A stretch of DNA of 58,785 bases. Source: Natrialba hulunbeirensis JCM 10989. GTDB lineage: Archaea > Halobacteriota > Halobacteria > Halobacteriales > Natrialbaceae. Made by a program: the position numbers and the translations under genes. Below the pieces are notes generated by a model, which did not search any database, was not told the DNA's origin, and was given only the letters and a program-made list of their open reading frames with translations. Below are positions 1 through 58,785 of this stretch, one piece after another; positions within the stretch are counted from its first letter, which is position 1; each line of letters opens with the position of its first letter. The stretch is taken from assembly GCF_000337575.1 (NCBI RefSeq), contig NZ_AOIM01000021.1, forward strand, positions 2,425-61,209. The letters are read 5' to 3'.

Positions 1-127
1 TCTCGAGTCCGTTCGGAACGCTCTCGACTGCGTCTTCGAACGCCGTTCGGAACAGCGATCGGTAGCTTTGGTCGGGAAACGCACCGTAGTCTGATTGTCC
101 TGCACCGACTAAGTAGGCGTCTGGCAT
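1..127 (-). CDS. Thiolase family protein, N-terminal part (runs off the window)
   Basis: The reverse strand from 127 to the window edge reads MPDAYLVGAGQSDYGAFPDQ and continues open. This is the first beta strand and loop typical of archaeal thiolase / acetyl-CoA C-acetyltransferase (SCP2-thiolase type) proteins, which make or cleave beta-ketoacyl-CoA. Another ATG lies two codons upstream at 133. Only about 42 codons are visible, so no catalytic Cys or His can be checked. It is divergent from the IclR and CoA-transferase genes to the right, which fits a small acyl-CoA metabolism locus. Confidence 0.6.
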   Translation of the reverse strand, partial: MPDAYLVGAGQSDYGAFPDQSYRSLFRTAFEDAVESVPNGLE

Positions 128-1037
128 GCGCATAGCAGTATCAATTGCCACGAGATAAGTACACCGTTGTTCACAACCGATGTCTGGGGGCGGACGGCGG
201 CGTGTAGGTACGTGTTTGTTCGGGACTACTAGGTAGTTCTCGAATTCACCATCGAAAATCATCTCCGAGAATACTATCGTGAAGTTGTACTCATAACTAG
301 TACGGATATAATCGTAAGAAGATCACGCTCTGGTTGGAATACGGTTTGGAACTAATACCTTCGTACGATTCAGTGGAGAATCCGAAAACCAATATGGTAT
401 GAAAGTGACCGAGATCTAATTTCGTCATCCGAAACAGGGTACTGTGATCGACCATATCTACTGAGGTTCATTTATACCTGTAGCCAAAGACGATACGAAA
501 ATTGATTTACATTCGTACTCCTGTATACTCTGTGGCCGCTATCGCACTCGATATTTTACGCCCATACCAATGTAAACCAATGAAAGTATTGTCATACCTT
601 GACGGCTTACCCAGCCATTGCTCCAGAGGGCAATCTGTATTCGAAAGGCAATTGGTAGTGATCTTTTAGCGCGGATCTCATTACACTACTCGGCCAGCGG
701 ACCCTACTCTGCCGATTGCGAACGGTGTATTTCAAAGCCGCTTCTTTGTTTCGTAATAAGAAACACCTGTTTGTCGAGGAGCATGAGCGTGTCTGTACAA
801 TATCCATTTCATAATTAGATTGAGTTCTGTAAAATAGTGTCACAGCCAGGTACTGCTTGATGAGGGCCCGCGTTATTGCTGTTCTTGATACCCTGACGTC
901 GCCGTTAGTAGTAGTCCCGGTGACTGTTCTAATGCTCTCCCGAAATTCTTGTTGACGAGACCGGGAGACGACGAAACAACCCTCGGTATGATTTCGAATG
1001 AGTAAACTTTTTCTCGCGATGGAGCATTTATTGGGTA
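128..1037. other. Intergenic region without a supported gene
   Basis: About 0.9 kb, more AT-rich than the flanking genes. Open frames on both strands here are rich in Ser, Arg and Cys and look like non-coding translation. I see no RNA gene, IS end or convincing remnant. It presumably holds the promoters of the divergent thiolase and IclR genes; a TATA-like TTTATT lies at about 1026-1031, too close to the IclR start to be assigned safely. Confidence 0.4.
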
Positions 1038-1814
1038 ATGCCCCCACACGGAAGTACTTCGACGGCCACGCGGATCAAGAGCGTCGAAACTTCCCTCACC
1101 ATAATCGAGGAGCTAAAACGTCAGAACGGAGCCACTGTCACGGAACTGGCTGCAGCCATCGACGTATCGAAAGGAACGGTCCACAAACACCTGACTACGC
1201 TACGCGAGCACGATTATGTCGTCAACAATGACGGCACCTACCAGATCGGTCTCACCTTTCTGGATATCGGCGGCTATGCGCTTTGCCAATTCGACGGTAT
1301 CAAACAGGTCGAGTCCAAAGTAAGAGAGCTCGCAGACCGGACCGGTGAAACGGTTCAGTTTTCGACAGAGCAACACGGTCGCTCCGTCGTATTGGCTCGA
1401 GAGGCGGGACACAAGGGTGTCTTTAGTCGTGCCCGGCTTGGAAAGAGGTTTCACATGCATCAAATCTCGGGCGGAAAGGCAATCCTTGCCCACCTGCCGA
1501 AAGAACGCGTGCAGGAAATAATCGACCGCCACGGACTGCCCGCCGCGACAGATGCAACGATTACGAGTGAAACCGAACTCTTCGAGGAACTCGAGTGCAT
1601 CCGTGATCGAGGGTACTCGTTCAACAAAGGCGAAAGTACGGATGGACTCCATGCCATCGGAGTTCCACTGATGGGGCCGGAAGGAGACGTTCTCGGTGCA
1701 TTTGCTGTCGCAGGACCGAGCCACCGGATGCACAGCGAGCGATTCAAAGACGAGATTCCCGACGTTATGCGAAGTGTTGTTAACGAAATCGAGCTGAATC
1801 TCACGTACTCCTGA
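1038..1814 (+). CDS. IclR family transcriptional regulator
   Basis: 258 residues. An N-terminal winged helix (about residues 10-70, with VTELAAAIDVSKGTVHKHLT as the recognition region) is followed by the IclR effector-binding domain (about 80-250, with the family pattern SGGKAILAHLP and a C-terminal GAFAVAGPSHRM segment). IclR proteins bind small carboxylic or aromatic effectors and usually control adjacent catabolic genes. The gene lies 85 bases before a CoA-transferase on the same strand, so that gene is the likely target. The ATG at 1038 begins just before the helix-turn-helix. Confidence 0.93.
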   Translation: MPPHGSTSTATRIKSVETSLTIIEELKRQNGATVTELAAAIDVSKGTVHKHLTTLREHDYVVNNDGTYQIGLTFLDIGGYALCQFDGIKQVESKVRELADRTGETVQFSTEQHGRSVVLAREAGHKGVFSRARLGKRFHMHQISGGKAILAHLPKERVQEIIDRHGLPAATDATITSETELFEELECIRDRGYSFNKGESTDGLHAIGVPLMGPEGDVLGAFAVAGPSHRMHSERFKDEIPDVMRSVVNEIELNLTYS

Positions 1815-1899
1815 TTAGAGACCGACATTCAAGCAAAACGCTACGCAGCGCGGACAGTACCCGAAAAGATTTTCTCAATCCGGTGTGAGAGTCAGTTGT

Positions 1900-3087
1900 A
1901 TGCAGCCGTTAGACGATCTTACCGTCGTTGATCTAACCCAGTCGATAGCCGGCCCAGTCTGTACACAGTTACTCGGGGAGATGGGTGCGAACGTGATCAA
2001 GGTCGAACCACCATCAGGAGATAATTTCCGGAATCTGATGGGTGGAAGCATGTTCACTCCGTTCAACCACGGGAAACAAAGCGTCTGCGTCGATATGAAA
2101 ACCGACGACGGCCACGCCGTCGTCACGGAGTTGTTCGACGAGGCCGATATCGTCGTCGAGAGTTTCCGTCCGGGCGTCCTCGAGAAATACGATCTCGACT
2201 ACGAATCGGTGCGGACACGAAACGAAGACGTGATCTACTGTTCGCTGTCTGGATTTGGGCGAACTGGGCCCTATAGCTCGTATCCAGGATACGATCCGTG
2301 TGTTCAGGCGGTTTCTGGCTTGATGGCAATCACCGGATATCTCGACCGACCTCCGGTCCGAATTCGTGCCAGCCTGATCGATTGTGGGACGGGAGCGAAC
2401 GCTGCGTATGCGATTCTGGCTGCTGTCCGCCAGCGGGATCGAGGAGGTACAGGCACTGCAATCGACATTTCTCTGTTCGATGTCGCCGTGTCGTGGATGT
2501 CCTATTGGGTCTCGCGGTACGATCGAACAGGCAAATTACCCGAACGCGCAGGTGGACAAGGTATTGGCAGTGCACCAAACGGCGTCTTCTCGACAGGGGA
2601 TGGGTACGTCTACCTTGCAACGCTCTCTGAAGCCATGTACGAGCGACTCTGTCGATTCCTGGGTCGTGAAGACCTCCTTGAAGACGAACGCTTCGAGACG
2701 ATTGACGACAGACTTGAACACCGCGAACTCCTCAAAGAGGAGTTCACCGGCGAGTTCGAGTCGTACGATGCGATCGAACTAGAGAAAGGCCTTATGGATG
2801 CAGGCGTCCCAACCGGTGCAGTGCGGACGGTCAGCGACATCGTTGACAGGGATCCACACGTTGCCGAGCGATCGATGCTAGTGGATTCGTACAACCCAGA
2901 AGCCGACGATGAGGTGGTTGCACCTGCGCTTCCGTTCAGGTTCAGCTCGGCGATCCACGACGGGACGTTCTCCACTCGACCGCCGAAAAAGGGTGAGCAC
3001 ACGACCGATATCCTCGAGGCGCTTTCCTACCCTGAAGAGGAAATTGCCGATCTATTTGACCAGAACGTTGTTTTCAGTGAAGGGTAA
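1900..3087 (+). CDS. Family III CoA-transferase (CaiB/BaiF type)
   Basis: 395 residues from the ATG at 1900, which gives MQPLDDLTVVDLTQ, the standard family start; a GTG five codons upstream is possible. Conserved family segments are GPVCTQLLGEMGANVIKVEPP, SGFGRTGPYSSYPGYD and a C-terminal PPKKGEHTTDIL. Asp161 in IDCGTG sits where family III enzymes carry the catalytic aspartate that forms the acyl anhydride. The enzyme should move CoA between carboxylic acids, probably in the cytoplasm. The acyl substrate cannot be read from sequence. Neighbouring IclR and thiolase genes suggest an organic-acid or acyl-CoA pathway. Confidence 0.92.
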   Translation: MQPLDDLTVVDLTQSIAGPVCTQLLGEMGANVIKVEPPSGDNFRNLMGGSMFTPFNHGKQSVCVDMKTDDGHAVVTELFDEADIVVESFRPGVLEKYDLDYESVRTRNEDVIYCSLSGFGRTGPYSSYPGYDPCVQAVSGLMAITGYLDRPPVRIRASLIDCGTGANAAYAILAAVRQRDRGGTGTAIDISLFDVAVSWMSYWVSRYDRTGKLPERAGGQGIGSAPNGVFSTGDGYVYLATLSEAMYERLCRFLGREDLLEDERFETIDDRLEHRELLKEEFTGEFESYDAIELEKGLMDAGVPTGAVRTVSDIVDRDPHVAERSMLVDSYNPEADDEVVAPALPFRFSSAIHDGTFSTRPPKKGEHTTDILEALSYPEEEIADLFDQNVVFSEG

Positions 3088-3690
3088 TATGGCATCCTAC
3101 ACCCAGGCGTGAGTGCTTGATACTGGAACCGTATGGGCAGCGCTCAGAGTACCCGACTCCAGTGGGATGTGTCTTCCTGTAGGCTCATTTCCCCATCTTG
3201 GCGACGTCTATGGTAACCACTAGAACTCAATCGACACCCAACCGTACGTGGGACGTGTAGCCTGACGTGAGTATGACGGATGGATCGATACCATCAAAAA
3301 CAAATCATTACTGGTGATGTATAATATTGTGAATACAGATCAATAGTGTCCGATACACAACTCCATTTTGACGGAGTGCGGTTAGATGATGAAATACCAA
3401 TCCAGTTGCTGTGCTTCTACAGAAGATACCGAGGACCAGGATCTGTCTGACGGTAGATTCGACGCTATGATTCTGGATACACGCTTCGTTTCTTGATTAC
3501 GGTCAAGAAGCTCCTCGACCATATTGATTGGGACTCAGTGGCAACTGATCTTCTCACCTTAAGTAAGATTTCTGAATATATAATTCGTAGACTACCAGAT
3601 GGCGTACGTTACTATGTATTGAACAACTTGCACATCTCTATACTGTACACTGGACAAATCAATCACTCAACAAACAATATATTGGGTGGT
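3088..3690. other. Intergenic region with possible decayed coding traces
   Basis: No intact gene. Two short open stretches look coding-like but are unidentified: about 3348-3450 (contains HFDGVRLDDEIPIQLLCFY) and about 3493-3600 (contains LLDHIDWDSVATDLL). A sequence at 3208-3234 resembles the left end of the IS630-type remnant at 3691. The region is probably accumulated mobile-element debris. Confidence 0.35.
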
Positions 3691-4710
3691 GCTATAGTGA
3701 CCATTAGAACTTTTTACTCAGTCGATATTGCTATGTGTCGTGGATTATCTCGACGATTTCTCTGTCGAGGAATTACAAGATCCCCTCGACAATGTGGAAG
3801 AGAAGAAGCCGACACAACGGCTATTAGCAGCAATAGCATACAAAGATGGCCTCACGCAGACTGAACTAGCCGAGTGGTACGGCGTTCAGCGACGCACAAT
3901 CTATAGCTGGCTCAAGCGACTTGACACCGACGAGTCGCTTGAGCAGGCTGTTGTTGATGATCACCGATCTGGGAGAAAGCGAAAGACCTCAGAAAAAGAG
4001 CAAAAAGAGTTTGAGGAAATGGTCCACGAATCTCCCGAGGAGGTTGGCTTTGACGCGTCGGCGTGGACGCCGTCGCTCGTCCAACAGTCTCTTGATGAGA
4101 CGTACGGTGTCGAGTACTCAATCCCGAGCTGTCGGCGGTTGCTCAAAGAGGCGGGATTGAGATTCCAAAAACCACGCCGTACAGCCGTCGAATCTGAAGC
4201 TGAGGAACAAGAAGCGTTCCGCGAGGAACTCGAAAAAAGCGGCGGGAGATGGACGCCGCAGTAGTCTGCATCGAGTGAACCAAGCAATCCGTACAAATTG
4301 AGCCGCGTGCCCCGTTAGTTCCCGGCGGAACGCGGCCGTCTGTCGAATTATCCGGTCAACGCGACTGGACGCGTCTCCTGAGCGCGACCACCGAGGAGGG
4401 CGACCGTTTTTCGCTCGATTCGAAGAGTACGTAACCGCCGTACACGCCAAACATTTCACTCTTGCATTATGTAATGGGATCATAGATGATTTGCCCATTG
4501 TGCTGGATGGAGCGCCGTATTTTCAGGTGTCGGCCGCCACGGACCTGGCGGCATACTCGCCAGAGCTGAATCTTGTCGAGGCGTGCTGGAGACAAGTTCA
4601 AGCCGCTTTCAGCAACCGCTTTTTGGGTACTCGATGATCTTGTAACGGCGATTGATACAGCTCTTGACCGGCTTTCCGTACTACAAGTGAGTAATTATTT
4701 TTGACCCTCA
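3691..4710 (+). mobile_element. Decayed IS630-type insertion sequence
   Basis: The boundaries are inferred. The left side begins near GCTATAGTGACCATTAGAAC (3691-3710), just before the transposase start. The right side ends near GAGTAATTATTTTTGACC, with the stop codon inside it. The two ends match only weakly as inverted repeats (GAGTAA and TCAC shared), so the exact termini and any TA target duplication cannot be given. The encoded transposase is broken, so the element cannot move by itself. Confidence 0.55.
3728..4704 (+). pseudogene. IS630 family transposase, broken
   Basis: Residues 1-178 (3728-4264) are intact: an N-terminal helix-turn-helix (TQTELAEWYGVQRRTIYSWL) and the linker typical of haloarchaeal IS630 transposases. 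A small insertion near 4250 shifts the frame and creates an early stop. The rest continues in other frames: VVCIE then stop where the family has the first catalytic aspartate (CID), then the second-aspartate segment IVLDGAPYFQVSA (about 4495-4535), then AAYSPELNLVEACWRQVQAA, and an end reading VSNYF-stop at 4690-4704. The segment normally between the DGAPYF region and YSPELN is partly deleted. Confidence 0.8.
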
Positions 4711-5049
4711 CGATCGGTGACGGCGATTTTCACTCTATCTGTGGGATGCCCATTGTGCACTTCCGTACTGCTCCATACCTACGCCACGACGTCTTCGCCT
4801 ATCACGTTAGTGCACTCGAGTACCGATCATATCGGCTGGGAAAATACCTGTCCTGCTGGGGCGACCTCTGCCGCCAATGGCTCCTTCACGACTTCGAGTA
4901 CCGACAGCGTTTTATCCACTTTCTCTCTCTTACTCCGGCAACCTGGTCAACTAACTCAACTGATCCGACGGAAAGAAGTAGGAGTGATTGAGTCGAGTGT
5001 CCGTCGACACAGTCGTTCGGTTCCGGCCGGCACTGTGGCGGGCAAAACC
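4711..5049. other. Unassigned sequence between two pseudogenes
   Basis: About 340 bases between the transposase remnant and the ParA remnant. Open frames cross it, but none resembles a known protein. No repeat or RNA was seen. Confidence 0.3.
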
Positions 5050-5662
5050 ATACAAACGACAGCAAACACAGGACCACAGGCAGTCTGTTGCCCGATGCTT
5101 AAGGGCGGGTTCGGAAAGAGTAGGTTCGTCAGCACACTCGGCGGTCTCCTTGGGGATGTGCGCGGTCACAGTGTCCTGGTTGTCGGTCTCGACCTGGCTG
5201 GCCACCTCTCGACTGGACCTTGTCTCTCGACTGAACCTTAGGGTACTACACGCGCGCGCGAGCGACGAGGCGACAGATCTCGCAGACGTGTTACTCAGCG
5301 ACAAGACCATCGATTCAATTGTCAAAAACCCTGTCCACCGCTTCGATTTCGTGCCAAGGCTGCACCTCGAGTCGGTGACTGACGCACTCTCGACGGATTC
5401 GGTTCTCGCATCAGATCTGAAGATAAAACAGGAACTCGTCGACGAACACCTCGGCGACCGACACCAGCGGGATGGACCCACCGAAGCCGCCAATTCGACA
5501 CACTGGTGCGATCGGTGATGTCTACGAGGCCCGCAAAAACTCCGTCGGATGGGCATTCGTGACGATGAACTCCGCGAGGTTCACGATGTCGTCTCGGAAC
5601 TCGCACTCGATACTATCGACGAAATCCCGGAACGGCTTTCGGAGAAGCGTCGAGAGTCGTGA
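5050..5662 (+). pseudogene. ParA/Soj-family ATPase remnant
   Basis: In frame from about 5077 the sequence reads PQAVCCPMLKGGFGKS, a haloarchaeal ParA Walker A region (5101-5121). It is followed by a degraded GHSVLVVGLDLAGHLSTG (Walker A' and switch region), then a stop at 5239. A second frame at 5265-5470 continues with DLADVLLSDKTIDSI, HRFDFVPRLHLESV and KIKQELVDEHLGD. A third frame ends RDDELREVHDVVSELALDTI and stops at 5660. Together these match a ParA protein with at least two frameshifts and internal loss. ParA proteins partition plasmids and chromosomes, so this and the neighbouring IS remnant suggest integrated plasmid DNA. Confidence 0.72.
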
Positions 5663-5715
5663 GGCAAGAGCTGACGGGTTCCTTCTACACACACTGGTAC
5701 GTATTCCGCCTCCCA

Positions 5716-5735
5716 ACTATTCATATGGGTTCGAC
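5716..5735 (+). promoter_or_regulatory. Probable promoter of the S9 peptidase gene
   Basis: CAACTATTCATATGGGTTCG contains a TATA-like core (TATTCATA) centred about 27 bases before the ATG at 5749. That is the spacing expected for a leaderless haloarchaeal transcript. Confidence 0.5.
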
Positions 5736-5748
5736 GTAACTGTGGGTT

Positions 5749-7740
5749 ATGCTCACTCTCGACAACGTTCTCGATCTGAAGTGGCCTGACGCTCCCACGT
5801 GGTCGTCGTGTGGTTCGTTTCTCGCTGTAACGGTACACGAGAACGATGGGAAGGTATTGGTCATTGGTCAACCAGGAAAGGAGCCGTGGCGCGTTCGGCC
5901 AGCCGACGAACACGTCGCAGAGTTCACGTGGTCCCCGACGGAGCCACAACTCGTCTGTACGACCGAGGACGGAGTGACTGCCCTCGTGGATCCACGCGAG
6001 CAATCCGTCTCGGAGATCGCGCGCACGCCCGACGGTGATGCATCGCTCACCTGGTCGCACGATGGGTCGCGTCTCGCTTTCTATCGGGATGGCAAACCCC
6101 GAACTCGGTCAGTGACCGACGGCGTCGAACGCGCGTTCGATGTTCCAGAGCGGGGACCATTCCTTGGCGGGGAGCGTGCGTTCGCCTGGCGTGAGGACGG
6201 GCTCCTCGCTTATCGGTTCACAGACTGCGAGACGAAGTGCGTCGGTGTGATCAACACCGAAAGCGGGGACCTCGTCTGGCGAACCCGTCCTGACGCTTCG
6301 TCACAGTCGCCGTTCTGGCTCGACGACGGGCGGCTGTGCTACGAGCGCCGACGGGAGTACGGTACCGTTCGGGAGTTCATTGCCGTCGACGTCGATGCTC
6401 CGCAGACCGAGACTGTCCTTTTTCAGGAAGTCGACGAAGAGATCGGCGCACTCTCGCGTGGGTCACCGCGTCTTTCCCCCGACGGCACGTTGCTAGCCAC
6501 GGCGCTCCCAGTCGATGGCTACGAACACATCCACGTGATCGATGTCGCTTCGGGCGAGCGAACGCAACTCACCGAGGGAGCCTTCGAGGACAAGGGTCTC
6601 GCCGATTCTGCGCCGCGATGGATCGACGATAGCCGATTAGTTTTCGCGTCAAACCGGCGAGATACAGGTCAGCGACAGCTCTACACGGTCACGCTCGATG
6701 GAACGACGGAACCGCTGGTCGAAACAGCTGGGACAAACGTCGAACCGCGGCCGTCGCCAGACGGCGATCACGTCGCCTACCTGCATGCAAGCCGCGATCG
6801 GTCTCCGGAGGTTCGTGTCCGGGAACTCGAGTCCGAGTCGGCCGATGCTGACTCAGCCGAACCAGCTACGCAAACCGATGTTCAGTTGACCCACTCTGGC
6901 CTTCGCGAATGGCCAGAACCACCGGTCGAACCGGAGCGAGTTACGTTCGAGAGTGGAGAACTAACCATCGAGGGATACCTCCTCGATCCACGTCAAAGCG
7001 AGTCTGTTCCCGACGACGCAACCGACCTTCCGGCTATCGTCTACGTCCACGGCGGGCCGATGCGTCAGATACGAGATGGCTTTCATCCCTCTCGCTCGTA
7101 CGGGCTTGCCTACGCGTACCAGCAGTACCTCGCCACGAAGGGATACGTCGGCCTGTTCGTGAACTACCGTGGCGGTATCGGCTACGGCCGGGCGTTCAGA
7201 GGAGCGATCGGCAGCGACCGTGGGCGGGTCGAGATGGACGACATCGCTCGTGCCGCTGACTATCTGCGTGCTCTCGAGTACACCTCCGATTCAGTGGGGC
7301 AGTGGGGACTCTCCTACGGCGGCTACGCCGCGCTTCAGCTCCCCGGAACCCACCCTGGAACATTTGATGTGACGATCAACATCGCCGGACTTGCCGACAC
7401 AGCGAACTACCACGAGTGGGCGACCGAGACGAAATTCCCTGACATCGCCTCCGCAGCGACGACCGTGATGGGACACCCACTCGAGAACCCCGACCGATGG
7501 GACGATGCCAGCCCAGTCACCCACATGGACCGATACGAGACGCCGTTGTACAGCTTCCACGGCACGGCTGACCGGTACGTAAACGTCGAGCAGCAGGACA
7601 TCGTCGTGAACACGCTGCTTGATCTCGACGTCGAGTTCGAGGCCGAGTACTATCCTGGCGAAGGGCACGTGTTCTCGAAGCGGTCGACGTGGCGGCGAAC
7701 GTTCGAGAAGATTGAAGCGGCATTCGACGAGCACCTCTAG
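5749..7740 (+). CDS. S9 family serine peptidase (acylaminoacyl/oligopeptidase type)
   Basis: 663 residues. An N-terminal beta-propeller-like region (about 1-390, with TolB/WD-like repeats such as SWSPTEPQLV and PRWIDDSRLVF) precedes an alpha/beta-hydrolase peptidase domain (about 420-663). The catalytic triad is visible: Ser522 in GLSYGGY, Asp608 in GTADRYVN and His640 in GEGHVFSK. No signal peptide is seen, so it probably acts on peptides in the cytoplasm. Its position beside an M42 aminopeptidase and a peptide transporter suggests final breakdown of imported peptides, though the family is also general housekeeping. Confidence 0.93.
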   Translation: MLTLDNVLDLKWPDAPTWSSCGSFLAVTVHENDGKVLVIGQPGKEPWRVRPADEHVAEFTWSPTEPQLVCTTEDGVTALVDPREQSVSEIARTPDGDASLTWSHDGSRLAFYRDGKPRTRSVTDGVERAFDVPERGPFLGGERAFAWREDGLLAYRFTDCETKCVGVINTESGDLVWRTRPDASSQSPFWLDDGRLCYERRREYGTVREFIAVDVDAPQTETVLFQEVDEEIGALSRGSPRLSPDGTLLATALPVDGYEHIHVIDVASGERTQLTEGAFEDKGLADSAPRWIDDSRLVFASNRRDTGQRQLYTVTLDGTTEPLVETAGTNVEPRPSPDGDHVAYLHASRDRSPEVRVRELESESADADSAEPATQTDVQLTHSGLREWPEPPVEPERVTFESGELTIEGYLLDPRQSESVPDDATDLPAIVYVHGGPMRQIRDGFHPSRSYGLAYAYQQYLATKGYVGLFVNYRGGIGYGRAFRGAIGSDRGRVEMDDIARAADYLRALEYTSDSVGQWGLSYGGYAALQLPGTHPGTFDVTINIAGLADTANYHEWATETKFPDIASAATTVMGHPLENPDRWDDASPVTHMDRYETPLYSFHGTADRYVNVEQQDIVVNTLLDLDVEFEAEYYPGEGHVFSKRSTWRRTFEKIEAAFDEHL

Positions 7741-7741
7741 G

Positions 7742-7849
7742 AACAACTGCAACTATCGTAGCCACTGCAAGTCAATGCACAGCTGTCGTGTGATCAGTGT
7801 GTAAATAGTTGCAGTTGTTACTATATAGTAGCCACCGACTTGCAGTGGC
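7742..7849. repeat. Interleaved (pseudoknot-order) inverted repeats between convergent genes
   Basis: Arm A, AACAACTGCAACTAT (7742-7756), pairs perfectly with ATAGTTGCAGTTGTT (7805-7819). Arm B, GCCACTGCAAGTC (7761-7773), pairs perfectly with GACTTGCAGTGGC (7837-7849). The order is A, B, A', B', so both stems can form together only as a pseudoknot, or as alternatives. All four arms share the core ACTGCAA or its complement. The element lies one base after the S9 peptidase stop and 55 bases from the M42 gene stop, so it is in the 3' untranslated region of both. Confidence 0.8.
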
Positions 7850-7904
7850 CCCTGTCCCTCCCATCACGGTCGCCATGCCGGCTTCCGTATGGGTGACCGG
7901 CCAC

Positions 7905-9053
7905 TCACGTTTCACGTTGCGACCGACGCCCGCGCACGTCAGTCCGGCCCGGGAACGACGATTCCAGCGCAGCGACGAGCACATCGACCGTTTCCTCGGC
8001 GTCGTCGAGATCGATCGTCTCGACCGGTGAGTGCGTGTACCGACAGGGGACAGCAATCGCGCCAGCGTGGCGCGCCCGGCCGGCACTCTGAAACTCTGTC
8101 GCGTCTGTCGTGCCGCCGATCATCACGTCGTGCTGGAGGGCAACGTCGGCTGACGAACCGGCGGCTGTGAGCCACTCGAGTGTCTGCCGATCCACGAGGA
8201 CGCCACCGAAGAGATACTCGGAGGTGCCGTCGCCGAATTCGACGACTGGGCCGCCGCCGAGTTCGACGGTACTCGAGCGGTCGCCGTCGATCGGGTAGTC
8301 GTCGCTCGGGAAGATCTCGAGTGCGATGGCGATGTCGGGATCCACCTCGTGTACTGCGGCACGGGCGCCGCGAAGGCCGACTTCTTCCTGGACGGTGGCG
8401 GCGTAGTGGACGGTTCGATCCGACTCAGTCTCGCGGGCGACGGCGACGAGAATCGCGAGTGCGATTCGGTCGTCGAGCGCACGACCTGCGAGTCGACCGT
8501 TCGCGAGGTCGGTTAGTTCGCGGTCCCAGGTTGCGTGGTCGCCGGGTTCGACGTTCAGTTCGGCTACCTCTGCCGGATTCTGGGCACCGAGGTCGATGTG
8601 GAGGGTTTCGGGGAGGCTGTCTTTCTCGTCGCTATCCATGAAGTGTCGCGGCTTCGTCCCGACGACGCCGGGGACATTGTCGGGGCCGACGAGCACGTGT
8701 TGCCCGGGGAGATACCCCCGGTAGTGGCCGCCGAGCATCGAGAACGAGCAGAGGCCGTCCTCGGTGATACCGTCGATGAGGAACGCGAGTTCGTCGGTGT
8801 GGGCGGCGAGGAGGACGTCTTTGGTATCGCCGTTGGTTTCGTTGGTGTCAGTCGCATCCGCGTCGCCATCACCAGTATCGGTGCCACCCTCCTCACCGTA
8901 ACTCGTTGCCACGACGTTCCCCATCGCATCCCACGACACCTCGTCGACGTACGGGTCGATCAGTTCCTCGAAAACACGGGCGACGTGGTACTCGCCACCG
9001 GGACCGCCGCGAGCGGCGACGAGTCGGTCGAGTTCCGTCCGTTTGAGCGCCAT
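7905..9053 (-). CDS. M42 family metallo-aminopeptidase
   Basis: 382 residues. M42 (glutamyl aminopeptidase / deblocking aminopeptidase, formerly endoglucanase M) enzymes are cytoplasmic dodecamers with a two-metal site. Metal-site motifs are visible in order: AAHTDELAFLI (His and Asp), GRALDDRIAL (bridging Asp), QEEVGLRGA (catalytic Glu pair), ALEIFPSDD and the C-terminal YTHSPVETIDLDD (His). An acidic low-complexity loop (about residues 54-75) is a typical halophilic insertion. The gene is divergent from the peptide-binding protein at 9190, and a fragment of its 5' end is carried in the downstream duplication. Confidence 0.92.
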   Translation of the reverse strand: MALKRTELDRLVAARGGPGGEYHVARVFEELIDPYVDEVSWDAMGNVVATSYGEEGGTDTGDGDADATDTNETNGDTKDVLLAAHTDELAFLIDGITEDGLCSFSMLGGHYRGYLPGQHVLVGPDNVPGVVGTKPRHFMDSDEKDSLPETLHIDLGAQNPAEVAELNVEPGDHATWDRELTDLANGRLAGRALDDRIALAILVAVARETESDRTVHYAATVQEEVGLRGARAAVHEVDPDIAIALEIFPSDDYPIDGDRSSTVELGGGPVVEFGDGTSEYLFGGVLVDRQTLEWLTAAGSSADVALQHDVMIGGTTDATEFQSAGRARHAGAIAVPCRYTHSPVETIDLDDAEETVDVLVAALESSFPGRTDVRGRRSQRET

Positions 9054-9169
9054 GACGGTCCTGTGTCGGCGAAACGGACATAGCTCTTGGGGCCCAGGCA
9101 GTCGGTGACGGTGACCACCTATGATGCTAGGGGCTGGTTATTTTCACCCTGCTGTGACGTGCTAGGGGT

Positions 9170-9184
9170 ACACTAGGGTAGTGT
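9170..9184 (+). promoter_or_regulatory. Palindrome before binding-protein gene 1
   Basis: ACACTAGGGTAGTGT is a perfect 6-base inverted repeat with a GGG centre, 5 bases before the ATG at 9190. It is identical in the second copy at 11106-11120. A TATA-like GGTTATTTTC lies at about 9136-9145, so the palindrome would be near or just after the transcription start. It may be an operator or a 5' hairpin. Confidence 0.5.
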
Positions 9185-9189
9185 TCTCA

Positions 9190-10860
9190 ATGTCCAAGGA
9201 AGACACAACATCCAACATCGATCGACGCCGATTCATCAAATCGACGGCTGCTATCGGTGCAGCAGGGCTCTTTGCCGGGTGCGTTGGAACCGACCCAGAT
9301 GACACCAGTGGTGGAGGTGGGACGTTCCGGATCGCGACCTCGGACGAGGTCGAGACGTTCGATCCGCGAATGAATCAGATGGTGTGGTACAGTACGGCTG
9401 CCCACTACCTGTTCGACTCGCTTTTCATGTTGGAGCCGGACGGCAGTGGCACGGTTCCGCACCTCGCCGACGGCGAACTCGAGGAGGTCGACGAAACGAC
9501 GTTCGTCGCCGACATCCGCGATGACGTCTCCTTCCACAACGGCGACCAACTGACCGCGGAGGACGTGGCGTACTCGCTCAACTGGGTCCGAAACCCGGAC
9601 AACGACTCGCCAAACCTCTCGAACGTCGAGTTCATTGACGAAGCCGAGGCGACAGGTGAGTTCGAAGTCACGTTGCACCTCGATTACCAGTTCGCGCTGA
9701 TGGAACAGGAACTCGCCACGATGAACGCTGCGATCGTTCCAATGGATGTCGCTGAGGAGATGGGTCAGGAGGAGTTCGCCCAGAACCCCATCGGTAGCGG
9801 CCCGTTCGAACTCGTGAACCACGATCCGTCAGCCAGCGTCGAACTCGAGGCGTACGACGACTACTTCCTCGGCGAGCCAGCACTGGATGGACTCGAGTAC
9901 CGGATCATTCCGGAGGCAGAGGTTGGTTTCGTCGAATTGGCAGATGGTACTATTCATCAGTCAAGCGTGACGGACGCTCTCGTGGATGAAGCGGAGTCGA
10001 ACGATGCCGTCGAAACGCATCAGCTGGATACCTTCAACTTTCAGGGGCTCATTATCAACTGTCTGGAGGGTCCGTTCGAAGACGTCAGGGCGCGCGAAGC
10101 GGTTCAATACCTCGTCGACTACGATGAGTTGTTGACGGGTGCCGTCGGCGACCTCGGCGGTCGGAGCGTGGCCCATATGCCCCAGGGCGTTGTTGATGCC
10201 TGGGACTTCCCTGCGGACGAGTGGCGAGAACAGTACTATCCGGAGCAAGATCACGACCGCGCACGTGAACTGTTCGAAGCGGCTGGACTCGATACCGACT
10301 TCGAGGTGGACATCGTTACGTTGTCCGGTGAGGCGATGCGGGGTCGAGCTACTGTCTTGCAACACGAATTCGAGGAGGTTGGAATCGACGCAAACGTTAG
10401 AGAGGTATCGGATGGAGAATGGCTGGATTCGCTCGATAACGGAACGTTTGATATCAATACGTACGGATGGGGCGGAGGTGACGATCCGGACGGCTACTAC
10501 TACCGGATGTTCCGTGATCTCACGAACGACGACGGTGGTATGAACGACGATGTCGTCGGCCATTCGTCGATCGGCTATCTCTACGAGGGGGCTCGATCGC
10601 GCGGCGATGACGACCTCCTGGAGGATCTTGAGAGGTTTGACGAACTCGTTCGTGCGGCGCGGGAGACGACGGACCGCGAGGAACGCTACGAGTACTACGT
10701 CGAGGCAGTTGAGATTCTCATGCCGCTGTACCCGGTCATCGGCGTGTACTCTGCCGAGGGTGTGACTGGCGTCCATACCGACGTTCAAGGGTACCAGCCC
10801 ACGGAGTTCGGCGAACAGGAAGTGTTCAACCACTGGCAAGAGGCGCGGATCGACGACTAG
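9190..10860 (+). CDS. Peptide ABC transporter substrate-binding lipoprotein, copy 1
   Basis: 556 residues from the ATG at 9190. It starts with a twin-arginine lipoprotein signal (DRRRFIKSTAAIGAAGLFAGC), so it should be exported folded and lipid-anchored at the outer membrane face. The mature part is a family 5 solute-binding protein (DppA/OppA type) with conserved segments such as FDPRMNQM, FVADIRDDVSFHNGDQLTAEDV and NPIGSGPFEL. The ligand is likely a peptide. Copy 2 follows directly and is very similar, with divergence concentrated in the middle (about residues 240-300). Confidence 0.93.
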   Translation: MSKEDTTSNIDRRRFIKSTAAIGAAGLFAGCVGTDPDDTSGGGGTFRIATSDEVETFDPRMNQMVWYSTAAHYLFDSLFMLEPDGSGTVPHLADGELEEVDETTFVADIRDDVSFHNGDQLTAEDVAYSLNWVRNPDNDSPNLSNVEFIDEAEATGEFEVTLHLDYQFALMEQELATMNAAIVPMDVAEEMGQEEFAQNPIGSGPFELVNHDPSASVELEAYDDYFLGEPALDGLEYRIIPEAEVGFVELADGTIHQSSVTDALVDEAESNDAVETHQLDTFNFQGLIINCLEGPFEDVRAREAVQYLVDYDELLTGAVGDLGGRSVAHMPQGVVDAWDFPADEWREQYYPEQDHDRARELFEAAGLDTDFEVDIVTLSGEAMRGRATVLQHEFEEVGIDANVREVSDGEWLDSLDNGTFDINTYGWGGGDDPDGYYYRMFRDLTNDDGGMNDDVVGHSSIGYLYEGARSRGDDDLLEDLERFDELVRAARETTDREERYEYYVEAVEILMPLYPVIGVYSAEGVTGVHTDVQGYQPTEFGEQEVFNHWQEARIDD

Positions 10861-10925
10861 CTGGCAAACTCATTCGCTGGTGGGAGTTACTTCGTATACT
10901 GATGGGATGTCGGTTCGCCTCCCTC

Positions 10926-10990
10926 GGTACCGAACCGGGACCGCCGTGAGCGGCGACGAGTCGGTCGAGTTCCGTCCGTTTGAGCGCCAT
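10926..10990 (-). pseudogene. Duplicated 5' fragment of the M42 aminopeptidase gene
   Basis: The reverse strand from 10990 repeats the first ~21 codons of the M42 gene at 9053 (starting MALKRTELDRLV) and then loses similarity. It was evidently copied as the upstream edge of the tandem duplication and has no function visible. Confidence 0.8.
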
Positions 10991-11105
10991 GACGGCCCTG
11001 TGCCGACGAAAGCGGTCGCAACTCTTGGGACCCAGCAGTCGGTGACGGCGGGCACCTATGATGCTAGGGGCCGATTATTTTCCCCTGATGTGACTTGTTC
11101 GGGAT

Positions 11106-11120
11106 ACACTAGGGTAGTGT
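11106..11120 (+). promoter_or_regulatory. Palindrome before binding-protein gene 2
   Basis: ACACTAGGGTAGTGT, identical to 9170-9184 and again 5 bases before the start codon. Flanking non-coding bases have changed between copies while this stretch has not, which weakly supports function. Confidence 0.5.
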
Positions 11121-11125
11121 TCTCA

Positions 11126-12796
11126 ATGTACAAAGAAGGCAACACATCCGATATCGATCGACGCCGATTCATCAAATCGACGGCAGCTATCGGCGCAGCG
11201 GGGCTCTTCGCTGGGTGCGTCGGCAGCGACCCAGACGAGCCGGGGGACGGGAGCGGGACGTTCCGGATCGCGACCTCGGACGAGGTCGAGACGTTCGATC
11301 CGCGAATGAACCAGATGGCGTGGTACAGTACGGCTGCCCACTACCTGTTCGACTCGCTCCTGATGATGGAACCGGACGGCAGCGGCACGGTCCCGCACCT
11401 CGCCGACGGCGAACTCGAGGAGGTCGACGAGACGACGTTCGTCGCCGACATCCGCGACGACGTCTCCTTCCACAACGGCGACCAACTGACCGCAGAGGAC
11501 GTGGCGTACTCGCTCAACTGGGTCCGAAATCCGGACAACGACTCGCCAAACCTCTCGAACGTCGAGTTCCTCGACGAGGCCGAGGCAACCGGCGAGTTCG
11601 AGGTCACCCTCCATCTCGAGTACCAGTCCGCGCTGATGGAGCGAACGCTCGCCGGAATGAACGCCGCGATCGTGCCGATGGACGCAGCAGAGGAGATGGG
11701 TCAGGAGGAGTTCGCCCAGAACCCGATTGGCAGCGGCCCGTTCGAACTCGCGAACCACGATCCGTCGGCCACCGTCGAACTCACGGCCAACGACGACTAC
11801 TTCCTCGGCGAGCCAGCACTGGACGGACTCGAGTACCGGATCATTCCGGAGACGGAGGTCGGGTATGTCGAACTCGCGACCGGCGACATTCACCAGTCCG
11901 GTGTGACGGAGGCGTTGCTCGACGAGGCACAGAACGACGACAATATCGACGTCTACCAGCTCGACAATTTCGACTTCCAGGGGTTCCTCCTGAACTGTCT
12001 AGACGGGCCGTTCGAGGACAGACGAGCGCGTGAGGCACTGCAGTATCTCGTCGATTACGACGAGTTGTTGATCGGTGCCGTCGGCGACCTCGGTAGCCGG
12101 AACTGGGGGCACATGCCACAGGGCGTCATCGACGCCTGGGACTTCCCGGCAGACGAGTGGGAAGAGCAGTACTATCCCGAGCAGGACCACGACCGCGCGG
12201 TCGAACTGTTCGAGGAGGCAGGCCTTGGCACCGATTTCGACGTCGAAATCACGTCCCAGTCGGGCGAAGCGACGACAGGGCGTGCAACCGTGCTCCAGAA
12301 CGAGTTCGAGGAGGTCGGCATCAACGCCACGGTGAGCGAGATTTCAGACGGTGAGTGGCTGGATGGACTCGACAACGGTGACTTCGACATCACCACGTAC
12401 GGGTGGGGCGGGAACGACGACCCGGACGGCTACTACTACCATATGTTCCGTGACATCGAAAACGACGACGGTGGCATGAGCGACGATGTCGTCGGCCATT
12501 CGTCGATCGGCTACCTCTACGAGGGTGCGCGTGAACGTGGCGACGAGGAGGCGCTCGAAGATCTCGAGCGGCTCGACGAGATCGTTCGTGCAGCGCGACA
12601 GACGACGGACCGCGAGGAACGCTACGAGTACTACGTCGAAGCTGCTGACCTCCTCATGCCGCTGTATCCCGTTCTCGGTGTGTACTCTGCCGAGAGCGCG
12701 ACTGGCGTCCACACGAACGTACAGGACTACGAGCCGAGTCCGTTCGGTGAGCAGGAAGCGTTCAACCAGTGGCAAGAGGCGCGGATCGACGACTAG
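11126..12796 (+). CDS. Peptide ABC transporter substrate-binding lipoprotein, copy 2
   Basis: 556 residues from the ATG at 11126; the frame is open much further upstream, but this start matches copy 1 and places the Tat signal (DRRRFIKSTAAIGAAGLFAGC) at the N-terminus. It is a family 5 peptide-binding protein. It lies 39 bases before the permease gene, so it is probably the copy transcribed with the transporter. Compared with copy 1 it is more GC-rich at third positions. Differences between the copies lie mostly in residues 235-310, which could alter ligand preference. Confidence 0.92.
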   Translation: MYKEGNTSDIDRRRFIKSTAAIGAAGLFAGCVGSDPDEPGDGSGTFRIATSDEVETFDPRMNQMAWYSTAAHYLFDSLLMMEPDGSGTVPHLADGELEEVDETTFVADIRDDVSFHNGDQLTAEDVAYSLNWVRNPDNDSPNLSNVEFLDEAEATGEFEVTLHLEYQSALMERTLAGMNAAIVPMDAAEEMGQEEFAQNPIGSGPFELANHDPSATVELTANDDYFLGEPALDGLEYRIIPETEVGYVELATGDIHQSGVTEALLDEAQNDDNIDVYQLDNFDFQGFLLNCLDGPFEDRRAREALQYLVDYDELLIGAVGDLGSRNWGHMPQGVIDAWDFPADEWEEQYYPEQDHDRAVELFEEAGLGTDFDVEITSQSGEATTGRATVLQNEFEEVGINATVSEISDGEWLDGLDNGDFDITTYGWGGNDDPDGYYYHMFRDIENDDGGMSDDVVGHSSIGYLYEGARERGDEEALEDLERLDEIVRAARQTTDREERYEYYVEAADLLMPLYPVLGVYSAESATGVHTNVQDYEPSPFGEQEAFNQWQEARIDD

Positions 12797-12835
12797 CTGG
12801 CCAGCCACATTCACAGATGGGAATCATTTCGTATA

Positions 12836-13786
12836 ATGGGACTGCTTAGATACGCCCTTCGACGCTTCGTTCAGATCATCCCGGTCCTGTTCGGCATCGT
12901 GACGCTGATGTTCGTCATGATGCACGCGCTGCCGGGTGATCCCGTTCGCCTCTATCTCGGTACCGAACCGGGCCAGGAGCTGGCGGACGATCTGATCGAA
13001 AGCTACGGCTTCGACAGACCGCTTCACGAACAGTACTTCGATTACCTCGTCCGCCTCGGTCAGGGAGACCTCGGTCAGTCGTTCGTCTACAACCGACCGG
13101 TGTCTGATCTCATCTGGGAGCGAATGGAGCCGACGCTCGTCGTGATGGGGTTGTCCTACCTCGTCGCGCTTCCGATGGCGATCGGTCTCGGGATCTACGG
13201 CGCGGCGCGCCACAACGAAGCCGGTGACCACGCCTCCCGATTTGCCGGACTCGCCGGCATCTCGACGCCGAACTTCTGGCTGGCACTGATGCTGATCTAC
13301 GTGGTGACGTACCACCTCGAGTTGTTACCGGCGTCAGGGTACACGTCGCCGTTTATCGATCCGATAGAGTCGCTGACGTTGCTCATCATGCCCGTCATCA
13401 CCCTTGCGACGGCCCAGACGGCGCTGCTCATGCGAATGACGCGCTCGAGCATGATCGAGGAACTTCGCGCGGATTACATCGAGACGGCGCGCGCCTACGG
13501 GATTCCCGAACGGAAGGTACTGATACGACACTCGTTCCGCAACGCGTTGTTGCCCCTGGTGACGATCGTCGGGCTTCAGGTCTCGACGCTGCTCGGCGGG
13601 AGCGTCATCGTCGAAGAGATTTTCGCTATCCCCGGACTGGGACGGCTGTTCTTCGACTCGCTCATCGATCAGGACTACTCCGTCGCTGTCGGGGTGACGT
13701 TGTTCTTCTCGACGTTGTTCCTGATCGGCGTCGTGCTCACCGACATCGCGTACGCGTACATCGACCCACGGATCAAGTATGATTGA
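12836..13786 (+). CDS. Peptide ABC transporter permease, DppB type
   Basis: 316 residues. The N-terminal RRFVQIIPVLFGIVTLMFVM segment, a large extracellular loop and the EAA loop (ETARAYGIPERKVLIRHSFRNALLP) are typical of DppB/OppB. About six membrane helices are expected. It forms the membrane channel with the permease encoded at 13904. The C-terminus IDPRIKYD is the normal family end. The stop codon overlaps the start of a 42-codon open frame. Confidence 0.95.
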   Translation: MGLLRYALRRFVQIIPVLFGIVTLMFVMMHALPGDPVRLYLGTEPGQELADDLIESYGFDRPLHEQYFDYLVRLGQGDLGQSFVYNRPVSDLIWERMEPTLVVMGLSYLVALPMAIGLGIYGAARHNEAGDHASRFAGLAGISTPNFWLALMLIYVVTYHLELLPASGYTSPFIDPIESLTLLIMPVITLATAQTALLMRMTRSSMIEELRADYIETARAYGIPERKVLIRHSFRNALLPLVTIVGLQVSTLLGGSVIVEEIFAIPGLGRLFFDSLIDQDYSVAVGVTLFFSTLFLIGVVLTDIAYAYIDPRIKYD

Positions 13787-13907
13787 CGTAGCACCGAACC
13801 CACCGACGGCATCGTCGGTTGCGACACCAGACACAGCAGTAGCACCGGCACCGGCACCGGAACCGACACCGATACCGACACGAGCACCGTGGAGGGATGA
13901 CCGATGA
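13779..13907 (+). CDS. Possible 42-residue coupling ORF between the permease genes
   Basis: ATG at 13779 overlaps the DppB stop (ATGATTGA), and its TGA at 13905-13907 overlaps the DppC ATG at 13904 (ATGA). The product would be rich in Ala, Pro and Thr (MIDVAPNPPTASSVATPDTA then VAPAPAPEPTPIPT). It would allow ribosomes to pass from DppB to DppC without a gap. It may be a coupling device rather than a functional protein. The DppB reading frame itself also stays open for 37 codons after its stop (Thr/Gly/Asp repeats), so a lost C-terminal tail is another explanation. Confidence 0.4.
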   Translation: MIDVAPNPPTASSVATPDTAVAPAPAPEPTPIPTRAPWRDDR

Positions 13908-14983
13908 GCGGCGAAGAGAATCGCGTCGGCGACGCAGAACTCTCCGCTAACGGCCGCGTGCTCGGGACGCTCGCGAAGCTCAGGCACAGCCCGACGTCGG
14001 TCGCCGGACTCCTCATTGTGGGTGTCCTCGTTGCGATGGCGATCTTCAGCGCGATCGATAGCTTCCTGTTCAACCGGGCGATCATCACGTGGCTCCACGC
14101 CGATCCGCACGCGATGGATCAGAGTATGCGCTACTCCGAACCGTCGAGAGCGCATCCGTTCGGAACCGACCGCTACGGCCGTGACGTGTTCGCGAGGATC
14201 ATCTACGGCAGCCGAACGGCGCTGACAATCGGCATCCTCGCCGTTGGAATCAGCTTCGTCGGTGGCGTCATCATTGGCGCGATCTCGGCGTACTTCGGCG
14301 GCTACGTCGACGACGGCCTCATGCGAACCGTCGAGGTCCTGTACGCGATTCCAGGCCTCGTTCTCGCGATGATCTTCATGGCAATCTTCGGACCGAGTAT
14401 CTACAACCTCTTCATCGCCTACGGGATCGTCGGCATTCCGGCGTACGCCCGGGTGATGCGCTCCGAAGTGCTCTCCCTGCGAGACCGTCAGTACGTCGAG
14501 GCGGCGAAACTCGCGGGGCTGCCCCGACGAACGATTCTCTTTCGCGAGATCGTTCCCAACGGCCTCGCGCCGGTCGTCGTGCAGGCGACCCTATCGATGG
14601 GGACCGTCATCATCGGCGCAGCGGCGCTCTCGTTCCTCGGATTCGGCGTGCAACCGCCGACGCCCGACTGGGGCCGAATGCTCGCGGACGGCCGGACGGC
14701 GCTGCTCGTCGCGTGGTGGGTCGCGCTGTTCCCCGGCATCATGATCTTCCTCACAGTTATGGGATTCAACATGCTCGGCGACGGACTGCGAGACGTAATG
14801 GACCCGAAAACGACCGTCGAAGACGTCGGCTACGAGGATTTCGACGTGGACTCGATCCTCGAAGACGACGGCCACGGCGAGCTCTCACCGGACGAGGGCG
14901 ACCGCCAGCAGACGGCAACCGACGGTGGTTTCGAGCAACACGACGCAGCGTCACCGACACCGGAGCGAGGTGATCGTTCGTGA
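13904..14983 (+). CDS. Peptide ABC transporter permease, DppC type
   Basis: 359 residues. An N-terminal helix (SVAGLLIVGVLVAMAIFSAI), the DppC pattern HPFGTDRYGRDVFARIIYG before the core helices, and an EAA loop (EAAKLAGLPRRTILFREIVPN) identify it. A long acidic C-terminal tail (about residues 290-359) extends beyond the usual family end and is probably cytoplasmic. The last four bases overlap the GTG start of the next gene (GTGA), indicating translational coupling. Confidence 0.95.
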   Translation: MSGEENRVGDAELSANGRVLGTLAKLRHSPTSVAGLLIVGVLVAMAIFSAIDSFLFNRAIITWLHADPHAMDQSMRYSEPSRAHPFGTDRYGRDVFARIIYGSRTALTIGILAVGISFVGGVIIGAISAYFGGYVDDGLMRTVEVLYAIPGLVLAMIFMAIFGPSIYNLFIAYGIVGIPAYARVMRSEVLSLRDRQYVEAAKLAGLPRRTILFREIVPNGLAPVVVQATLSMGTVIIGAAALSFLGFGVQPPTPDWGRMLADGRTALLVAWWVALFPGIMIFLTVMGFNMLGDGLRDVMDPKTTVEDVGYEDFDVDSILEDDGHGELSPDEGDRQQTATDGGFEQHDAASPTPERGDRS

Positions 14984-16029
14984 GCCTTCTCGAGGTCGAA
15001 GACCTGCAGACGTACTTCTTCACGTCCGACGGCATCGTGCGCGCGGTCGACGGCGTGAGTTTCGAGGTCGAAACCGGTGAATCGCTCGGACTCGTCGGCG
15101 AGAGCGGCGCTGGGAAGAGCGTCGCCGTCAAGAGCCTCATGGGGCTGATTCGAGAACCCGGTCGGATCGTCAACGGGAGTATCCGGTACGACGGCCAGGA
15201 ATTGACCGATCTCAGCGAGCAGGAACTCAGACGCGATATTCGCGGCAACGAAATCTCGATCATCTTCCAGGACGCGATGTCCGCGCTCAACCCCGTCTTC
15301 ACCGTCGGCGAGCAAATTGAGGAAGTCATCGTCGAGAACACGGACCGCTCGCCCACTGAGGCACGCGAGCGAGCGATCGAACTTCTCGACGACGTTGGCA
15401 TCCCGGATCCGTCACAGCGAATCGACGAGTATCCACACCAGTACTCCGGCGGCATGCAACAGCGGGCGATGATTGCGATGGCACTCGCCTGTGACCCGCA
15501 GCTGATCATCGCCGACGAGCCGACGACGGCACTCGACGTGACAATTCAGGCGGGAATCCTCGAACTGTTCGACGAGATTCAGGAGAAGTACGAGACGAGC
15601 ATGGTGTACGTCACGCACGACCTCGGCGTCGTCAGAGAGGTCTGTGACCGCGTGGCCGTCATGTATCTCGGACGAGTGGTCGAGTCCGCTCCGTACGAGG
15701 AACTGTACCAAAACCCGAAACATCCCTACACGCAGTCGCTGATTAACTCGGTCGTCACGCCCGACGAGACGCTCGACGAACTCGATCCGATCGGTGGAAC
15801 CATGCCGAGTGCGGTCTCACCACCGTCCGGCTGTCGGTTCCGCACCCGATGTTCGGTCGAGTTCGGCGAATGTTCGCAGCTGACGCCGCCGTTGTACGAC
15901 GTCGGCGACGACGAGACACATACGGCTGCCTGTCTGCGATATGACGAGGGTGTCGAACGCGAGGAACCGGCGTTACACGAGTCGACGACCAGCGAGCCGG
16001 CCGTCGTGGAGGAACAGACAGATGACTGA
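14980..16029 (+). CDS. Peptide ABC transporter ATP-binding protein, DppD type
   Basis: 349 residues with a GTG start. Walker A GESGAGKS, Q-loop FQDAMSALNP, signature YSGGMQQRA, Walker B LIIADEPTTALD and switch His in VTHDLG are all present. The C-terminal oligopeptide-transporter domain (GCRFRTRCSVEFGEC, with Cys residues that bind an iron-sulfur cluster in some Opp/Dpp proteins) supports peptide transport. It works at the inner membrane face with the ATPase encoded at 16147. Confidence 0.95.
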   Translation: MSLLEVEDLQTYFFTSDGIVRAVDGVSFEVETGESLGLVGESGAGKSVAVKSLMGLIREPGRIVNGSIRYDGQELTDLSEQELRRDIRGNEISIIFQDAMSALNPVFTVGEQIEEVIVENTDRSPTEARERAIELLDDVGIPDPSQRIDEYPHQYSGGMQQRAMIAMALACDPQLIIADEPTTALDVTIQAGILELFDEIQEKYETSMVYVTHDLGVVREVCDRVAVMYLGRVVESAPYEELYQNPKHPYTQSLINSVVTPDETLDELDPIGGTMPSAVSPPSGCRFRTRCSVEFGECSQLTPPLYDVGDDETHTAACLRYDEGVEREEPALHESTTSEPAVVEEQTDD

Positions 16030-16150
16030 GAGTGAGACCGAGACCGAGACCAAGACCGAGATCGAGACTGACGCTGACGCTGCGACCGAGACGCAACCGC
16101 GAACTGACCGCAACCGAGCACGAACTGACCGCGACCGAGGTGCGCTATGA
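16022..16150 (+). CDS. Possible 42-residue coupling ORF between the ATPase genes
   Basis: ATG at 16022 overlaps the DppD stop (ATGACTGA), and its TGA at 16148-16150 overlaps the DppF ATG at 16147. It encodes 42 residues, the same length as the ORF at 13779 but of unrelated composition (MTESETETETKTEIETDADA then an Arg/Asp-rich end). The first half is a degenerate 6-base repeat (GAGACC-like). The double overlap favours a role in translational coupling. A protein function is uncertain. Confidence 0.4.
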   Translation: MTESETETETKTEIETDADAATETQPRTDRNRARTDRDRGAL

Positions 16151-17832
16151 GTACGATCGACCGAACCGACGATGGGGGACCCAGTGGAACGAACCGTACC
16201 GACGACCGGACCGGTGGCTCCGATCGGGAGCCGCTACTCGAGGTCACCGGACTCCAGAAACACTTTCCGGTGAACTCGGGGCTGCTCTCGTCGATCCGAT
16301 TCGATTCGGACTCGAGACCGTTCCCGTTCCGTTACGACCAGTCGAGCGTCAAAGCAGTCGACGGCGTCGACTTCGAACTGCGCCCCGGTGAAACGCTTGG
16401 CATCGTCGGGGAATCTGGCTGCGGAAAGTCGACGCTTGCACGAACGATCCTCGGCCTCGAGGAACCAACTGCCGGCGACATCACCTTTGACGGCCAGCCG
16501 ACGGACGAAATCCCCGAAGGCGAGTTCCGCAAGCGAACACAGATGGTGTTTCAGGATCCCCAGTCGAGCCTGAACCCGCGCCGAAAGGTCGGCCACATCA
16601 TCGAGGACCCACTCGAGGGAACCGACTGGCCGCGGCCCGATCCGTCGGTCCGCTCCGAAGCCGAGGTGCGAACCGAAGACCTCTCCGAGTACGCAGTCAA
16701 CGCCACCGTGGACGACAACGCGGAACTCGTCGTCGATCCGGTCGACGGCGTCGCGACGGTTCTACTGACGGTTCGTCCCGTCGGTGACCCAACCGAGACC
16801 GCCGTCGAGACGGCCGACGACGTCGCCGTCGAACTCCCCTGGGGATTCGACGCCGCCGTCACCGTCGACGACACCCAGCGAACGATTGACATCGATGTCT
16901 CCGTCTCCGCCTCCAAAGCCGACCTTCGACGCGAGCGTGCACTCGAGTTACTCGAGCAGGTCGGCCTCAAGCGCGAGTACTACGACCGTCATCCCCACGA
17001 GTTCTCCGGAGGACAGCGCCAGCGGATCAACCTCGCGCGGGCGCTGTCGATCAATCCGGATCTCGTCGTGGCGGACGAGCCAGTTAGCGGACTCGACGTG
17101 AGCGTGCAGGCCCAGATTCTCAATCTGATGGACGACCTGCAGGAGGAGTACGGGCTGACGTACCTCCTGATTTCACACGACCTGAGCGTGGTTCGGTACG
17201 TTGCCGACCGCGTGGCCGTGATGTATCTGGGCGAGTTCGTGGAAATGGCCCCGACGGAGGAACTGTTTACCGAGCAGTACCACCCCTACGCCAGGGCGCT
17301 GTTGAGCGCCGTGCCGAACCCGGACCCGGACCAGCCGGGGATCGAGTCGGTGATTCAGGGCAACGTACCGAGCGCCTCCGATCCGCCGCGAGGCTGTCGA
17401 TTCCACACGCGTTGTCCGTCGTTCATCCTGCCCGACGGTTTCAGCGCCGCGGGGTACGAGGCGTACGACGAACTCCTTGAGGCTGTCCGTGAGAAGGAAC
17501 TCGAGGGGAGTGATCCGGACGTGGTTGTCGAGGCGTATCTCGGGGATAGTGATTCTGGCGACACTGGCGACACCGCTGCCGACGCCGCGGGCGACGGCGG
17601 GACGATCCCACCTGGCGCGAGGTCGGACGCGCGCCAGGCCGTCGAACGCGCACTCGCGGGCGACTGGACGGCTGCGAGAGAGCGTCTCGAGGCTTACGAA
17701 TCGATCTGCCAGTCGTCGACGCCGGCGCTCGATCCTGCCGGTTCGACGGACGGGACAACTGCTGTCGAAACCGAACGGTTGACGGCGTGTCATCTCGAAC
17801 TATCCGATCAGGGAGGTACCCGTGAGCCGTAA
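16147..17832 (+). CDS. Peptide ABC transporter ATP-binding protein, DppF type, with internal insertion
   Basis: 561 residues, long for the family (usually about 320-430). Walker A GESGCGKST (88-96), Q-loop FQDPQSSLNP, signature FSGGQRQRI (286-294), Walker B and switch His (ISHDLS) are intact. Between the Q-loop and the signature, about residues 161-257 form an extra acidic, beta-rich segment inside the helical subdomain. The C-terminal domain has Cys in GCRFHTRCPSF and a further acidic extension (about 455-530). The stop codon lies inside the next gene, which starts at a GTG 11 bases earlier. Confidence 0.93.
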   Translation: MSTIDRTDDGGPSGTNRTDDRTGGSDREPLLEVTGLQKHFPVNSGLLSSIRFDSDSRPFPFRYDQSSVKAVDGVDFELRPGETLGIVGESGCGKSTLARTILGLEEPTAGDITFDGQPTDEIPEGEFRKRTQMVFQDPQSSLNPRRKVGHIIEDPLEGTDWPRPDPSVRSEAEVRTEDLSEYAVNATVDDNAELVVDPVDGVATVLLTVRPVGDPTETAVETADDVAVELPWGFDAAVTVDDTQRTIDIDVSVSASKADLRRERALELLEQVGLKREYYDRHPHEFSGGQRQRINLARALSINPDLVVADEPVSGLDVSVQAQILNLMDDLQEEYGLTYLLISHDLSVVRYVADRVAVMYLGEFVEMAPTEELFTEQYHPYARALLSAVPNPDPDQPGIESVIQGNVPSASDPPRGCRFHTRCPSFILPDGFSAAGYEAYDELLEAVREKELEGSDPDVVVEAYLGDSDSGDTGDTAADAAGDGGTIPPGARSDARQAVERALAGDWTAARERLEAYESICQSSTPALDPAGSTDGTTAVETERLTACHLELSDQGGTREP

Positions 17833-19207
17833 CGAACAGCGACCAACCGAACAGGTCCAGTCCGAGTCGCAGTCCGAATCACAGTCCGAGTCGCTGGTCG
17901 AGTCGGCGTTTCCCCACCTCGACCGGATGAGCGCGAGTGTCTACGCCGCCGACTTGCGGACGGGCGAGCCGATCGTCACGTCGAACCCACACGTCCCGCT
18001 GTTGCCGGCGTCGAACGCAAAACTCGTGACGGCGGCGCGCGCGTTCGACGAACTCGGGCCGGACTACCGATTCGAGACGACGCTCCACGCCGACGGCGCG
18101 GTCCAGGAGGGCCACCTCCTCGGCGACCTCGTCCTCACCGGGTCCGGCGCGGCCGACCTTTCACAGGGCGACCTGCTGGCGCTCGCCGAGGACGTCGCCG
18201 ACGCCGGCATCGACACCGTCGCCGGCGAACTCGTCATCGACGCCTCGGCGTTCGACCACCAGTCGCTCGGCCCCGGCTGGACGTGGGACGACGGCCAGTT
18301 CGAGTACGGTGCCAAGAGCACGCCGCTCGCACTCGAGCGAAACACGGTCGACATCACCGTCAGCCACCGCAACGGCTCGGTCACCGTCGACGCCTCGCCG
18401 ACCTCGGAAATCGTCCGGATCGAATCGGACGTGACGACGGGGCCGACCGAACAGCTCGAGGTCTACAAGAAACGCGCCTCCGAGGTCATCCGCGTCGAGG
18501 GGCAGATCCCACCCGGCGAGACGACCGTCGAGGCGAGCCCCGTCGACGACCCCATGATGCACGCCGGCTCGCTGCTCCGACAGGCACTCGAGTCCACCGG
18601 TGTCACCGTCGACGGCTGGACCCGGATCGAACACGAGTCGGTCGACACCGACGGCCCGCCCTGTGCGGTCGTCGAGTCCTCGCCACTGTCCACGCAGGTC
18701 CGTACCATGCTCGTCACCTCGGACAACTTCGTCGCCGAGCAACTCGCCCGCACAGTCGCGCTCGACCTCGAGGGCGAGGGCTCCTGGGACACCTGGGAGG
18801 ACCACGCCACCGACTTCCTGGAGGCACGCGGCGCCGACGCCGTCCGACTCCGCGACGGCTCCGGTCTCTCGCGGTACAACCTCCTGTCGGCCGCGAGTAT
18901 CGCCGCCGTACTCGAGTGGAGTCTCGACCAGCCCTGGGGTGACCGGTATCGCAGTTCGCTGCCGCTGGCTGGCGTCGACGGAACTGTCAGCAACCGACTC
19001 GAGGATGCACCGCTGCCGGTCAGAGCGAAGACCGGCACCCTGACGGGCGTCCGAGCACTCTCTGGCTACGTTGAGGACCGAGAAAATGAACCCGCAATCG
19101 TCTTCTCGTGTCTCCTCTCGAATCTCACGGGTGACCACGAAGCGGTTGCAACGGACCGCATCGACGACCTCGTCGAATCAATTATCGAGACGGCTGCACT
19201 CGAGTAG
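17822..19207 (+). CDS. D-Ala-D-Ala carboxypeptidase-like serine hydrolase (S13/PBP4, DacB type)
   Basis: 461 residues from a GTG overlapping the DppF end. All three penicilloyl-serine motifs are present: S64-N-A-K67, S300-D-N302 and K403-T-G405. PBP4-type enzymes remove the terminal D-Ala from murein peptides or cut D,D-crosslinks and are normally exported. This one has no signal peptide: it starts with a hydrophilic Gln/Ser/Glu repeat (about residues 8-24), so a cytoplasmic location is inferred. Haloarchaea make no murein, so the substrate is more likely an imported D-Ala-containing peptide. Coupling to the transporter supports that. Confidence 0.87.
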   Translation: MSRNEQRPTEQVQSESQSESQSESLVESAFPHLDRMSASVYAADLRTGEPIVTSNPHVPLLPASNAKLVTAARAFDELGPDYRFETTLHADGAVQEGHLLGDLVLTGSGAADLSQGDLLALAEDVADAGIDTVAGELVIDASAFDHQSLGPGWTWDDGQFEYGAKSTPLALERNTVDITVSHRNGSVTVDASPTSEIVRIESDVTTGPTEQLEVYKKRASEVIRVEGQIPPGETTVEASPVDDPMMHAGSLLRQALESTGVTVDGWTRIEHESVDTDGPPCAVVESSPLSTQVRTMLVTSDNFVAEQLARTVALDLEGEGSWDTWEDHATDFLEARGADAVRLRDGSGLSRYNLLSAASIAAVLEWSLDQPWGDRYRSSLPLAGVDGTVSNRLEDAPLPVRAKTGTLTGVRALSGYVEDRENEPAIVFSCLLSNLTGDHEAVATDRIDDLVESIIETAALE

Positions 19208-19312
19208 CCTGCCGGTGTTCGCCGTTGATACCAACGCTCACTTTCAAAGTCGTCACAGCACAGTCACCGATCGTGAGGTTGTCATACCGATTGCAACGAC
19301 CAGTTCCGGTCC

Positions 19313-20020
19313 TCACGGCGACTGTAACTGCGCCGTCTCGCTCCGTTCGCGATCCTTGACCTCTCCGAGAATACGCTCGAGAACGACCGACTCTCCCTTT
19401 CGGAGGTGCTCGAGTGCAGTCGGGCCGGAGACATCGTGTTTCTCGGCGAGGTCCTTCGCAGCAATGTCTCGCGGCCAACCGTAGTAGCCCTCCTCGAGTG
19501 CCGAGAGCAGATACTCCGTCTGGCGGACGGAGAGATCGTCTCTGATCTCGTCGATGACGGTGTGGTTGGTCGAGGGGTTTGGCTCGTAGTCAGTCACGCG
19601 GAGGATGTCGACATCCGCGTCCGCCTCAAGGGTCGAAATCGCGGAGCTGATCCCACCACCGTCGACGAGCAGCGTCCAGTACTCTGCGTTGTCCTGGATG
19701 CGGATGTCGCCGATCGGGGTCAACGACGAACTGATGATCGCGTCGTAGATGGACGACTCCAGCTTGTATCTGGTGTGGATCCGGAGCGATTGGAGACCGC
19801 CGTCGAGGCGGTCAGTCGAGCGGACGGCAGGGGCGGCTGCTGCCTCGTCCGCGACTGCGCCGAGATCGAGGTCGTCGCCGCTAACGACGACTGTTGCTAG
19901 AATGTCTGTTCCGTCCGAGCAGATGTCGGTGACGACGAGCGTTGCGTCTGGATACGTTCGGGTCAGCCCCAGCATCCAGCACCCTTCGTGCCACAGTTGG
20001 AGGTCGAGTCGCTTTTTCAT
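19313..20020 (-). CDS. HTH_10 (bacterio-opsin activator-like) regulator
   Basis: 235 residues. The N-terminal part resembles the sensor-like domain of small haloarchaeal HTH_10 proteins. The C-terminal HTH_10 domain is clear: LSVRQTEYLLSALEEGYYGW followed by DIAAKDLAEKHDVSGPTALEHL. The gene is divergent from the decarboxylase operon at 20169 and convergent with the transporter/DacB operon, so it is the best candidate regulator of both. The N-terminal ligand or signal is unknown. Confidence 0.88.
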   Translation of the reverse strand: MKKRLDLQLWHEGCWMLGLTRTYPDATLVVTDICSDGTDILATVVVSGDDLDLGAVADEAAAAPAVRSTDRLDGGLQSLRIHTRYKLESSIYDAIISSSLTPIGDIRIQDNAEYWTLLVDGGGISSAISTLEADADVDILRVTDYEPNPSTNHTVIDEIRDDLSVRQTEYLLSALEEGYYGWPRDIAAKDLAEKHDVSGPTALEHLRKGESVVLERILGEVKDRERSETAQLQSP

Positions 20021-20071
20021 GGACGATCGGATACTCTCGCATCCTGATATTGGGTGTCATTCACATTCATC

Positions 20072-20083
20072 ATATATAGAACT
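20072..20083 (+). promoter_or_regulatory. TATA box for the decarboxylase operon
   Basis: ATATATAGAACT lies in the 148-base gap between the divergent HTH_10 gene and the decarboxylase gene. Transcription would start near 20100 and leave a leader of about 65 bases containing the palindrome at 20125. Confidence 0.5.
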
Positions 20084-20124
20084 GTGTATTCGACGGACGC
20101 TCATCGTCGCCGACCGGTCGGCAT

Positions 20125-20140
20125 CCCTAGCATGCGAGGG
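20125..20140. promoter_or_regulatory. Candidate operator palindrome
   Basis: CCCTAGCATGCGAGGG is a 16-base near-perfect palindrome (one mismatched pair) around a GCATGC core. It lies between the presumed start of transcription and the decarboxylase start codon, so a bound regulator would block transcription. Confidence 0.4.
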
Positions 20141-20168
20141 AGGGGGCTTTCACGGGACTGTACGCCAT

Positions 20169-21470
20169 ATGGTACCAATGGATCTCACCCAGCGGCGAGA
20201 CCGCCTACTCGAACACGAGGCAGCGCTGTGTGCACCACACGACAGTCCGGTGTACGTCTTCTACGAGGACGACGTCCGGGACAACTACCGAACGCTTCGA
20301 AGCGCGCTCGACGAGCATTATCCTGACTCGACCATTCACTTTGCCGTCAAGGCCAACTACAATCCTGCTATCCTCTCGATTCTCCGCGACGAGGGCTGTC
20401 ACGCCGAAGTGTACGCCCGCGGCGAACTCGCGGCGGCACAGACGGCCGGCTACGACGCTGACGACTTGCTGTTGACCGGGATGAACCGTCGTCCCGAGGA
20501 CATCGAACGCGCCTTGGAGCAGGGCGTTGGTCACTTCCTCGTCGACAACGCGACCGAACTCGAACGACTCGTTGCAGCCGCGCGGAAAACCGACGTTCGC
20601 CCGCGCGTGTTGATTCGCTGTAACCCATCGATGGAGGTCCCTACCCACCCCGAAGTCGCAACGGCGACACTCGAGACGAAGTTCGGGCTGGACATCGATT
20701 CGGGTCGCGCGATGGCAGTCACCGAAAAGGCGGTGGCCGCCGAGGAAATCGACCTTGCGGGCATTCAACTCCACATTGGGAGCCAGATACAGAGTGCCGA
20801 GCCATACGGCGTCGCCGCCCGGGAGATGTGTGCGTTCGCTGCCGACATTCGCGACGAACTTGGCGTCGAGATCGACGTCCTCGACCTCGGTGGCGGGCTT
20901 CCGGTGCCGTACGACGACGACGTGCCAGCGCCCGAGACGATCATCGAGACGATTGCGACGAATGTCAAAGACTCGCTCTCAGAGGCTGACATTCCACTCC
21001 CGACGCTCTTTCTCGAACCGGGCCGGCGACTGGTCGGCAACGCCGGCACGTTGCTCGCCCGCGTCGGCGTCATCAAGGAGACGCCGTACGCGACGTTCGC
21101 CGTTCTCGACGCCGGGACGAACACGGTGTCGTCGTACTGGCCGTACCCGATCTACGCGCTCTCGGATGAAGAGCCGACCGAATCCTATCATCTCGCCGGA
21201 CCACTTTGCTACTCGGGTGACGTGCTCGCCGAGGACGTCTCGTTGCCGCCACTCGAGCGCGGCGATACCATCGCGATCGACCGCATCGGTGCCTACTCGC
21301 TCGGCAGTGCGTCGCACACGAACGCCCAGCCGAAACCGCCGATCGTTCTCCTGCGTTCGAACGGCGATGTCGAGACGATCCGTCAGCCGGAGTCGGTCGA
21401 GGAAATTATCGGCAACGCACAGCAGCTCGAGGACCTGGCACTCGACGACGTAACGACGGAGGCCGACTGA
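20169..21470 (+). CDS. PLP-dependent decarboxylase, diaminopimelate decarboxylase (LysA) family
   Basis: 433 residues from the ATG at 20169 (a second ATG at 20178 is equally possible; the frame is open far upstream into the antisense of the HTH_10 gene). Fold type III motifs: PLP lysine K61 in FAVKANYNP, HIGSQI, GGGLPVPY phosphate loop, EPGR and the C-terminal active-site Cys in CYSGDVL. True diaminopimelate decarboxylases usually have CES at this last site; Tyr replaces Glu here, so the substrate may be another D- or meso-amino acid. It leads a four-gene operon; the next start codon shares its last base. Confidence 0.85.
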   Translation: MVPMDLTQRRDRLLEHEAALCAPHDSPVYVFYEDDVRDNYRTLRSALDEHYPDSTIHFAVKANYNPAILSILRDEGCHAEVYARGELAAAQTAGYDADDLLLTGMNRRPEDIERALEQGVGHFLVDNATELERLVAAARKTDVRPRVLIRCNPSMEVPTHPEVATATLETKFGLDIDSGRAMAVTEKAVAAEEIDLAGIQLHIGSQIQSAEPYGVAAREMCAFAADIRDELGVEIDVLDLGGGLPVPYDDDVPAPETIIETIATNVKDSLSEADIPLPTLFLEPGRRLVGNAGTLLARVGVIKETPYATFAVLDAGTNTVSSYWPYPIYALSDEEPTESYHLAGPLCYSGDVLAEDVSLPPLERGDTIAIDRIGAYSLGSASHTNAQPKPPIVLLRSNGDVETIRQPESVEEIIGNAQQLEDLALDDVTTEAD

Positions 21471-22591
21471 TGACTGCGGGCACCGCAGTCGAGACGGCCG
21501 CGTCGCTCGCCATCCAGCAGGCAACGACGCGATACGCCCCAGACGAGCGGGCTGCCGTCGCCGACGTGGCTGTGAGCGTCTCCGACGACGCCGTCGTCCT
21601 TGAGGGGACGGTAAGCACCGAGCGCATTCGAACGGGCGTTCGCGATGCTGTTCAGGAGGCTGTTTCCGCGCAGTCTGAAGATAGCACCGACGCCAACGCA
21701 GTTCGCGACGAGGTGACCGTACTCGAGTCCCTGGCTGTCCCGCGCACCACTCGTCGTCGCGTGGTCTCCGTCAGGGGCAACCCTGAGGAAGACGCTGAGC
21801 AGGTCACGAAGGCACTGTACGGGGAATCCCTGACGGCCTATGACGGCCGTGACGGCTGGCGTCGCGTTCGGACCGCCGACGGCTACCTCGGCTGGGTCGT
21901 CGAGGAGGCACTCTGCGAACCCGGCGTCATCGACGAGTGGGGACCAGATGCTGCTGTCGCAACTGCGCCGGCTGACGTGCTCGGAGACGAGGGTCGTGAT
22001 CCTGACAGCACCGTCGATCTCGACACCGTTCCCGCGGGTGTCGAGTGTCGCATCGAATCGAGCGGAACTGACTCGGAGTCTAGCGGGACCGTCTCCGAGG
22101 CGACCAACCAAGGCGAACTCGTCGTCTCCTTCCGAACCGGTGCTACAGCACGATTCCCCGCCGATGCCGTCCGCGAGACGACCGGACTCGGTACCGGAGA
22201 CGATGTGGTCTCCGTCGCGAGCCAGTTCCTCGAGACGCCCTACGAGTGGGGCGGGATGACCAGCGACGGAATCGACTGCTCCGGCCTCGTTCGTATCGCC
22301 TACGCGGCCATCGGCATCCTCGTTCCGCGCGACGCAGACCAGCAGTCCACGCTCGGGACAGCCGTCGACCGCGACGAACTCGAGCCCGGGGATCTGCTCT
22401 TTTTCCCCGGCCACGTCGCGATCAGCCTCGGCGGCGACGACTACATCCACGCCTACGGCAGCGACGATGGGGTGACGATCAACAGTTTGGACCCCGACGA
22501 CGAGCAGTACGTCGAATCGCTCGACGAGTCGATGACGGCCACGAAGCGGCTCCTGCCGGCCGATGCTGACTCGATGGAGGTGAGCCGATGA
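21470..22591 (+). CDS. NlpC/P60 cysteine peptidase with SH3-like domains (YkfC-like)
   Basis: 373 residues. The C-terminal NlpC/P60 domain (about 243-365) has the catalytic triad C270 (DGIDCSGLVR), H315 (FPGHVAISL) and H327 (YIHAYG). Upstream are two SH3b-like segments (about 90-150 with DGWRRVRTADGYLGWV, and 165-235), an arrangement like Bacillus YkfC, which cuts the gamma-D-Glu to diamino acid bond of L-Ala-gamma-D-Glu-DAP. No signal peptide is seen. Its operon with an epimerase strongly resembles ykfBC. Poly-gamma-glutamate hydrolysis is an alternative role. Confidence 0.87.
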   Translation: MTAGTAVETAASLAIQQATTRYAPDERAAVADVAVSVSDDAVVLEGTVSTERIRTGVRDAVQEAVSAQSEDSTDANAVRDEVTVLESLAVPRTTRRRVVSVRGNPEEDAEQVTKALYGESLTAYDGRDGWRRVRTADGYLGWVVEEALCEPGVIDEWGPDAAVATAPADVLGDEGRDPDSTVDLDTVPAGVECRIESSGTDSESSGTVSEATNQGELVVSFRTGATARFPADAVRETTGLGTGDDVVSVASQFLETPYEWGGMTSDGIDCSGLVRIAYAAIGILVPRDADQQSTLGTAVDRDELEPGDLLFFPGHVAISLGGDDYIHAYGSDDGVTINSLDPDDEQYVESLDESMTATKRLLPADADSMEVSR

Positions 22592-23670
22592 TCGTCGATC
22601 GCGTCGACGTCTACCGGATCGAGTTCCCCCTGACCGACTCGTTCGAGATTTCGCTCGGGACGAAACACCGTGCGACGAACATCCTCGTCGAACTCGAGAC
22701 CGACTCCGGCGTCGTCGGCTGGGGTGAAGGCGCGCCGCTCGCGCCGATCACGGGCGAGACGATCGACAGTGCCATCGCTGCGGCAACGGCTGGCGCGGCG
22801 GTACTCGAGGGCCGCGATCTTCGCGACCGGCGCGAACTCGCGCTGGAACTCGACACGGCGCTCCCCGGGGCGGTCTCCTCGCGTTTTGCACTCGAGACGG
22901 CGCTGTACGACGCCTACTGTCGCGAGCGGGGCATTGCGCTGGCAGAGTGCTTCGGTGGGAAGCCGGAGCCGGTGCGGACCGATATCACGGTCGCGATCGT
23001 CGACCCGGAAACCGCGGCGGCAGAGACAGAGGCGGCCAAAGAGCAGGGCTTCGACGAGTTCAAAGTCAAGGTCGGGAGCGATGTAGCGTCTGACCTGGAG
23101 CGCGTCGCGGCCGTCCGAAATGCGGCACCTGACGCGGGCCTCAAGGTCGACGCGAATCAGGGCTGGACGCCGAAGGAAGCGATCCAGTTCGCAGACCGGG
23201 CTGTCGACCGCGGGCTCGATGTCGGGCTGCTCGAACAGCCAGTCCACCGAGACGACGTCACCGGACTCAAGCGCGTCACCGAGGCCGTTCGCACGCCGGT
23301 CGCGGCCGACGAGACGGTCTTCACGCCCGCCGATGCACACCGGGTCGTCTCGGAAGGTGCCGCCGACGTGATCAACATCAAGGCGGGCAAGTCGGGGCTG
23401 ACCGACGGTGCTGCCATCGCCGAAATCGCACGCGGCGCGAATCTCGACGTGATGGTCGGCTGTATGTTAGAGAGTGCGCTCGGCCTCCACGCCAGCGCCC
23501 ACCTGGTTGCCGGTCTGGGTGACTTCTCGTACGTCGATCTCGACGGCAACCACTCGTTCGAGCGCGGGCTCGCCGACCTCCCGTCCGGACCGACGCACGA
23601 ACTCACCGGACCCGGCCACGGGATCGTTCCCGATCCGGATGCCGTGCCCGAGTCGCCCGTCGAGCGATGA
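22588..23670 (+). CDS. Dipeptide epimerase (enolase superfamily, L-Ala-D/L-Glu epimerase type)
   Basis: 360 residues, ATGA overlap with the gene before. Acid/base residues of the muconate-lactonizing subgroup are in place: K159 and K161 in FKVKVG, metal ligands D188 (DANQGW), E216 (LEQPV) and D241 (ADET), and K265 in NIKAGKSG. The C-terminal GCMLESALG and a late Asp-rich loop (YVDLDGNHSF) fit dipeptide epimerases, which invert the second residue of L-Ala-D-Glu to give a digestible L,L-dipeptide. The exact dipeptide preference cannot be read. Confidence 0.88.
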   Translation: MIVDRVDVYRIEFPLTDSFEISLGTKHRATNILVELETDSGVVGWGEGAPLAPITGETIDSAIAAATAGAAVLEGRDLRDRRELALELDTALPGAVSSRFALETALYDAYCRERGIALAECFGGKPEPVRTDITVAIVDPETAAAETEAAKEQGFDEFKVKVGSDVASDLERVAAVRNAAPDAGLKVDANQGWTPKEAIQFADRAVDRGLDVGLLEQPVHRDDVTGLKRVTEAVRTPVAADETVFTPADAHRVVSEGAADVINIKAGKSGLTDGAAIAEIARGANLDVMVGCMLESALGLHASAHLVAGLGDFSYVDLDGNHSFERGLADLPSGPTHELTGPGHGIVPDPDAVPESPVER

Positions 23671-24869
23671 CGCCTGACTTCGGCGATGCTGCTTCCGGTG
23701 ACGCTGCTTCCGATGACGCTGCTGACGCCGCCCCGCCCACCGACACTACCGACTCCACCACGCCAACCGACACCACCGACGCCACCGCTATCGCCACCGA
23801 GCGAGTTCAGTCGCTACTCGAGGAGGGCCTGGAACGCGAGTACTACACGGCGGCAGTCGCCGTCGCCGGCGGCGTCGACGAACTCCCGATCACGGTCGCC
23901 GTCGGACAGCCGTCGCCGACCGACGAGCGCGCAGTTGACCTCGAGACGCCGTTCGACTGCGCGTCGCTCACGAAGCCGATCGTCACCACGACGGTGCTGT
24001 TTCGGCTCCTCGAACGGGGCGCGGTGACGCTGACCGACGAACTCGGCGACCACCTGCCTGCACTCGAGCGCCACCGGCGCGGCGAGATTCCGCTGTGGCG
24101 GCTTCTGACGCACACGTCCGGCCTACAGCCGTACGCCTTCTCGCCTGAGTGGGACGGTGTCGACGACGTGCTGGCGGGCCTCGCCGACCGACAGCTGTTC
24201 GACCGTCGGCTCGGCGACGGCTTCGTCTACAGCTGTCTGAACTACGTCTACCTCGCGGCTGCTCTTCGTCATGTGACCGGAACCGACCTCGCAACGCTCG
24301 CCGACGAGCACGTGTTCGGCCCAGCCGGCATGCGTGATTCGTCTCTCGGGCCGTACGAGACGGGTGATTCGGAGTCCGAACTCGAACCGAACGTCGTCGC
24401 GACGTACGACCACGAGTACGGCCGCGGCGAGTGTCGTAACGAGATTCACGACCCGCTTGGAAACGCAATGGGCGGCGAGAGCGGCAATGCCGGACTGTTT
24501 GCGACGGCTCGTGATGTCGCGCAGTTTGCGCGGACGCTGCTCGCCGATTCGGATTCTGATTCGGCGTCGGTAGCGTCGACTCGATTCCTCTCGCCTGCGA
24601 CCATCGACTGCCTCCCGGTTCGGCGGAGTGGAACGGAGACCGCATCGCAGGGCTACGGCTGGCGCGTCGGGACGGACCGCATTCCGGCACCGCAGTGGTC
24701 CGAGCGAACGATCGGTCACACCGGCTTTACGGGCACCTCGCTGTGGATCGATTTCGACCGGGGACGCTTCGCCTGTCTCCTCACGAACGCCGTCTACGAG
24801 CAGGTGCAACTGTACCGGTTCCGACAGCGCTACCACGCGATCGTGGCTGCGTCGCTGTTTGGGCGGTAA
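23667..24869 (+). CDS. Beta-lactamase-fold serine hydrolase (class C / D-aminopeptidase-like)
   Basis: 400 residues, ATGA overlap with the epimerase. Nucleophile motif S100-L-T-K103, tyrosine motif Y188-S-C190 and an HTG near the C-terminus (IGHTGFTG) identify the fold. In many relatives the third residue of the Tyr motif is Asn or Asp; here it is Cys. The first 45 residues are an Ala/Asp/Thr repeat without a signal peptide. The family includes D-aminopeptidases and D,D-peptidases acting on D-amino-acid peptides, which fits the operon. Esterase activity is an alternative. Confidence 0.87.
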   Translation: MTPDFGDAASGDAASDDAADAAPPTDTTDSTTPTDTTDATAIATERVQSLLEEGLEREYYTAAVAVAGGVDELPITVAVGQPSPTDERAVDLETPFDCASLTKPIVTTTVLFRLLERGAVTLTDELGDHLPALERHRRGEIPLWRLLTHTSGLQPYAFSPEWDGVDDVLAGLADRQLFDRRLGDGFVYSCLNYVYLAAALRHVTGTDLATLADEHVFGPAGMRDSSLGPYETGDSESELEPNVVATYDHEYGRGECRNEIHDPLGNAMGGESGNAGLFATARDVAQFARTLLADSDSDSASVASTRFLSPATIDCLPVRRSGTETASQGYGWRVGTDRIPAPQWSERTIGHTGFTGTSLWIDFDRGRFACLLTNAVYEQVQLYRFRQRYHAIVAASLFGR

Positions 24870-24951
24870 CGTCCAGATCCGTTACCACCATGCTGAATCG
24901 GGTTCAACGGTTCGTACGGGCACTGAAACGGGTAGATCGCCTATAGCGTAT

Positions 24952-25287
24952 TCACCGGACACCGAGATACCCCGCGGCTTCGGTAGCGATCGTTTCCGTC
25001 GTCGACTCGACGAGTTGTCCCTCTTTGCGCTCCATGTCGACATTCCGAATCGTGACGACTGTCCACGGATTCACGTAGCTCTCCCGTGGTAGTCCGCCCG
25101 AGGCGAAGTCATCGTCAGTGAGCGGGATCGCAACCGGCCGTTTCGTCGTCGTGGCCGCCGCGTAGAGTGCTTCCTCGTCGCGGAACGAGTGTGTGCGATC
25201 AGTCAGACAGACGTACGGCCGGTAGTCATGATCTGCGAGAAGATCGGGGCCTTTGACGACCGCACCGCGCTCGTAGACAGCTGTCAT
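24952..25287 (-). CDS. MazF/PemK-like toxin
   Basis: 111 residues. The start YERGAVVKGPDLLADHDYRP and the middle RPVAIPLTDDDF resemble haloarchaeal PemK/MazF-family proteins, which are usually mRNA endoribonucleases. It follows an HTH gene with a 4-base ATGA overlap, the usual antitoxin-toxin order. Catalytic residues are not certain from sequence alone. Confidence 0.7.
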   Translation of the reverse strand: MTAVYERGAVVKGPDLLADHDYRPYVCLTDRTHSFRDEEALYAAATTTKRPVAIPLTDDDFASGGLPRESYVNPWTVVTIRNVDMERKEGQLVESTTETIATEAAGYLGVR

Positions 25288-25604
25288 TCCTCGTCGCCGT
25301 AGTAGTCGTCCGTCGTCGAACTGGAGCTAGCGTTTGTCTGTGCAGCGTAGGAGGCGAGCCGGTCATCTTCGGCGATAGCCCAGTATCGGCCGCGGTGACG
25401 AACGAGGCCCCGTTCCTCAAGACGGGACAGTGCAGCCCCGACGCTCCCGCGCTTGATGTTGGTCGCTTCGTGAAGTTCGGTCTGTGTGAACGCCTGATCG
25501 CTGTGGGTCGCGAGGAATTGCAGCAGCCGATACGGGTGCGTCCCCTCCTGGAGATCAAGTGCGCTCACGGGTTCTTCGTCGAACCGGTCGATACTGATTG
25601 GCAT
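25284..25604 (-). CDS. Winged-helix protein, probable antitoxin of the MazF-like toxin
   Basis: 106 residues. A MarR-type winged helix (about 25-75: YRLLQFLATHSDQAFTQTEL, then SRLEERGLVRHRGRYWAI) and an acidic, Ser/Thr/Asp-rich tail. Such HTH proteins commonly precede MazF/PemK genes in haloarchaea, act as repressor and neutralise the toxin. Direct repeats 13-28 bases before its start codon may be the operator. Confidence 0.78.
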   Translation of the reverse strand: MPISIDRFDEEPVSALDLQEGTHPYRLLQFLATHSDQAFTQTELHEATNIKRGSVGAALSRLEERGLVRHRGRYWAIAEDDRLASYAAQTNASSSSTTDDYYGDEE

Positions 25605-25616
25605 GCGTAATAGAAC

Positions 25617-25632
25617 GCAATATAGTGCAATA
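25617..25632. promoter_or_regulatory. Direct repeat in the toxin-antitoxin promoter
   Basis: GCAATATAGTGCAATA carries two copies of GCAATA exactly 10 bases apart, overlapping an AT-rich TATA-like core on the reverse strand and 13-28 bases before the antitoxin start. One helical turn of spacing suits an autoregulatory dimer. Confidence 0.4.
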
Positions 25633-25805
25633 AGCCTGTGGGACGGGAATATTTCACTCTATCACTATTACAATTTTGATCCACGGAAACCCAACAGGGC
25701 CTGCTCTCTGTTTGTTGCCTCTCTTTCGAACGGCCCACACGCCGACCGCCCCAGCCTAGCTACCAAGGGTGGGGGTTTTAGCTCCCGGCCGGGGATCCGT
25801 CGCCC

Positions 25806-27404
25806 ATGGCAGATTTTGACACAGTCATTCGGAACGGCCGACTCGTCGATGGTACTGGGTCTCCGTGGTTCAACGGTGATGTTGCCGTTCGGGACGGCCG
25901 AATCGCTGCGATTGGCACTGTTTCTGGCACCGGCGCAACCGAACTCGACGCAGACGGCCACGTCGTCGCCCCAGGGTTCATCGACATCCATACGCACTCC
26001 GATTACACGCTCCCCGCGAACCGAGCGGCCCACAGCAAGGTCCGTCAGGGCGTCACCCTCGAAATCGTCGGCAACTGCGGGACGAGCGCAGCCCCACGGC
26101 ACGGACTCGCTGCGGAGGACGTCGACGAGGGGTTCGCCTATCGCGGCGTCGGCGACGTCGTCGACACGAGCCAGTGGGAGACGATGGCCGAGTACCTCGA
26201 CCACCTCGACGACCCCGAGGCTGGCGGCGTCTCGCTCAACGTCGGCTCACTGGTCGGCCACGAAAACGTCCGAATTCCCGTGCTCGGCTACGAGGACCGC
26301 GAGCCGACGGCCGACGAACTCGAGGAGATGAAGGCCCTCCTCGACGAGGCGCTTTCGGACGGCGCTGTTGGCCTCTCGACGGGCCTCATCTACACCCCCG
26401 GCGCGTTCGCCGAGACCGAGGAACTCGTCGAACTGGCCGGCGTCGTCGCCGAGCACGACAAACTGTACACCACCCACATGCGAAGCGAGGGCGACGATAT
26501 TTTCGCAGCACTCGAGGAAGCCATCGAGATCGGCGACCGCGCTGGCGTCCCGGTGCAAGTCTCCCACCACAAGGCCGTCGGTCGCGACAACTGGGGGAAG
26601 GTCCGGTACACCCTCCGGCGGATGGAACGCGCCCGCGAGGACGGCGTCGAAATCCAGTGCGAACAGTACCCCTACACCGCGTCCTCGACCAGTCTGGTCG
26701 CCCGCCTGCCGACCTGGGCTCGCGAAGGCGGCACCGAGGCGACACTCGAGCGGTTGACCGACGACGAAACGCAGGCCGAGATTCGGCGGGCACTCGAGTC
26801 GAACACCGATTCCTGGGACGATATTCTCATCACGAACGTCCGGACGGCGGAACTCGAACACGTCCAGGGGAAGACCGTCGGCGAGCTCGCCGAGCGAGTA
26901 GACGAATCCCGAACGCCCGCTCAGATTGTCGTCGACTTGCTGATCGAGGACCGCTGTCGCCCTCGACACATCCACTTCAGCATGAGCGAACAGGACGTCG
27001 AGGAGGTCATGGCCCACGACCTCACGATGATCGGCAGCGACGGCAACTCGTTGCGCCCGGCAGGGCCGCTCGGCAAAGGCGTTCCACACCCGCGAAGTTA
27101 CGGCACGTTCCCGCGGGTGCTCGGCCACTACGTTCGCGAGGAGTCAGTCATCTCACTCGAGACGGCCGTCTACAAGATGACCGGCCAGCCCGCAGCCAGG
27201 CTCGGACTCGAAGACCGCGGCGTTCTGAAACAGGGGATGTGGGCGGATATTACGGTGTTCGACCCCGATACGGTGAGCCAGGGTGGGTCGTTCGTCGACC
27301 CGGCCGTCTATCCGGACGGGATTCCGCACGTACTCGTCAACGGTGAGTTCGTCGTGCAGGATGGCGAGCATACGGATGCGCGCCCCGGAGTCGCGCTTCG
27401 GTGA
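25806..27404 (+). CDS. N-acyl-D-amino-acid deacylase (D-aminoacylase), amidohydrolase superfamily
   Basis: 532 residues. Family motifs: metal-binding HTHSD in GFIDIHTHSDYTL, the metal-bridging Cys region GNCGTSAAP, HMRSEGDDI, VSHHKAVG and the catalytic Asp in MIGSDGNSL. Enzymes of this family remove acyl groups from N-acyl-D-amino acids or act on N-terminal D-residues; some relatives act as dihydropyrimidinase-like hydrolases. The D-stereospecific chemistry matches the neighbouring hydrolases. It is transcribed separately from the operon ending at 24869, across a toxin-antitoxin pair. Confidence 0.9.
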   Translation: MADFDTVIRNGRLVDGTGSPWFNGDVAVRDGRIAAIGTVSGTGATELDADGHVVAPGFIDIHTHSDYTLPANRAAHSKVRQGVTLEIVGNCGTSAAPRHGLAAEDVDEGFAYRGVGDVVDTSQWETMAEYLDHLDDPEAGGVSLNVGSLVGHENVRIPVLGYEDREPTADELEEMKALLDEALSDGAVGLSTGLIYTPGAFAETEELVELAGVVAEHDKLYTTHMRSEGDDIFAALEEAIEIGDRAGVPVQVSHHKAVGRDNWGKVRYTLRRMERAREDGVEIQCEQYPYTASSTSLVARLPTWAREGGTEATLERLTDDETQAEIRRALESNTDSWDDILITNVRTAELEHVQGKTVGELAERVDESRTPAQIVVDLLIEDRCRPRHIHFSMSEQDVEEVMAHDLTMIGSDGNSLRPAGPLGKGVPHPRSYGTFPRVLGHYVREESVISLETAVYKMTGQPAARLGLEDRGVLKQGMWADITVFDPDTVSQGGSFVDPAVYPDGIPHVLVNGEFVVQDGEHTDARPGVALR

Positions 27405-27460
27405 ACGCTTCGTCGTTTTTTGACGTCTAGCGGTGGGCAGGTATCGCGGCAGAGCGGTCG

Positions 27461-27814
27461 TCAGTATTGGTCTTGTACCCTGTCGATTTTGCACTGTACG
27501 CACAGGTCGTCAGCAAAACAGGAGACGCTGTCGTAGGGGCAGTCGTACGCCTCGACGTGGACAGACTGGCGACGCTTTTCCTGTCGCCAGACGCTTTCCC
27601 AGTCGTCGATATCCATTTCAGCGGACGTGAAGACGACGTTTCCGTCTCGGTCTTCGATTTTTGCGACCGTCACGTCGGACTGGTTTGCTTTGACGACTGC
27701 AATTGCGTCCTCGTAGGAGCGACAGCTATGTGCTTTCGTTCCGGTTGCATCGTCCAGCAGTCGGACCGTAATCGATCCGTCGTACTCCTCTGTCGGTTCG
27801 AGCCCACCAGTCAT
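27461..27814 (-). CDS. Hypothetical protein with a C-terminal cysteine cluster
   Basis: 117 residues from the ATG at 27814; nine more codons upstream are open. The C-terminus contains CPYDSVSCFADDLCVQCKID, a C-x6-C-x5-C-x2-C pattern that could bind a metal. The body is an alternating alpha/beta pattern with halophilic acidity. I do not recognise the family. Convergent with the D-aminoacylase gene. Confidence 0.6.
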   Translation of the reverse strand: MTGGLEPTEEYDGSITVRLLDDATGTKAHSCRSYEDAIAVVKANQSDVTVAKIEDRDGNVVFTSAEMDIDDWESVWRQEKRRQSVHVEAYDCPYDSVSCFADDLCVQCKIDRVQDQY

Positions 27815-28171
27815 ACCGAGTAGTTCTGGAAGATGGCGCAAAAGCTTGGGGGCACTGCTAGTAGTGTTTCAGCCAAACATCGTATCCACTACCGTCCCCG
27901 TTCCTGGGGCCTACAGCTGAGACAGACTGAGTTCCTCGGGATTGGTCAGAGGTGGGTCACGAACCAGTTACGGGCTGTCGCGACACTGGACACTGACTGC
28001 AGGTAAGGGATAGACCAGTTACCACGATTATTCAACCGGTTCATTGGACACCTACTCTCTTTCCCATCCCTCTAGATACTGTGTTGCTGAAGTTAGTCTA
28101 TCAATCCGGTTTTGAGGGAGGAATCGCACCGAAACGTCCAAGTCATTATCGGGATAATCATTAGGCAGCGT
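27815..28171. other. Intergenic region with a palindrome before the ATPase gene
   Basis: No gene or RNA seen. ATTATCGGGATAAT (28145-28158), a perfect 6-base inverted repeat with a GG centre, lies 13 bases before the ATPase start at 28172 and could be an operator. Confidence 0.4.
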
Positions 28172-29563
28172 ATGACCTTCTACGACCGGGAGGACGAACT
28201 CACTGCACTGGAAACGGCATACGGATCGCCTGATAATGCCTTCTACGTCGTATACGGACGCCGGCGTGTTGGCAAGACAGCGCTGCTCAAGGAGTTCTGT
28301 GCTGGCCGGCCGCATCTCTACTATCTGGCCGCCCAGGAGGCCGAAAGCCGCCAGCGTGAGAAGTTCGTCGAGCAGATCGCCGACGGATTTGACGAACGTG
28401 TCCCACGAATCGACGGGTGGGACGACGCGTTCGAGTATCTCGGCGAGAAACTCAAATCAGAAGAGAGAGTCGTCGTTATCGACGAGTTCCCGTATCTAAT
28501 CGAGGAAAACGAGTCGCTTCCGTCTTACATCCAGGCGTTCGTCGACGAGCAACTCCAGCATACCGACTCGATGCTCGTGTTGTGCGGCTCGAGTGTGAGT
28601 GTAATGGAGTCCGAGGTGCTCGGACACGAGAGTCCGCTGTACGGGCGTCGAACCGGCCAGATCGATCTCCAGCCGTTTTCCTTCCAGCAAGCCTGTGAGG
28701 TCATCTCGTACGATATCGGGGACGCAATTCGTTCGTATTCGGTCACTGGTGGCACGCCACTGTATCTCACGCTCTTCGACTACGAGCAGTCACTAGCCGA
28801 AAACATTCAGACACACGTTCTCTCTCCGACCGCAGTCCTGTACAACGAACCGGAGTTCTTGCTCCGGACCGAGCTGCGGAATCCTGCCCGGTACCTGAGC
28901 ATCCTCGAGGCGGTCGCACTGGGTCACACGACCCCGAACGAGATTTCGGGAGCTACTGGCATCGACTCGGGGCCGCTCTCGAAGTACCTCCAGACGCTTC
29001 GGCAACTCCGGCTCCTCAAGCGAACGGTTCCGGTCACGGCATCGAAACAGAAATCCAAGCGATCCCGGTATCGCGTCGCGGACGAGTTCCTCCGCTTCTG
29101 GTTCCGTTTCGTCGAACCGAATCGCTCCAGTATCGAGGAAGCACCGTCGCTCGTGTTCGATGGCACGATCGAACCTGACCTACCCAGACACGTCGCAACG
29201 ACGTTCGAAGACGTCTGTACGGAGGCCGTCTGGGAGCTGATCAGGCGCGGCGAGTTCAATCCGTACTCGGCTGTCGGCCGATGGTGGTACGGTGAAGACG
29301 AGGTCGACATCGTCGGCCTCGCACCCGAAGCTGACCGGCTTCTCCTCGCAGAGTGCAAATGGACCAGCGATCCAGTCGGTCACGGCCTTGTCGACGATCT
29401 TCGTACGAAGGCCGAGAGCGTCCGCTGGGGGCCCGACGATCGGACCGAACAGTTCGCCCTCTTCTCGAAAAGCGGCTTCGTCGATGGGTTGGCTGACGAA
29501 CTCGACGAGGACTGGTCTCTGTTCGATCTCGATGATCTCGACCAGTTGTTCGGGACGGTTTGA
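28172..29563 (+). CDS. Archaeal ATPase with C-terminal DUF234 nuclease-like domain
   Basis: 463 residues from the ATG at 28172; the track frame is open 20 codons further upstream. P-loop GRRRVGKTALL (about 29-39), Walker B VVVIDEFPYL (about 104-113), sensor region MLVLCGSSVSVME, then a winged helix (TPNEISGATGIDSGPLSKYL). The C-terminal DUF234 part carries VDIVGLAPEADRLLLAECKW, a D...ExK pattern typical of PD-(D/E)XK nuclease folds. Members are widespread in archaea with unproven roles, often in mobile or defence regions. Confidence 0.9.
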   Translation: MTFYDREDELTALETAYGSPDNAFYVVYGRRRVGKTALLKEFCAGRPHLYYLAAQEAESRQREKFVEQIADGFDERVPRIDGWDDAFEYLGEKLKSEERVVVIDEFPYLIEENESLPSYIQAFVDEQLQHTDSMLVLCGSSVSVMESEVLGHESPLYGRRTGQIDLQPFSFQQACEVISYDIGDAIRSYSVTGGTPLYLTLFDYEQSLAENIQTHVLSPTAVLYNEPEFLLRTELRNPARYLSILEAVALGHTTPNEISGATGIDSGPLSKYLQTLRQLRLLKRTVPVTASKQKSKRSRYRVADEFLRFWFRFVEPNRSSIEEAPSLVFDGTIEPDLPRHVATTFEDVCTEAVWELIRRGEFNPYSAVGRWWYGEDEVDIVGLAPEADRLLLAECKWTSDPVGHGLVDDLRTKAESVRWGPDDRTEQFALFSKSGFVDGLADELDEDWSLFDLDDLDQLFGTV

Positions 29564-29658
29564 TCGGTAGCCGCCTTCGAAGGCGTTCTGTCAGTCGGCT
29601 CTGACTGCCCGGATCAAGATCAGTACGACGAAGTAGACTCGGTTCGCCGGTTCGAGCA

Positions 29659-30507
29659 ATGCCGGCAGTGTTCGAGCCTGCGTTGGACGAGCTCGCAGCT
29701 TCGGAGCAGCGGGTGCTCGGTCCACGGTCGTTTCGCGACTACGTCACGACGCATGACCTCGACGCCACCCGGACGGCGCGATACATTTCGGTCGACTCGC
29801 TCGCAAATCTCGCACCGGGGTTACGCGAGGCGGGCGTCATGGTGCTTCGGACGGGGTCCGCACCGAACGGGACCGGCACGGCTTTCTTGCTCGTCGACGG
29901 CCCGAACGGGGTGACTGATTTCTTCCTTCAGGATGCGGACCTCTTTGATGATCTGGAACCTGGTCCGGTGCCGAGTACCGTCGAGCAGGCACAGCTCCTG
30001 AACTTCAGCGTGCTCCCGTCGCTCTCTGAAACGTCTCTCGTCAACCTTGGGCTCGCATCCGGTGCGCTCTCGCACGCACTCGATCTCGACACGACGGGGG
30101 CACTCGCACCGCCCGCTACCGGCCGGTCGACGTTTACCTTCGACTGCCGTCCGCACAGTGACATCGATGCCACCGTCACACACCGAAGCGGGCAGGTCGA
30201 AACTGACACGCTCTTCGTCGAGCGCCGGGACGGCGAGCCGACGCTGTTCGTGGTCGAAGCGAAAACCGGGCCACGAGCAACGCTCGCCACGCACAAGCTG
30301 GTCTATCCAATCCTTGCCGTTGCGGATAGTGTTCCATCCGACATCGAGATTGTACCCGTCTATCTGCGTTGTCGGCAGACGGACGACACTATCACGTTCG
30401 ACGTTGCCGAGTGTTCGTTTCCCGATCCTCGAATGCGGGTTCCTGGTGTGGACGAACTCGAGGTCGTTCGTTCGAGCGTGGTCGAACTCGACGTGCCTGG
30501 CGCCTAG
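29659..30507 (+). CDS. Unknown protein with PD-(D/E)XK-like motif
   Basis: 282 residues. Residues about 185-215 read DTLFVERRDGEPTLFVVEAK, again an Asp on one strand and ExK on the next, as in restriction-type nuclease folds. The N-terminal half (RSFRDYVTTHDLDATRTARY, then an FFLQDADLF loop) is unidentified; a haloarchaeal domain of unknown function is likely. It lies 95 bases after the DUF234 ATPase on the same strand, so the two may work together. Confidence 0.65.
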   Translation: MPAVFEPALDELAASEQRVLGPRSFRDYVTTHDLDATRTARYISVDSLANLAPGLREAGVMVLRTGSAPNGTGTAFLLVDGPNGVTDFFLQDADLFDDLEPGPVPSTVEQAQLLNFSVLPSLSETSLVNLGLASGALSHALDLDTTGALAPPATGRSTFTFDCRPHSDIDATVTHRSGQVETDTLFVERRDGEPTLFVVEAKTGPRATLATHKLVYPILAVADSVPSDIEIVPVYLRCRQTDDTITFDVAECSFPDPRMRVPGVDELEVVRSSVVELDVPGA

Positions 30508-30730
30508 TTGGGCCACAATCTGGCTTACAATCTGGCTTTGTCACCTGGGTTCGTGACTGAAAACCGTGTACAGCGTCGAAACTCAGTTATGCGAAAGCAC
30601 ACTATTATCGTCGATTTTGCTAGGTTCGGTCTTGAGACTGTCCACAGTCGTGTGTAGCTCTCCGCTTTTCTTTCGATTCGAAACGATGAGAGTAGTCAGC
30701 TTTAACGCAGGACATCGAAGAAACGGTGTC

Positions 30731-31366
30731 ATGAACATCATTGCGGAATACACGATACGGACCCCGATACTGCCCACGGTTCTGGAGGCGGTCCCGGAAA
30801 TGGAAGTCAGAAATACGGCGCTCTATCCCGACTCTGGTGACCGAGGGAAGATTCTCATCTGGGCGTGGGGAGACGATTTCGATGCATTCGACGACGCGCT
30901 CGGCGACCACGATCTGGTTCGTGAGTACGACTGTCTCGCTCAAACCGGCGACCGGCGTCTCTACGCCATCGTTCACATCGCAGACCTGAAAGACGGCCTG
31001 CCCTATCCACTCCTGTTCGAGAATAATGGAGTCGTGCTGGACGCGACGGCAACACGAGACGGGTTCGACATGCGAGTACGATTCCCTTCACGAGAGAGCC
31101 TGAGACGATATCGAGCGGGTTGCAAAGAGCGAGGGATCCCGTTTCGCTTGCAGACGCTCTCCGAAGCGGACGGGGCAATGGGTGACGGCGCATCGGGTGT
31201 AACCGACACCCAGCGTGAGGCGCTCGTGTGTGCACTCGAGCTCGGGTACTTCGATATTCCGCGGCAGGTGACGATGGACGAGGTCGCAGACGAGTTAGCG
31301 ATCTCGACGCAGGCAGTCTCGACACGTCTCAGACGCGGCCAACAGAATCTCGTTCGAAGTTTGTGA
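30731..31366 (+). CDS. HTH_10 (bacterio-opsin activator-like) regulator
   Basis: 211 residues from the ATG at 30731; the frame is open further upstream, but MNIIAEYTIRTPIL is the usual domain start. An N-terminal sensor-like domain (1-150) is followed by the HTH_10 domain: VTDTQREALVCALELGYFDI and MDEVADELAISTQAVSTRLR. A T-rich stretch after the stop (CTTTTTG) may terminate it. Target unknown; the next gene downstream is an amidase. Confidence 0.87.
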   Translation: MNIIAEYTIRTPILPTVLEAVPEMEVRNTALYPDSGDRGKILIWAWGDDFDAFDDALGDHDLVREYDCLAQTGDRRLYAIVHIADLKDGLPYPLLFENNGVVLDATATRDGFDMRVRFPSRESLRRYRAGCKERGIPFRLQTLSEADGAMGDGASGVTDTQREALVCALELGYFDIPRQVTMDEVADELAISTQAVSTRLRRGQQNLVRSL

Positions 31367-31622
31367 ACTCTTTGCACTTTTTGACTCTTTGCAGCGAGTA
31401 GTCGGCTCCTTATAATACATTGACCTGGTAAACGGGTACCGCTTCAATCGCGGTGTGTCTATGAGTGACTATCTCACCCATGACACGACTGCGACGCTAT
31501 TCGGACAGCACGGTCGAGACTTGTCGAAATCAGGCCGTGATTCGCTTCAGAGCCGGCGCTACGAGCCATTTTCAGGTACATCGTGAACGCGACTCCCAAG
31601 CAACTCTCCAGAGCCATACCCA

Positions 31623-33074
31623 ATGACGATCCCATCCACTCTCTCCGCACGACGTCTCGCGATGGATATCGAACGCGGCGACCTTACGCCAACGGACGCC
31701 GTCGATGCGGTGTACGAACGAATCGAGCGGACAACCGAATCGATCAACGCGTTCGTCCACGTTCGTGAGGCGGACGCCCGTGCGGAAGCGAAAGCGGCGA
31801 CGCAAGCGGTTCAATCCGGCGAGCCGCTCGGCCGTCTTCACGGCGTCCCAATTGCGCTGAAAGACCTGGATTCCACAATCGAGGGGATGCCCTGTACGTA
31901 CGGTTCGGCCGTCTTTGCAGAGTCCGTCGCCGACGAGACGTCGGTGATCGTCCAGCGGTTGCTGGACGAGGGCGCGATCGTCGTCGGGTCGACGAACAGT
32001 CCCGAGTTCGGCCACGCTGCCGACACCTCGAATCCGCTGCACGGCACGACCACCAACCCCTTCGACCCCAGCAAGACTGCCGGCGGGTCCTCCGGCGGGA
32101 GTGCCGCTGCCGTCGCGGCTGGTATCGTTCCAATCGCTCTCGGTTCCGACGCCGCAGGTTCGATACGAATTCCTGCGAGCGCCTGTGGTGTGTACGGTCT
32201 CAAACCGACGGCGGGAATCGTTCCCGAGGCCTCGAGGCCGGACGCGCTCGAAGGGAGTGCACCGTTCATGGCTCTCGGCGGGCTCACGCGAACGGTCGCG
32301 GATACAGCACTGCTGCTCGAGATCATCGCTGGTGTTCATTCGCGCGATCCGGTCAGTATGCCACCCGATGGGAGTGCGTATCTCTCGGCCACGCGCCAGC
32401 CGATCGAGTCGCTCTCTGTCGCGTACAGTCCCGATTTCGGTCTCTTTGAGGTCGAACCCGCGGTCGAGGCGCAGGTGGACGAGGTGGCCGAGACGCTTCG
32501 CGAGGGCGGGGCAACAGTCGAGCGCGTCGACCCCGAGTTCCCCGTTTCGTTCGAGGACATGCGGGACGCCGAAACGCTGCTCTTCGAATCCACACTGGCG
32601 TCGATCGCCGAGACCCTCAAACAGAACGAGGAGATCGATCTCCTCGGTGAGCATCGCGAGTTGGTCACCCCGACGTTGGTCGACCTCCTCGAGAACGGCT
32701 CCGACCACAGCGCTGTCGCGTTCAAACAGGCTGATGTGGTTCGCACCCAGGTGTACGACGCGATCCAGGACGTGCTGGACGAGTACGGTCTCCTTCTCAC
32801 GCCGACACTCGCGTGTCCGCCGTTCGAGGCTGGACAGGTTGGTCCGTCGTCGATAGACGGGACTCCCATCGATCCGTATCTGGACTGGGTCCTCACGTGG
32901 CCGTTGAACCTCAGTGGTCACCCTGCCGCCTCGGTGCCAGCCGGACTCTCCGAGAACGGACTGCCGATCGGTGCCCAGCTGATCGCTTCCCGGTTCGACG
33001 AGGAGACGATCCTGTCGGCCAGCGCGGCGATAGAGCGCCGCCAGCCGTGGCAGGACACCTATCCTTCCTGGTGA
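31623..33074 (+). CDS. Amidase signature family enzyme
   Basis: 483 residues. The Ser-cisSer-Lys catalytic machinery is visible: Lys in VPIALKDLD, the GGSSGGSAAAVAAGI loop with the cis-Ser, and the nucleophile Ser in GSDAAGSIRIPAS. The C-terminal half has an acidic insertion typical of halophiles. The length fits an independent amidase more than GatA, since no GatB or GatC gene is nearby. The substrate amide is unknown; no signal peptide, so cytoplasmic. Confidence 0.92.
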   Translation: MTIPSTLSARRLAMDIERGDLTPTDAVDAVYERIERTTESINAFVHVREADARAEAKAATQAVQSGEPLGRLHGVPIALKDLDSTIEGMPCTYGSAVFAESVADETSVIVQRLLDEGAIVVGSTNSPEFGHAADTSNPLHGTTTNPFDPSKTAGGSSGGSAAAVAAGIVPIALGSDAAGSIRIPASACGVYGLKPTAGIVPEASRPDALEGSAPFMALGGLTRTVADTALLLEIIAGVHSRDPVSMPPDGSAYLSATRQPIESLSVAYSPDFGLFEVEPAVEAQVDEVAETLREGGATVERVDPEFPVSFEDMRDAETLLFESTLASIAETLKQNEEIDLLGEHRELVTPTLVDLLENGSDHSAVAFKQADVVRTQVYDAIQDVLDEYGLLLTPTLACPPFEAGQVGPSSIDGTPIDPYLDWVLTWPLNLSGHPAASVPAGLSENGLPIGAQLIASRFDEETILSASAAIERRQPWQDTYPSW

Positions 33075-33194
33075 TCGGCGGGTGCGTTTTTCATACGAGA
33101 GTCCCACGCTGTGACGGCGGGGTGTGTTGGGGTGGGGGTACTCACTCGAGTCCGTTTCTGCAGTGGGTGTTTCTCTGGGAGGTGGGTCGGTTGC

Positions 33195-33233
33195 GGCTCT
33201 GTGTGGTGGGGGTGTCCGTGGTTGGATTACTGG
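33195..33233 (+). repeat. Dispersed repeat, copy 1
   Basis: GGCTCTGTGTGGTG followed by TCCGTGGTTGGATTACTGG. Copies lie at 34010-34047 and 36814-36852. Similarity to copy 3 extends about 80 bases to the left through GTTTCTGCAG (about 33154). Confidence 0.75.
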
Positions 33234-33294
33234 TAGCCGTTCGGACATACTCACAACATTATTGTTGTTTGGGTTGAATATAATATATAACTGG

Positions 33295-33795
33295 ATGAAT
33301 TTTAGTCGGAGAAAGTTCCTCGGAACGGCCGCTGCTGGACTTGTATCAAGTACTGCTGGGTGTACCTCGTCCCTCACTTCCGAAGATGTGGGATTAGTAT
33401 ATGTGTCAGTACTGAACCTGCATGAGGGACGTGTAGATGTAACAGTGACCATTCGTGCTGCCGAGTCAGAACCAGTAGCTGAAACGATACGGCTAGAGTC
33501 GAACCAACACGGGCAAGATGTGAACGAGACATCATACCCACCGTACCAAGCGTATATCCCTCCTATTTGGGAGGCGGAAGCAGCGTATTTCGAAGTGACG
33601 GGTGAACTCAGCGGAGTCAATGAACAGTTCTCTACGGTTGGTGAAGCAATCGAGGAAAGCAATTATCTCGGACTACACGGACACGTCCATCCTGACGGAG
33701 AGTCACTGATCTGGTCTATCGAACGGGTTGCTCCTGAAGACGTTTCTGAATATCAAGCGGCAACCGAACGTCTCACAGCTAACTCGAGTGACTGA
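33295..33795 (+). CDS. Hypothetical Tat lipoprotein
   Basis: 166 residues from the ATG at 33295. It begins NFSRRKFLGTAAAGLVSSTA followed by GC, a twin-arginine signal ending in a lipobox, so a lipid-anchored surface protein is expected. The mature part is beta-rich with no recognised domain. Codon use is more AT-rich than neighbours, and the gene sits between dispersed repeats, suggesting recent acquisition. An AT-rich TATAATATATAA lies just before the start. Confidence 0.7.
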   Translation: MNFSRRKFLGTAAAGLVSSTAGCTSSLTSEDVGLVYVSVLNLHEGRVDVTVTIRAAESEPVAETIRLESNQHGQDVNETSYPPYQAYIPPIWEAEAAYFEVTGELSGVNEQFSTVGEAIEESNYLGLHGHVHPDGESLIWSIERVAPEDVSEYQAATERLTANSSD

Positions 33796-33799
33796 GTGA

Positions 33800-33994
33800 C
33801 GCGCAGACTCTCGTCAAGACGCTGGACTTCTAACTCAGCATCGAAGTGACAACGAGGGTCTGCTCCGTGACGCCACGTTCGGAGTGCGGTTGGTGTACAA
33901 CGACTCTATCCGCTTCGTTAAACAAGGCGTGGACTGGGACGCGGCTTCCGGTCGAGAGGCCGGCGACGTTGACCTCGTGACGAACACGACATAG
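33800..33994 (+). pseudogene. Gene fragment, unidentified
   Basis: A 64-codon open stretch without a start codon ends at a TAG at 33992. Its second half looks coding (RDATFGVRLVYNDSIRFVKQ, then GVDWDAASGREAGDVDLV) with normal haloarchaeal composition. It resembles the C-terminus of a structural or surface protein, possibly viral, but I cannot name it. Confidence 0.4.
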
Positions 33995-34009
33995 CGCGCC
34001 GTTGCGAAG

Positions 34010-34047
34010 GGCTCTGTGTGGTGGGGTATCCGTGGTTGGATTACTGG
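34010..34047 (+). repeat. Dispersed repeat, copy 2
   Basis: GGCTCTGTGTGGTGGGGTAT followed by CCGTGGTTGGATTACTGG, nearly identical to copy 1 at 33195. The leftward extension shared by copies 1 and 3 is absent here. A short TGTTG repeat follows at about 34090-34111. Confidence 0.75.
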
Positions 34048-34230
34048 GGAGCTGTGCGGGCGGGGGTTGTAGTGTGGTCTAGTGTAGTGCTGTGTTGTGT
34101 TGTGTTGTGTTCTCCCGGTAGTAGCAGAGTGTGACGCGATGGATCCCGATTTTGTACGGTCCCAAAGGGACAGCGAACCCTCTTGCGCTCGCTCGAGAGG
34201 TCCCTTAGAAGGGTTCTACCACGACTACAA

Positions 34231-34704
34231 TCACGGAGGATTCTCGAGTCCGTTTATGGCGTCCAACGAGTCGTTCTCGTAGGCGTGCCTCCAGGCCTTG
34301 AGTACTGCCCTGGAGACTGTTTCGACGTCTCGCACTTCGATACAGGTGTCTTCTACGTCGTCATCGTCATTCGATGCACGCGGTGGTGGATGATGGTGGC
34401 CGTCATCGTTGGGATCGGTGTAGCTGTGGAGGTGGACGCCCCATCGGAAGTCGTGGGACGAATCCGAGTAGTGGATATTGTAGTCGTCTTCAGTCGACCA
34501 TCGCACGTCGAATCGACCAGTTGTGTGGTCACCGATCCCGTCGTCGAGGGTGATCGTGAGTTCACTGGGATCGATATAGTCGTCGAGTTCAGCTGTCGCC
34601 AGCGGTTCCTGCGTCTCGGCGATGTCGCGAACGTCGAGCAGGGATTTCCGATCGATCACTCCTCTGAGGCTGTGTGACTCATCAGTATCGTCGAACGATG
34701 CCAT
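34231..34704 (-). CDS. TumE-like (DUF6516-type) protein, probable toxin
   Basis: 157 residues, very acidic. The middle reads FDVRWSTEDDYNIHYSDSSH followed by FRWGVHLHSY and DDGHHHPPPRA; the Arg-Trp/His pattern ending in HxHPPP is characteristic of haloarchaeal DUF6516/TumE-family toxins as I remember them. It starts directly after the stop codon of the HTH gene (TAGATG, no gap), as in a toxin-antitoxin operon. Family assignment is from motif memory only. Confidence 0.6.
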   Translation of the reverse strand: MASFDDTDESHSLRGVIDRKSLLDVRDIAETQEPLATAELDDYIDPSELTITLDDGIGDHTTGRFDVRWSTEDDYNIHYSDSSHDFRWGVHLHSYTDPNDDGHHHPPPRASNDDDDVEDTCIEVRDVETVSRAVLKAWRHAYENDSLDAINGLENPP

Positions 34705-35214
34705 CTATGTCGTCACGGTTTTTCGGACGTTGTCTTCTGCCTGATCCAGCGCAAGGGCGACTTTTGCGAAGCTTAGATTCCGACGAGTGGTTTTCCATTG
34801 CTGGATCGTCTCCTCATTAGCGTCAGTCTCGGCCCAGGCGATGTCCGTTGGATCGTCGAGACCGGTCTCCCGTCGGTACGCCTCGATCTCAGCCTGCATT
34901 TCCTGTACCTTTGCGAGTAGCGTGTCCGAATCTGTGTTCTCGAGGATATCAGTGGCCTGCTCGAACGTAAGCGAGGCCCACGATCGAGCGTACAGCGTTG
35001 CTTTCGTCGTTGGGTCAGTCGCTGTTTCAACGAACCCATCTTCGGCAAGGTCTTCGAGGTGGGTTCGAGCCGTGTTTTCAGCAACGAGCGCACGCTCTGC
35101 GATCTCCCCCGCAGTCTGTCCGTCGTACGCCCGACTCACGACGGATTTTATTCGCTGAAAGGTGGTTGTCTCCTCCTTCCAGTCAGCTTCTGCTTCCTCG
35201 TTGACGTTCCTCAT
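34705..35214 (-). CDS. Winged-helix DNA-binding protein, probable antitoxin
   Basis: 169 residues from the ATG at 35214; 35 upstream codons are open but Arg/Pro-rich and unlikely. The winged helix spans about residues 20-75 (GQTAGEIAERALVAENTART, HLEDLAEDGFVET), followed by an alpha-helical C-terminal region (TDSDTLLAKVQEMQAEIEAY). It resembles haloarchaeal DUF7342-type regulators. Its position before the TumE-like gene suggests repressor and antitoxin roles. Confidence 0.75.
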   Translation of the reverse strand: MRNVNEEAEADWKEETTTFQRIKSVVSRAYDGQTAGEIAERALVAENTARTHLEDLAEDGFVETATDPTTKATLYARSWASLTFEQATDILENTDSDTLLAKVQEMQAEIEAYRRETGLDDPTDIAWAETDANEETIQQWKTTRRNLSFAKVALALDQAEDNVRKTVTT

Positions 35215-35521
35215 CGGTCGTCCACTCCTACACCGCGGAGATATATTAACCCGTGGACCAGCATATTGAGATGGTGAGTAGCGTGGCGGTCTGGGAACTC
35301 GGTGTCGGGGTGTTTGCACCTCCCTTCAACGGACTCACCCTCGGTACCGGTTCCATACTGGAGGATGCACGCCCTTGATGGGAACTGGATCAACGTAGCT
35401 GAAGCCATTGGCAAACAAGTCGCTACAAGCACTGAGAGGGTGATTTCCGCATAGACCAACTAAAACCACTCCGCGTTATCCTTCAGCCGTAACTAAACAC
35501 GTTCCTCGTTCGAAAGGCTAG
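35215..35521. other. Intergenic region
   Basis: No intact gene. The forward strand at about 35380-35453 reads NWINVAEAIGKQVATSTERV and stops at a TAG, a possible remnant of a protein C-terminus. Otherwise nothing was seen. Confidence 0.3.
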
Positions 35522-35529
35522 TTATATAC
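35522..35529 (+). promoter_or_regulatory. TATA box for the candidate RNA
   Basis: TTATATAC, about 27 bases before the AGACGAGCGCAG where the structured region begins. No protein start codon follows at the right distance on this strand. Confidence 0.5.
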
Positions 35530-35549
35530 GCCCGCCCCTCATAGAATAA

Positions 35550-35660
35550 GACGAGCGCAGAGGTGCTGCGTGGAGCCTGTGTGACCATGGCCCGCAAGCC
35601 CGGCGGTGCAAACCAATGGGCGTTGACGACGGACGTGGGCACAGGAACTGCACCTGTTTC
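35550..35660 (+). ncRNA. Candidate structured RNA
   Basis: Nested complementary segments: AGGTGC (35561-35566) with GCACCT (35650-35655), and CCTGTG (35576-35581) with CACAGG (35640-35645), plus an inner CCGC...GCGG hairpin (35591-35606). A TATA box lies upstream. Both strands happen to be open (forward MARKPGGANQWALTTDVGTG, reverse VQFLCPRPSSTPIGLHRRAC), which for a short GC-rich structured RNA is not evidence of coding. I recall this type of reverse-strand peptide as a recurrent haloarchaeal annotation, which would mean the DNA is conserved. Confidence 0.4.
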
Positions 35661-36470
35661 CTACATTTCAGCGAGCTTCGCTGCCAGCTCGTCGTACCCC
35701 TGTCGCTCTGCATATCCCACAACAGCATTCACTGAGCGATCTGTCGGAAACGGTTCTCCACCGCCCATATAGCCTTCGAACCAGCAGTTCACTCTCGTTC
35801 TAACGGTCTCTGCGCGATATTGTTGGATGGGCTCGACCGTGACTGACTCTGATGCAGTAACCACCGAGTTATACGCAGGACCCCAGTAGTAGCTGAGTGC
35901 CTCTTTGGTGACTGGTGTCTCTGGCGTTATCTCCGAGCAGTGGCGCGGATGATCAATCTCGTGTGCAAGCCAGGTTGCGCACAGATCGGCCAACAGTGAA
36001 GACGGGTAGTAGAGTTCTGATTGGATACACGTCGCAACTGGTGGTACGTCATCTGAAATCCCCGCTATTGCGTTCCCGAATCTCTCTGCTTTCTGTTCGT
36101 CGCCATCAAGAATGACAAGCGTATCCGTTAGATCAAGTTGGTTTACAAGCGTGGCAGACTGCACAGCTTCGACACGCTCTGGGCCGGAGTTATCTCCACC
36201 GAGGTGGACAGTCGACCGTAGCCGCTCAGCATTCGTCTGAACCACTTCCTCGAAGAAGCTAGTCGAATTCCGATATTCGAGATCGTGCGACTTGTCTCGG
36301 AACGGGTAAAACGGATAGTCCTCAGCAGCCGAGTAGATGCTACTGAGGATCTCGAGTTCCTCACTCCGCTCTGCATGAACAGCTACGGTAACGGTGATAC
36401 CATCGACGGTGCTTGCGTCAATTGCAACGGACCGGGTATAACGCGACTCTTCAGCACGAAACGGACGCAC
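35661..36470 (-). CDS. Hypothetical protein, haloarchaeal
   Basis: 269 residues with a GTG start at 36470. Codon use and the regular pattern (SVAIDASTVDGITVTVAVHA, LTDTLVILDGDEQKAERFGN, LLADLCATWLAHEIDHP) indicate a real gene. An acidic residue on the first strand (AIDAS) and a LVILDGDE strand could be metal ligands of an RNase H-like fold, but this is speculation. A coding fragment ends just upstream on the same strand, so it may be the second gene of a damaged operon. Confidence 0.65.
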   Translation of the reverse strand: MRPFRAEESRYTRSVAIDASTVDGITVTVAVHAERSEELEILSSIYSAAEDYPFYPFRDKSHDLEYRNSTSFFEEVVQTNAERLRSTVHLGGDNSGPERVEAVQSATLVNQLDLTDTLVILDGDEQKAERFGNAIAGISDDVPPVATCIQSELYYPSSLLADLCATWLAHEIDHPRHCSEITPETPVTKEALSYYWGPAYNSVVTASESVTVEPIQQYRAETVRTRVNCWFEGYMGGGEPFPTDRSVNAVVGYAERQGYDELAAKLAEM

Positions 36471-36479
36471 GAGAGTATT

Positions 36480-36686
36480 CTATTTTCGAGAAATAACTCC
36501 GAAATATTGAGGTTTCCGTTTGCGAGACGAGACATCAACTGCGTACTCTCGGTCGACGTAGACGACGTATTCGCGGCCGAATGCGTCCTTCTTCAGTGAG
36601 ACGAATACTCGAAACGTGGGTGGGACGATTCTGTCGGCTAGCGCGTCGATAGAGTTGCTGTCCGTGACAGGAATCTCTCGTCTCTG
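36480..36686 (-). pseudogene. C-terminal gene fragment, unidentified
   Basis: The reverse strand is open for 68 codons with no start codon and reads DALADRIVPPTFRVFVSLKK, DAFGREYVVYVDREYAVDV and ends YFGVISRK-stop at 36480. Composition looks coding. It precedes the hypothetical gene at 36470 by 9 bases. The upstream part appears to have been replaced by the sequence carrying dispersed repeat copy 3. Confidence 0.45.
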
Positions 36687-36813
36687 TCACTCGATCTCGG
36701 AGCGTGTCTTGGGGACTCGAGTACCGAGCCGAGACGTGGGCGGTATGTTGGGATTCGTCGAATACGTTTCTGCAGCGGGTCGTGTTTCACTGGGTGGACT
36801 TGGGTTTGGTCGT

Positions 36814-36852
36814 GGCTCTGTGTGGTGTGAGTGTCCGTGGTTGGACTACCGG
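36814..36852 (+). repeat. Dispersed repeat, copy 3
   Basis: GGCTCTGTGTGGTGTGAGTG followed by TCCGTGGTTGGACTACCGG. Matches copies 1 and 2; similarity to copy 1 continues to the left to about 36740 (GTTTCTGCAG at about 36769). Confidence 0.72.
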
Positions 36853-36899
36853 GGGGTCTGTGTAAACTCTTCAAAGGAGTTGTTCGCAAGATGATGTAG

Positions 36900-37175
36900 A
36901 ATGTCCTGCATCGCCTGGTACCGGAAGATTCGCTCCTTCGGAAACAGGAAATCGAAGAGGACTTTCGACGCTTGTATGTTCTGCAATTATTTGCATATCA
37001 TGGAAAGACTTCGGGGGTCACAGACGTCACGCCGGAATTGTGTGCGACGATTGCCAACCGAATGCAGGACAACGGCATCGACGTCCCCCCGAGGAGACAA
37101 AGCCAAAAAATTACAGCTTCCGCCCCCAACTCCGCACGAAAATCTACAGTTGATCCACAAGAAAAGGGGTTCTAA
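36900..37175 (+). pseudogene. Gene fragment, unidentified
   Basis: 91 open codons without a start; the first half is protein-like (LLRKQEIEEDFRRLYVLQLF, then AYHGKTSGVTDVTPELCATI), the second half is basic. It begins about 50 bases after dispersed repeat copy 3. Possibly the C-terminus of a displaced gene. No family recognised. Confidence 0.35.
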
Positions 37176-37190
37176 AGTCCCGTGTTTATC

Positions 37191-38282
37191 TCATATGAGT
37201 TTTAGTCGATCATCATCCGGTTCATATGCTTGTCCCCCCATTAACAAATCCATTATCACGTCATCTATTTCATCACGTGTTAATTCCTTATCGAACATTT
37301 CTGCAGATTTATATATTGCGGTCCTCGGAACGCCAGATTGATACTGGCTTTCAAGCATATCTGTAAGAGAATAGATGTAGTCTTTATCATCCTCATACTC
37401 TCTAGGAGGTTCTAATGCATCAATCTCTTCAATTTCTCGCTTTGTTATGTATTCATATATTTCAGTAATTGTTGACGCAACGATCATTAGCGTTTGTCGC
37501 GCTTCATGAAGATCGGGAGATTCATCTGGGTGATTTACTTCATTCCGTTTCTCTTTTAAATAATAGAGGTTAGTCAGTACGGGTGGCAAATCGCTGAGTT
37601 GGGTTAATACAGTATCATTCTTTTTCTCGTCTTCTGCAAACTCTTGCATTAACATATCTAAGATTTGTCCCCACGCTGCCTGTTCTAATGATTCATTTTC
37701 ATACTCATACCATTCTCTAAGACAATGTTCTACTGCTCGTAGGGAAAGTATAACAGAAGAAGTGGAACAACCAACGACCAAAGTCTTCGCTGCTTCCTCA
37801 ATGTCTGCTTTAGGTCTCTCATCAAGCCAATTCCAGACTCCTGAAGAAAATATTCGCTCTGGTTCCTCAATTAGAACCTGTTGGTTCAATAATCCGGGAT
37901 CAGCGGTAGGTATCATCTGCTGACGCTTTATATCTGCTAAAACCATATTCCACCATGTACCAGACTTTCTTTCAAGTTCCGTTGCATCATCTTCATCGAG
38001 ACTATCCACAGGTTCATATTTTGACTCGACTTTCGTTCTAAAATCAGATATCTGTGCGATTACTGCACTATCAACATCGCTTGTTCGTAGAGCCTGTATT
38101 ACCTCTGCTAATGCTCCAAGAATTCGATTACTTTCTGAATCCCCTATTTCATAATCATGCTGGGCGGCTCTCCTAAGATACTCCAATCTGCTACCTAAGA
38201 CAAAAGAATCTGCTAACGTCAAATACTCCGAGTCAGAAGTACTGGTGAATTCTACGCCTCCGTACTCAGAATTCTGGGACAT
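37191..38282 (-). CDS. HEPN-like domain protein in an AT-rich island
   Basis: 363 residues. About residues 165-285 look like a HEPN/DUF4145-type helical domain: SVILSLRAVEHCLREWYEYE, then YYLKEKRNEVNH and a helix TLMIVASTITEIYEYIT. R246-N-E-V-N-H251 matches the R-x4-6-H motif of HEPN ribonucleases. The N-terminal part is helical and unidentified. The C-terminal 60 residues (YQSGVPRTAIYKSAEMFDKE) may be a winged helix. Codon use is far more AT-rich than the genome around it, indicating foreign origin. Divergent from a membrane protein gene. Defence or toxin function is inferred. Confidence 0.72.
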   Translation of the reverse strand: MSQNSEYGGVEFTSTSDSEYLTLADSFVLGSRLEYLRRAAQHDYEIGDSESNRILGALAEVIQALRTSDVDSAVIAQISDFRTKVESKYEPVDSLDEDDATELERKSGTWWNMVLADIKRQQMIPTADPGLLNQQVLIEEPERIFSSGVWNWLDERPKADIEEAAKTLVVGCSTSSVILSLRAVEHCLREWYEYENESLEQAAWGQILDMLMQEFAEDEKKNDTVLTQLSDLPPVLTNLYYLKEKRNEVNHPDESPDLHEARQTLMIVASTITEIYEYITKREIEEIDALEPPREYEDDKDYIYSLTDMLESQYQSGVPRTAIYKSAEMFDKELTRDEIDDVIMDLLMGGQAYEPDDDRLKLI

Positions 38283-38480
38283 TCTTCAATTGGATTCATT
38301 AGTTGGCACACAGAAAATGATTTCCACTCCTATTTCGATAGACAGGTATGAGTAACATTAGATAATTGCTATTATGTGGCACTGCTCCGAATTTGATGGA
38401 GAAATCGTCTAACAGCAGTGGAAGGATCAAACACCTTTCAGAGTTCCATCCAAAACAGATAACTGTTTAAATACTTATCT

Positions 38481-39182
38481 ATGAGTATGAAGCAATCAAA
38501 ACCGTTCATTTCCATCGTTTTCTTCTTGGTAGTTATTCTAGCATCTATACCACTTCTACTCATATTATTACCGATGATCTTTTTGCTATGGATTACGGGT
38601 CAGGTGAGTAAGATTGGGAGGTTCAATGTTGGGCGATATTTTGGGGGTAAGTTGGATAAAATTCAGTTTAAGGAACTGAGAGACGATCTTGTAGAGATGG
38701 CTTCAAATGATGCGGTAAAGTGGGATGTGGTGGGGGTAGATCAAGAACTCAAGGAAATAAAATCAGAGGGAAAACAGCGACATGAATACGGAGAGTTGCT
38801 TTTCACCTCTATAGTTGGTATTTTAGCCATATTTTCTGGTTCAATGAACATCCCAATATTAGGTGGCTCCTTTCATGGCTGGGGAATCGAATCGCTCTTG
38901 CTGCTGCTACCAATCTTCGTTTTAATCAGAGTCGCTTTGTTGGACCGAGTAGCCTATACAGGGGCTGATGAAGTGAAAACAGGAGATTTGGAAGTCGCTG
39001 TGAAATGGCAGGAGATGGTTTGCTATATACCGTTTTCAATACCATTCCTTCTCGCGATGGGTCTAATTAGAGGAGTTTTCGGCGATAGTAGATACGAAGT
39101 TGCTATGGATATAGTATCAGAGTCCGAATCTTGGAGAGATAACGTTGAGCTATTAAAAACAGAATTCTCTAAAAGAGTTTAG
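38481..39182 (+). CDS. Membrane protein of the AT-rich island
   Basis: 233 residues from the ATG at 38481 (ATG also at 38487). Hydrophobic segments at about 8-38 (ISIVFFLVVILASIPLLLIL and beyond), 107-125, 135-153 and 184-200 suggest four membrane spans, with soluble loops between. No recognised domain. It shares the AT-rich composition of the divergent HEPN-like gene and is separated from it by a 198-base intergenic region, so the two probably arrived together. A membrane effector or partner role is possible but unproven. Confidence 0.7.
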   Translation: MSMKQSKPFISIVFFLVVILASIPLLLILLPMIFLLWITGQVSKIGRFNVGRYFGGKLDKIQFKELRDDLVEMASNDAVKWDVVGVDQELKEIKSEGKQRHEYGELLFTSIVGILAIFSGSMNIPILGGSFHGWGIESLLLLLPIFVLIRVALLDRVAYTGADEVKTGDLEVAVKWQEMVCYIPFSIPFLLAMGLIRGVFGDSRYEVAMDIVSESESWRDNVELLKTEFSKRV

Positions 39183-39487
39183 AGAACATCACCGCTTGGG
39201 ACTGCACGTCGACAAAATCAGTTTCCCGAATATGCACACGAACACCGATCTGTCGTGTGTATATTTAGAACAATGTTGTATACTCATTGAGAGTGCCGAT
39301 TTTAGTCAACTCTCCTTCTAATATGGGTTGTTTTACGACTGGTATCTTTGATATGAACGCTCCGTGTTCACGAGCGACTATTTTGTCTTTGAGAGCCGAC
39401 ACAGCAGATTCGGTTGATCACACCAATTATGGCAGGAACGAGAACGCAAATTCACCGCAAATCGCGTTGCATAAGCTACTTCTGCGA
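39183..39487. other. Intergenic region after the AT-rich island
   Basis: AT-rich on the left, returning to normal composition toward 39450. No gene, RNA or repeat recognised. Confidence 0.35.
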
Positions 39488-39757
39488 TCAGTGACCGTTC
39501 GCCGACTCGTCTAACTCACTGGCGTCAAGTTCTCCCTCAAGATACTGCTCACCGAGATCTGTGATTGCATAATAGCCGTCGTCAACCTGCTTTGCTAAGC
39601 CATAGTCGGTAAGCACTGACAACCGCCGACTGACGCCAGTTCGGTGTCGATCAATGTTTCTCGCGATGGTTGACGGACCTAACTCCAACCCGGTATTGAG
39701 GACCTCTAGAATCCGTTCGTCTGTCGGATTCTGCATCCAATCGCCGGGTTTTCTCAT
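39488..39757 (-). CDS. Winged-helix regulator (PhiH1-repressor-like)
   Basis: 89 residues. The whole protein is one winged helix: NPTDERILEVLNTGLELGPS, TIARNIDRHRTGVSRRLSVL, and wing DYGLAKQVDDGYYAITDLGE. Small proteins of this kind in haloarchaea resemble the repressor of phage PhiH1 and are frequent in prophage or plasmid-derived regions. Target unknown; its own upstream region or the TnpB-like locus are candidates. Confidence 0.8.
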   Translation of the reverse strand: MRKPGDWMQNPTDERILEVLNTGLELGPSTIARNIDRHRTGVSRRLSVLTDYGLAKQVDDGYYAITDLGEQYLEGELDASELDESANGH

Positions 39758-39884
39758 TACCCAATCCTTTCTCGCTTCCTTCTTACGTGGTTCGGAATTC
39801 TCGATATGGTGTACAATATCGGAGACCTAGATCTATAATATCGTAGAAGAATTTAAGTGATGGCCCGACAACTAGTTGGCTAAC
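39758..39884. promoter_or_regulatory. Divergent intergenic region with a strong TATA box
   Basis: TTTAAGTG at 39852-39859 is a typical haloarchaeal TATA element; a transcript to the right would start near 39885, about 205 bases before the TnpB-like start codon. The winged-helix gene is transcribed to the left from the same region. Confidence 0.5.
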
Positions 39885-40089
39885 GGGAGTTTCAAGCGAG
39901 ACTACTACTCTGCTGGTCTCGTCCTAAAATGCGGTTCGGTGGTAGTGACACCGGCCCGCAGCGGCTCCCGTAATCACGGTACGGAAGCCATGTCCGACAA
40001 GCATCCACGGGACCTTGAAGGTCCCGACCGACGAGACGCATCACTCGAGTACCCATCCCATTCCACCCCCTCGTTCGCGGGTGATCACC
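39885..40089 (+). ncRNA. Structured leader upstream of the TnpB-like gene (candidate RNA)
   Basis: After the TATA box at 39852 come a hairpin CGAGAC (39897-39902) with GTCTCG (39916-39921), and a perfect palindrome GGGACCTTGAAGGTCCC (40009-40025). The stretch has no convincing gene. It could be a structured 5' leader or a separate small RNA associated with the RuvC-like protein. Known TnpB guide RNAs lie at the 3' end of the gene, so this would be a different arrangement. Confidence 0.3.
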
Positions 40090-40815
40090 ATGCCTAGGGT
40101 CGCCCCCGAGTTGACTGCCGCCGACCGCACCGCGACCGCGATCGGCGTCGACCTCGGCGAGTACAACCTCTACACCGCCTGCCCGGCCACGATGCCGGAC
40201 TGGAAGGGAGCCTACGCAATCTGCGGCGACGACCTTTGCACCCAATTAGACGAGCTCCGCGCACAGGTCGCCCACCTGCTCGGTAGCGAGTACGACCGCG
40301 AGACGATCACCGCGTACGTCGAGCAACGCCGCACCGCCCTTCTCAACCGCCTCGACGACGCCGCGCGAACCATCTGCGACTACGCGAGCGCGTACGACCG
40401 GCCCGTGCTGGTCACCGAGAACAGCCACTTCGAGCCCGACCTCTGGGCGTGGCTGACCGATCCCAACGCCCACCGTGGCACGGCGTGGCTCCTCCCGGCG
40501 GCGCAGCTCCGACTCCGAGCCGTCGCCGCCGCGTACGCCATCGAGGTGACGACTGTGCCGGTGTCCTACTCCTCCCAGGAGTGTCACGCCTGCGGCGTCA
40601 TCGGTGAGCGCGCCCAGAGCCCCTCGTTTCGCTGCACGAACCCCGACTGTGCCGTCGGCGTTGTCTCCGCGGATCACAACGCCGCGAAGGTCCTCGCACA
40701 GCGGTACTACCCCGGCCAGCGCTGTGCCTACCGCCCGTCGAACTCGGCCACGACAGGCACGGACACCGCTCCAGCGCCCGTCGCTGACGGCGGCTCGCCG
40801 CAGAAGAACGCCTGA
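40090..40815 (+). CDS. TnpB-like RuvC/zinc-ribbon protein lacking the N-terminal half
   Basis: 241 residues from the ATG at 40090. RuvC I Asp21 (GVDLGEYNLY), RuvC II Glu110 (LVTENSHFEPD), a zinc ribbon with C165-x2-C168 and C182-x4-C187, then RuvC III Asp195 (SADHNAAKVL). TnpB proteins of IS200/IS605 elements are about 400 residues and have an N-terminal recognition half that is missing here. No TnpA gene and no element ends are seen. All three acidic residues are kept, so nuclease activity is possible. It is followed by a coiled-coil protein gene, suggesting a domesticated two-gene locus. Confidence 0.75.
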   Translation: MPRVAPELTAADRTATAIGVDLGEYNLYTACPATMPDWKGAYAICGDDLCTQLDELRAQVAHLLGSEYDRETITAYVEQRRTALLNRLDDAARTICDYASAYDRPVLVTENSHFEPDLWAWLTDPNAHRGTAWLLPAAQLRLRAVAAAYAIEVTTVPVSYSSQECHACGVIGERAQSPSFRCTNPDCAVGVVSADHNAAKVLAQRYYPGQRCAYRPSNSATTGTDTAPAPVADGGSPQKNA

Positions 40816-40962
40816 CCCGCCGAGTGCCGATGACCGAACTGGGTCACCGCCACCGACTCACGCCGCACGCACGCGTCGATCGTCTCCGCTCCGGTGGCCC
40901 GCACAGTCGGCACGTCCGCTGTCTCGCCTTCCAACTGCCCACTGACACACCCCACGATCACC

Positions 40963-41835
40963 ATGAGCACCCACTCCGAGCACACCACTCCCAACACCAC
41001 CCCAGACGAATCGACTTCCCACTCACTCGCCGCCGCACTCGAGTCCCTCCGAAATCGACTCGAGACACTCGAGTCCACCCTCGACCAGAAAACCGACCGG
41101 ATCGAGCACCTCGAGCGGGAACTCGACCGTGTCCGGACGGAAAACGAACGCCTCGAGAGCCGTGTCACCGAACTCGAGGAGACACGAACTCCCATCGAGC
41201 CGATCGAGGCCCGACTGGACGCCCACGAAAAGAAACTCGCGGCGAACAAAGCGCGCGTCAGCGAACTCCAGACGCGCGAACTCGAGAAGGGTGCCCACCT
41301 GCTCGAGATCCACGTCGATCTCAGTGCGATCGACGTCACCGACGGTCGTCTCGAGCGGATCACCAAGGACGATGGCAAGCAGTACGTCCGCCTGCCCGAG
41401 AGCGATGACCCACTCGAGCGCGGTGGCGACGTCGCCGTCGCCCACGGCGATCTGCTCCCGGTGCAGCAACTCGCGAGGATGGACGACGAGATGCGGCGTG
41501 CAACCACGTCTGCCCTCCCCGTCCGGCTCGCAGCGAACCTCTGGAAGGCTCGCACCGATCCGAGCGTCGGCGACAACCCGTGGAAACAGGGGTGCAAGAA
41601 CGTCCGCGAGTACGTCACGGCGAGCGATATGAAACACTGGATTCGCAGGCAGGAGTCGGGGATCAGCGACACGTACGCGAAGAAACTCGTCTCGCGAACG
41701 ATCGACGCGCTGCTCGATCTCTCGCGGAACCGGCTGGCGATCAGGCGCACCAGTCAGCGAAAGAACGGACTCGAGTACACCGAACGTCGCGTCCTGCTGC
41801 CGGCGGATGCGGCGATTCCAGGTGAGCGGCTGTGA
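40963..41835 (+). CDS. Coiled-coil protein, partner of the TnpB-like protein (unknown function)
   Basis: 290 residues from the ATG at 40963. A long coiled coil covers about residues 25-115 (LESLRNRLETLESTLDQKTD and heptad-like continuation). The C-terminal part (about 120-285) is globular, with KQGCKNVREYVTASDMKHWI and SDTYAKKLVSRTIDALLDLS, possibly a DNA-binding helical region. No family name recognised. It starts 147 bases after the TnpB-like gene on the same strand, and both have strong coding composition, so a shared function is plausible. Confidence 0.65.
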   Translation: MSTHSEHTTPNTTPDESTSHSLAAALESLRNRLETLESTLDQKTDRIEHLERELDRVRTENERLESRVTELEETRTPIEPIEARLDAHEKKLAANKARVSELQTRELEKGAHLLEIHVDLSAIDVTDGRLERITKDDGKQYVRLPESDDPLERGGDVAVAHGDLLPVQQLARMDDEMRRATTSALPVRLAANLWKARTDPSVGDNPWKQGCKNVREYVTASDMKHWIRRQESGISDTYAKKLVSRTIDALLDLSRNRLAIRRTSQRKNGLEYTERRVLLPADAAIPGERL

Positions 41836-41962
41836 TGATCGAGACGCCGCGATACCGCGTAGCTGTGATGGTCGGGACGCTGCGATGACACGTGGCCGCA
41901 ACGACCGAGAGAGCCCAATAACACGTGACTGTGACAACCGGAACGGCCCGGTGACACGTGGC
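41831..41962. repeat. Four tandem 33-base repeats
   Basis: Four consecutive imperfect units of exactly 33 bases (41831-41863, 41864-41896, 41897-41929, 41930-41962). The end of each unit is best conserved (ACACGTGGC or close variants in units 2-4). The first unit overlaps the stop codon of the coiled-coil gene. The reverse strand translates to an 11-residue repeat (ATCHRAVPVVT-like), a consequence of the 33-base period. No spacers, so not CRISPR. Confidence 0.8.
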
Positions 41963-42371
41963 GTCGACGGCTGAAACTGTCGACGGCAGTCGCACACTGC
42001 CCTGCGAGGGGATCCGACACTCCAGGCGGTACAGGAATCCAGCGCGATGTGGCTGTAAGCACGTCCGGCTACTCGTGAGTCTGTCGCTCGATCGGTCGTC
42101 GACGGTCCGCATCGATCGACGGCTCGGGAGCGGTCACTGAAGACGTCAGGTGTCTCCGGGAACGTCCAGCCAGAGGGACAGCTAGCAGTGAGTGTCCGCT
42201 GGGGTTTCTTCATTGCCGCTCGGGTACCTCACGCAGCGCTGCGTCAGTGCCCCGCTAGATGCCAGGAATACGCCAGGGCCACGGCTTCGTCCATCCCGTC
42301 CGTGCGCCGATAGCGAGTGTTCGAACCGGTCCAGTCCAGTACGTGCTGGCTGCGTCCGTTGACCCCGATCC
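41963..42371. other. Intergenic region before the multicopper oxidase 3' end
   Basis: Begins with a GTCGAC...GTCGAC inverted repeat (about 41963-41985). No supported gene; long reverse-strand frames continue from the antisense of the coiled-coil gene and are not credible. Confidence 0.35.
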
Positions 42372-44381
42372 CTAGTCGGACTTGGACGCAACCCGTGTCT
42401 CAGTTTCACCCTGCGTTTCGGACGCGGGGCCTTCCCCTGACTCTGATGCCGGCCGAACCGCGAACGGACGCATCATATCGTAGTCCTCGTGCTCGACCAT
42501 GTGGCAGTGCCACATGTACGTCCCCGTCTGGTCGTTGAACACCCCTTCGTACTCCCCGAAGTGCACGAGGATGTGGACCACCTCTGCCGGATGGACGGTT
42601 ATCACGTCGTTCCATCCCTGCTCGTACGCCTTGGGGGACTCGAGTGCATCGAGATCGATCTCGTCCTCGGTCGACTGGTACTCCCCGAGTGGCTGCCGGC
42701 CGAGCAACTGGAAGTGGACGAGGTGGAGGTGCATCGGGTGGGACATATCCGTGAGATTGGCGAAGCTCCAGAGTTCGGTGTCACCGACCGTCGGTTCCTC
42801 GGTCACCGGATCGTCGACCGCGAGCCCGGACTGTTCGTCCTCGGTGCCGAGGAGGTGGACCATCCGCCCGTGCTCGTCCTTGTCCGCCGTGAGGGTGAGA
42901 TACCGTTTCGTGTCGACGTCCTCGAGTGAGATTTCGGGGACGCGAGCCAGTTCGTTCGGCACGGCCTCTATTGCCCCGTCTGTTTCGGTCTCGATCGCCT
43001 CACTCGCCCCGTTCGCGGTGTCTTCAGCGTCCGTAGTGCCCGAACCACCCGAACCGCCCGAACCGTCTGCAGCGTCCGTAGCGTCCGAAACGTCTGCAGT
43101 GCCCACAGCGCCCGAACCGTCCGCAACGTCGACGAGCAGAATCTCGTGGAGCGGGACGATGTCGTCGTCGGTCGAACTCAGATTCCCTCGGTACAGCGCG
43201 GGCGCGTCGTTGTGAAGCAGCAGCGTCTCGCCCGCGTACTCGGAGAAGTCGACGACGACGTCGGCGCGCTGTCCGGACCCAATCTCGAGTCGGTCGTCGA
43301 CGGGAACCGGTTCTGCGAGCAGTCCGCCGTCGTTTCCGATCTGGACGACCGACGGCCCCTCGCTGCCGGTCTCGCCCGTCGATTCGTCGTACTCGAGTAG
43401 CGTGAGGTTGTAGTACCGACTGTTCGATCCGTTCAGGAGCCGGAACCGGTAGGATGTGGGCTCGACGGAGAGGCGCGGCCAGGCCTTGCCGTTGACGACG
43501 GGAGTGTCGCCGTAGAACTCCGGCACGATGCTCGGCTCCGGATGGGAATCCCCGTGCCCGCTCTGTTCGTCCGCGATAGCCGCCGGATAGAATAGGGAGC
43601 CGTCGTCGGTGACGCTCCGGTCCTGGAGGACGAGCGGAACCTCGTATTCGTCCCGGGGTAACTCGAGTGCGTCTTCCTCGTCGCTTCGGAGGAGGTAGAA
43701 GCCGGCGAGGCCGGCGTAGACGTTGAGCCGGGTGATGCCGAGTGCGTGGTCGTGGTACCAGAGCGTTGCGGCTGGCTGGTCGTTGACGTAGTGGTAGTCC
43801 TTCTGCTCGAATTCGGGGCCGGTCGCCGCGAAGTCGCGCGTGTACCACGCCTGCGATTTGCCGTCGCTTTCTGACTCGATGTTCCCGCCGTGGAGGTGGG
43901 TTACGGTGCGGACGCCGGGCGTTTCGTACGGGATGATATCGCTGTGGATCGTCGTGTCGACGGTGAGCAGGTGCTCGTCGGGGAGCTTGTTCTGCCAGCG
44001 GACGTAGATCGGCTCGCCCTGTCGGGCTTCGATCGTCGGCCCGGGGAACTGGCCGTCGTAGCCCCAGACCGTCGTTGGAGGGAGGTCGCGGTGAAGCTGT
44101 TGCTCGATTTCCGTCATCTCGATCTCGTAGTAGGGCTGGCCGTCTTTCTCGCCGGTTGGGTCGACGACGCCCGGCCGTGGGACCTCGTCCACCCAGCGCT
44201 CGAGCGCAGGCGAGGAGTGTGTTGTCACCGTGGCTGCCGGCGGTACCTCTTGCTCCAGTGTCGGTGTCTCGTCCGACGTACACCCTGCGAGCGCCGAGAC
44301 GCCCGCGACGCCGGTAGCGAGGACGACCTCGCGCCGTGAGAGCCTGCCGAGTGGCAGGTCTGCCTGGTCACTCATAGACAA
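42372..44381 (-). CDS. Multicopper oxidase (laccase / CotA type), Tat lipoprotein
   Basis: 669 residues. A Tat signal with lipobox (SRREVVLATGVAGVSALAGC) directs export and lipid anchoring. Copper ligand motifs are all present: THLHGGNIES, WYHDHALGITRLNVYAG, HPMHLHLVHFQ and HCHMVEHEDYDMM. The enzyme should oxidise phenolics, bilirubin-like compounds or metals while reducing oxygen to water, outside the cell. A Gly/Ser/Thr/Asp-rich segment (about residues 420-475) interrupts the domain 2-3 linker. ATG codons at 44381 and 44375 are both possible starts. Confidence 0.94.
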   Translation of the reverse strand: MSMSDQADLPLGRLSRREVVLATGVAGVSALAGCTSDETPTLEQEVPPAATVTTHSSPALERWVDEVPRPGVVDPTGEKDGQPYYEIEMTEIEQQLHRDLPPTTVWGYDGQFPGPTIEARQGEPIYVRWQNKLPDEHLLTVDTTIHSDIIPYETPGVRTVTHLHGGNIESESDGKSQAWYTRDFAATGPEFEQKDYHYVNDQPAATLWYHDHALGITRLNVYAGLAGFYLLRSDEEDALELPRDEYEVPLVLQDRSVTDDGSLFYPAAIADEQSGHGDSHPEPSIVPEFYGDTPVVNGKAWPRLSVEPTSYRFRLLNGSNSRYYNLTLLEYDESTGETGSEGPSVVQIGNDGGLLAEPVPVDDRLEIGSGQRADVVVDFSEYAGETLLLHNDAPALYRGNLSSTDDDIVPLHEILLVDVADGSGAVGTADVSDATDAADGSGGSGGSGTTDAEDTANGASEAIETETDGAIEAVPNELARVPEISLEDVDTKRYLTLTADKDEHGRMVHLLGTEDEQSGLAVDDPVTEEPTVGDTELWSFANLTDMSHPMHLHLVHFQLLGRQPLGEYQSTEDEIDLDALESPKAYEQGWNDVITVHPAEVVHILVHFGEYEGVFNDQTGTYMWHCHMVEHEDYDMMRPFAVRPASESGEGPASETQGETETRVASKSD

Positions 44382-44627
44382 GTGCTGCTATGGAGGGGTC
44401 GAAGATGCACCACCGGCCGATTCCTACGGAGTCGGAATCAGAGCAAGCAATTCCACCGTTACAGTCCTATGAGTGCCATAGACGCCGAATACCCCCGTTC
44501 ATGTTCGCTCACCGACCTGGGTCGGAAGGTCCCTGGCGGACTGCCGGGATACTCCATACTCCACTTCTTTCCATGACTGATTTGGAAAACCAATAGACAG
44601 ATGTGTCCCCGTTAGCGTACGCTTTGT

Positions 44628-44879
44628 ATGGCTGCTCAACAGGTTCCTGAGCGAGACCAGAACCCCGACGAAACTGCACTGCTGGGGAACCCACCGATAA
44701 AGAACGCGCTCGTCGTCACTAGCCTCCTCTTCGGTTCACTACTCGTCGGCGGCTGGGCCGCACTCGAGTTCACGAACGAACTGGGCACTGCAGTCACCTG
44801 GCTCTGGATCGGCATCGGACTGTCTGTCCTCTACCTCCTCAACGATATCGCGAACACTGTGAAGGATCTCGTCAACTGA
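44628..44879 (+). CDS. Small two-helix membrane protein
   Basis: 83 residues. A hydrophilic N-terminus (about 1-26) is followed by two membrane helices, ALVVTSLLFGSLLVGGWAAL (27-46) and VTWLWIGIGLSVLYLLNDIA (55-74). No known domain. Real-gene support comes from the clean hydrophobic pattern and codon use. Divergent from the multicopper oxidase gene. Confidence 0.6.
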   Translation: MAAQQVPERDQNPDETALLGNPPIKNALVVTSLLFGSLLVGGWAALEFTNELGTAVTWLWIGIGLSVLYLLNDIANTVKDLVN

Positions 44880-45373
44880 CGCGCTCGTGTCTCGCTGGGT
44901 GGTCACCTTTTCGTTGCTCTCCGATACTCGTTCTCCCTCGTGCTTCGATTTACCTGCGACCTGCTCGGCGTACTTAGCTTGCGATTTTGCTACCCCCTCA
45001 AATCTCGCCATCCGGGGTTCGAAGTTCGAATTCTACAACGGGGCTGCTCCACCTCCCACACGTGGGCAACTCGAAACAGTAAGAGAGAGAGAGAGAGAGA
45101 GGGCGGGTGGGGAGAGGTGAACAACCGGAACGCCTCGGGACCGTGGGAGTCCCGGCTAGCGTCCGATCTCAGACCCCACTACGACGCTGATCGGGCAAAT
45201 CGCTGTCGTGGTGAGGTCGGCTGGGGCATCCAGCACGATAGACTAACCGTTCAGTCAATATAGTTTTGTTGCAACCAGTCGAATCTGTCGACTGTGTCTA
45301 CTCAACCGAGTCAGCACCGGGCAGTATCGACCGCAGAACGCGACTCCTCGTGTCGCCATCGGAGAGGACTCCA
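44880..45373. other. Intergenic region with a dinucleotide repeat
   Basis: No gene seen. An (AG)10 run lies at 45082-45101. GGTTCGAAGTTCGAATTC at about 45017-45034 recalls a tRNA T-arm but does not fold into a tRNA. The promoter of the ABC exporter should be near 45250-45270 (AATATAGTTTTG). Confidence 0.4.
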
Positions 45374-46432
45374 ATGAGCGCGATCACCGTCGAGCAATTG
45401 ACGAAGGAGTTCGGTGACGTCACTGCCGTCGACGAGTTGTCCTTCACGGTCGAGTCGGGGGAACTCTTCGGCCTGCTCGGCCCCAACGGGGCGGGAAAGT
45501 CGACGCTGATCAAGATGCTCGTCACGCTCTTGCGGCCGACCGCGGGGACGGCAACGGTCAACGGTCACGATATCCACGACGAGCGAAGCGCCGTCCGCGA
45601 CAGCCTGGGAATCGTGTTCCAGGAACCCGCCCTCGACGACGAACTGACCGGGGCGGAGAACCTCGCACTTCACGGCCGGCTGTACGGCCAGCGAACAGAC
45701 GAACGCAACCAGCGCATCGACGAGGTACTCGACCTCATCGACCTGCAGGACGAACGCGACGAACTCGTCGAGCACTACTCCGGCGGCATGAAACGTCGCC
45801 TCGAGATCGGTCGCGGACTGATGCACGAGCCGTCGGTCCTCTTTCTGGACGAGCCGACGGTCGGGCTCGACGCCCGCGCACGCCGGGATACGTGGGAGTA
45901 CATCCAGAAGATGAACGCCCAGTCGGGCATCTCCATCGTACTGACGACCCACTACATCGAGGAGGCCGAACAGCTCTGCGATCGGGTCGCGATCGTCGAC
46001 GACGGCGAGATCGTCGCACTCGACTCGCCAGCCGAACTCAAATCGTCGCTCGGCGGCGACGTCGTCACGTTGGCACTCGAGTCCGACGACTCGATACCCC
46101 GATTTTGCGATCACCTCGAGACGGCGTCGTGGGTTACCGACTATACGACGGCAGCGGGGACTGTTCACGTGACGTTGACCCGTGGCGAGTCACGGATCGT
46201 CGATCTGGTCCACCTTGCGGACGATGCTGACGTTCGCATTACGTCGATCGACCTTCACAAACCGAACCTCGAGAGCGTCTTCCTCTCGGTGACAGGGCGG
46301 ACGTTCGACGAGCGCGAGGGTGAAGGTGAGGTCAAGGGAAAGGGCAAGTACGAGGGTGAACAGAATCACACGGCGAGCGCCGACTCACCTCGTCACAACG
46401 ACGCCGCGACATCGGTCGAGAGGCAGCAATGA
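45374..46432 (+). CDS. ABC-2 type exporter ATP-binding protein (DrrA-like)
   Basis: 352 residues from the ATG at 45374. Walker A GPNGAGKST, Q-loop FQEPALDD, signature YSGGMKRRLEIGRGL, Walker B LFLDEPTVGLD and switch His TTHYIEEAEQLCD are complete. After about residue 230 comes the DrrA-type C-terminal domain (ITSIDLHKPNLESVFLSVTG). A Gly/Lys/Glu repeat tail ends the protein. It overlaps the permease gene by ATGA and should power export of an unknown, possibly hydrophobic, compound. Confidence 0.93.
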   Translation: MSAITVEQLTKEFGDVTAVDELSFTVESGELFGLLGPNGAGKSTLIKMLVTLLRPTAGTATVNGHDIHDERSAVRDSLGIVFQEPALDDELTGAENLALHGRLYGQRTDERNQRIDEVLDLIDLQDERDELVEHYSGGMKRRLEIGRGLMHEPSVLFLDEPTVGLDARARRDTWEYIQKMNAQSGISIVLTTHYIEEAEQLCDRVAIVDDGEIVALDSPAELKSSLGGDVVTLALESDDSIPRFCDHLETASWVTDYTTAAGTVHVTLTRGESRIVDLVHLADDADVRITSIDLHKPNLESVFLSVTGRTFDEREGEGEVKGKGKYEGEQNHTASADSPRHNDAATSVERQQ

Positions 46433-47199
46433 AACGAATCGACCCGCTCGGCATCTACGGCCTCTGGTTGCGCGACGTGACGCGGTTCGTCAGAACGCCA
46501 TCGCGGATCATCGGCGCGCTCTCGATGCCGCTTCTGTTCCTCGTTTTCCTCGGCTTTGGCTTCGAAGGCGCTGCGATTCCGGGGCTCCCCGAGGACGTCG
46601 ACTATCTCGAGTTCCTCGTCCCTGGAATCGTCGGCTTCACGATGCTGTTTGGCGCATCGTTCGCCGGCCTCTCGATCCTCTCTGACCGAGACGTCGGCTT
46701 CCTGAAGGAGATTCTGGTCGCACCGGTGAGTCGAACCTCGATCGTGCTCGGGCGGATCGCCGGCGGGTCGACGACAGCCTTCCTGCAGGGGATCTTGATT
46801 CTCCTGTTCTCGGTCCCGCTCGGGTTCCGATTCACGAGTCTCCTGTCGCTTCCGCTCGCGTTCGTATTCCTGGTGTTGATCGCCGTCACGTTCGTCGGGT
46901 TTGGAATCGCCCTCGCGTCCCAATTCCGCGACAGCGAGGGATTCATGTTGATCGTCCAGTTCATCATCTTCCCACTCTTCTTCCTTTCCGGTGCGCTGTT
47001 CCCGATTCAGGGGCTCCCCGGACCCGTTCAGTACCTCGCGTACGTCAACCCGCTCACGTACGGCGTCGACGGGTTGCGAGCGGTGCTGATCGGAACGTCG
47101 TCGTATCCGGTCGCCGTCAACGCCGGTGTTCTCACACTCTCGTCGGTTGGAATGGTCGCACTCGGTGCGGCCCTCTTCGAGCGGGTCGAGTCGGTGTGA
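46429..47199 (+). CDS. ABC-2 type exporter permease (DrrB-like)
   Basis: 256 residues with six hydrophobic segments (for example IIGALSMPLLFLVFLGFGFE and FMLIVQFIIFPLFFLSGALF). The pattern LSGALFPIQGLPGPVQYLAYVNPLTYGVDGLR is the ABC-2 signature region. It forms the membrane part of the exporter with the ATPase encoded just upstream. Confidence 0.93.
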   Translation: MKRIDPLGIYGLWLRDVTRFVRTPSRIIGALSMPLLFLVFLGFGFEGAAIPGLPEDVDYLEFLVPGIVGFTMLFGASFAGLSILSDRDVGFLKEILVAPVSRTSIVLGRIAGGSTTAFLQGILILLFSVPLGFRFTSLLSLPLAFVFLVLIAVTFVGFGIALASQFRDSEGFMLIVQFIIFPLFFLSGALFPIQGLPGPVQYLAYVNPLTYGVDGLRAVLIGTSSYPVAVNAGVLTLSSVGMVALGAALFERVESV

Positions 47200-47301
47200 T
47201 GACCGTGTCGTGACTCTCTGTCCTCACGTTTGACCCATTTCACGACTGATCCGTGTCCGTCCTCACGTTTGCGTTCGCGTTGCGAGCAGCGCCAGGCGGA
47301 C

Positions 47302-47757
47302 TCACCTCCGCGGCCACGACGGCTCACGCTGGCGCTGCTCGCGAATAGTCTGGAGTTTCTCCGAGAGATACCCGTAGTGGTCGATCAGGTCCTGCGTCGT
47401 GATGATCCCCTGAATCTCCAGCCCATCGACTACGACGAGCTTCTTGATCCGCTCGTCTTGCATTCGCTTGACTGCCAGTCTGGTCGACCGATTCGGTTCG
47501 ATCGTCACGAGCGGATGGCTCGCGACGCGTTTGGTCGGAATGTCTGCCAACGGGCGACCCGACTGATAGGCCGCTGAAACGATATCTGACTCCGTGATAA
47601 TGCCGTACGGCGTCGACTCCGCCGTAATCACGACGCTCCCGATATCCCGTCCGAGCATCTGGCGCGCAACGGACTCGAGTGTCGTCGTCTGCTCGACGGC
47701 GACGACATCGTCCGTCATGATTTCTGCGACGCGTGCGCACATCTGATTGTTCCACAC
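47302..47757 (-). CDS. CBS-domain pair protein
   Basis: 151 residues made of two CBS domains (about 8-60, VAEIMTDDVVAVEQTTTLES; and 75-130, SHPLVTIEPNRSTRLAVKRM with VVVDGLEIQGIITTQDLIDH). Such pairs bind adenosine nucleotides and act as sensors. A second possible start (MCARVAEIM) lies five codons downstream. Divergent from the aminotransferase gene. Confidence 0.9.
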   Translation of the reverse strand: MWNNQMCARVAEIMTDDVVAVEQTTTLESVARQMLGRDIGSVVITAESTPYGIITESDIVSAAYQSGRPLADIPTKRVASHPLVTIEPNRSTRLAVKRMQDERIKKLVVVDGLEIQGIITTQDLIDHYGYLSEKLQTIREQRQREPSWPRR

Positions 47758-47847
47758 GTTGGGCTGAGTGGCTCCTAACTGTTGTTGCCGTACCGGGTGT
47801 GAATCCGATAACCGAATCGATACTGTGCTGGACGCACAAACAATGCT

Positions 47848-48966
47848 ATGGACTCACCGACAGCACTGCGAGCGGATATTCCGGCACTCGAGTCGACGAC
47901 GTATCTGAACTACGGCGCGCATGGCCCGAGTCCACGAACTGTCGTCGACGCAGCCGAAGCGTGTACCCGGGAACACGAGTTCGACGCAGTTCCGCCGGCA
48001 GATCCGTACGAGATGGCGTTCGGCATCTACGACCGAACGCGGGAGACGGTAGCGTCGTTTCTCGGTGCCAACGCGGACGAAATCGCACTTACCGAGAGTA
48101 CGACCGCTGGCATCGCTGCTGTCGCCGGTGCGATCGACTGGCAACCCGGTGACGTAGTCGTTCGCACGGATCTCGAGCACCCGGCTGGCATTCTCCCCTG
48201 GCAGCGACTGGAACGTGCGGGAGTCGAGGTCCGCGTCGTCGAAACGACGGATGGCCGGATTGACCGCGACGAGTACACCGCGGCCGTTAGTGACGCCCGC
48301 CTCGTCTGTTTCAGCGCGCTCACCTGGACGCACGGGACACGGCTGCCGGTCGCCGATCTGGTCGACATTGCCCACGATGCCGGCGCACTGACGCTCGTCG
48401 ACGCGGTTCAGGTGCCAGGCCAGCAGCCACTCGACGTCACGGAGTGGGGCAGCGATATCGTGGCCGCAGCGGGACACAAGTGGCTCCTTGGGCTCTGGGG
48501 TGCTGGCTTCCTCTACGTCGATGCGAACACGGCTGAGACGCTTGCGCCTCGGTCGGTCGGCTACCGCAGCGTCGAAACGCCAACTGCCGACACACTCGAG
48601 TTCGCACCCGGTGCTCGCCGGTTCGAAATCGGGACGACGAACCCGGCACAGTACGTTGCGCTGGAGCGGGCGATCGAACTGAATACGGAAATAGGAACCG
48701 CCACCATCGAGGACCGAATTCACTCGCTCGCTAGTCGGTTGGCCGACGGTATCCCAGATCACCGCCGCTTGAGCCCGGCCGAACCGGAATCCGGACTGGT
48801 GACGATCGATGTCGACGAACCGGAACAGGCAGTCGACCGTCTCGCCAACGAGGGTTTCGTCGTCCGCGACCTGCCGTACCCTGACGCAATCCGGGTCTCC
48901 GTCCACGCCGTCAATACGCGCGAGGAAATCGACGCGCTCCTCGGGGTACTCGAGTCGGAGTGGTAA
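47848..48966 (+). CDS. Class V aminotransferase (cysteine desulfurase-like)
   Basis: 372 residues. PLP lysine in AAAGHKWLLGLWGAGFLY; the family start LNYGAHGPSPRTVVDA and substrate-loop segment FEIGTTNPAQYVAL are present. The active-site Cys loop of true cysteine desulfurases is not evident near the C-terminus, so an aminotransferase or isopenicillin-epimerase-like lyase/racemase activity is more likely. The reaction cannot be specified. Confidence 0.9.
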   Translation: MDSPTALRADIPALESTTYLNYGAHGPSPRTVVDAAEACTREHEFDAVPPADPYEMAFGIYDRTRETVASFLGANADEIALTESTTAGIAAVAGAIDWQPGDVVVRTDLEHPAGILPWQRLERAGVEVRVVETTDGRIDRDEYTAAVSDARLVCFSALTWTHGTRLPVADLVDIAHDAGALTLVDAVQVPGQQPLDVTEWGSDIVAAAGHKWLLGLWGAGFLYVDANTAETLAPRSVGYRSVETPTADTLEFAPGARRFEIGTTNPAQYVALERAIELNTEIGTATIEDRIHSLASRLADGIPDHRRLSPAEPESGLVTIDVDEPEQAVDRLANEGFVVRDLPYPDAIRVSVHAVNTREEIDALLGVLESEW

Positions 48967-49143
48967 GAGTAGCTGGACGGTCTCGGTAGGTGTCGCCCTT
49001 CCTTCGAAGGGGCCGAGCGAACTGCTGTCGGCGTTCGTCGCTTCGACGATAGCGGCTGACTCACGGAACGTACAGGCAATGGGTCACTCAACTGAGCGGG
49101 TCACGAACGAGTTGCCCATCAGGTCAGGCGCTCAGTGTTGCGG

Positions 49144-50517
49144 TCACTTCTCGAGTATCCCACCCAACACCTTCGCTGCCGTGAGGACCGGATCCCAGAC
49201 CGGACTGAACGGCGGGGCGTACGCAAGATCGAGGTTCTGGAGTTCGGTGACGGTCAGCGAGGCGTGGAGCGCGGTTGCAACCGTATCGATTCGTTTCACC
49301 CCGTCGCGGCCGACAATGCTGGCACCGAGGACTCGTTCGCTCTCGCGATCTGCGACCAGTGTGATGCTCAGATCCGTCGCGCCGGGATAGTAGTGTGGCC
49401 GTGTCGGCACTTCGATCGTCACCGACTCGGGATCGAAGCCGGCCTCGCGTGCCCGTTCCGGATCGAGGATTCCCGTTCTTGCAGCACCCAGATCGAACGC
49501 CTTGACGATCGCTGTCCCGGCTGTTCCGCCGGTTCTGGTCGGCTTGCCCGCCACAGTGGCGCCAATCGCACGACCCGCTCGGTTCGCCGTGAGGGCGAGC
49601 GGAACGTGATCCGGTTCGCCCGTTACGACGTTCGTCGCTTCGGCACAGTCTCCTGCGGCGTAGATCGAATCGTCGCTCGTCCGGCCGAACTCGTCGGTTG
49701 CGATGGCACCGGTCGGTCCGAGTTCGAGTCCCGCGTGCTCGGCGAGTTCGACGTTCGGTGTGACGCCGACGCCAACGATTACGAGATCTGCCGGAACGGG
49801 TTCGTCGTCGCCTTCAATTTCGACCGCATCGACCGTATCGCCTGCATCGACAGTCTCTACACCAGTGAAGCCTTCGACGGTCGTCTCGAGCCTGAGGTCG
49901 ACGCCCTGCTCGCGAAGGTGGTCCTCGACGGTGCGGGCAGTCTCTGCACCGAACGGCTGGAGCGTCCGCGGCAGCATTTCAAAGATTGTAACATCAATCC
50001 CGTGTTCGGTGAGCGCTTCGGCCATTTCGATGCCGATGTAGCCGCCACCGACGATTGCGGCGGTCTCGGGCGCTGTGGTCTCGACGAAGTCCGAAATCTC
50101 TCCGGCCTCGTCCATGTCTCGCAGCGTGAACACGCCCTCGCGGTCGATGCCGTCGAACGGCGGCACGATCGCCCGTGCACCGGTTCCGAGCAACAGCTCG
50201 CCATAGGTCTGTTCGAACGTTTCATCGTCCCTCGAGACGGTAACCGTCTGTTTGTCGCGGTCGACTGAGACGACTTCGTGGCCCGTTCGAAGATCGATAT
50301 CCCGCTCTTCCCGAGCCGTTTCCGGGGTCATCGCGACGAGATCGTCGAGGTCGTCGACCGTCCCTTTCACGTAGTAAGGCATGCCGCAGGCTGCATAGGA
50401 TACCCACGACCCCTTCTCGAAGACGATGACATCTCGAGACGGGTCGTCCCGCTTTGCCTTGCTTGCGGCGCTCATTCCGGCCGCGTCTCCGCCGATGATG
50501 ACGAACGGTGCTGTCAT
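49144..50517 (-). CDS. FAD-dependent disulfide reductase family (CoA-disulfide reductase / NADH oxidase-like)
   Basis: 457 residues from the ATG at 50517 (MTAPFVIIGGDAAGMSAASK, the FAD-binding Rossmann motif); three more codons upstream are open. C44 in SYAACGMPYY is the single redox Cys typical of CoA-disulfide reductases, persulfide reductases and NADH oxidases. The NAD-binding motif is AAIVGGGYIGIEMAE and the second FAD motif IYAAGDCAEA. Likely role: thiol redox balance or hydride oxidation in the cytoplasm. Confidence 0.93.
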   Translation of the reverse strand: MTAPFVIIGGDAAGMSAASKAKRDDPSRDVIVFEKGSWVSYAACGMPYYVKGTVDDLDDLVAMTPETAREERDIDLRTGHEVVSVDRDKQTVTVSRDDETFEQTYGELLLGTGARAIVPPFDGIDREGVFTLRDMDEAGEISDFVETTAPETAAIVGGGYIGIEMAEALTEHGIDVTIFEMLPRTLQPFGAETARTVEDHLREQGVDLRLETTVEGFTGVETVDAGDTVDAVEIEGDDEPVPADLVIVGVGVTPNVELAEHAGLELGPTGAIATDEFGRTSDDSIYAAGDCAEATNVVTGEPDHVPLALTANRAGRAIGATVAGKPTRTGGTAGTAIVKAFDLGAARTGILDPERAREAGFDPESVTIEVPTRPHYYPGATDLSITLVADRESERVLGASIVGRDGVKRIDTVATALHASLTVTELQNLDLAYAPPFSPVWDPVLTAAKVLGGILEK

Positions 50518-50718
50518 ACCAGCCACTATACACGGCTGCGTATAAAGAATTTCGTGGGTTTCCCAATACTGGGAATACTATGTGTGGTGTCGTTGCCGAA
50601 ATCCGTTTGACTCCCCTCTGAACCACTCGTGCGTTTGGATTCGGGTCGCTGCGCCAATCGTCACTCTCTTCAACAAATTTAACCAAATAGCGTCTCAGGA
50701 TTGGGGTACTGAGATCCC

Positions 50719-50856
50719 GTGACCGATTCTCGCCACCACCTGCTTGCGATTCTCTCGGCGAATGGTGTCCCACTCATCGGTTTCGGCCTGTTCGACTGGT
50801 CGACGACAGTGTTCCTCGGCGTTCTCGTCCTCGACATCTGGGCGACGGTGGTCTGA
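50719..50856 (+). CDS. Very short membrane protein, possibly truncated
   Basis: 45 residues with GTG start: HHLLAILSANGVPLIGFGLF and TTVFLGVLVLDIWATVV. This looks like the first two membrane helices of the haloarchaeal DUF6498 family (normally several hundred residues), cut off by a stop. Either a remnant or a genuine small membrane protein. Confidence 0.4.
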   Translation: MTDSRHHLLAILSANGVPLIGFGLFDWSTTVFLGVLVLDIWATVV

Positions 50857-50935
50857 CGTTCGTCGGTTGTAGCCCTGGCTCGCGATTCATCATCCGCTTC
50901 CAACGACTCACCGTATCCACCGCTCAGTCCACAAC

Positions 50936-51388
50936 CTACCCGTGTTGTGCGAGCAGGGACTCGAGTGTCGCGCGGTCCTGTGCACCGACGAGTCGTTCGA
51001 CCGGCTCACCGTCGGCGTAGAGGACGAGTGTTGGGACGCCGCGAGCACCCAGTTGCTGGGCGAGATGCTGGTGCTGGTCGACGTCGACGGTTGCAACTGC
51101 TGCGGCTGATTCGGCAGCCAGTGCCTCGATTGTCGGTTCCATCATCTGGCAGGGACCACACCACTCGGCGTAGCAGTCGACCAGAACGATGTCGTGATTG
51201 GTGATGACTTCGTCGAGGTGATTTCCCCCAGCGATTTCGATCGGCTCAGATGGGGGCGGAGTGGAGCCAGCGGCGGAATCTGTATCGTCTCCCGCACCCA
51301 CCGCTTCACCCTTATCGAGTCGGTGCTGTAGCTCTCGTCTCTTTTGCTCGCGGATCTGCTCTCGCTCGTCGTCCAGTGACTCACTCAT
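50936..51388 (-). CDS. Thioredoxin
   Basis: 150 residues. The thioredoxin fold (about 50-148) has the active site AEWCGPCQMMEP and the cis-Pro segment RGVPTLVLYADG. The first 48 residues are a charged helical extension (DDEREQIREQKRRELQHRLD) common in haloarchaeal thioredoxins. Cytoplasmic disulfide reductase; its neighbour at 49144 is also a thiol redox enzyme. Confidence 0.95.
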   Translation of the reverse strand: MSESLDDEREQIREQKRRELQHRLDKGEAVGAGDDTDSAAGSTPPPSEPIEIAGGNHLDEVITNHDIVLVDCYAEWCGPCQMMEPTIEALAAESAAAVATVDVDQHQHLAQQLGARGVPTLVLYADGEPVERLVGAQDRATLESLLAQHG

Positions 51389-51487
51389 ACGTCGGTGCTA
51401 CGACAGCCTCGACTATAACTATTGTGTGGTGCGGACAATACTGATTGGGCTGTGGCAGCCATGGGTCCAGTCACGACTGTCGGCGGC

Positions 51488-52369
51488 TCACTGAGCCACT
51501 CTCCGAACGAGCCGTCGAATACGCGAGGGGACGGGATCGTACCGCTTCGCCAGAAACACCGTTCCGCTTGCGTTCCGGCCGACAGCCTCCGAAATCGTCC
51601 CGAGCAGCGCTCGACGGACGAACCCGCCGCGTGACACTCCTAGTATTGTGATATCGTGCGCTGTGGTCCGATCCGTAATCGCCCCGGCAACGTGGTCCTC
51701 GACGGCTACCTCGCGCCGGATCTCAGTCTCGCTGCCGAACTCGTCCGATGCGTTCAACAGGAGCGCGTTTGCCTCTCCCTCACGTTGTGCTGGGTCGGTT
51801 TCGGACCGAACGTGGAGCAGGTGGACGACCGCATCGTGCTGGGTGGCGAGCGCACTCGCCGTCTCGAGTGCAAGTCCCTCGTGTGGGCCGCCAGCGATGG
51901 GAACCAGAATCGAGTCGATATCTGGCTGGGGTGTCTGAATCCGCTTGACGAGCACGTCACACGTGGCTTTCCGAAGCACAACGTCGATGTAACTCCCCAG
52001 AATGACGTTCTGTCGTGGTGGTCGACCGCGCCAGCCAAGCAGCGTCAGTTCGACGTTTTCCTTTTCGATTGCACCGAGGATGCCACTCGTGACGCTCCGT
52101 GCGAATCGCACCCGCTTGTCGGTCGGGACGCCGTGTTCGGTTGCAGTCGCTGCTGCGTCTGCGAGCAACTGCTCGTCCCTGTCGTCAAGGAGTCGGTAGC
52201 CAGCATCCAGCGGCAACTGGTCCGGAACGGCAACGACGTGAATAACGAGCAATCGGAGTGATCGCTCGATAGCAATGTCTATCGCGGTCTCCAGCAACCG
52301 ATCAGCCGTTTCCTCGTTTGCCACCGGCACGAGCAGTGTCTCGTCGGGGGCTGAGGGACGGGATTCCAT
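51488..52369 (-). CDS. Universal stress protein, two UspA domains
   Basis: 293 residues: one UspA domain at about 8-140 (LLVPVANEETADRLLETAID) and a second at about 150-285 (ILVPIAGGPHEGLALETASA). The G-x2-G-x9-G(S/T) ATP site is present in the first (GWRGRPPRQNVILGS) and recognisable in the second (GVSRGGFVRRALLGT). Function is stress-linked; some transporter-associated relatives exist, but no transporter is adjacent. Confidence 0.9.
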   Translation of the reverse strand: MESRPSAPDETLLVPVANEETADRLLETAIDIAIERSLRLLVIHVVAVPDQLPLDAGYRLLDDRDEQLLADAAATATEHGVPTDKRVRFARSVTSGILGAIEKENVELTLLGWRGRPPRQNVILGSYIDVVLRKATCDVLVKRIQTPQPDIDSILVPIAGGPHEGLALETASALATQHDAVVHLLHVRSETDPAQREGEANALLLNASDEFGSETEIRREVAVEDHVAGAITDRTTAHDITILGVSRGGFVRRALLGTISEAVGRNASGTVFLAKRYDPVPSRIRRLVRRVAQ

Positions 52370-52522
52370 ACCCTCTCATTTGCGTCCTGTCGCTATCATA
52401 TCCTGCCGTGTCCTTGCCGGCGTCGGTCGGTTCGTTGGTTCACTCTACACGACACCCGTTCCACGACACCCTTGCTACGAGCGGTACATTCATCACGAAC
52501 GATACAGTCTACGTAGTCATCG

Positions 52523-52972
52523 ATGGACTCGAGTACGAACTCCCAGACAGGGTCGATTCGTCCCATTCTCGTGCTCGGCGGGTGTGCACTCGTTGCTGCG
52601 ATCGTCTACGTCGGACTCGTTCCGCAAGCGCTGCTCGCAGGTGATGCATCGCGTGCGCTGTTGTTCCTCGTTCTTGGGTGGGTGCCGTACACCATCGTAT
52701 TCTACGCCCTGGGTCGGTTCGTCTCATCTCCAGAGCAACTCCCGAACATGCGTGCGGCAGATTTCGGACTGGCAGCGTTCCTCGTCTCGCTGCTGCTGAG
52801 TCTCGGTCTCGATGCCTGGGGGTTCTCGCCGGAGCAGGTGCCAGCGGCGCACGTGGTGCAGGCGGTTGGCATCTTCGTTGGCCTCGCGCTCTTTGGCTGG
52901 GGACTGGGCCGGCGGTCGCATGCGGTCGTCACAGCCAGCAGTGATGCGGCTTCCAGCGACCGGGACCGGTAG
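52523..52972 (+). CDS. Four-helix membrane protein, unknown
   Basis: 149 residues with hydrophobic segments at about 15-37, 42-63, 78-97 and 107-127. The pattern VGLVPQALLAGDASRALLFL and GLGRRSHAVV is typical of a haloarchaeal membrane protein family of unknown function. No catalytic or binding motif. Confidence 0.72.
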   Translation: MDSSTNSQTGSIRPILVLGGCALVAAIVYVGLVPQALLAGDASRALLFLVLGWVPYTIVFYALGRFVSSPEQLPNMRAADFGLAAFLVSLLLSLGLDAWGFSPEQVPAAHVVQAVGIFVGLALFGWGLGRRSHAVVTASSDAASSDRDR

Positions 52973-53153
52973 CTTCGACCACGGGTGTCAGCGCGGCTCT
53001 CATTGGTGCCGTCATCTTTCGCGGACTGGCCTCCGTTCTGGGCGTGGTCGTTCGAGATGTGATCCAGCAACAGGCGGCTGCCATCTCGGTCGTCTGTCCG
53101 CCCCGAAGGTAGTCTGTCCGCCTCGTTCGTCGGCTAGTCACTGACCCTCTCGT

Positions 53154-53603
53154 TCACCTTTCGTGTCCAACCCGCTCATCACCAACGACGAGCACGTCTG
53201 TCGAGCTATGGCGCGTCACACCGTCCGTGACACTTCCGAGCATCATTCGCCCGATTCCACCACGTCCACGCGTTCCCATAACGATGAGATCCGCGTCGAT
53301 CTCGCCTGCGTACTCCAGAATCTCGTGTACCGGCGTCCCCGTTCGAACCGCTGTCGTCACTTCGATTCCACGCTCGGTCGCCGTCGACTCGAGTTCGGTG
53401 ACGAACGACTCCGCCCGCTCGGTCAGCGTTTCGGCTGCGTTCGACTCTTCGCCTGGGAAGCGAACCGATCCAAGCGGTCCGAGTTCGACGACACAGACGA
53501 TTGCGACGGGACACTCGAGTGTCGCCGCGAGATCGAAGGCCGTCTCGGCGGCGTCGGTCGCGAACTCGCTGCCGTCGGTCGGGACGAGGATGTGGTCGTA
53601 CAT
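53154..53603 (-). CDS. Universal stress protein UspA
   Basis: 149 residues from the ATG at 53603; the open frame extends 46 codons upstream, but MYDHILVPTDGSEFATDAAE is the family start. ATP-binding motif GTRGRGGIGRMMLGSVTDGV. Divergent from another UspA gene at 53765. Confidence 0.93.
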   Translation of the reverse strand: MYDHILVPTDGSEFATDAAETAFDLAATLECPVAIVCVVELGPLGSVRFPGEESNAAETLTERAESFVTELESTATERGIEVTTAVRTGTPVHEILEYAGEIDADLIVMGTRGRGGIGRMMLGSVTDGVTRHSSTDVLVVGDERVGHER

Positions 53604-53764
53604 AGGCTCACTTCTCGGCAGAACAGCATAAACACGGGTGCTACCGAACACGAGATCGCTCGACTGTGTGAGGGTGGTGGACGTTGTAGCGGCCCGGCAT
53701 ACACTATAGCGAGACGGGAATCCCCACAACGACTTTTTCACTGGTTCCCGTCACTGTACTCACG

Positions 53765-54220
53765 ATGTACGACCACCTGCTGCTTCCGACGGACATGAGT
53801 CCCGGCGTCGACCGTGCGATCGCACACGCAATCGATGCGGCCCAGCGATACGACGCCGAACTGCACATCCTCTACGTCGTCGACGCTGACGCGTACAGTT
53901 CTTATCCTGGCGATGAGTACGTCCACGAGTTCGAAGGACTCGAGTCGGCACTCGAACAGGCCGGCGAGAACGCCGTGACGGAGGTCTCCGATGCAGCAGC
54001 AACTGCCAACGTCGAGACAGTGACCGAGATCCGACACGGCGTCCCCCACGAGGAAATCCTCACTTACATCGATGAGGCGGACATCGACCTCACGGTCGTT
54101 GGGTCGAAGAACCGTTCCGGCGAGTACCGCCAACTGCTAGGTAGTGTCGCAGAACGCGTGGCGACACACGCCGAGCGGCCGGTAACGATCGTCAAAACAC
54201 CGGTCGAGGACGCGGCCTGA
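53765..54220 (+). CDS. Universal stress protein UspA
   Basis: 151 residues: MYDHLLLPTDMSPGVDRAIA at the start and GSKNRSGEYRQLLGSVAERV as the nucleotide motif, with SKN replacing the more usual SHG. Lies in a run of four UspA genes between 51.4 and 54.8 kb. Confidence 0.93.
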   Translation: MYDHLLLPTDMSPGVDRAIAHAIDAAQRYDAELHILYVVDADAYSSYPGDEYVHEFEGLESALEQAGENAVTEVSDAAATANVETVTEIRHGVPHEEILTYIDEADIDLTVVGSKNRSGEYRQLLGSVAERVATHAERPVTIVKTPVEDAA

Positions 54221-54289
54221 GGCGAATGACCAGGCCACCAACCCACCACGCAAACGTAGCTTTTTCCCCTTCGTCGTTGAGAAGTCGCT

Positions 54290-54706
54290 ATGACTGTCCT
54301 CGTTCCCATCGACGACTCGGAGCCAGCGATGAAAGCCGTCGAACACGCCGCCGAGACCTACGCCGGTGACACCGTAACGCTCCTGCACGTCATCAATCCC
54401 AGAGCCGGCATGTACGGTGATGAGGCACTGTACGCATACGAGGCGATACTCGAGTCGCGCCAGCAGGCTGCCGCGGACCTGTTCGACCGTGCGAGTGAAC
54501 TGGCGGCAGCCCACGACTGTTCCGTCCAGACGGAGTCGATCATCGGCTTCCCGGCACGTGAAATCGTCTCCGTCGCAACCGAGGAGGACGTCAATCACAT
54601 CATCATCGGCAGTCACGGCCGAACCGGCGCGTCACGAGTTCTCCTCGGAAGTGTCGCCGAACAGGTCGTTCGGCGGGCTCCCTGTCCGGTAACCGTCGTG
54701 CGCTGA
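54290..54706 (+). CDS. Universal stress protein UspA
   Basis: 138 residues: MTVLVPIDDSEPAMKAVEHA, and a canonical ATP motif GSHGRTGASRVLLGSVAEQV near the C-terminus. It follows the previous UspA gene by 69 bases on the same strand. Confidence 0.94.
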   Translation: MTVLVPIDDSEPAMKAVEHAAETYAGDTVTLLHVINPRAGMYGDEALYAYEAILESRQQAAADLFDRASELAAAHDCSVQTESIIGFPAREIVSVATEEDVNHIIIGSHGRTGASRVLLGSVAEQVVRRAPCPVTVVR

Positions 54707-54831
54707 GCCGACCAGTCGGTCTTTCGAGACGGCGTGAAATCTTCCCGCCCCAGCTCAGCGACACAGGTCCTATATAAACACACGATACATTTCGCCACCA
54801 GCTACTCGCACATTCTCGTCGATACTCGAGT

Positions 54832-55575
54832 ATGGACACTGATTCACGGGACGTTCGGGCACACGGGAACGAGACCGCCGCCGGCTCGAGTACCAAGCAG
54901 TACACGGCGCACCTCGAACGGAGTCGACGGGTGTGGGATCGCTGGAGTGACTGGTATGGCATGAGCGAGCGCGATTTCGAGCCGATACGGGAGCGGGCGA
55001 TCGACCGACTCGACCTCCAGGCCGGTGATCGGGTTCTCGATATTGGTTGCGGGCCCGGCGTGAACTTCGAGCACATTCGGTCACAGATCGGCTCTGACGG
55101 GGAACTCGTCGCCGTCGACTACAGCCCCGAGATGGTCGCCAACGCACGGAACCGTATCGATCGTCACGGCTGGGAGAACGTCGTTGTGCACCAGGCAGAC
55201 GCGACGACGGTCGACTTCGACGAGTCGTTCGACGCCGCCGTCGCAACTCTTTCACTGGGTGTGATGCCGGACGCCCACAGAACGGTCGAGAATATCCACC
55301 GACTGCTCGTTCCGGGCGGCCAACTCGCCGTCGTCGACGTCAGACCTACGCCGAGTGGTCCCCTCCGACTGTTGAATCCGCTCATCTGGCGGTTCTTCCG
55401 CTGGTATGCAAACTGGAATCCGGCGAACGATGTTCCTGGCTCGCTCCATCACACCTTCACGGAGTGCGAACTCACCGAGACGGCGGTCGGCGGAACCGCT
55501 TACACGATGATCTGCCGACGAGCTGGTTCTGCTGTCGAGGCCGGTAACAGCGACCCTGAAACTGCTGAGCAGTAA
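54832..55575 (+). CDS. Class I SAM-dependent methyltransferase
   Basis: 247 residues. SAM-binding motif I VLDIGCGPGVNFEHIRSQIG (about 65-84), motif II region ELVAVDYSPEMVANARNRI, and post-motif DAAVATLSLGVMPDAHRTV. Similar to UbiE/Methyltransf_11 enzymes. The C-terminal half (WRFFRWYANWNPANDV) is hydrophobic-aromatic and may bind a lipid or quinone substrate. TATA-like TATATAAAC at about 54772 fits a short leader. Confidence 0.92.
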   Translation: MDTDSRDVRAHGNETAAGSSTKQYTAHLERSRRVWDRWSDWYGMSERDFEPIRERAIDRLDLQAGDRVLDIGCGPGVNFEHIRSQIGSDGELVAVDYSPEMVANARNRIDRHGWENVVVHQADATTVDFDESFDAAVATLSLGVMPDAHRTVENIHRLLVPGGQLAVVDVRPTPSGPLRLLNPLIWRFFRWYANWNPANDVPGSLHHTFTECELTETAVGGTAYTMICRRAGSAVEAGNSDPETAEQ

Positions 55576-55621
55576 CGACATTCCTACACCAGACGTTAGT
55601 GGAAGGACGTGTCATCGGGTG

Positions 55622-56269
55622 CTATCGGGCACTATCAAGCACATACTCAACCGCGTTCGCTTCTCCACGACGCAACAACTCCGAGGCCGTCGACACCGCA
55701 CAGTCGAGTTCGTCGGCAACCGCCTCGATACCGTTTCGCCGCGGGATCTCGTAGAACCCGAGCTCCCGCGCCATCTGCAGCGCCGTCACCTGCCGATCGG
55801 AGACGGCCCCACCAGCCATCGTCACACGATTGCTCGCCCACAGGACATCGACCGTGACACCGTCCGAAAGCTCCTCGAGTACACCCGCGAGATCCGCCGG
55901 GTGACCAACGACGGTCAACCGAATCGTCCGATCCGACCGAATTTCGATCGGTGGGACAACGACGACGGTCTCCTGCGAGAGCGCCCCGAGCAACGACAGT
56001 CCACCGGCCTCGAGTTCCCGACGCAGATAGAGAAAGAAGCCGCCGCTTGTCTGTGCGATGTCGTACTCGAGTACGGTCTCAAGCGACTCGAGAATCGATT
56101 CGTAGGCGTCGGAATCACCCTCCACGAACGAGGTGATCGTCTCGACACCGTTGGCTGTCTGCCCACCGAGGATCACCTCGCGCTCGATGTCGGGTGAGGA
56201 GTAGAGCTGTTCGAGAAATGGTGCAGCCGCCTCCTCATCGTACCCCAGCGAGACGCGAACGGATTTCAT
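55622..56269 (-). CDS. HTH_10 (bacterio-opsin activator-like) regulator
   Basis: 215 residues. Sensor-like N-terminal domain (1-155) and C-terminal HTH_10: VSDRQVTALQMARELGFYEI and IEAVADELDCAVSTASELLR. Third protein of this class in the window. It ends convergently with the methyltransferase gene; target unknown. Confidence 0.9.
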   Translation of the reverse strand: MKSVRVSLGYDEEAAAPFLEQLYSSPDIEREVILGGQTANGVETITSFVEGDSDAYESILESLETVLEYDIAQTSGGFFLYLRRELEAGGLSLLGALSQETVVVVPPIEIRSDRTIRLTVVGHPADLAGVLEELSDGVTVDVLWASNRVTMAGGAVSDRQVTALQMARELGFYEIPRRNGIEAVADELDCAVSTASELLRRGEANAVEYVLDSAR

Positions 56270-56322
56270 TGCGTGGCTCCACGCTGGCCATCAGTATAAA
56301 CATCCGATACTATTCGTGACAG

Positions 56323-56772
56323 TCACGGCTCTGTGGCGACTTCCTTCCGACCCGAAATCCGCTCCGGATCGAGATAGTAGCTCTCGAAGGTCACGTTCTC
56401 TCGCGGCTGCTCGAAGATATCTACGTCAGGGAGGTCGATCGACCACATCCCTTGCACGACCGCCGACTCGTACGGTTCGTCACTTAGCTCGGCTAACTGT
56501 CCCGTTGCGACGACGCTTCGCCACCCGTCCGTTGTCTTGTCGTGGACGACGAACGAGACGTGTCGGTCGACCAGGTCATGTTTCCTGCTTCCGGGCGTGA
56601 ACGAAAGCTGGAAGTAGAGGACGGATTCTTCCTCGCTGTAGCCGTACGAGACCGGAATCGAAACCGGCGACTCGTCTCTGTCGGTTGCAAACGACAGGAC
56701 ACCCGTACCACCACGGCCGAGAAACTCGTCTCGCTCGTCGCCGGTCAGTTGCAGCCACCGAATCCCTTGCAT
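56323..56772 (-). CDS. Pyridoxamine 5'-phosphate oxidase-like FMN-binding protein
   Basis: 149 residues from the ATG at 56772; the open frame extends 41 codons upstream through the 7-base repeat and is unlikely to be coding there. The split-barrel pattern is clear: RGGTGVLSFATDRDESPVSI, PVSYGYSEEESVLYFQLSFT and HVSFVVHDKTTDGWRSVVAT. Such proteins bind FMN or F420 and act in the cytoplasm; substrate unknown. Confidence 0.88.
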   Translation of the reverse strand: MQGIRWLQLTGDERDEFLGRGGTGVLSFATDRDESPVSIPVSYGYSEEESVLYFQLSFTPGSRKHDLVDRHVSFVVHDKTTDGWRSVVATGQLAELSDEPYESAVVQGMWSIDLPDVDIFEQPRENVTFESYYLDPERISGRKEVATEP

Positions 56773-56843
56773 AGCGTAGCCTACGCGTTCCAGTAAGAAA
56801 ATACTCGCCAGCCGGTTCGTGGTGTGGACCCTGCTCACTGCTC

Positions 56844-56878
56844 GCTGTTCGCCGTTCGCTGTTCGCTGTTCGCTGTTA
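56844..56878. repeat. Five tandem 7-base repeats
   Basis: GCTGTTC, GCCGTTC, GCTGTTC, GCTGTTC, GCTGTTA in a row. The last unit contains the reverse-strand stop codon of the deoxyhypusine synthase gene. Confidence 0.75.
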
Positions 56879-57847
56879 GTTGAACGCCGCCGCAACTAGC
56901 AGCGGGAAGACGAGCGTCGCCTCGGCTTCGATGAGCGTGTAGTTCGTCTCCTCCTCGTCCTTGATCTTGCCCCAGGAGACTGCTTCGTTCGGCGGTGCAC
57001 CGGAGAGCGAGCCGTCGCCTTCCATCCCGGTCGAGATGTAGATCGCGTGGTCGGCACCGCCACGGAAGAGGTTCGTCATGATCGCATGGTGTTTCGGCAC
57101 GCCGCCGCCGACTGCGATGAGACCCGTTTCATCTGCCAGCATCCCGTCCTCGATCAGGGAGTCGTAGTCATCGAGAATTTCGATGCCGACATCCGAGTCG
57201 TAGCCCTGTCGGTAGTAGTAGAGGAAGTTCCCAACTTCGGCGTCCGTAAGTGCGGGACAGTAGACGGGAACGTCGTTGTCTGCGGCCTGCTTGAGCACTG
57301 AATCCTCGTCATCGAGCGTCTCGCCGAGTTCGCGGGCGAACGCCGTCGGCGTCCGAATCTTCTCCTCCGCGAAGAAGTCGTCGAAGAAGTCGTAGAGATA
57401 CTCTTCGAGCCAGACGTACCGATCCGAGGGGACGTAGATGTTCCCGAGGCGGTTGATTCCGCGTTCACGCAGTTCTGCCTCGTCTGCGTCCCACTCACCC
57501 ATTTTGAACGGCTTCTCCGTCTTGATCACGTCCTCGGTCAGCGAGCCGGACGTGGTGATGATCACGTCGACGTACCCCTTCCGAACGAGCGCGGCGACGA
57601 CCTCTCGAAGCCCGGAGGAGATGATATTCGAGGTGAACGTGAGATAGACTGTCGCGTCGTTTTCCTGCATTTTCTGGGCGATCTCGATTCCTTCGGCGAG
57701 CTGTGTCGCCTGGAATCCGGTCGTTGCGTACGTTTCCAGTAGCTCGCCGAAGTCGAACTCGCCACGGAAATCGTACCCGCGCACGTCCGCACTCGTCAAC
57801 TCCTCCTCGCTTCCGGGAACCACATGATCGCGTGTATCGTCGGTCAT
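56876..57847 (-). CDS. dys: Deoxyhypusine synthase
   Basis: 323 residues. It transfers the aminobutyl group of spermidine (or a related polyamine) to a lysine of translation factor aIF5A, using NAD. Family segments: YLTFTSNIISSGLREVVAAL, IITTSGSLTEDVIKT, GGGVPKHHAIMTNLFRGGAD, STGMEGDGSLSGAPPNEAVSWGKI, the last with the catalytic lysine. Complete length for an archaeal enzyme. Single gene facing left; its promoter is in 57848-57962. Confidence 0.96.
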   Translation of the reverse strand: MTDDTRDHVVPGSEEELTSADVRGYDFRGEFDFGELLETYATTGFQATQLAEGIEIAQKMQENDATVYLTFTSNIISSGLREVVAALVRKGYVDVIITTSGSLTEDVIKTEKPFKMGEWDADEAELRERGINRLGNIYVPSDRYVWLEEYLYDFFDDFFAEEKIRTPTAFARELGETLDDEDSVLKQAADNDVPVYCPALTDAEVGNFLYYYRQGYDSDVGIEILDDYDSLIEDGMLADETGLIAVGGGVPKHHAIMTNLFRGGADHAIYISTGMEGDGSLSGAPPNEAVSWGKIKDEEETNYTLIEAEATLVFPLLVAAAFN

Positions 57848-57962
57848 ACTCCCACAGATGGGCTTGGCCGGTTTGAATCACGCGGCTTCCGCTCGCGGTC
57901 CTCGCCCATCCCGTAGCACCCCCACGGCAAACGACTATACGCCCCGCTCGTGTGCCCACTGT

Positions 57963-58277
57963 ATGGTTGAACAGCACTTCCCAGCACTCGAGGGTGAACG
58001 AGTCCAGTACAGCGGCGACACCTGGGAGCTGACGGGAGAGATCGACATCAAACAAAACGGCGACCTCATTCATGCCACAGCACGCACCCCCGACCGCGTT
58101 CGCGGGAGTACCAGTCTGCTCGGATTTACACTCGAGAGCCCACCGGCATCGCTCAACCCTGGCAATCCTGGTGAACTTACAGGTGAACTCGAGCAGACCG
58201 ATGCTGGATATGAACTCGTCGTTCACCGTCCACATGGGACGGCGCGGTACAAACTCAACAACCTCCGATCAACGTGA
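57963..58277 (+). CDS. Hypothetical small haloarchaeal protein
   Basis: 104 residues from the ATG at 57963; 35 upstream codons are open but basic and unlikely. Beta-rich: YSGDTWELTGEIDIKQNGDL, LLGFTLESPPASLNPGNPGE, GYELVVHRPHGTARYKLNNL. No known domain. Divergent from deoxyhypusine synthase. Confidence 0.65.
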   Translation: MVEQHFPALEGERVQYSGDTWELTGEIDIKQNGDLIHATARTPDRVRGSTSLLGFTLESPPASLNPGNPGELTGELEQTDAGYELVVHRPHGTARYKLNNLRST

Positions 58278-58724
58278 GGTGGACACCTGGGCCGTGTAAC
58301 TGTGCGGGTGTCGCTCCGTGACGTACCTGTGTGGGTAGATTCTGGGTCGACTCTGCGTGGTACTCAAGTATCACGTCAATGAACGCTGCTTCACCAGACG
58401 TATCGGCCCAATTACAGTCAGTACTCTCTCGATTTCTCAGTTGGCCGACCGTGTTTGAATCGTCACAGAGTCCCAATCTCGCTGCCTGTGAGCGCGTCAC
58501 TTAGAGAAGATGAATCCGTGTGCTTAAGTAGTGGACCGCACAACGATTTGATCCCAACAAAGAACTGATGCACCACTCCGCGCAAGCGTGAGTGGGAAGG
58601 GTCAATGCAGGCCAGCCGTCTACTGGCGTGCAGATGAGACCGTGTGTACGTGTAGTCCAGGCGTCCACTGGACCCGTTCCCGGGTCACGATATGCTACAT
58701 TCTATGTAGCGCCGATCCGATGAA
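58278..58724 (+). promoter_or_regulatory. Upstream region of the 23S rRNA gene with rRNA-type promoter element
   Basis: CTTAAGTA at 58523-58530 matches the TATA element of haloarchaeal rRNA promoters. Downstream are hairpins GTCCAG...CTGGAC (about 58652-58670) and GCTACATTCTATGTAGC (58694-58710), reminiscent of the part of the 16S-23S spacer just before 23S. No 16S rRNA 3' end (CCTCC-type) and no tRNA-Ala were found in this region. Confidence 0.5.
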
Positions 58725-58785
58725 CGTGGCTACTGTGCCAGCTGGTGGATCGCTCGGCTTGAGAGCTGAAGAAGGACGTGCCAAG
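58725..58785 (+). rRNA. 23S ribosomal RNA, 5' end (runs off the window)
   Basis: The sequence GGCTACTGTGCCAGCTGGTG followed by GATCGCTCGGCTTGAGAGCT and GAAGAAGGACGTGCCAAG matches the first ~60 bases of haloarchaeal 23S rRNA (GCCAGCTGGTGGAT...GCTCGGCT...GAAGGACGTGCCAAG). The exact 5' end is estimated. It is not preceded by a 16S gene in this window. Whether the gene is complete cannot be seen. Confidence 0.87.

What the first reader, a model, noticed from the sequence alone, without database searches (positions are those of the whole stretch)
39852..41835. Minimal RuvC/zinc-ribbon TnpB relative with a coiled-coil partner and structured leader
The 241-residue protein keeps all three RuvC acidic residues and the zinc ribbon but lacks the TnpB N-terminal recognition half, has no TnpA and no element ends. 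A conserved-looking coiled-coil protein follows, and upstream a TATA box leads into ~200 bases with a hairpin and a 17-base perfect palindrome. This could be a domesticated nuclease or regulator in which the partner supplies target recognition.
Basis: partly seen in the sequence, partly recalled or inferred. Interest (0 to 1): 0.65.

Follow-up and report, generated by a model that had tools for sequence, protein, structure and literature searches.

The report
TnpB-derived nuclease behind provirus RNA switch
A cut-down relative of the RNA-guided nuclease TnpB, keeping only its cutting half, is a conserved haloarchaeal gene family that sits behind the repressor and a previously uncatalogued RNA switch normally used by SNJ2-type archaeal viruses to control integration.

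Summary
The RuvC/zinc-ribbon protein (40090-40815) is not a random truncation. It belongs to a sharply bounded clade of RuvC-only proteins in 25 of 125 Natrialbaceae genomes, with no full-length TnpB at the same site, an invariant D/E/D triad and zinc cysteines, and dN/dS of 0.12-0.34. The coiled-coil partner follows it in 24 of 31 loci, but that family is far commoner than RuvC (87 of 125 genomes, up to 13 copies), so it is not a dedicated target-recognition subunit.

The leader is real and the most surprising part: a conserved structured RNA (no Rfam match) in 141 of 342 sampled Halobacteriales genomes, beside a divergent winged-helix gene 62% identical to gp04 of the temperate pleolipovirus SNJ2. 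In SNJ2 it precedes orf3-orf2-integrase. Its middle strand pairs either with the RNA's 5' end or with the strand abutting the first start codon; leaders of unrelated sequence keep this switch layout. A missed overlapping 35-codon ORF (39990-40097) couples leader to RuvC.

Best reading: a TnpB-derived nuclease recruited into an SNJ2-type lysogeny-control operon and expressed when the repressor/RNA switch opens. Nuclease activity, target and trigger are inferred. RNA guidance by the leader is not supported.

The parts
39488..39757 (-). divergent winged-helix repressor-like gene (89 aa)
   Evidence: 62% identical over 84 aa to SNJ2 gp04 'transcriptional regulator'; PHROG 2440 transcriptional regulator 1e-31; homologue upstream in 30 of 31 RuvC loci and in all 30 leader-RNA loci L096-L125
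39852..39857 (+). TATA-like box TTTAAG, about 27 nt before the inferred transcription start at about 39881
   Evidence: sequence; an AT-rich TTTA element and the following TAACG(C/G)GAG start are conserved in relatives; TSS inferred, not mapped
39881..39989 (+). structured leader RNA. P1 = 39883-39889 with 39965-39971; P2 = 39896-39902 with 39916-39922; P3 = 39930-39941 with 39949-39960; alternative H2 = 39963-39971 with 39981-39989, abutting the AUG at 39990
   Evidence: covariance model hits; folding z-scores; pair counts; swap test and switch test
39990..40097 (+). overlapping first ORF, 35 codons (MSDKHPRDLEGPDRRDASLEYPSHSTPSFAGDHHA), resembling the N-terminus of SNJ2 Orf3 (MYNDNSRGLESPD..DAS); stop overlaps RuvC start (ATGCCTAG)
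   Evidence: an overlapping upstream ORF of this kind, or an in-frame extension, in most RuvC homologues; same N-terminal peptide opens the first ORF in SNJ2 and CC-only operons
40009..40025 (+). 17-base palindrome / hairpin H3 inside the small ORF
   Evidence: GGGACCTT-G-AAGGTCCC; one pair compensated A-U to G-C in relatives, another broken in 4 of 11; CGGGR/YCCCG kept in CC-only operons
40090..40815 (+). RuvC + zinc-ribbon (TNB) only protein, 241 aa, D21/E110/D195 and CxxC...CxNPxC intact
   Evidence: distinct clade 100/99 in tree; dN/dS 0.12-0.34
40963..41835 (+). coiled-coil protein, 290 aa; two long helices (17-113) and a C-terminal winged-helix-like domain (about 165-280)
   Evidence: AF2 pLDDT 77; best matches to the C-terminal part are mostly winged-helix domains at Z 4-6 (weak); family in 87 of 125 genomes; dN/dS 0.18-0.35

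Best explanation
The locus is a small operon with a control region of provirus origin. A divergent gp04-like repressor and a switch-type leader RNA, the same pair that stands in front of orf3-orf2-integrase in the temperate pleolipovirus SNJ2, now control a TnpB-derived RuvC/zinc-ribbon protein, usually followed by a coiled-coil/winged-helix protein. Transcription starts near 39881. The leader folds into a three-way junction (P1-P2-P3); its P1 3' strand can instead pair with the strand that abuts the first start codon (H2), so the two folds are mutually exclusive and would set translation of the first ORF on or off. The first ORF is short (the old Orf3 N-terminus, 35 codons here) and its stop overlaps the RuvC start, so RuvC is translated by coupling. 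Shown by sequence: the parts, their conservation, the origin of the control region, the intact catalytic residues and purifying selection. Inferred: that the repressor binds the shared promoter, that P1/H2 switching controls translation, that RuvC is an active metal-dependent DNA nuclease or nickase without a TnpB-type guide RNA, and that it is deployed when the provirus-type switch is opened (infection or induction), to act on a competing or resident element.
For: RuvC-only clade: full-length members score at least 370 bits (one partial copy 289), the next class, mostly full-length TnpB, at most 123 bits, and members lie only in Natrialbaceae; 25 of 125 genomes, often two paralogues. Active site invariant and selection purifying. 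Fold equals the C-terminal half of Cas12f/TnpB. Control region: SNJ2 leader 90% identical to a Natrinema chromosomal leader with the layout gp04 | leader | orf3-orf2-int; window gp04 homologue 62% identical; gp04 homologues in all 21 RuvC loci checked. Intermediate stage: in Natrialba asiatica and N. taiwanensis (L039, L041) an orf3 homologue still lies between the gp04 homologue and RuvC. Switch: in R1-type leaders 38 of 47 show the same middle-strand bases in both P1 and H2 (shuffled maximum 11); in sequence-unrelated leaders 14 of 14 (shuffled maximum 6); P1 and H2 pair better within than between sequences, 0 of 3000 swaps as good; concerted changes in all three strands, e.g. GCG/CGC/GCA, CGG/CCG/CGA and GAAGG/CCTTC/GAA.
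Against: No expression, binding or nuclease data. Leader covariation counts sequences, not independent events, and shuffles do not remove relatedness. Three-way repeats could partly reflect protein-binding DNA operators. Catalysis cannot be assumed from residues alone. The AF2 model of RuvC is only moderately confident (pLDDT 70). The window has no SNJ2 gene other than gp04, so provirus control is by descent, not by present context.
Confidence: 0.6

Rival explanations
1. RuvC and the coiled-coil protein form a dedicated two-subunit nuclease in which the coiled-coil/winged-helix protein supplies DNA target recognition.
For: The two genes are adjacent in 24 of 31 RuvC loci, both under purifying selection; partner has a winged-helix-like C-terminus.
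Against: Partner family is in 87 of 125 genomes against 25 for RuvC and usually follows other first genes; Natrinema RuvC loci have no partner within about 2.5 kb.
Confidence: 0.2
2. The protein is RNA-guided and the leader (or another local RNA) is its guide, like an omega RNA moved to the 5' side.
For: A strongly structured RNA lies directly upstream.
Against: The leader precedes integrase or CC operons without RuvC in most genomes; many RuvC loci have a sequence-unrelated leader; the guide-binding N-terminal half is absent; no structured RNA at the RuvC 3' side where TnpB guides lie.
Confidence: 0.05
3. The repeated strands in the leader are DNA operator sites for the gp04-type or Orf3-type regulator, not an RNA switch.
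For: Three related copies in direct/inverted order change together across lineages, as operators co-evolving with a repressor would.
Against: All copies lie at or downstream of the inferred start site; the P2 region folds as a hairpin in 41 of 47 leaders with different sequences, mean z -3.0; the layout places the third strand exactly at the start codon even in unrelated leaders.
Confidence: 0.2
4. RuvC here is a DNA-binding regulator or structural accessory and does not cut, comparable in role to nuclease-dead TnpB derivatives.
For: It stands where SNJ2 encodes recombination accessory proteins; it lacks guide-binding parts.
Against: All catalytic acids and zinc ligands are invariant, whereas the TldR regulators of this origin are described as nuclease-dead.
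Confidence: 0.2
5. A decaying TnpB remnant carried along by a selected neighbour.
For: A few partial copies in relatives (G065, G066) and one with an internal stop in G047.
Against: dN/dS 0.12-0.34, same boundaries in 25 genomes, clade separate from TnpBs.
Confidence: 0.04

Closest known systems
TnpB of IS200/IS605 and IS607 elements (IS1341-type, e.g. ISH12)
   Same: RuvC I/II/III acids, C-terminal zinc ribbon, fold of residues 11-211
   Different: N-terminal REC/WED half absent, no TnpA or element ends, no structured RNA at the 3' side, own clade
TldR, TnpB-derived RNA-guided transcription factors of phages (PMC13418256)
   Same: TnpB derivative recruited by a mobile element
   Different: TldR is RNA-guided and nuclease-dead; here catalytic residues are intact and the guide-binding half is missing
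SNJ2 betapleolipovirus lysogeny/integration control region (PMC13107129, PMC8371274)
   Same: divergent gp04 regulator, leader RNA, Orf3 N-terminal peptide
   Different: orf3-orf2-integrase replaced by RuvC and the coiled-coil gene; no other SNJ2 gene in the window
Translational riboswitches / alternative-structure leaders
   Same: one strand pairs either upstream (open) or with the start-codon-proximal strand (closed)
   Different: no Rfam match; ligand or trigger unknown; archaeal, on mobile elements

Membership tests
TnpB RNA-guided nuclease | RuvC D/E/D catalytic triad | tested here: met
   D21, E110, D195 invariant in 19 sequences
TnpB RNA-guided nuclease | C-terminal zinc ribbon (TNB) | tested here: met
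   Pfam PF07282 37.3 bits over cut-off 26.3; C165/C168/C182/C187 invariant
TnpB RNA-guided nuclease | N-terminal REC/WED guide- and target-binding half | tested here: not met
   fold aligns only to residues 187-384 of ISFba1 TnpB; NCBIfam guided_TnpB 29 bits against cut-off 100
TnpB RNA-guided nuclease | omega/re-RNA at the gene's 3' end | tested here: inconclusive
   no fold signal 40640-41000; expression not testable
TnpB RNA-guided nuclease | mobile element ends or TnpA | tested here: not met
   no repeats framing the locus; locus syntenic in related Natrialba
TldR-type repressor | loss of RuvC catalytic residues | tested here: not met
   triad invariant
Type V CRISPR effector | CRISPR array nearby | tested here: not met
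   no spaced repeat array in 39000-42500
SNJ2-type control region | divergent gp04-like winged-helix gene | tested here: met
   62% identity, 84 aa
SNJ2-type control region | leader RNA | tested here: met
   model R1: window 169 bits, SNJ2 148 bits
SNJ2-type control region | orf3-orf2-integrase operon | tested here: not met
   no integrase or orf2 match in the window; only the Orf3 N-terminal peptide remains
Switch-type leader RNA (riboswitch-like) | conserved mutually exclusive structures at the start codon | tested here: met
   38/47 and 14/14 against shuffled maxima 11 and 6
Switch-type leader RNA (riboswitch-like) | ligand- or factor-dependent change of expression | not testable with these tools
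   needs experiment

The most novel reading that the evidence does not exclude
Haloarchaeal integrative elements share an uncatalogued class of translational RNA switch that governs lysogeny/integration operons, and one lineage has used it to control a guide-free, TnpB-derived RuvC nuclease, i.e. an RNA-guided nuclease that lost its guide-binding half but kept its cutting half as a stable gene family.
Probability: 0.45. Interest if true: 0.82.

Novelty: new variant of a known kind. Interest (0 to 1): 0.68.

Why it matters
Natural RuvC-only descendants of TnpB test whether the cutting half can work without guide-binding parts, which bears on the origin and engineering of Cas12-type enzymes. The leader is a candidate RNA switch in about 40% of sampled Halobacteriales genomes, including an isolated temperate virus (SNJ2) with published transformation and shuttle-vector tools, so how archaeal proviruses time integration and excision becomes directly testable. 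Few RNA switches are known in archaea (own knowledge).

Tried and rejected
Leader as guide RNA of RuvC: rejected because it occurs mostly without RuvC. Partner as dedicated recognition subunit: weakened by its wide independent distribution. Full-length TnpB at the same site: none found. Provirus in the window: only gp04 matches SNJ2. Viral contigs: no RuvC homologue, one distant CC homologue. Phages: RuvC hits only ISH12-type TnpB, CC none. Rfam: no match for any leader tried. Defence library PADLOC: only Cas12 zinc-ribbon and coiled-coil noise. Foldseek for the CC protein: nothing significant; winged-helix similarity of its C-terminus is weak, so no family is excluded. My P3 outer-arm swap test was uninformative because the arms were not aligned through a bulge. 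A strict six-base switch test was badly parameterised and was replaced by the folding test; that script ended with an error only after its statistics had been printed, and two diverged loci (L014, L018) and L012 were not in that test. The tree has only three distinct full-length TnpBs as outgroup, so the grouping of the two RuvC-only families is provisional.

Full report
WHAT IS THERE. The 241-residue ORF at 40090-40815 carries the three RuvC acids and the zinc ribbon of TnpB/Cas12f and nothing of the N-terminal half. Its AF2 model (pLDDT 70) superposes on the C-terminal halves of Cas12f and TnpB only: Z 12.2 to 8j1j_B residues 215-417 and Z 9.4 to ISFba1 TnpB residues 187-384. The coiled-coil ORF is at 40963-41835.

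A REAL FAMILY, NOT A TRUNCATION. 25 of 125 Natrialbaceae genomes hold a homologue and many hold two. The window's own genome has a second copy on another contig at 68% identity, also with a divergent winged-helix gene and a coiled-coil gene. With a profile, full-length family members in 342 sampled Halobacteriales genomes score at least 370 bits (one partial copy 289) and lie only in Natrialbaceae; the next group scores at most 123 bits and is mostly full-length TnpB. No full-length TnpB occupies the same site. All catalytic and zinc residues are invariant. dN/dS is 0.12-0.34 for RuvC and 0.18-0.35 for the coiled-coil protein. The clade has full support (100/99). The own genome holds 20 other matches to the TNB family, most in TnpB-sized open frames.

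THE PARTNER IS SHARED, NOT DEDICATED. The coiled-coil gene follows RuvC in 24 of 31 loci (two of these copies are partial), but a Natrinema subclade lacks it. The coiled-coil family itself is in 87 of 125 genomes, up to 13 copies, and on many haloarchaeal plasmids. In 14 coiled-coil loci without RuvC (L128-L141) the divergent winged-helix gene and leader RNA are present, and wherever the first ORF could be resolved it opens with a peptide like M(S/Y)(N/D)DDSRG(N/L)ESPDR and has a variable body. RuvC is therefore one of several alternative genes in that position. The partner's fold is two long helices plus a C-terminal part that resembles winged helices weakly.

THE LEADER IS A WIDESPREAD STRUCTURED RNA. 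Upstream DNA is 75-80% identical between Natrialba and Natrinema loci whose RuvC proteins are about 65% identical. It folds much better than shuffles (z -2.1 to -5.2 in six leaders), and in the window only about 39880-40030 does so. A covariance model built from 11 leaders finds matches in 101 of 125 Natrialbaceae and 141 of 342 Halobacteriales genomes from 46 genera. Rfam has no match. All 30 leader loci examined in Natrialbaceae have the divergent winged-helix gene beside them, as do 7 of 11 outside the family by a search with two query proteins.

WHERE THE CONTROL REGION COMES FROM. The leader occurs in the temperate pleolipovirus SNJ2 at 90% identity to a Natrinema chromosomal copy, directly upstream of orf3 (recombination accessory protein), orf2 and the integrase, and opposite the regulator gp04. 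The window's winged-helix protein is 62% identical to gp04 and every one of 21 RuvC loci checked has a gp04 homologue. The small ORF of the window matches the first residues of Orf3 (MYNDNSRGLESPDTADAS versus MSDKHPRDLEGPDRRDAS). In Natrialba asiatica and N. taiwanensis an orf3 homologue still lies between leader and RuvC, an intermediate stage. The literature reports that orf1-3 of SNJ2 form an operon with two alternative start sites (PMC8371274) and that orf4-orf10 is the lysogeny/lysis regulatory region (PMC13107129). I found no description of this leader RNA in the open-access library, which does not cover most subscription papers.

A SWITCH ARCHITECTURE. In the window, strand 39965-39971 (CTCCCGT) can pair with the RNA's 5' end (ACGGGAG, 39883-39889; P1, enclosing hairpins P2 and P3) or with ACGGaAG at 39981-39987 (H2), which abuts the first AUG. 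In coiled-coil operons the 5' and 3' strands are mostly identical (ACGGAAG), which makes the exclusivity plain. The strands change together across lineages. Pairing within sequences exceeds pairing between swapped sequences in every one of 3000 trials for P1 and H2, and the P2 region folds as a hairpin in 41 of 47 leaders. RuvC loci not recognised by the model carry leaders of unrelated sequence with the same layout. Counting leaders in which the same middle-strand bases take part in both folds gives 38 of 47 (shuffled maximum 11) and 14 of 14 (shuffled maximum 6). Relatedness inflates such counts within each set; the agreement of two sequence-unrelated sets is the stronger argument. The 17-base palindrome lies inside the small ORF; its outer pairs are kept and one is compensated in relatives, another is not.

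HOW IT MOST LIKELY WORKS. Shown: parts, conservation, origin of the control region, intact active site. Inferred: the gp04-type protein represses the promoter; when transcription starts, the RNA chooses between P1 and H2, opening or closing the first start codon; RuvC is made by translational coupling through the ATGNNTRA overlap; RuvC acts as a metal-dependent DNA nuclease or nickase without a TnpB-type guide. What it cuts is unknown; a role against competing or resident SNJ2-type elements, or in their excision, fits the control region best but is unproven.

VERDICT. The RuvC-only clade is a new variant of a known kind (TnpB derivatives). The leader is a candidate new RNA family with a recognisable type of mechanism.

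Noticed in passing
L180-L186 (G048:C1:975853, G336:C3:263137, G045:C1:2864365, G081:C1:1779037, G044:C80:32497, G044:C55:30372, G260:C2:267854): A second, separate family of RuvC/zinc-ribbon-only proteins (about 220 aa, catalytic acids kept, no N-terminal half), in 11 of 342 Halobacteriales genomes from three families; in several loci a small gene of about 105 aa (MSLPEPTDVIAP...) lies directly upstream. It groups with the window's family against three TnpBs.
   Followed up: partly
L128-L141, L187, L193-L194: The coiled-coil protein family is a multi-copy component of leader-controlled operons in haloarchaea, with a highly variable first gene; one genome (G133) has eight leader copies and in the two examined the leader precedes a 42-codon ORF and the coiled-coil gene.
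   Followed up: partly
window 37170-39195: About 2 kb with two genes (363-aa protein with a weak HVO_B0008 C-terminal domain match, and a 233-aa membrane-like protein) is absent from the syntenic locus in three related Natrialba.
   Followed up: no
L093 5986-8193 (Natrinema sp. DC36 plasmid): A RuvC/zinc-ribbon homologue forms the N-terminus of a 735-aa fusion with further zinc-finger-like segments, preceded by a gene with ribbon-helix-helix-like and helix-turn-helix-like segments; no leader or gp04 homologue was detected nearby.
   Followed up: no
window 39488-39930 versus L036, L037, L087: The repressor gene and the 5' part of the leader (including P2) diverge strongly from the closest Natrialba relatives while RuvC is 93-96% identical; the repressor is closer to that of N. 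asiatica (83%). This resembles exchange of an immunity region.
   Followed up: partly
40009-40025 and relatives: The hairpin inside the first ORF (CGGGR...YCCCG) is kept although the encoded residues vary (RGLESP, RGNESP, RDLQTP, RDSKTP), which hints at an RNA- or DNA-level role for that stretch too.
   Followed up: partly
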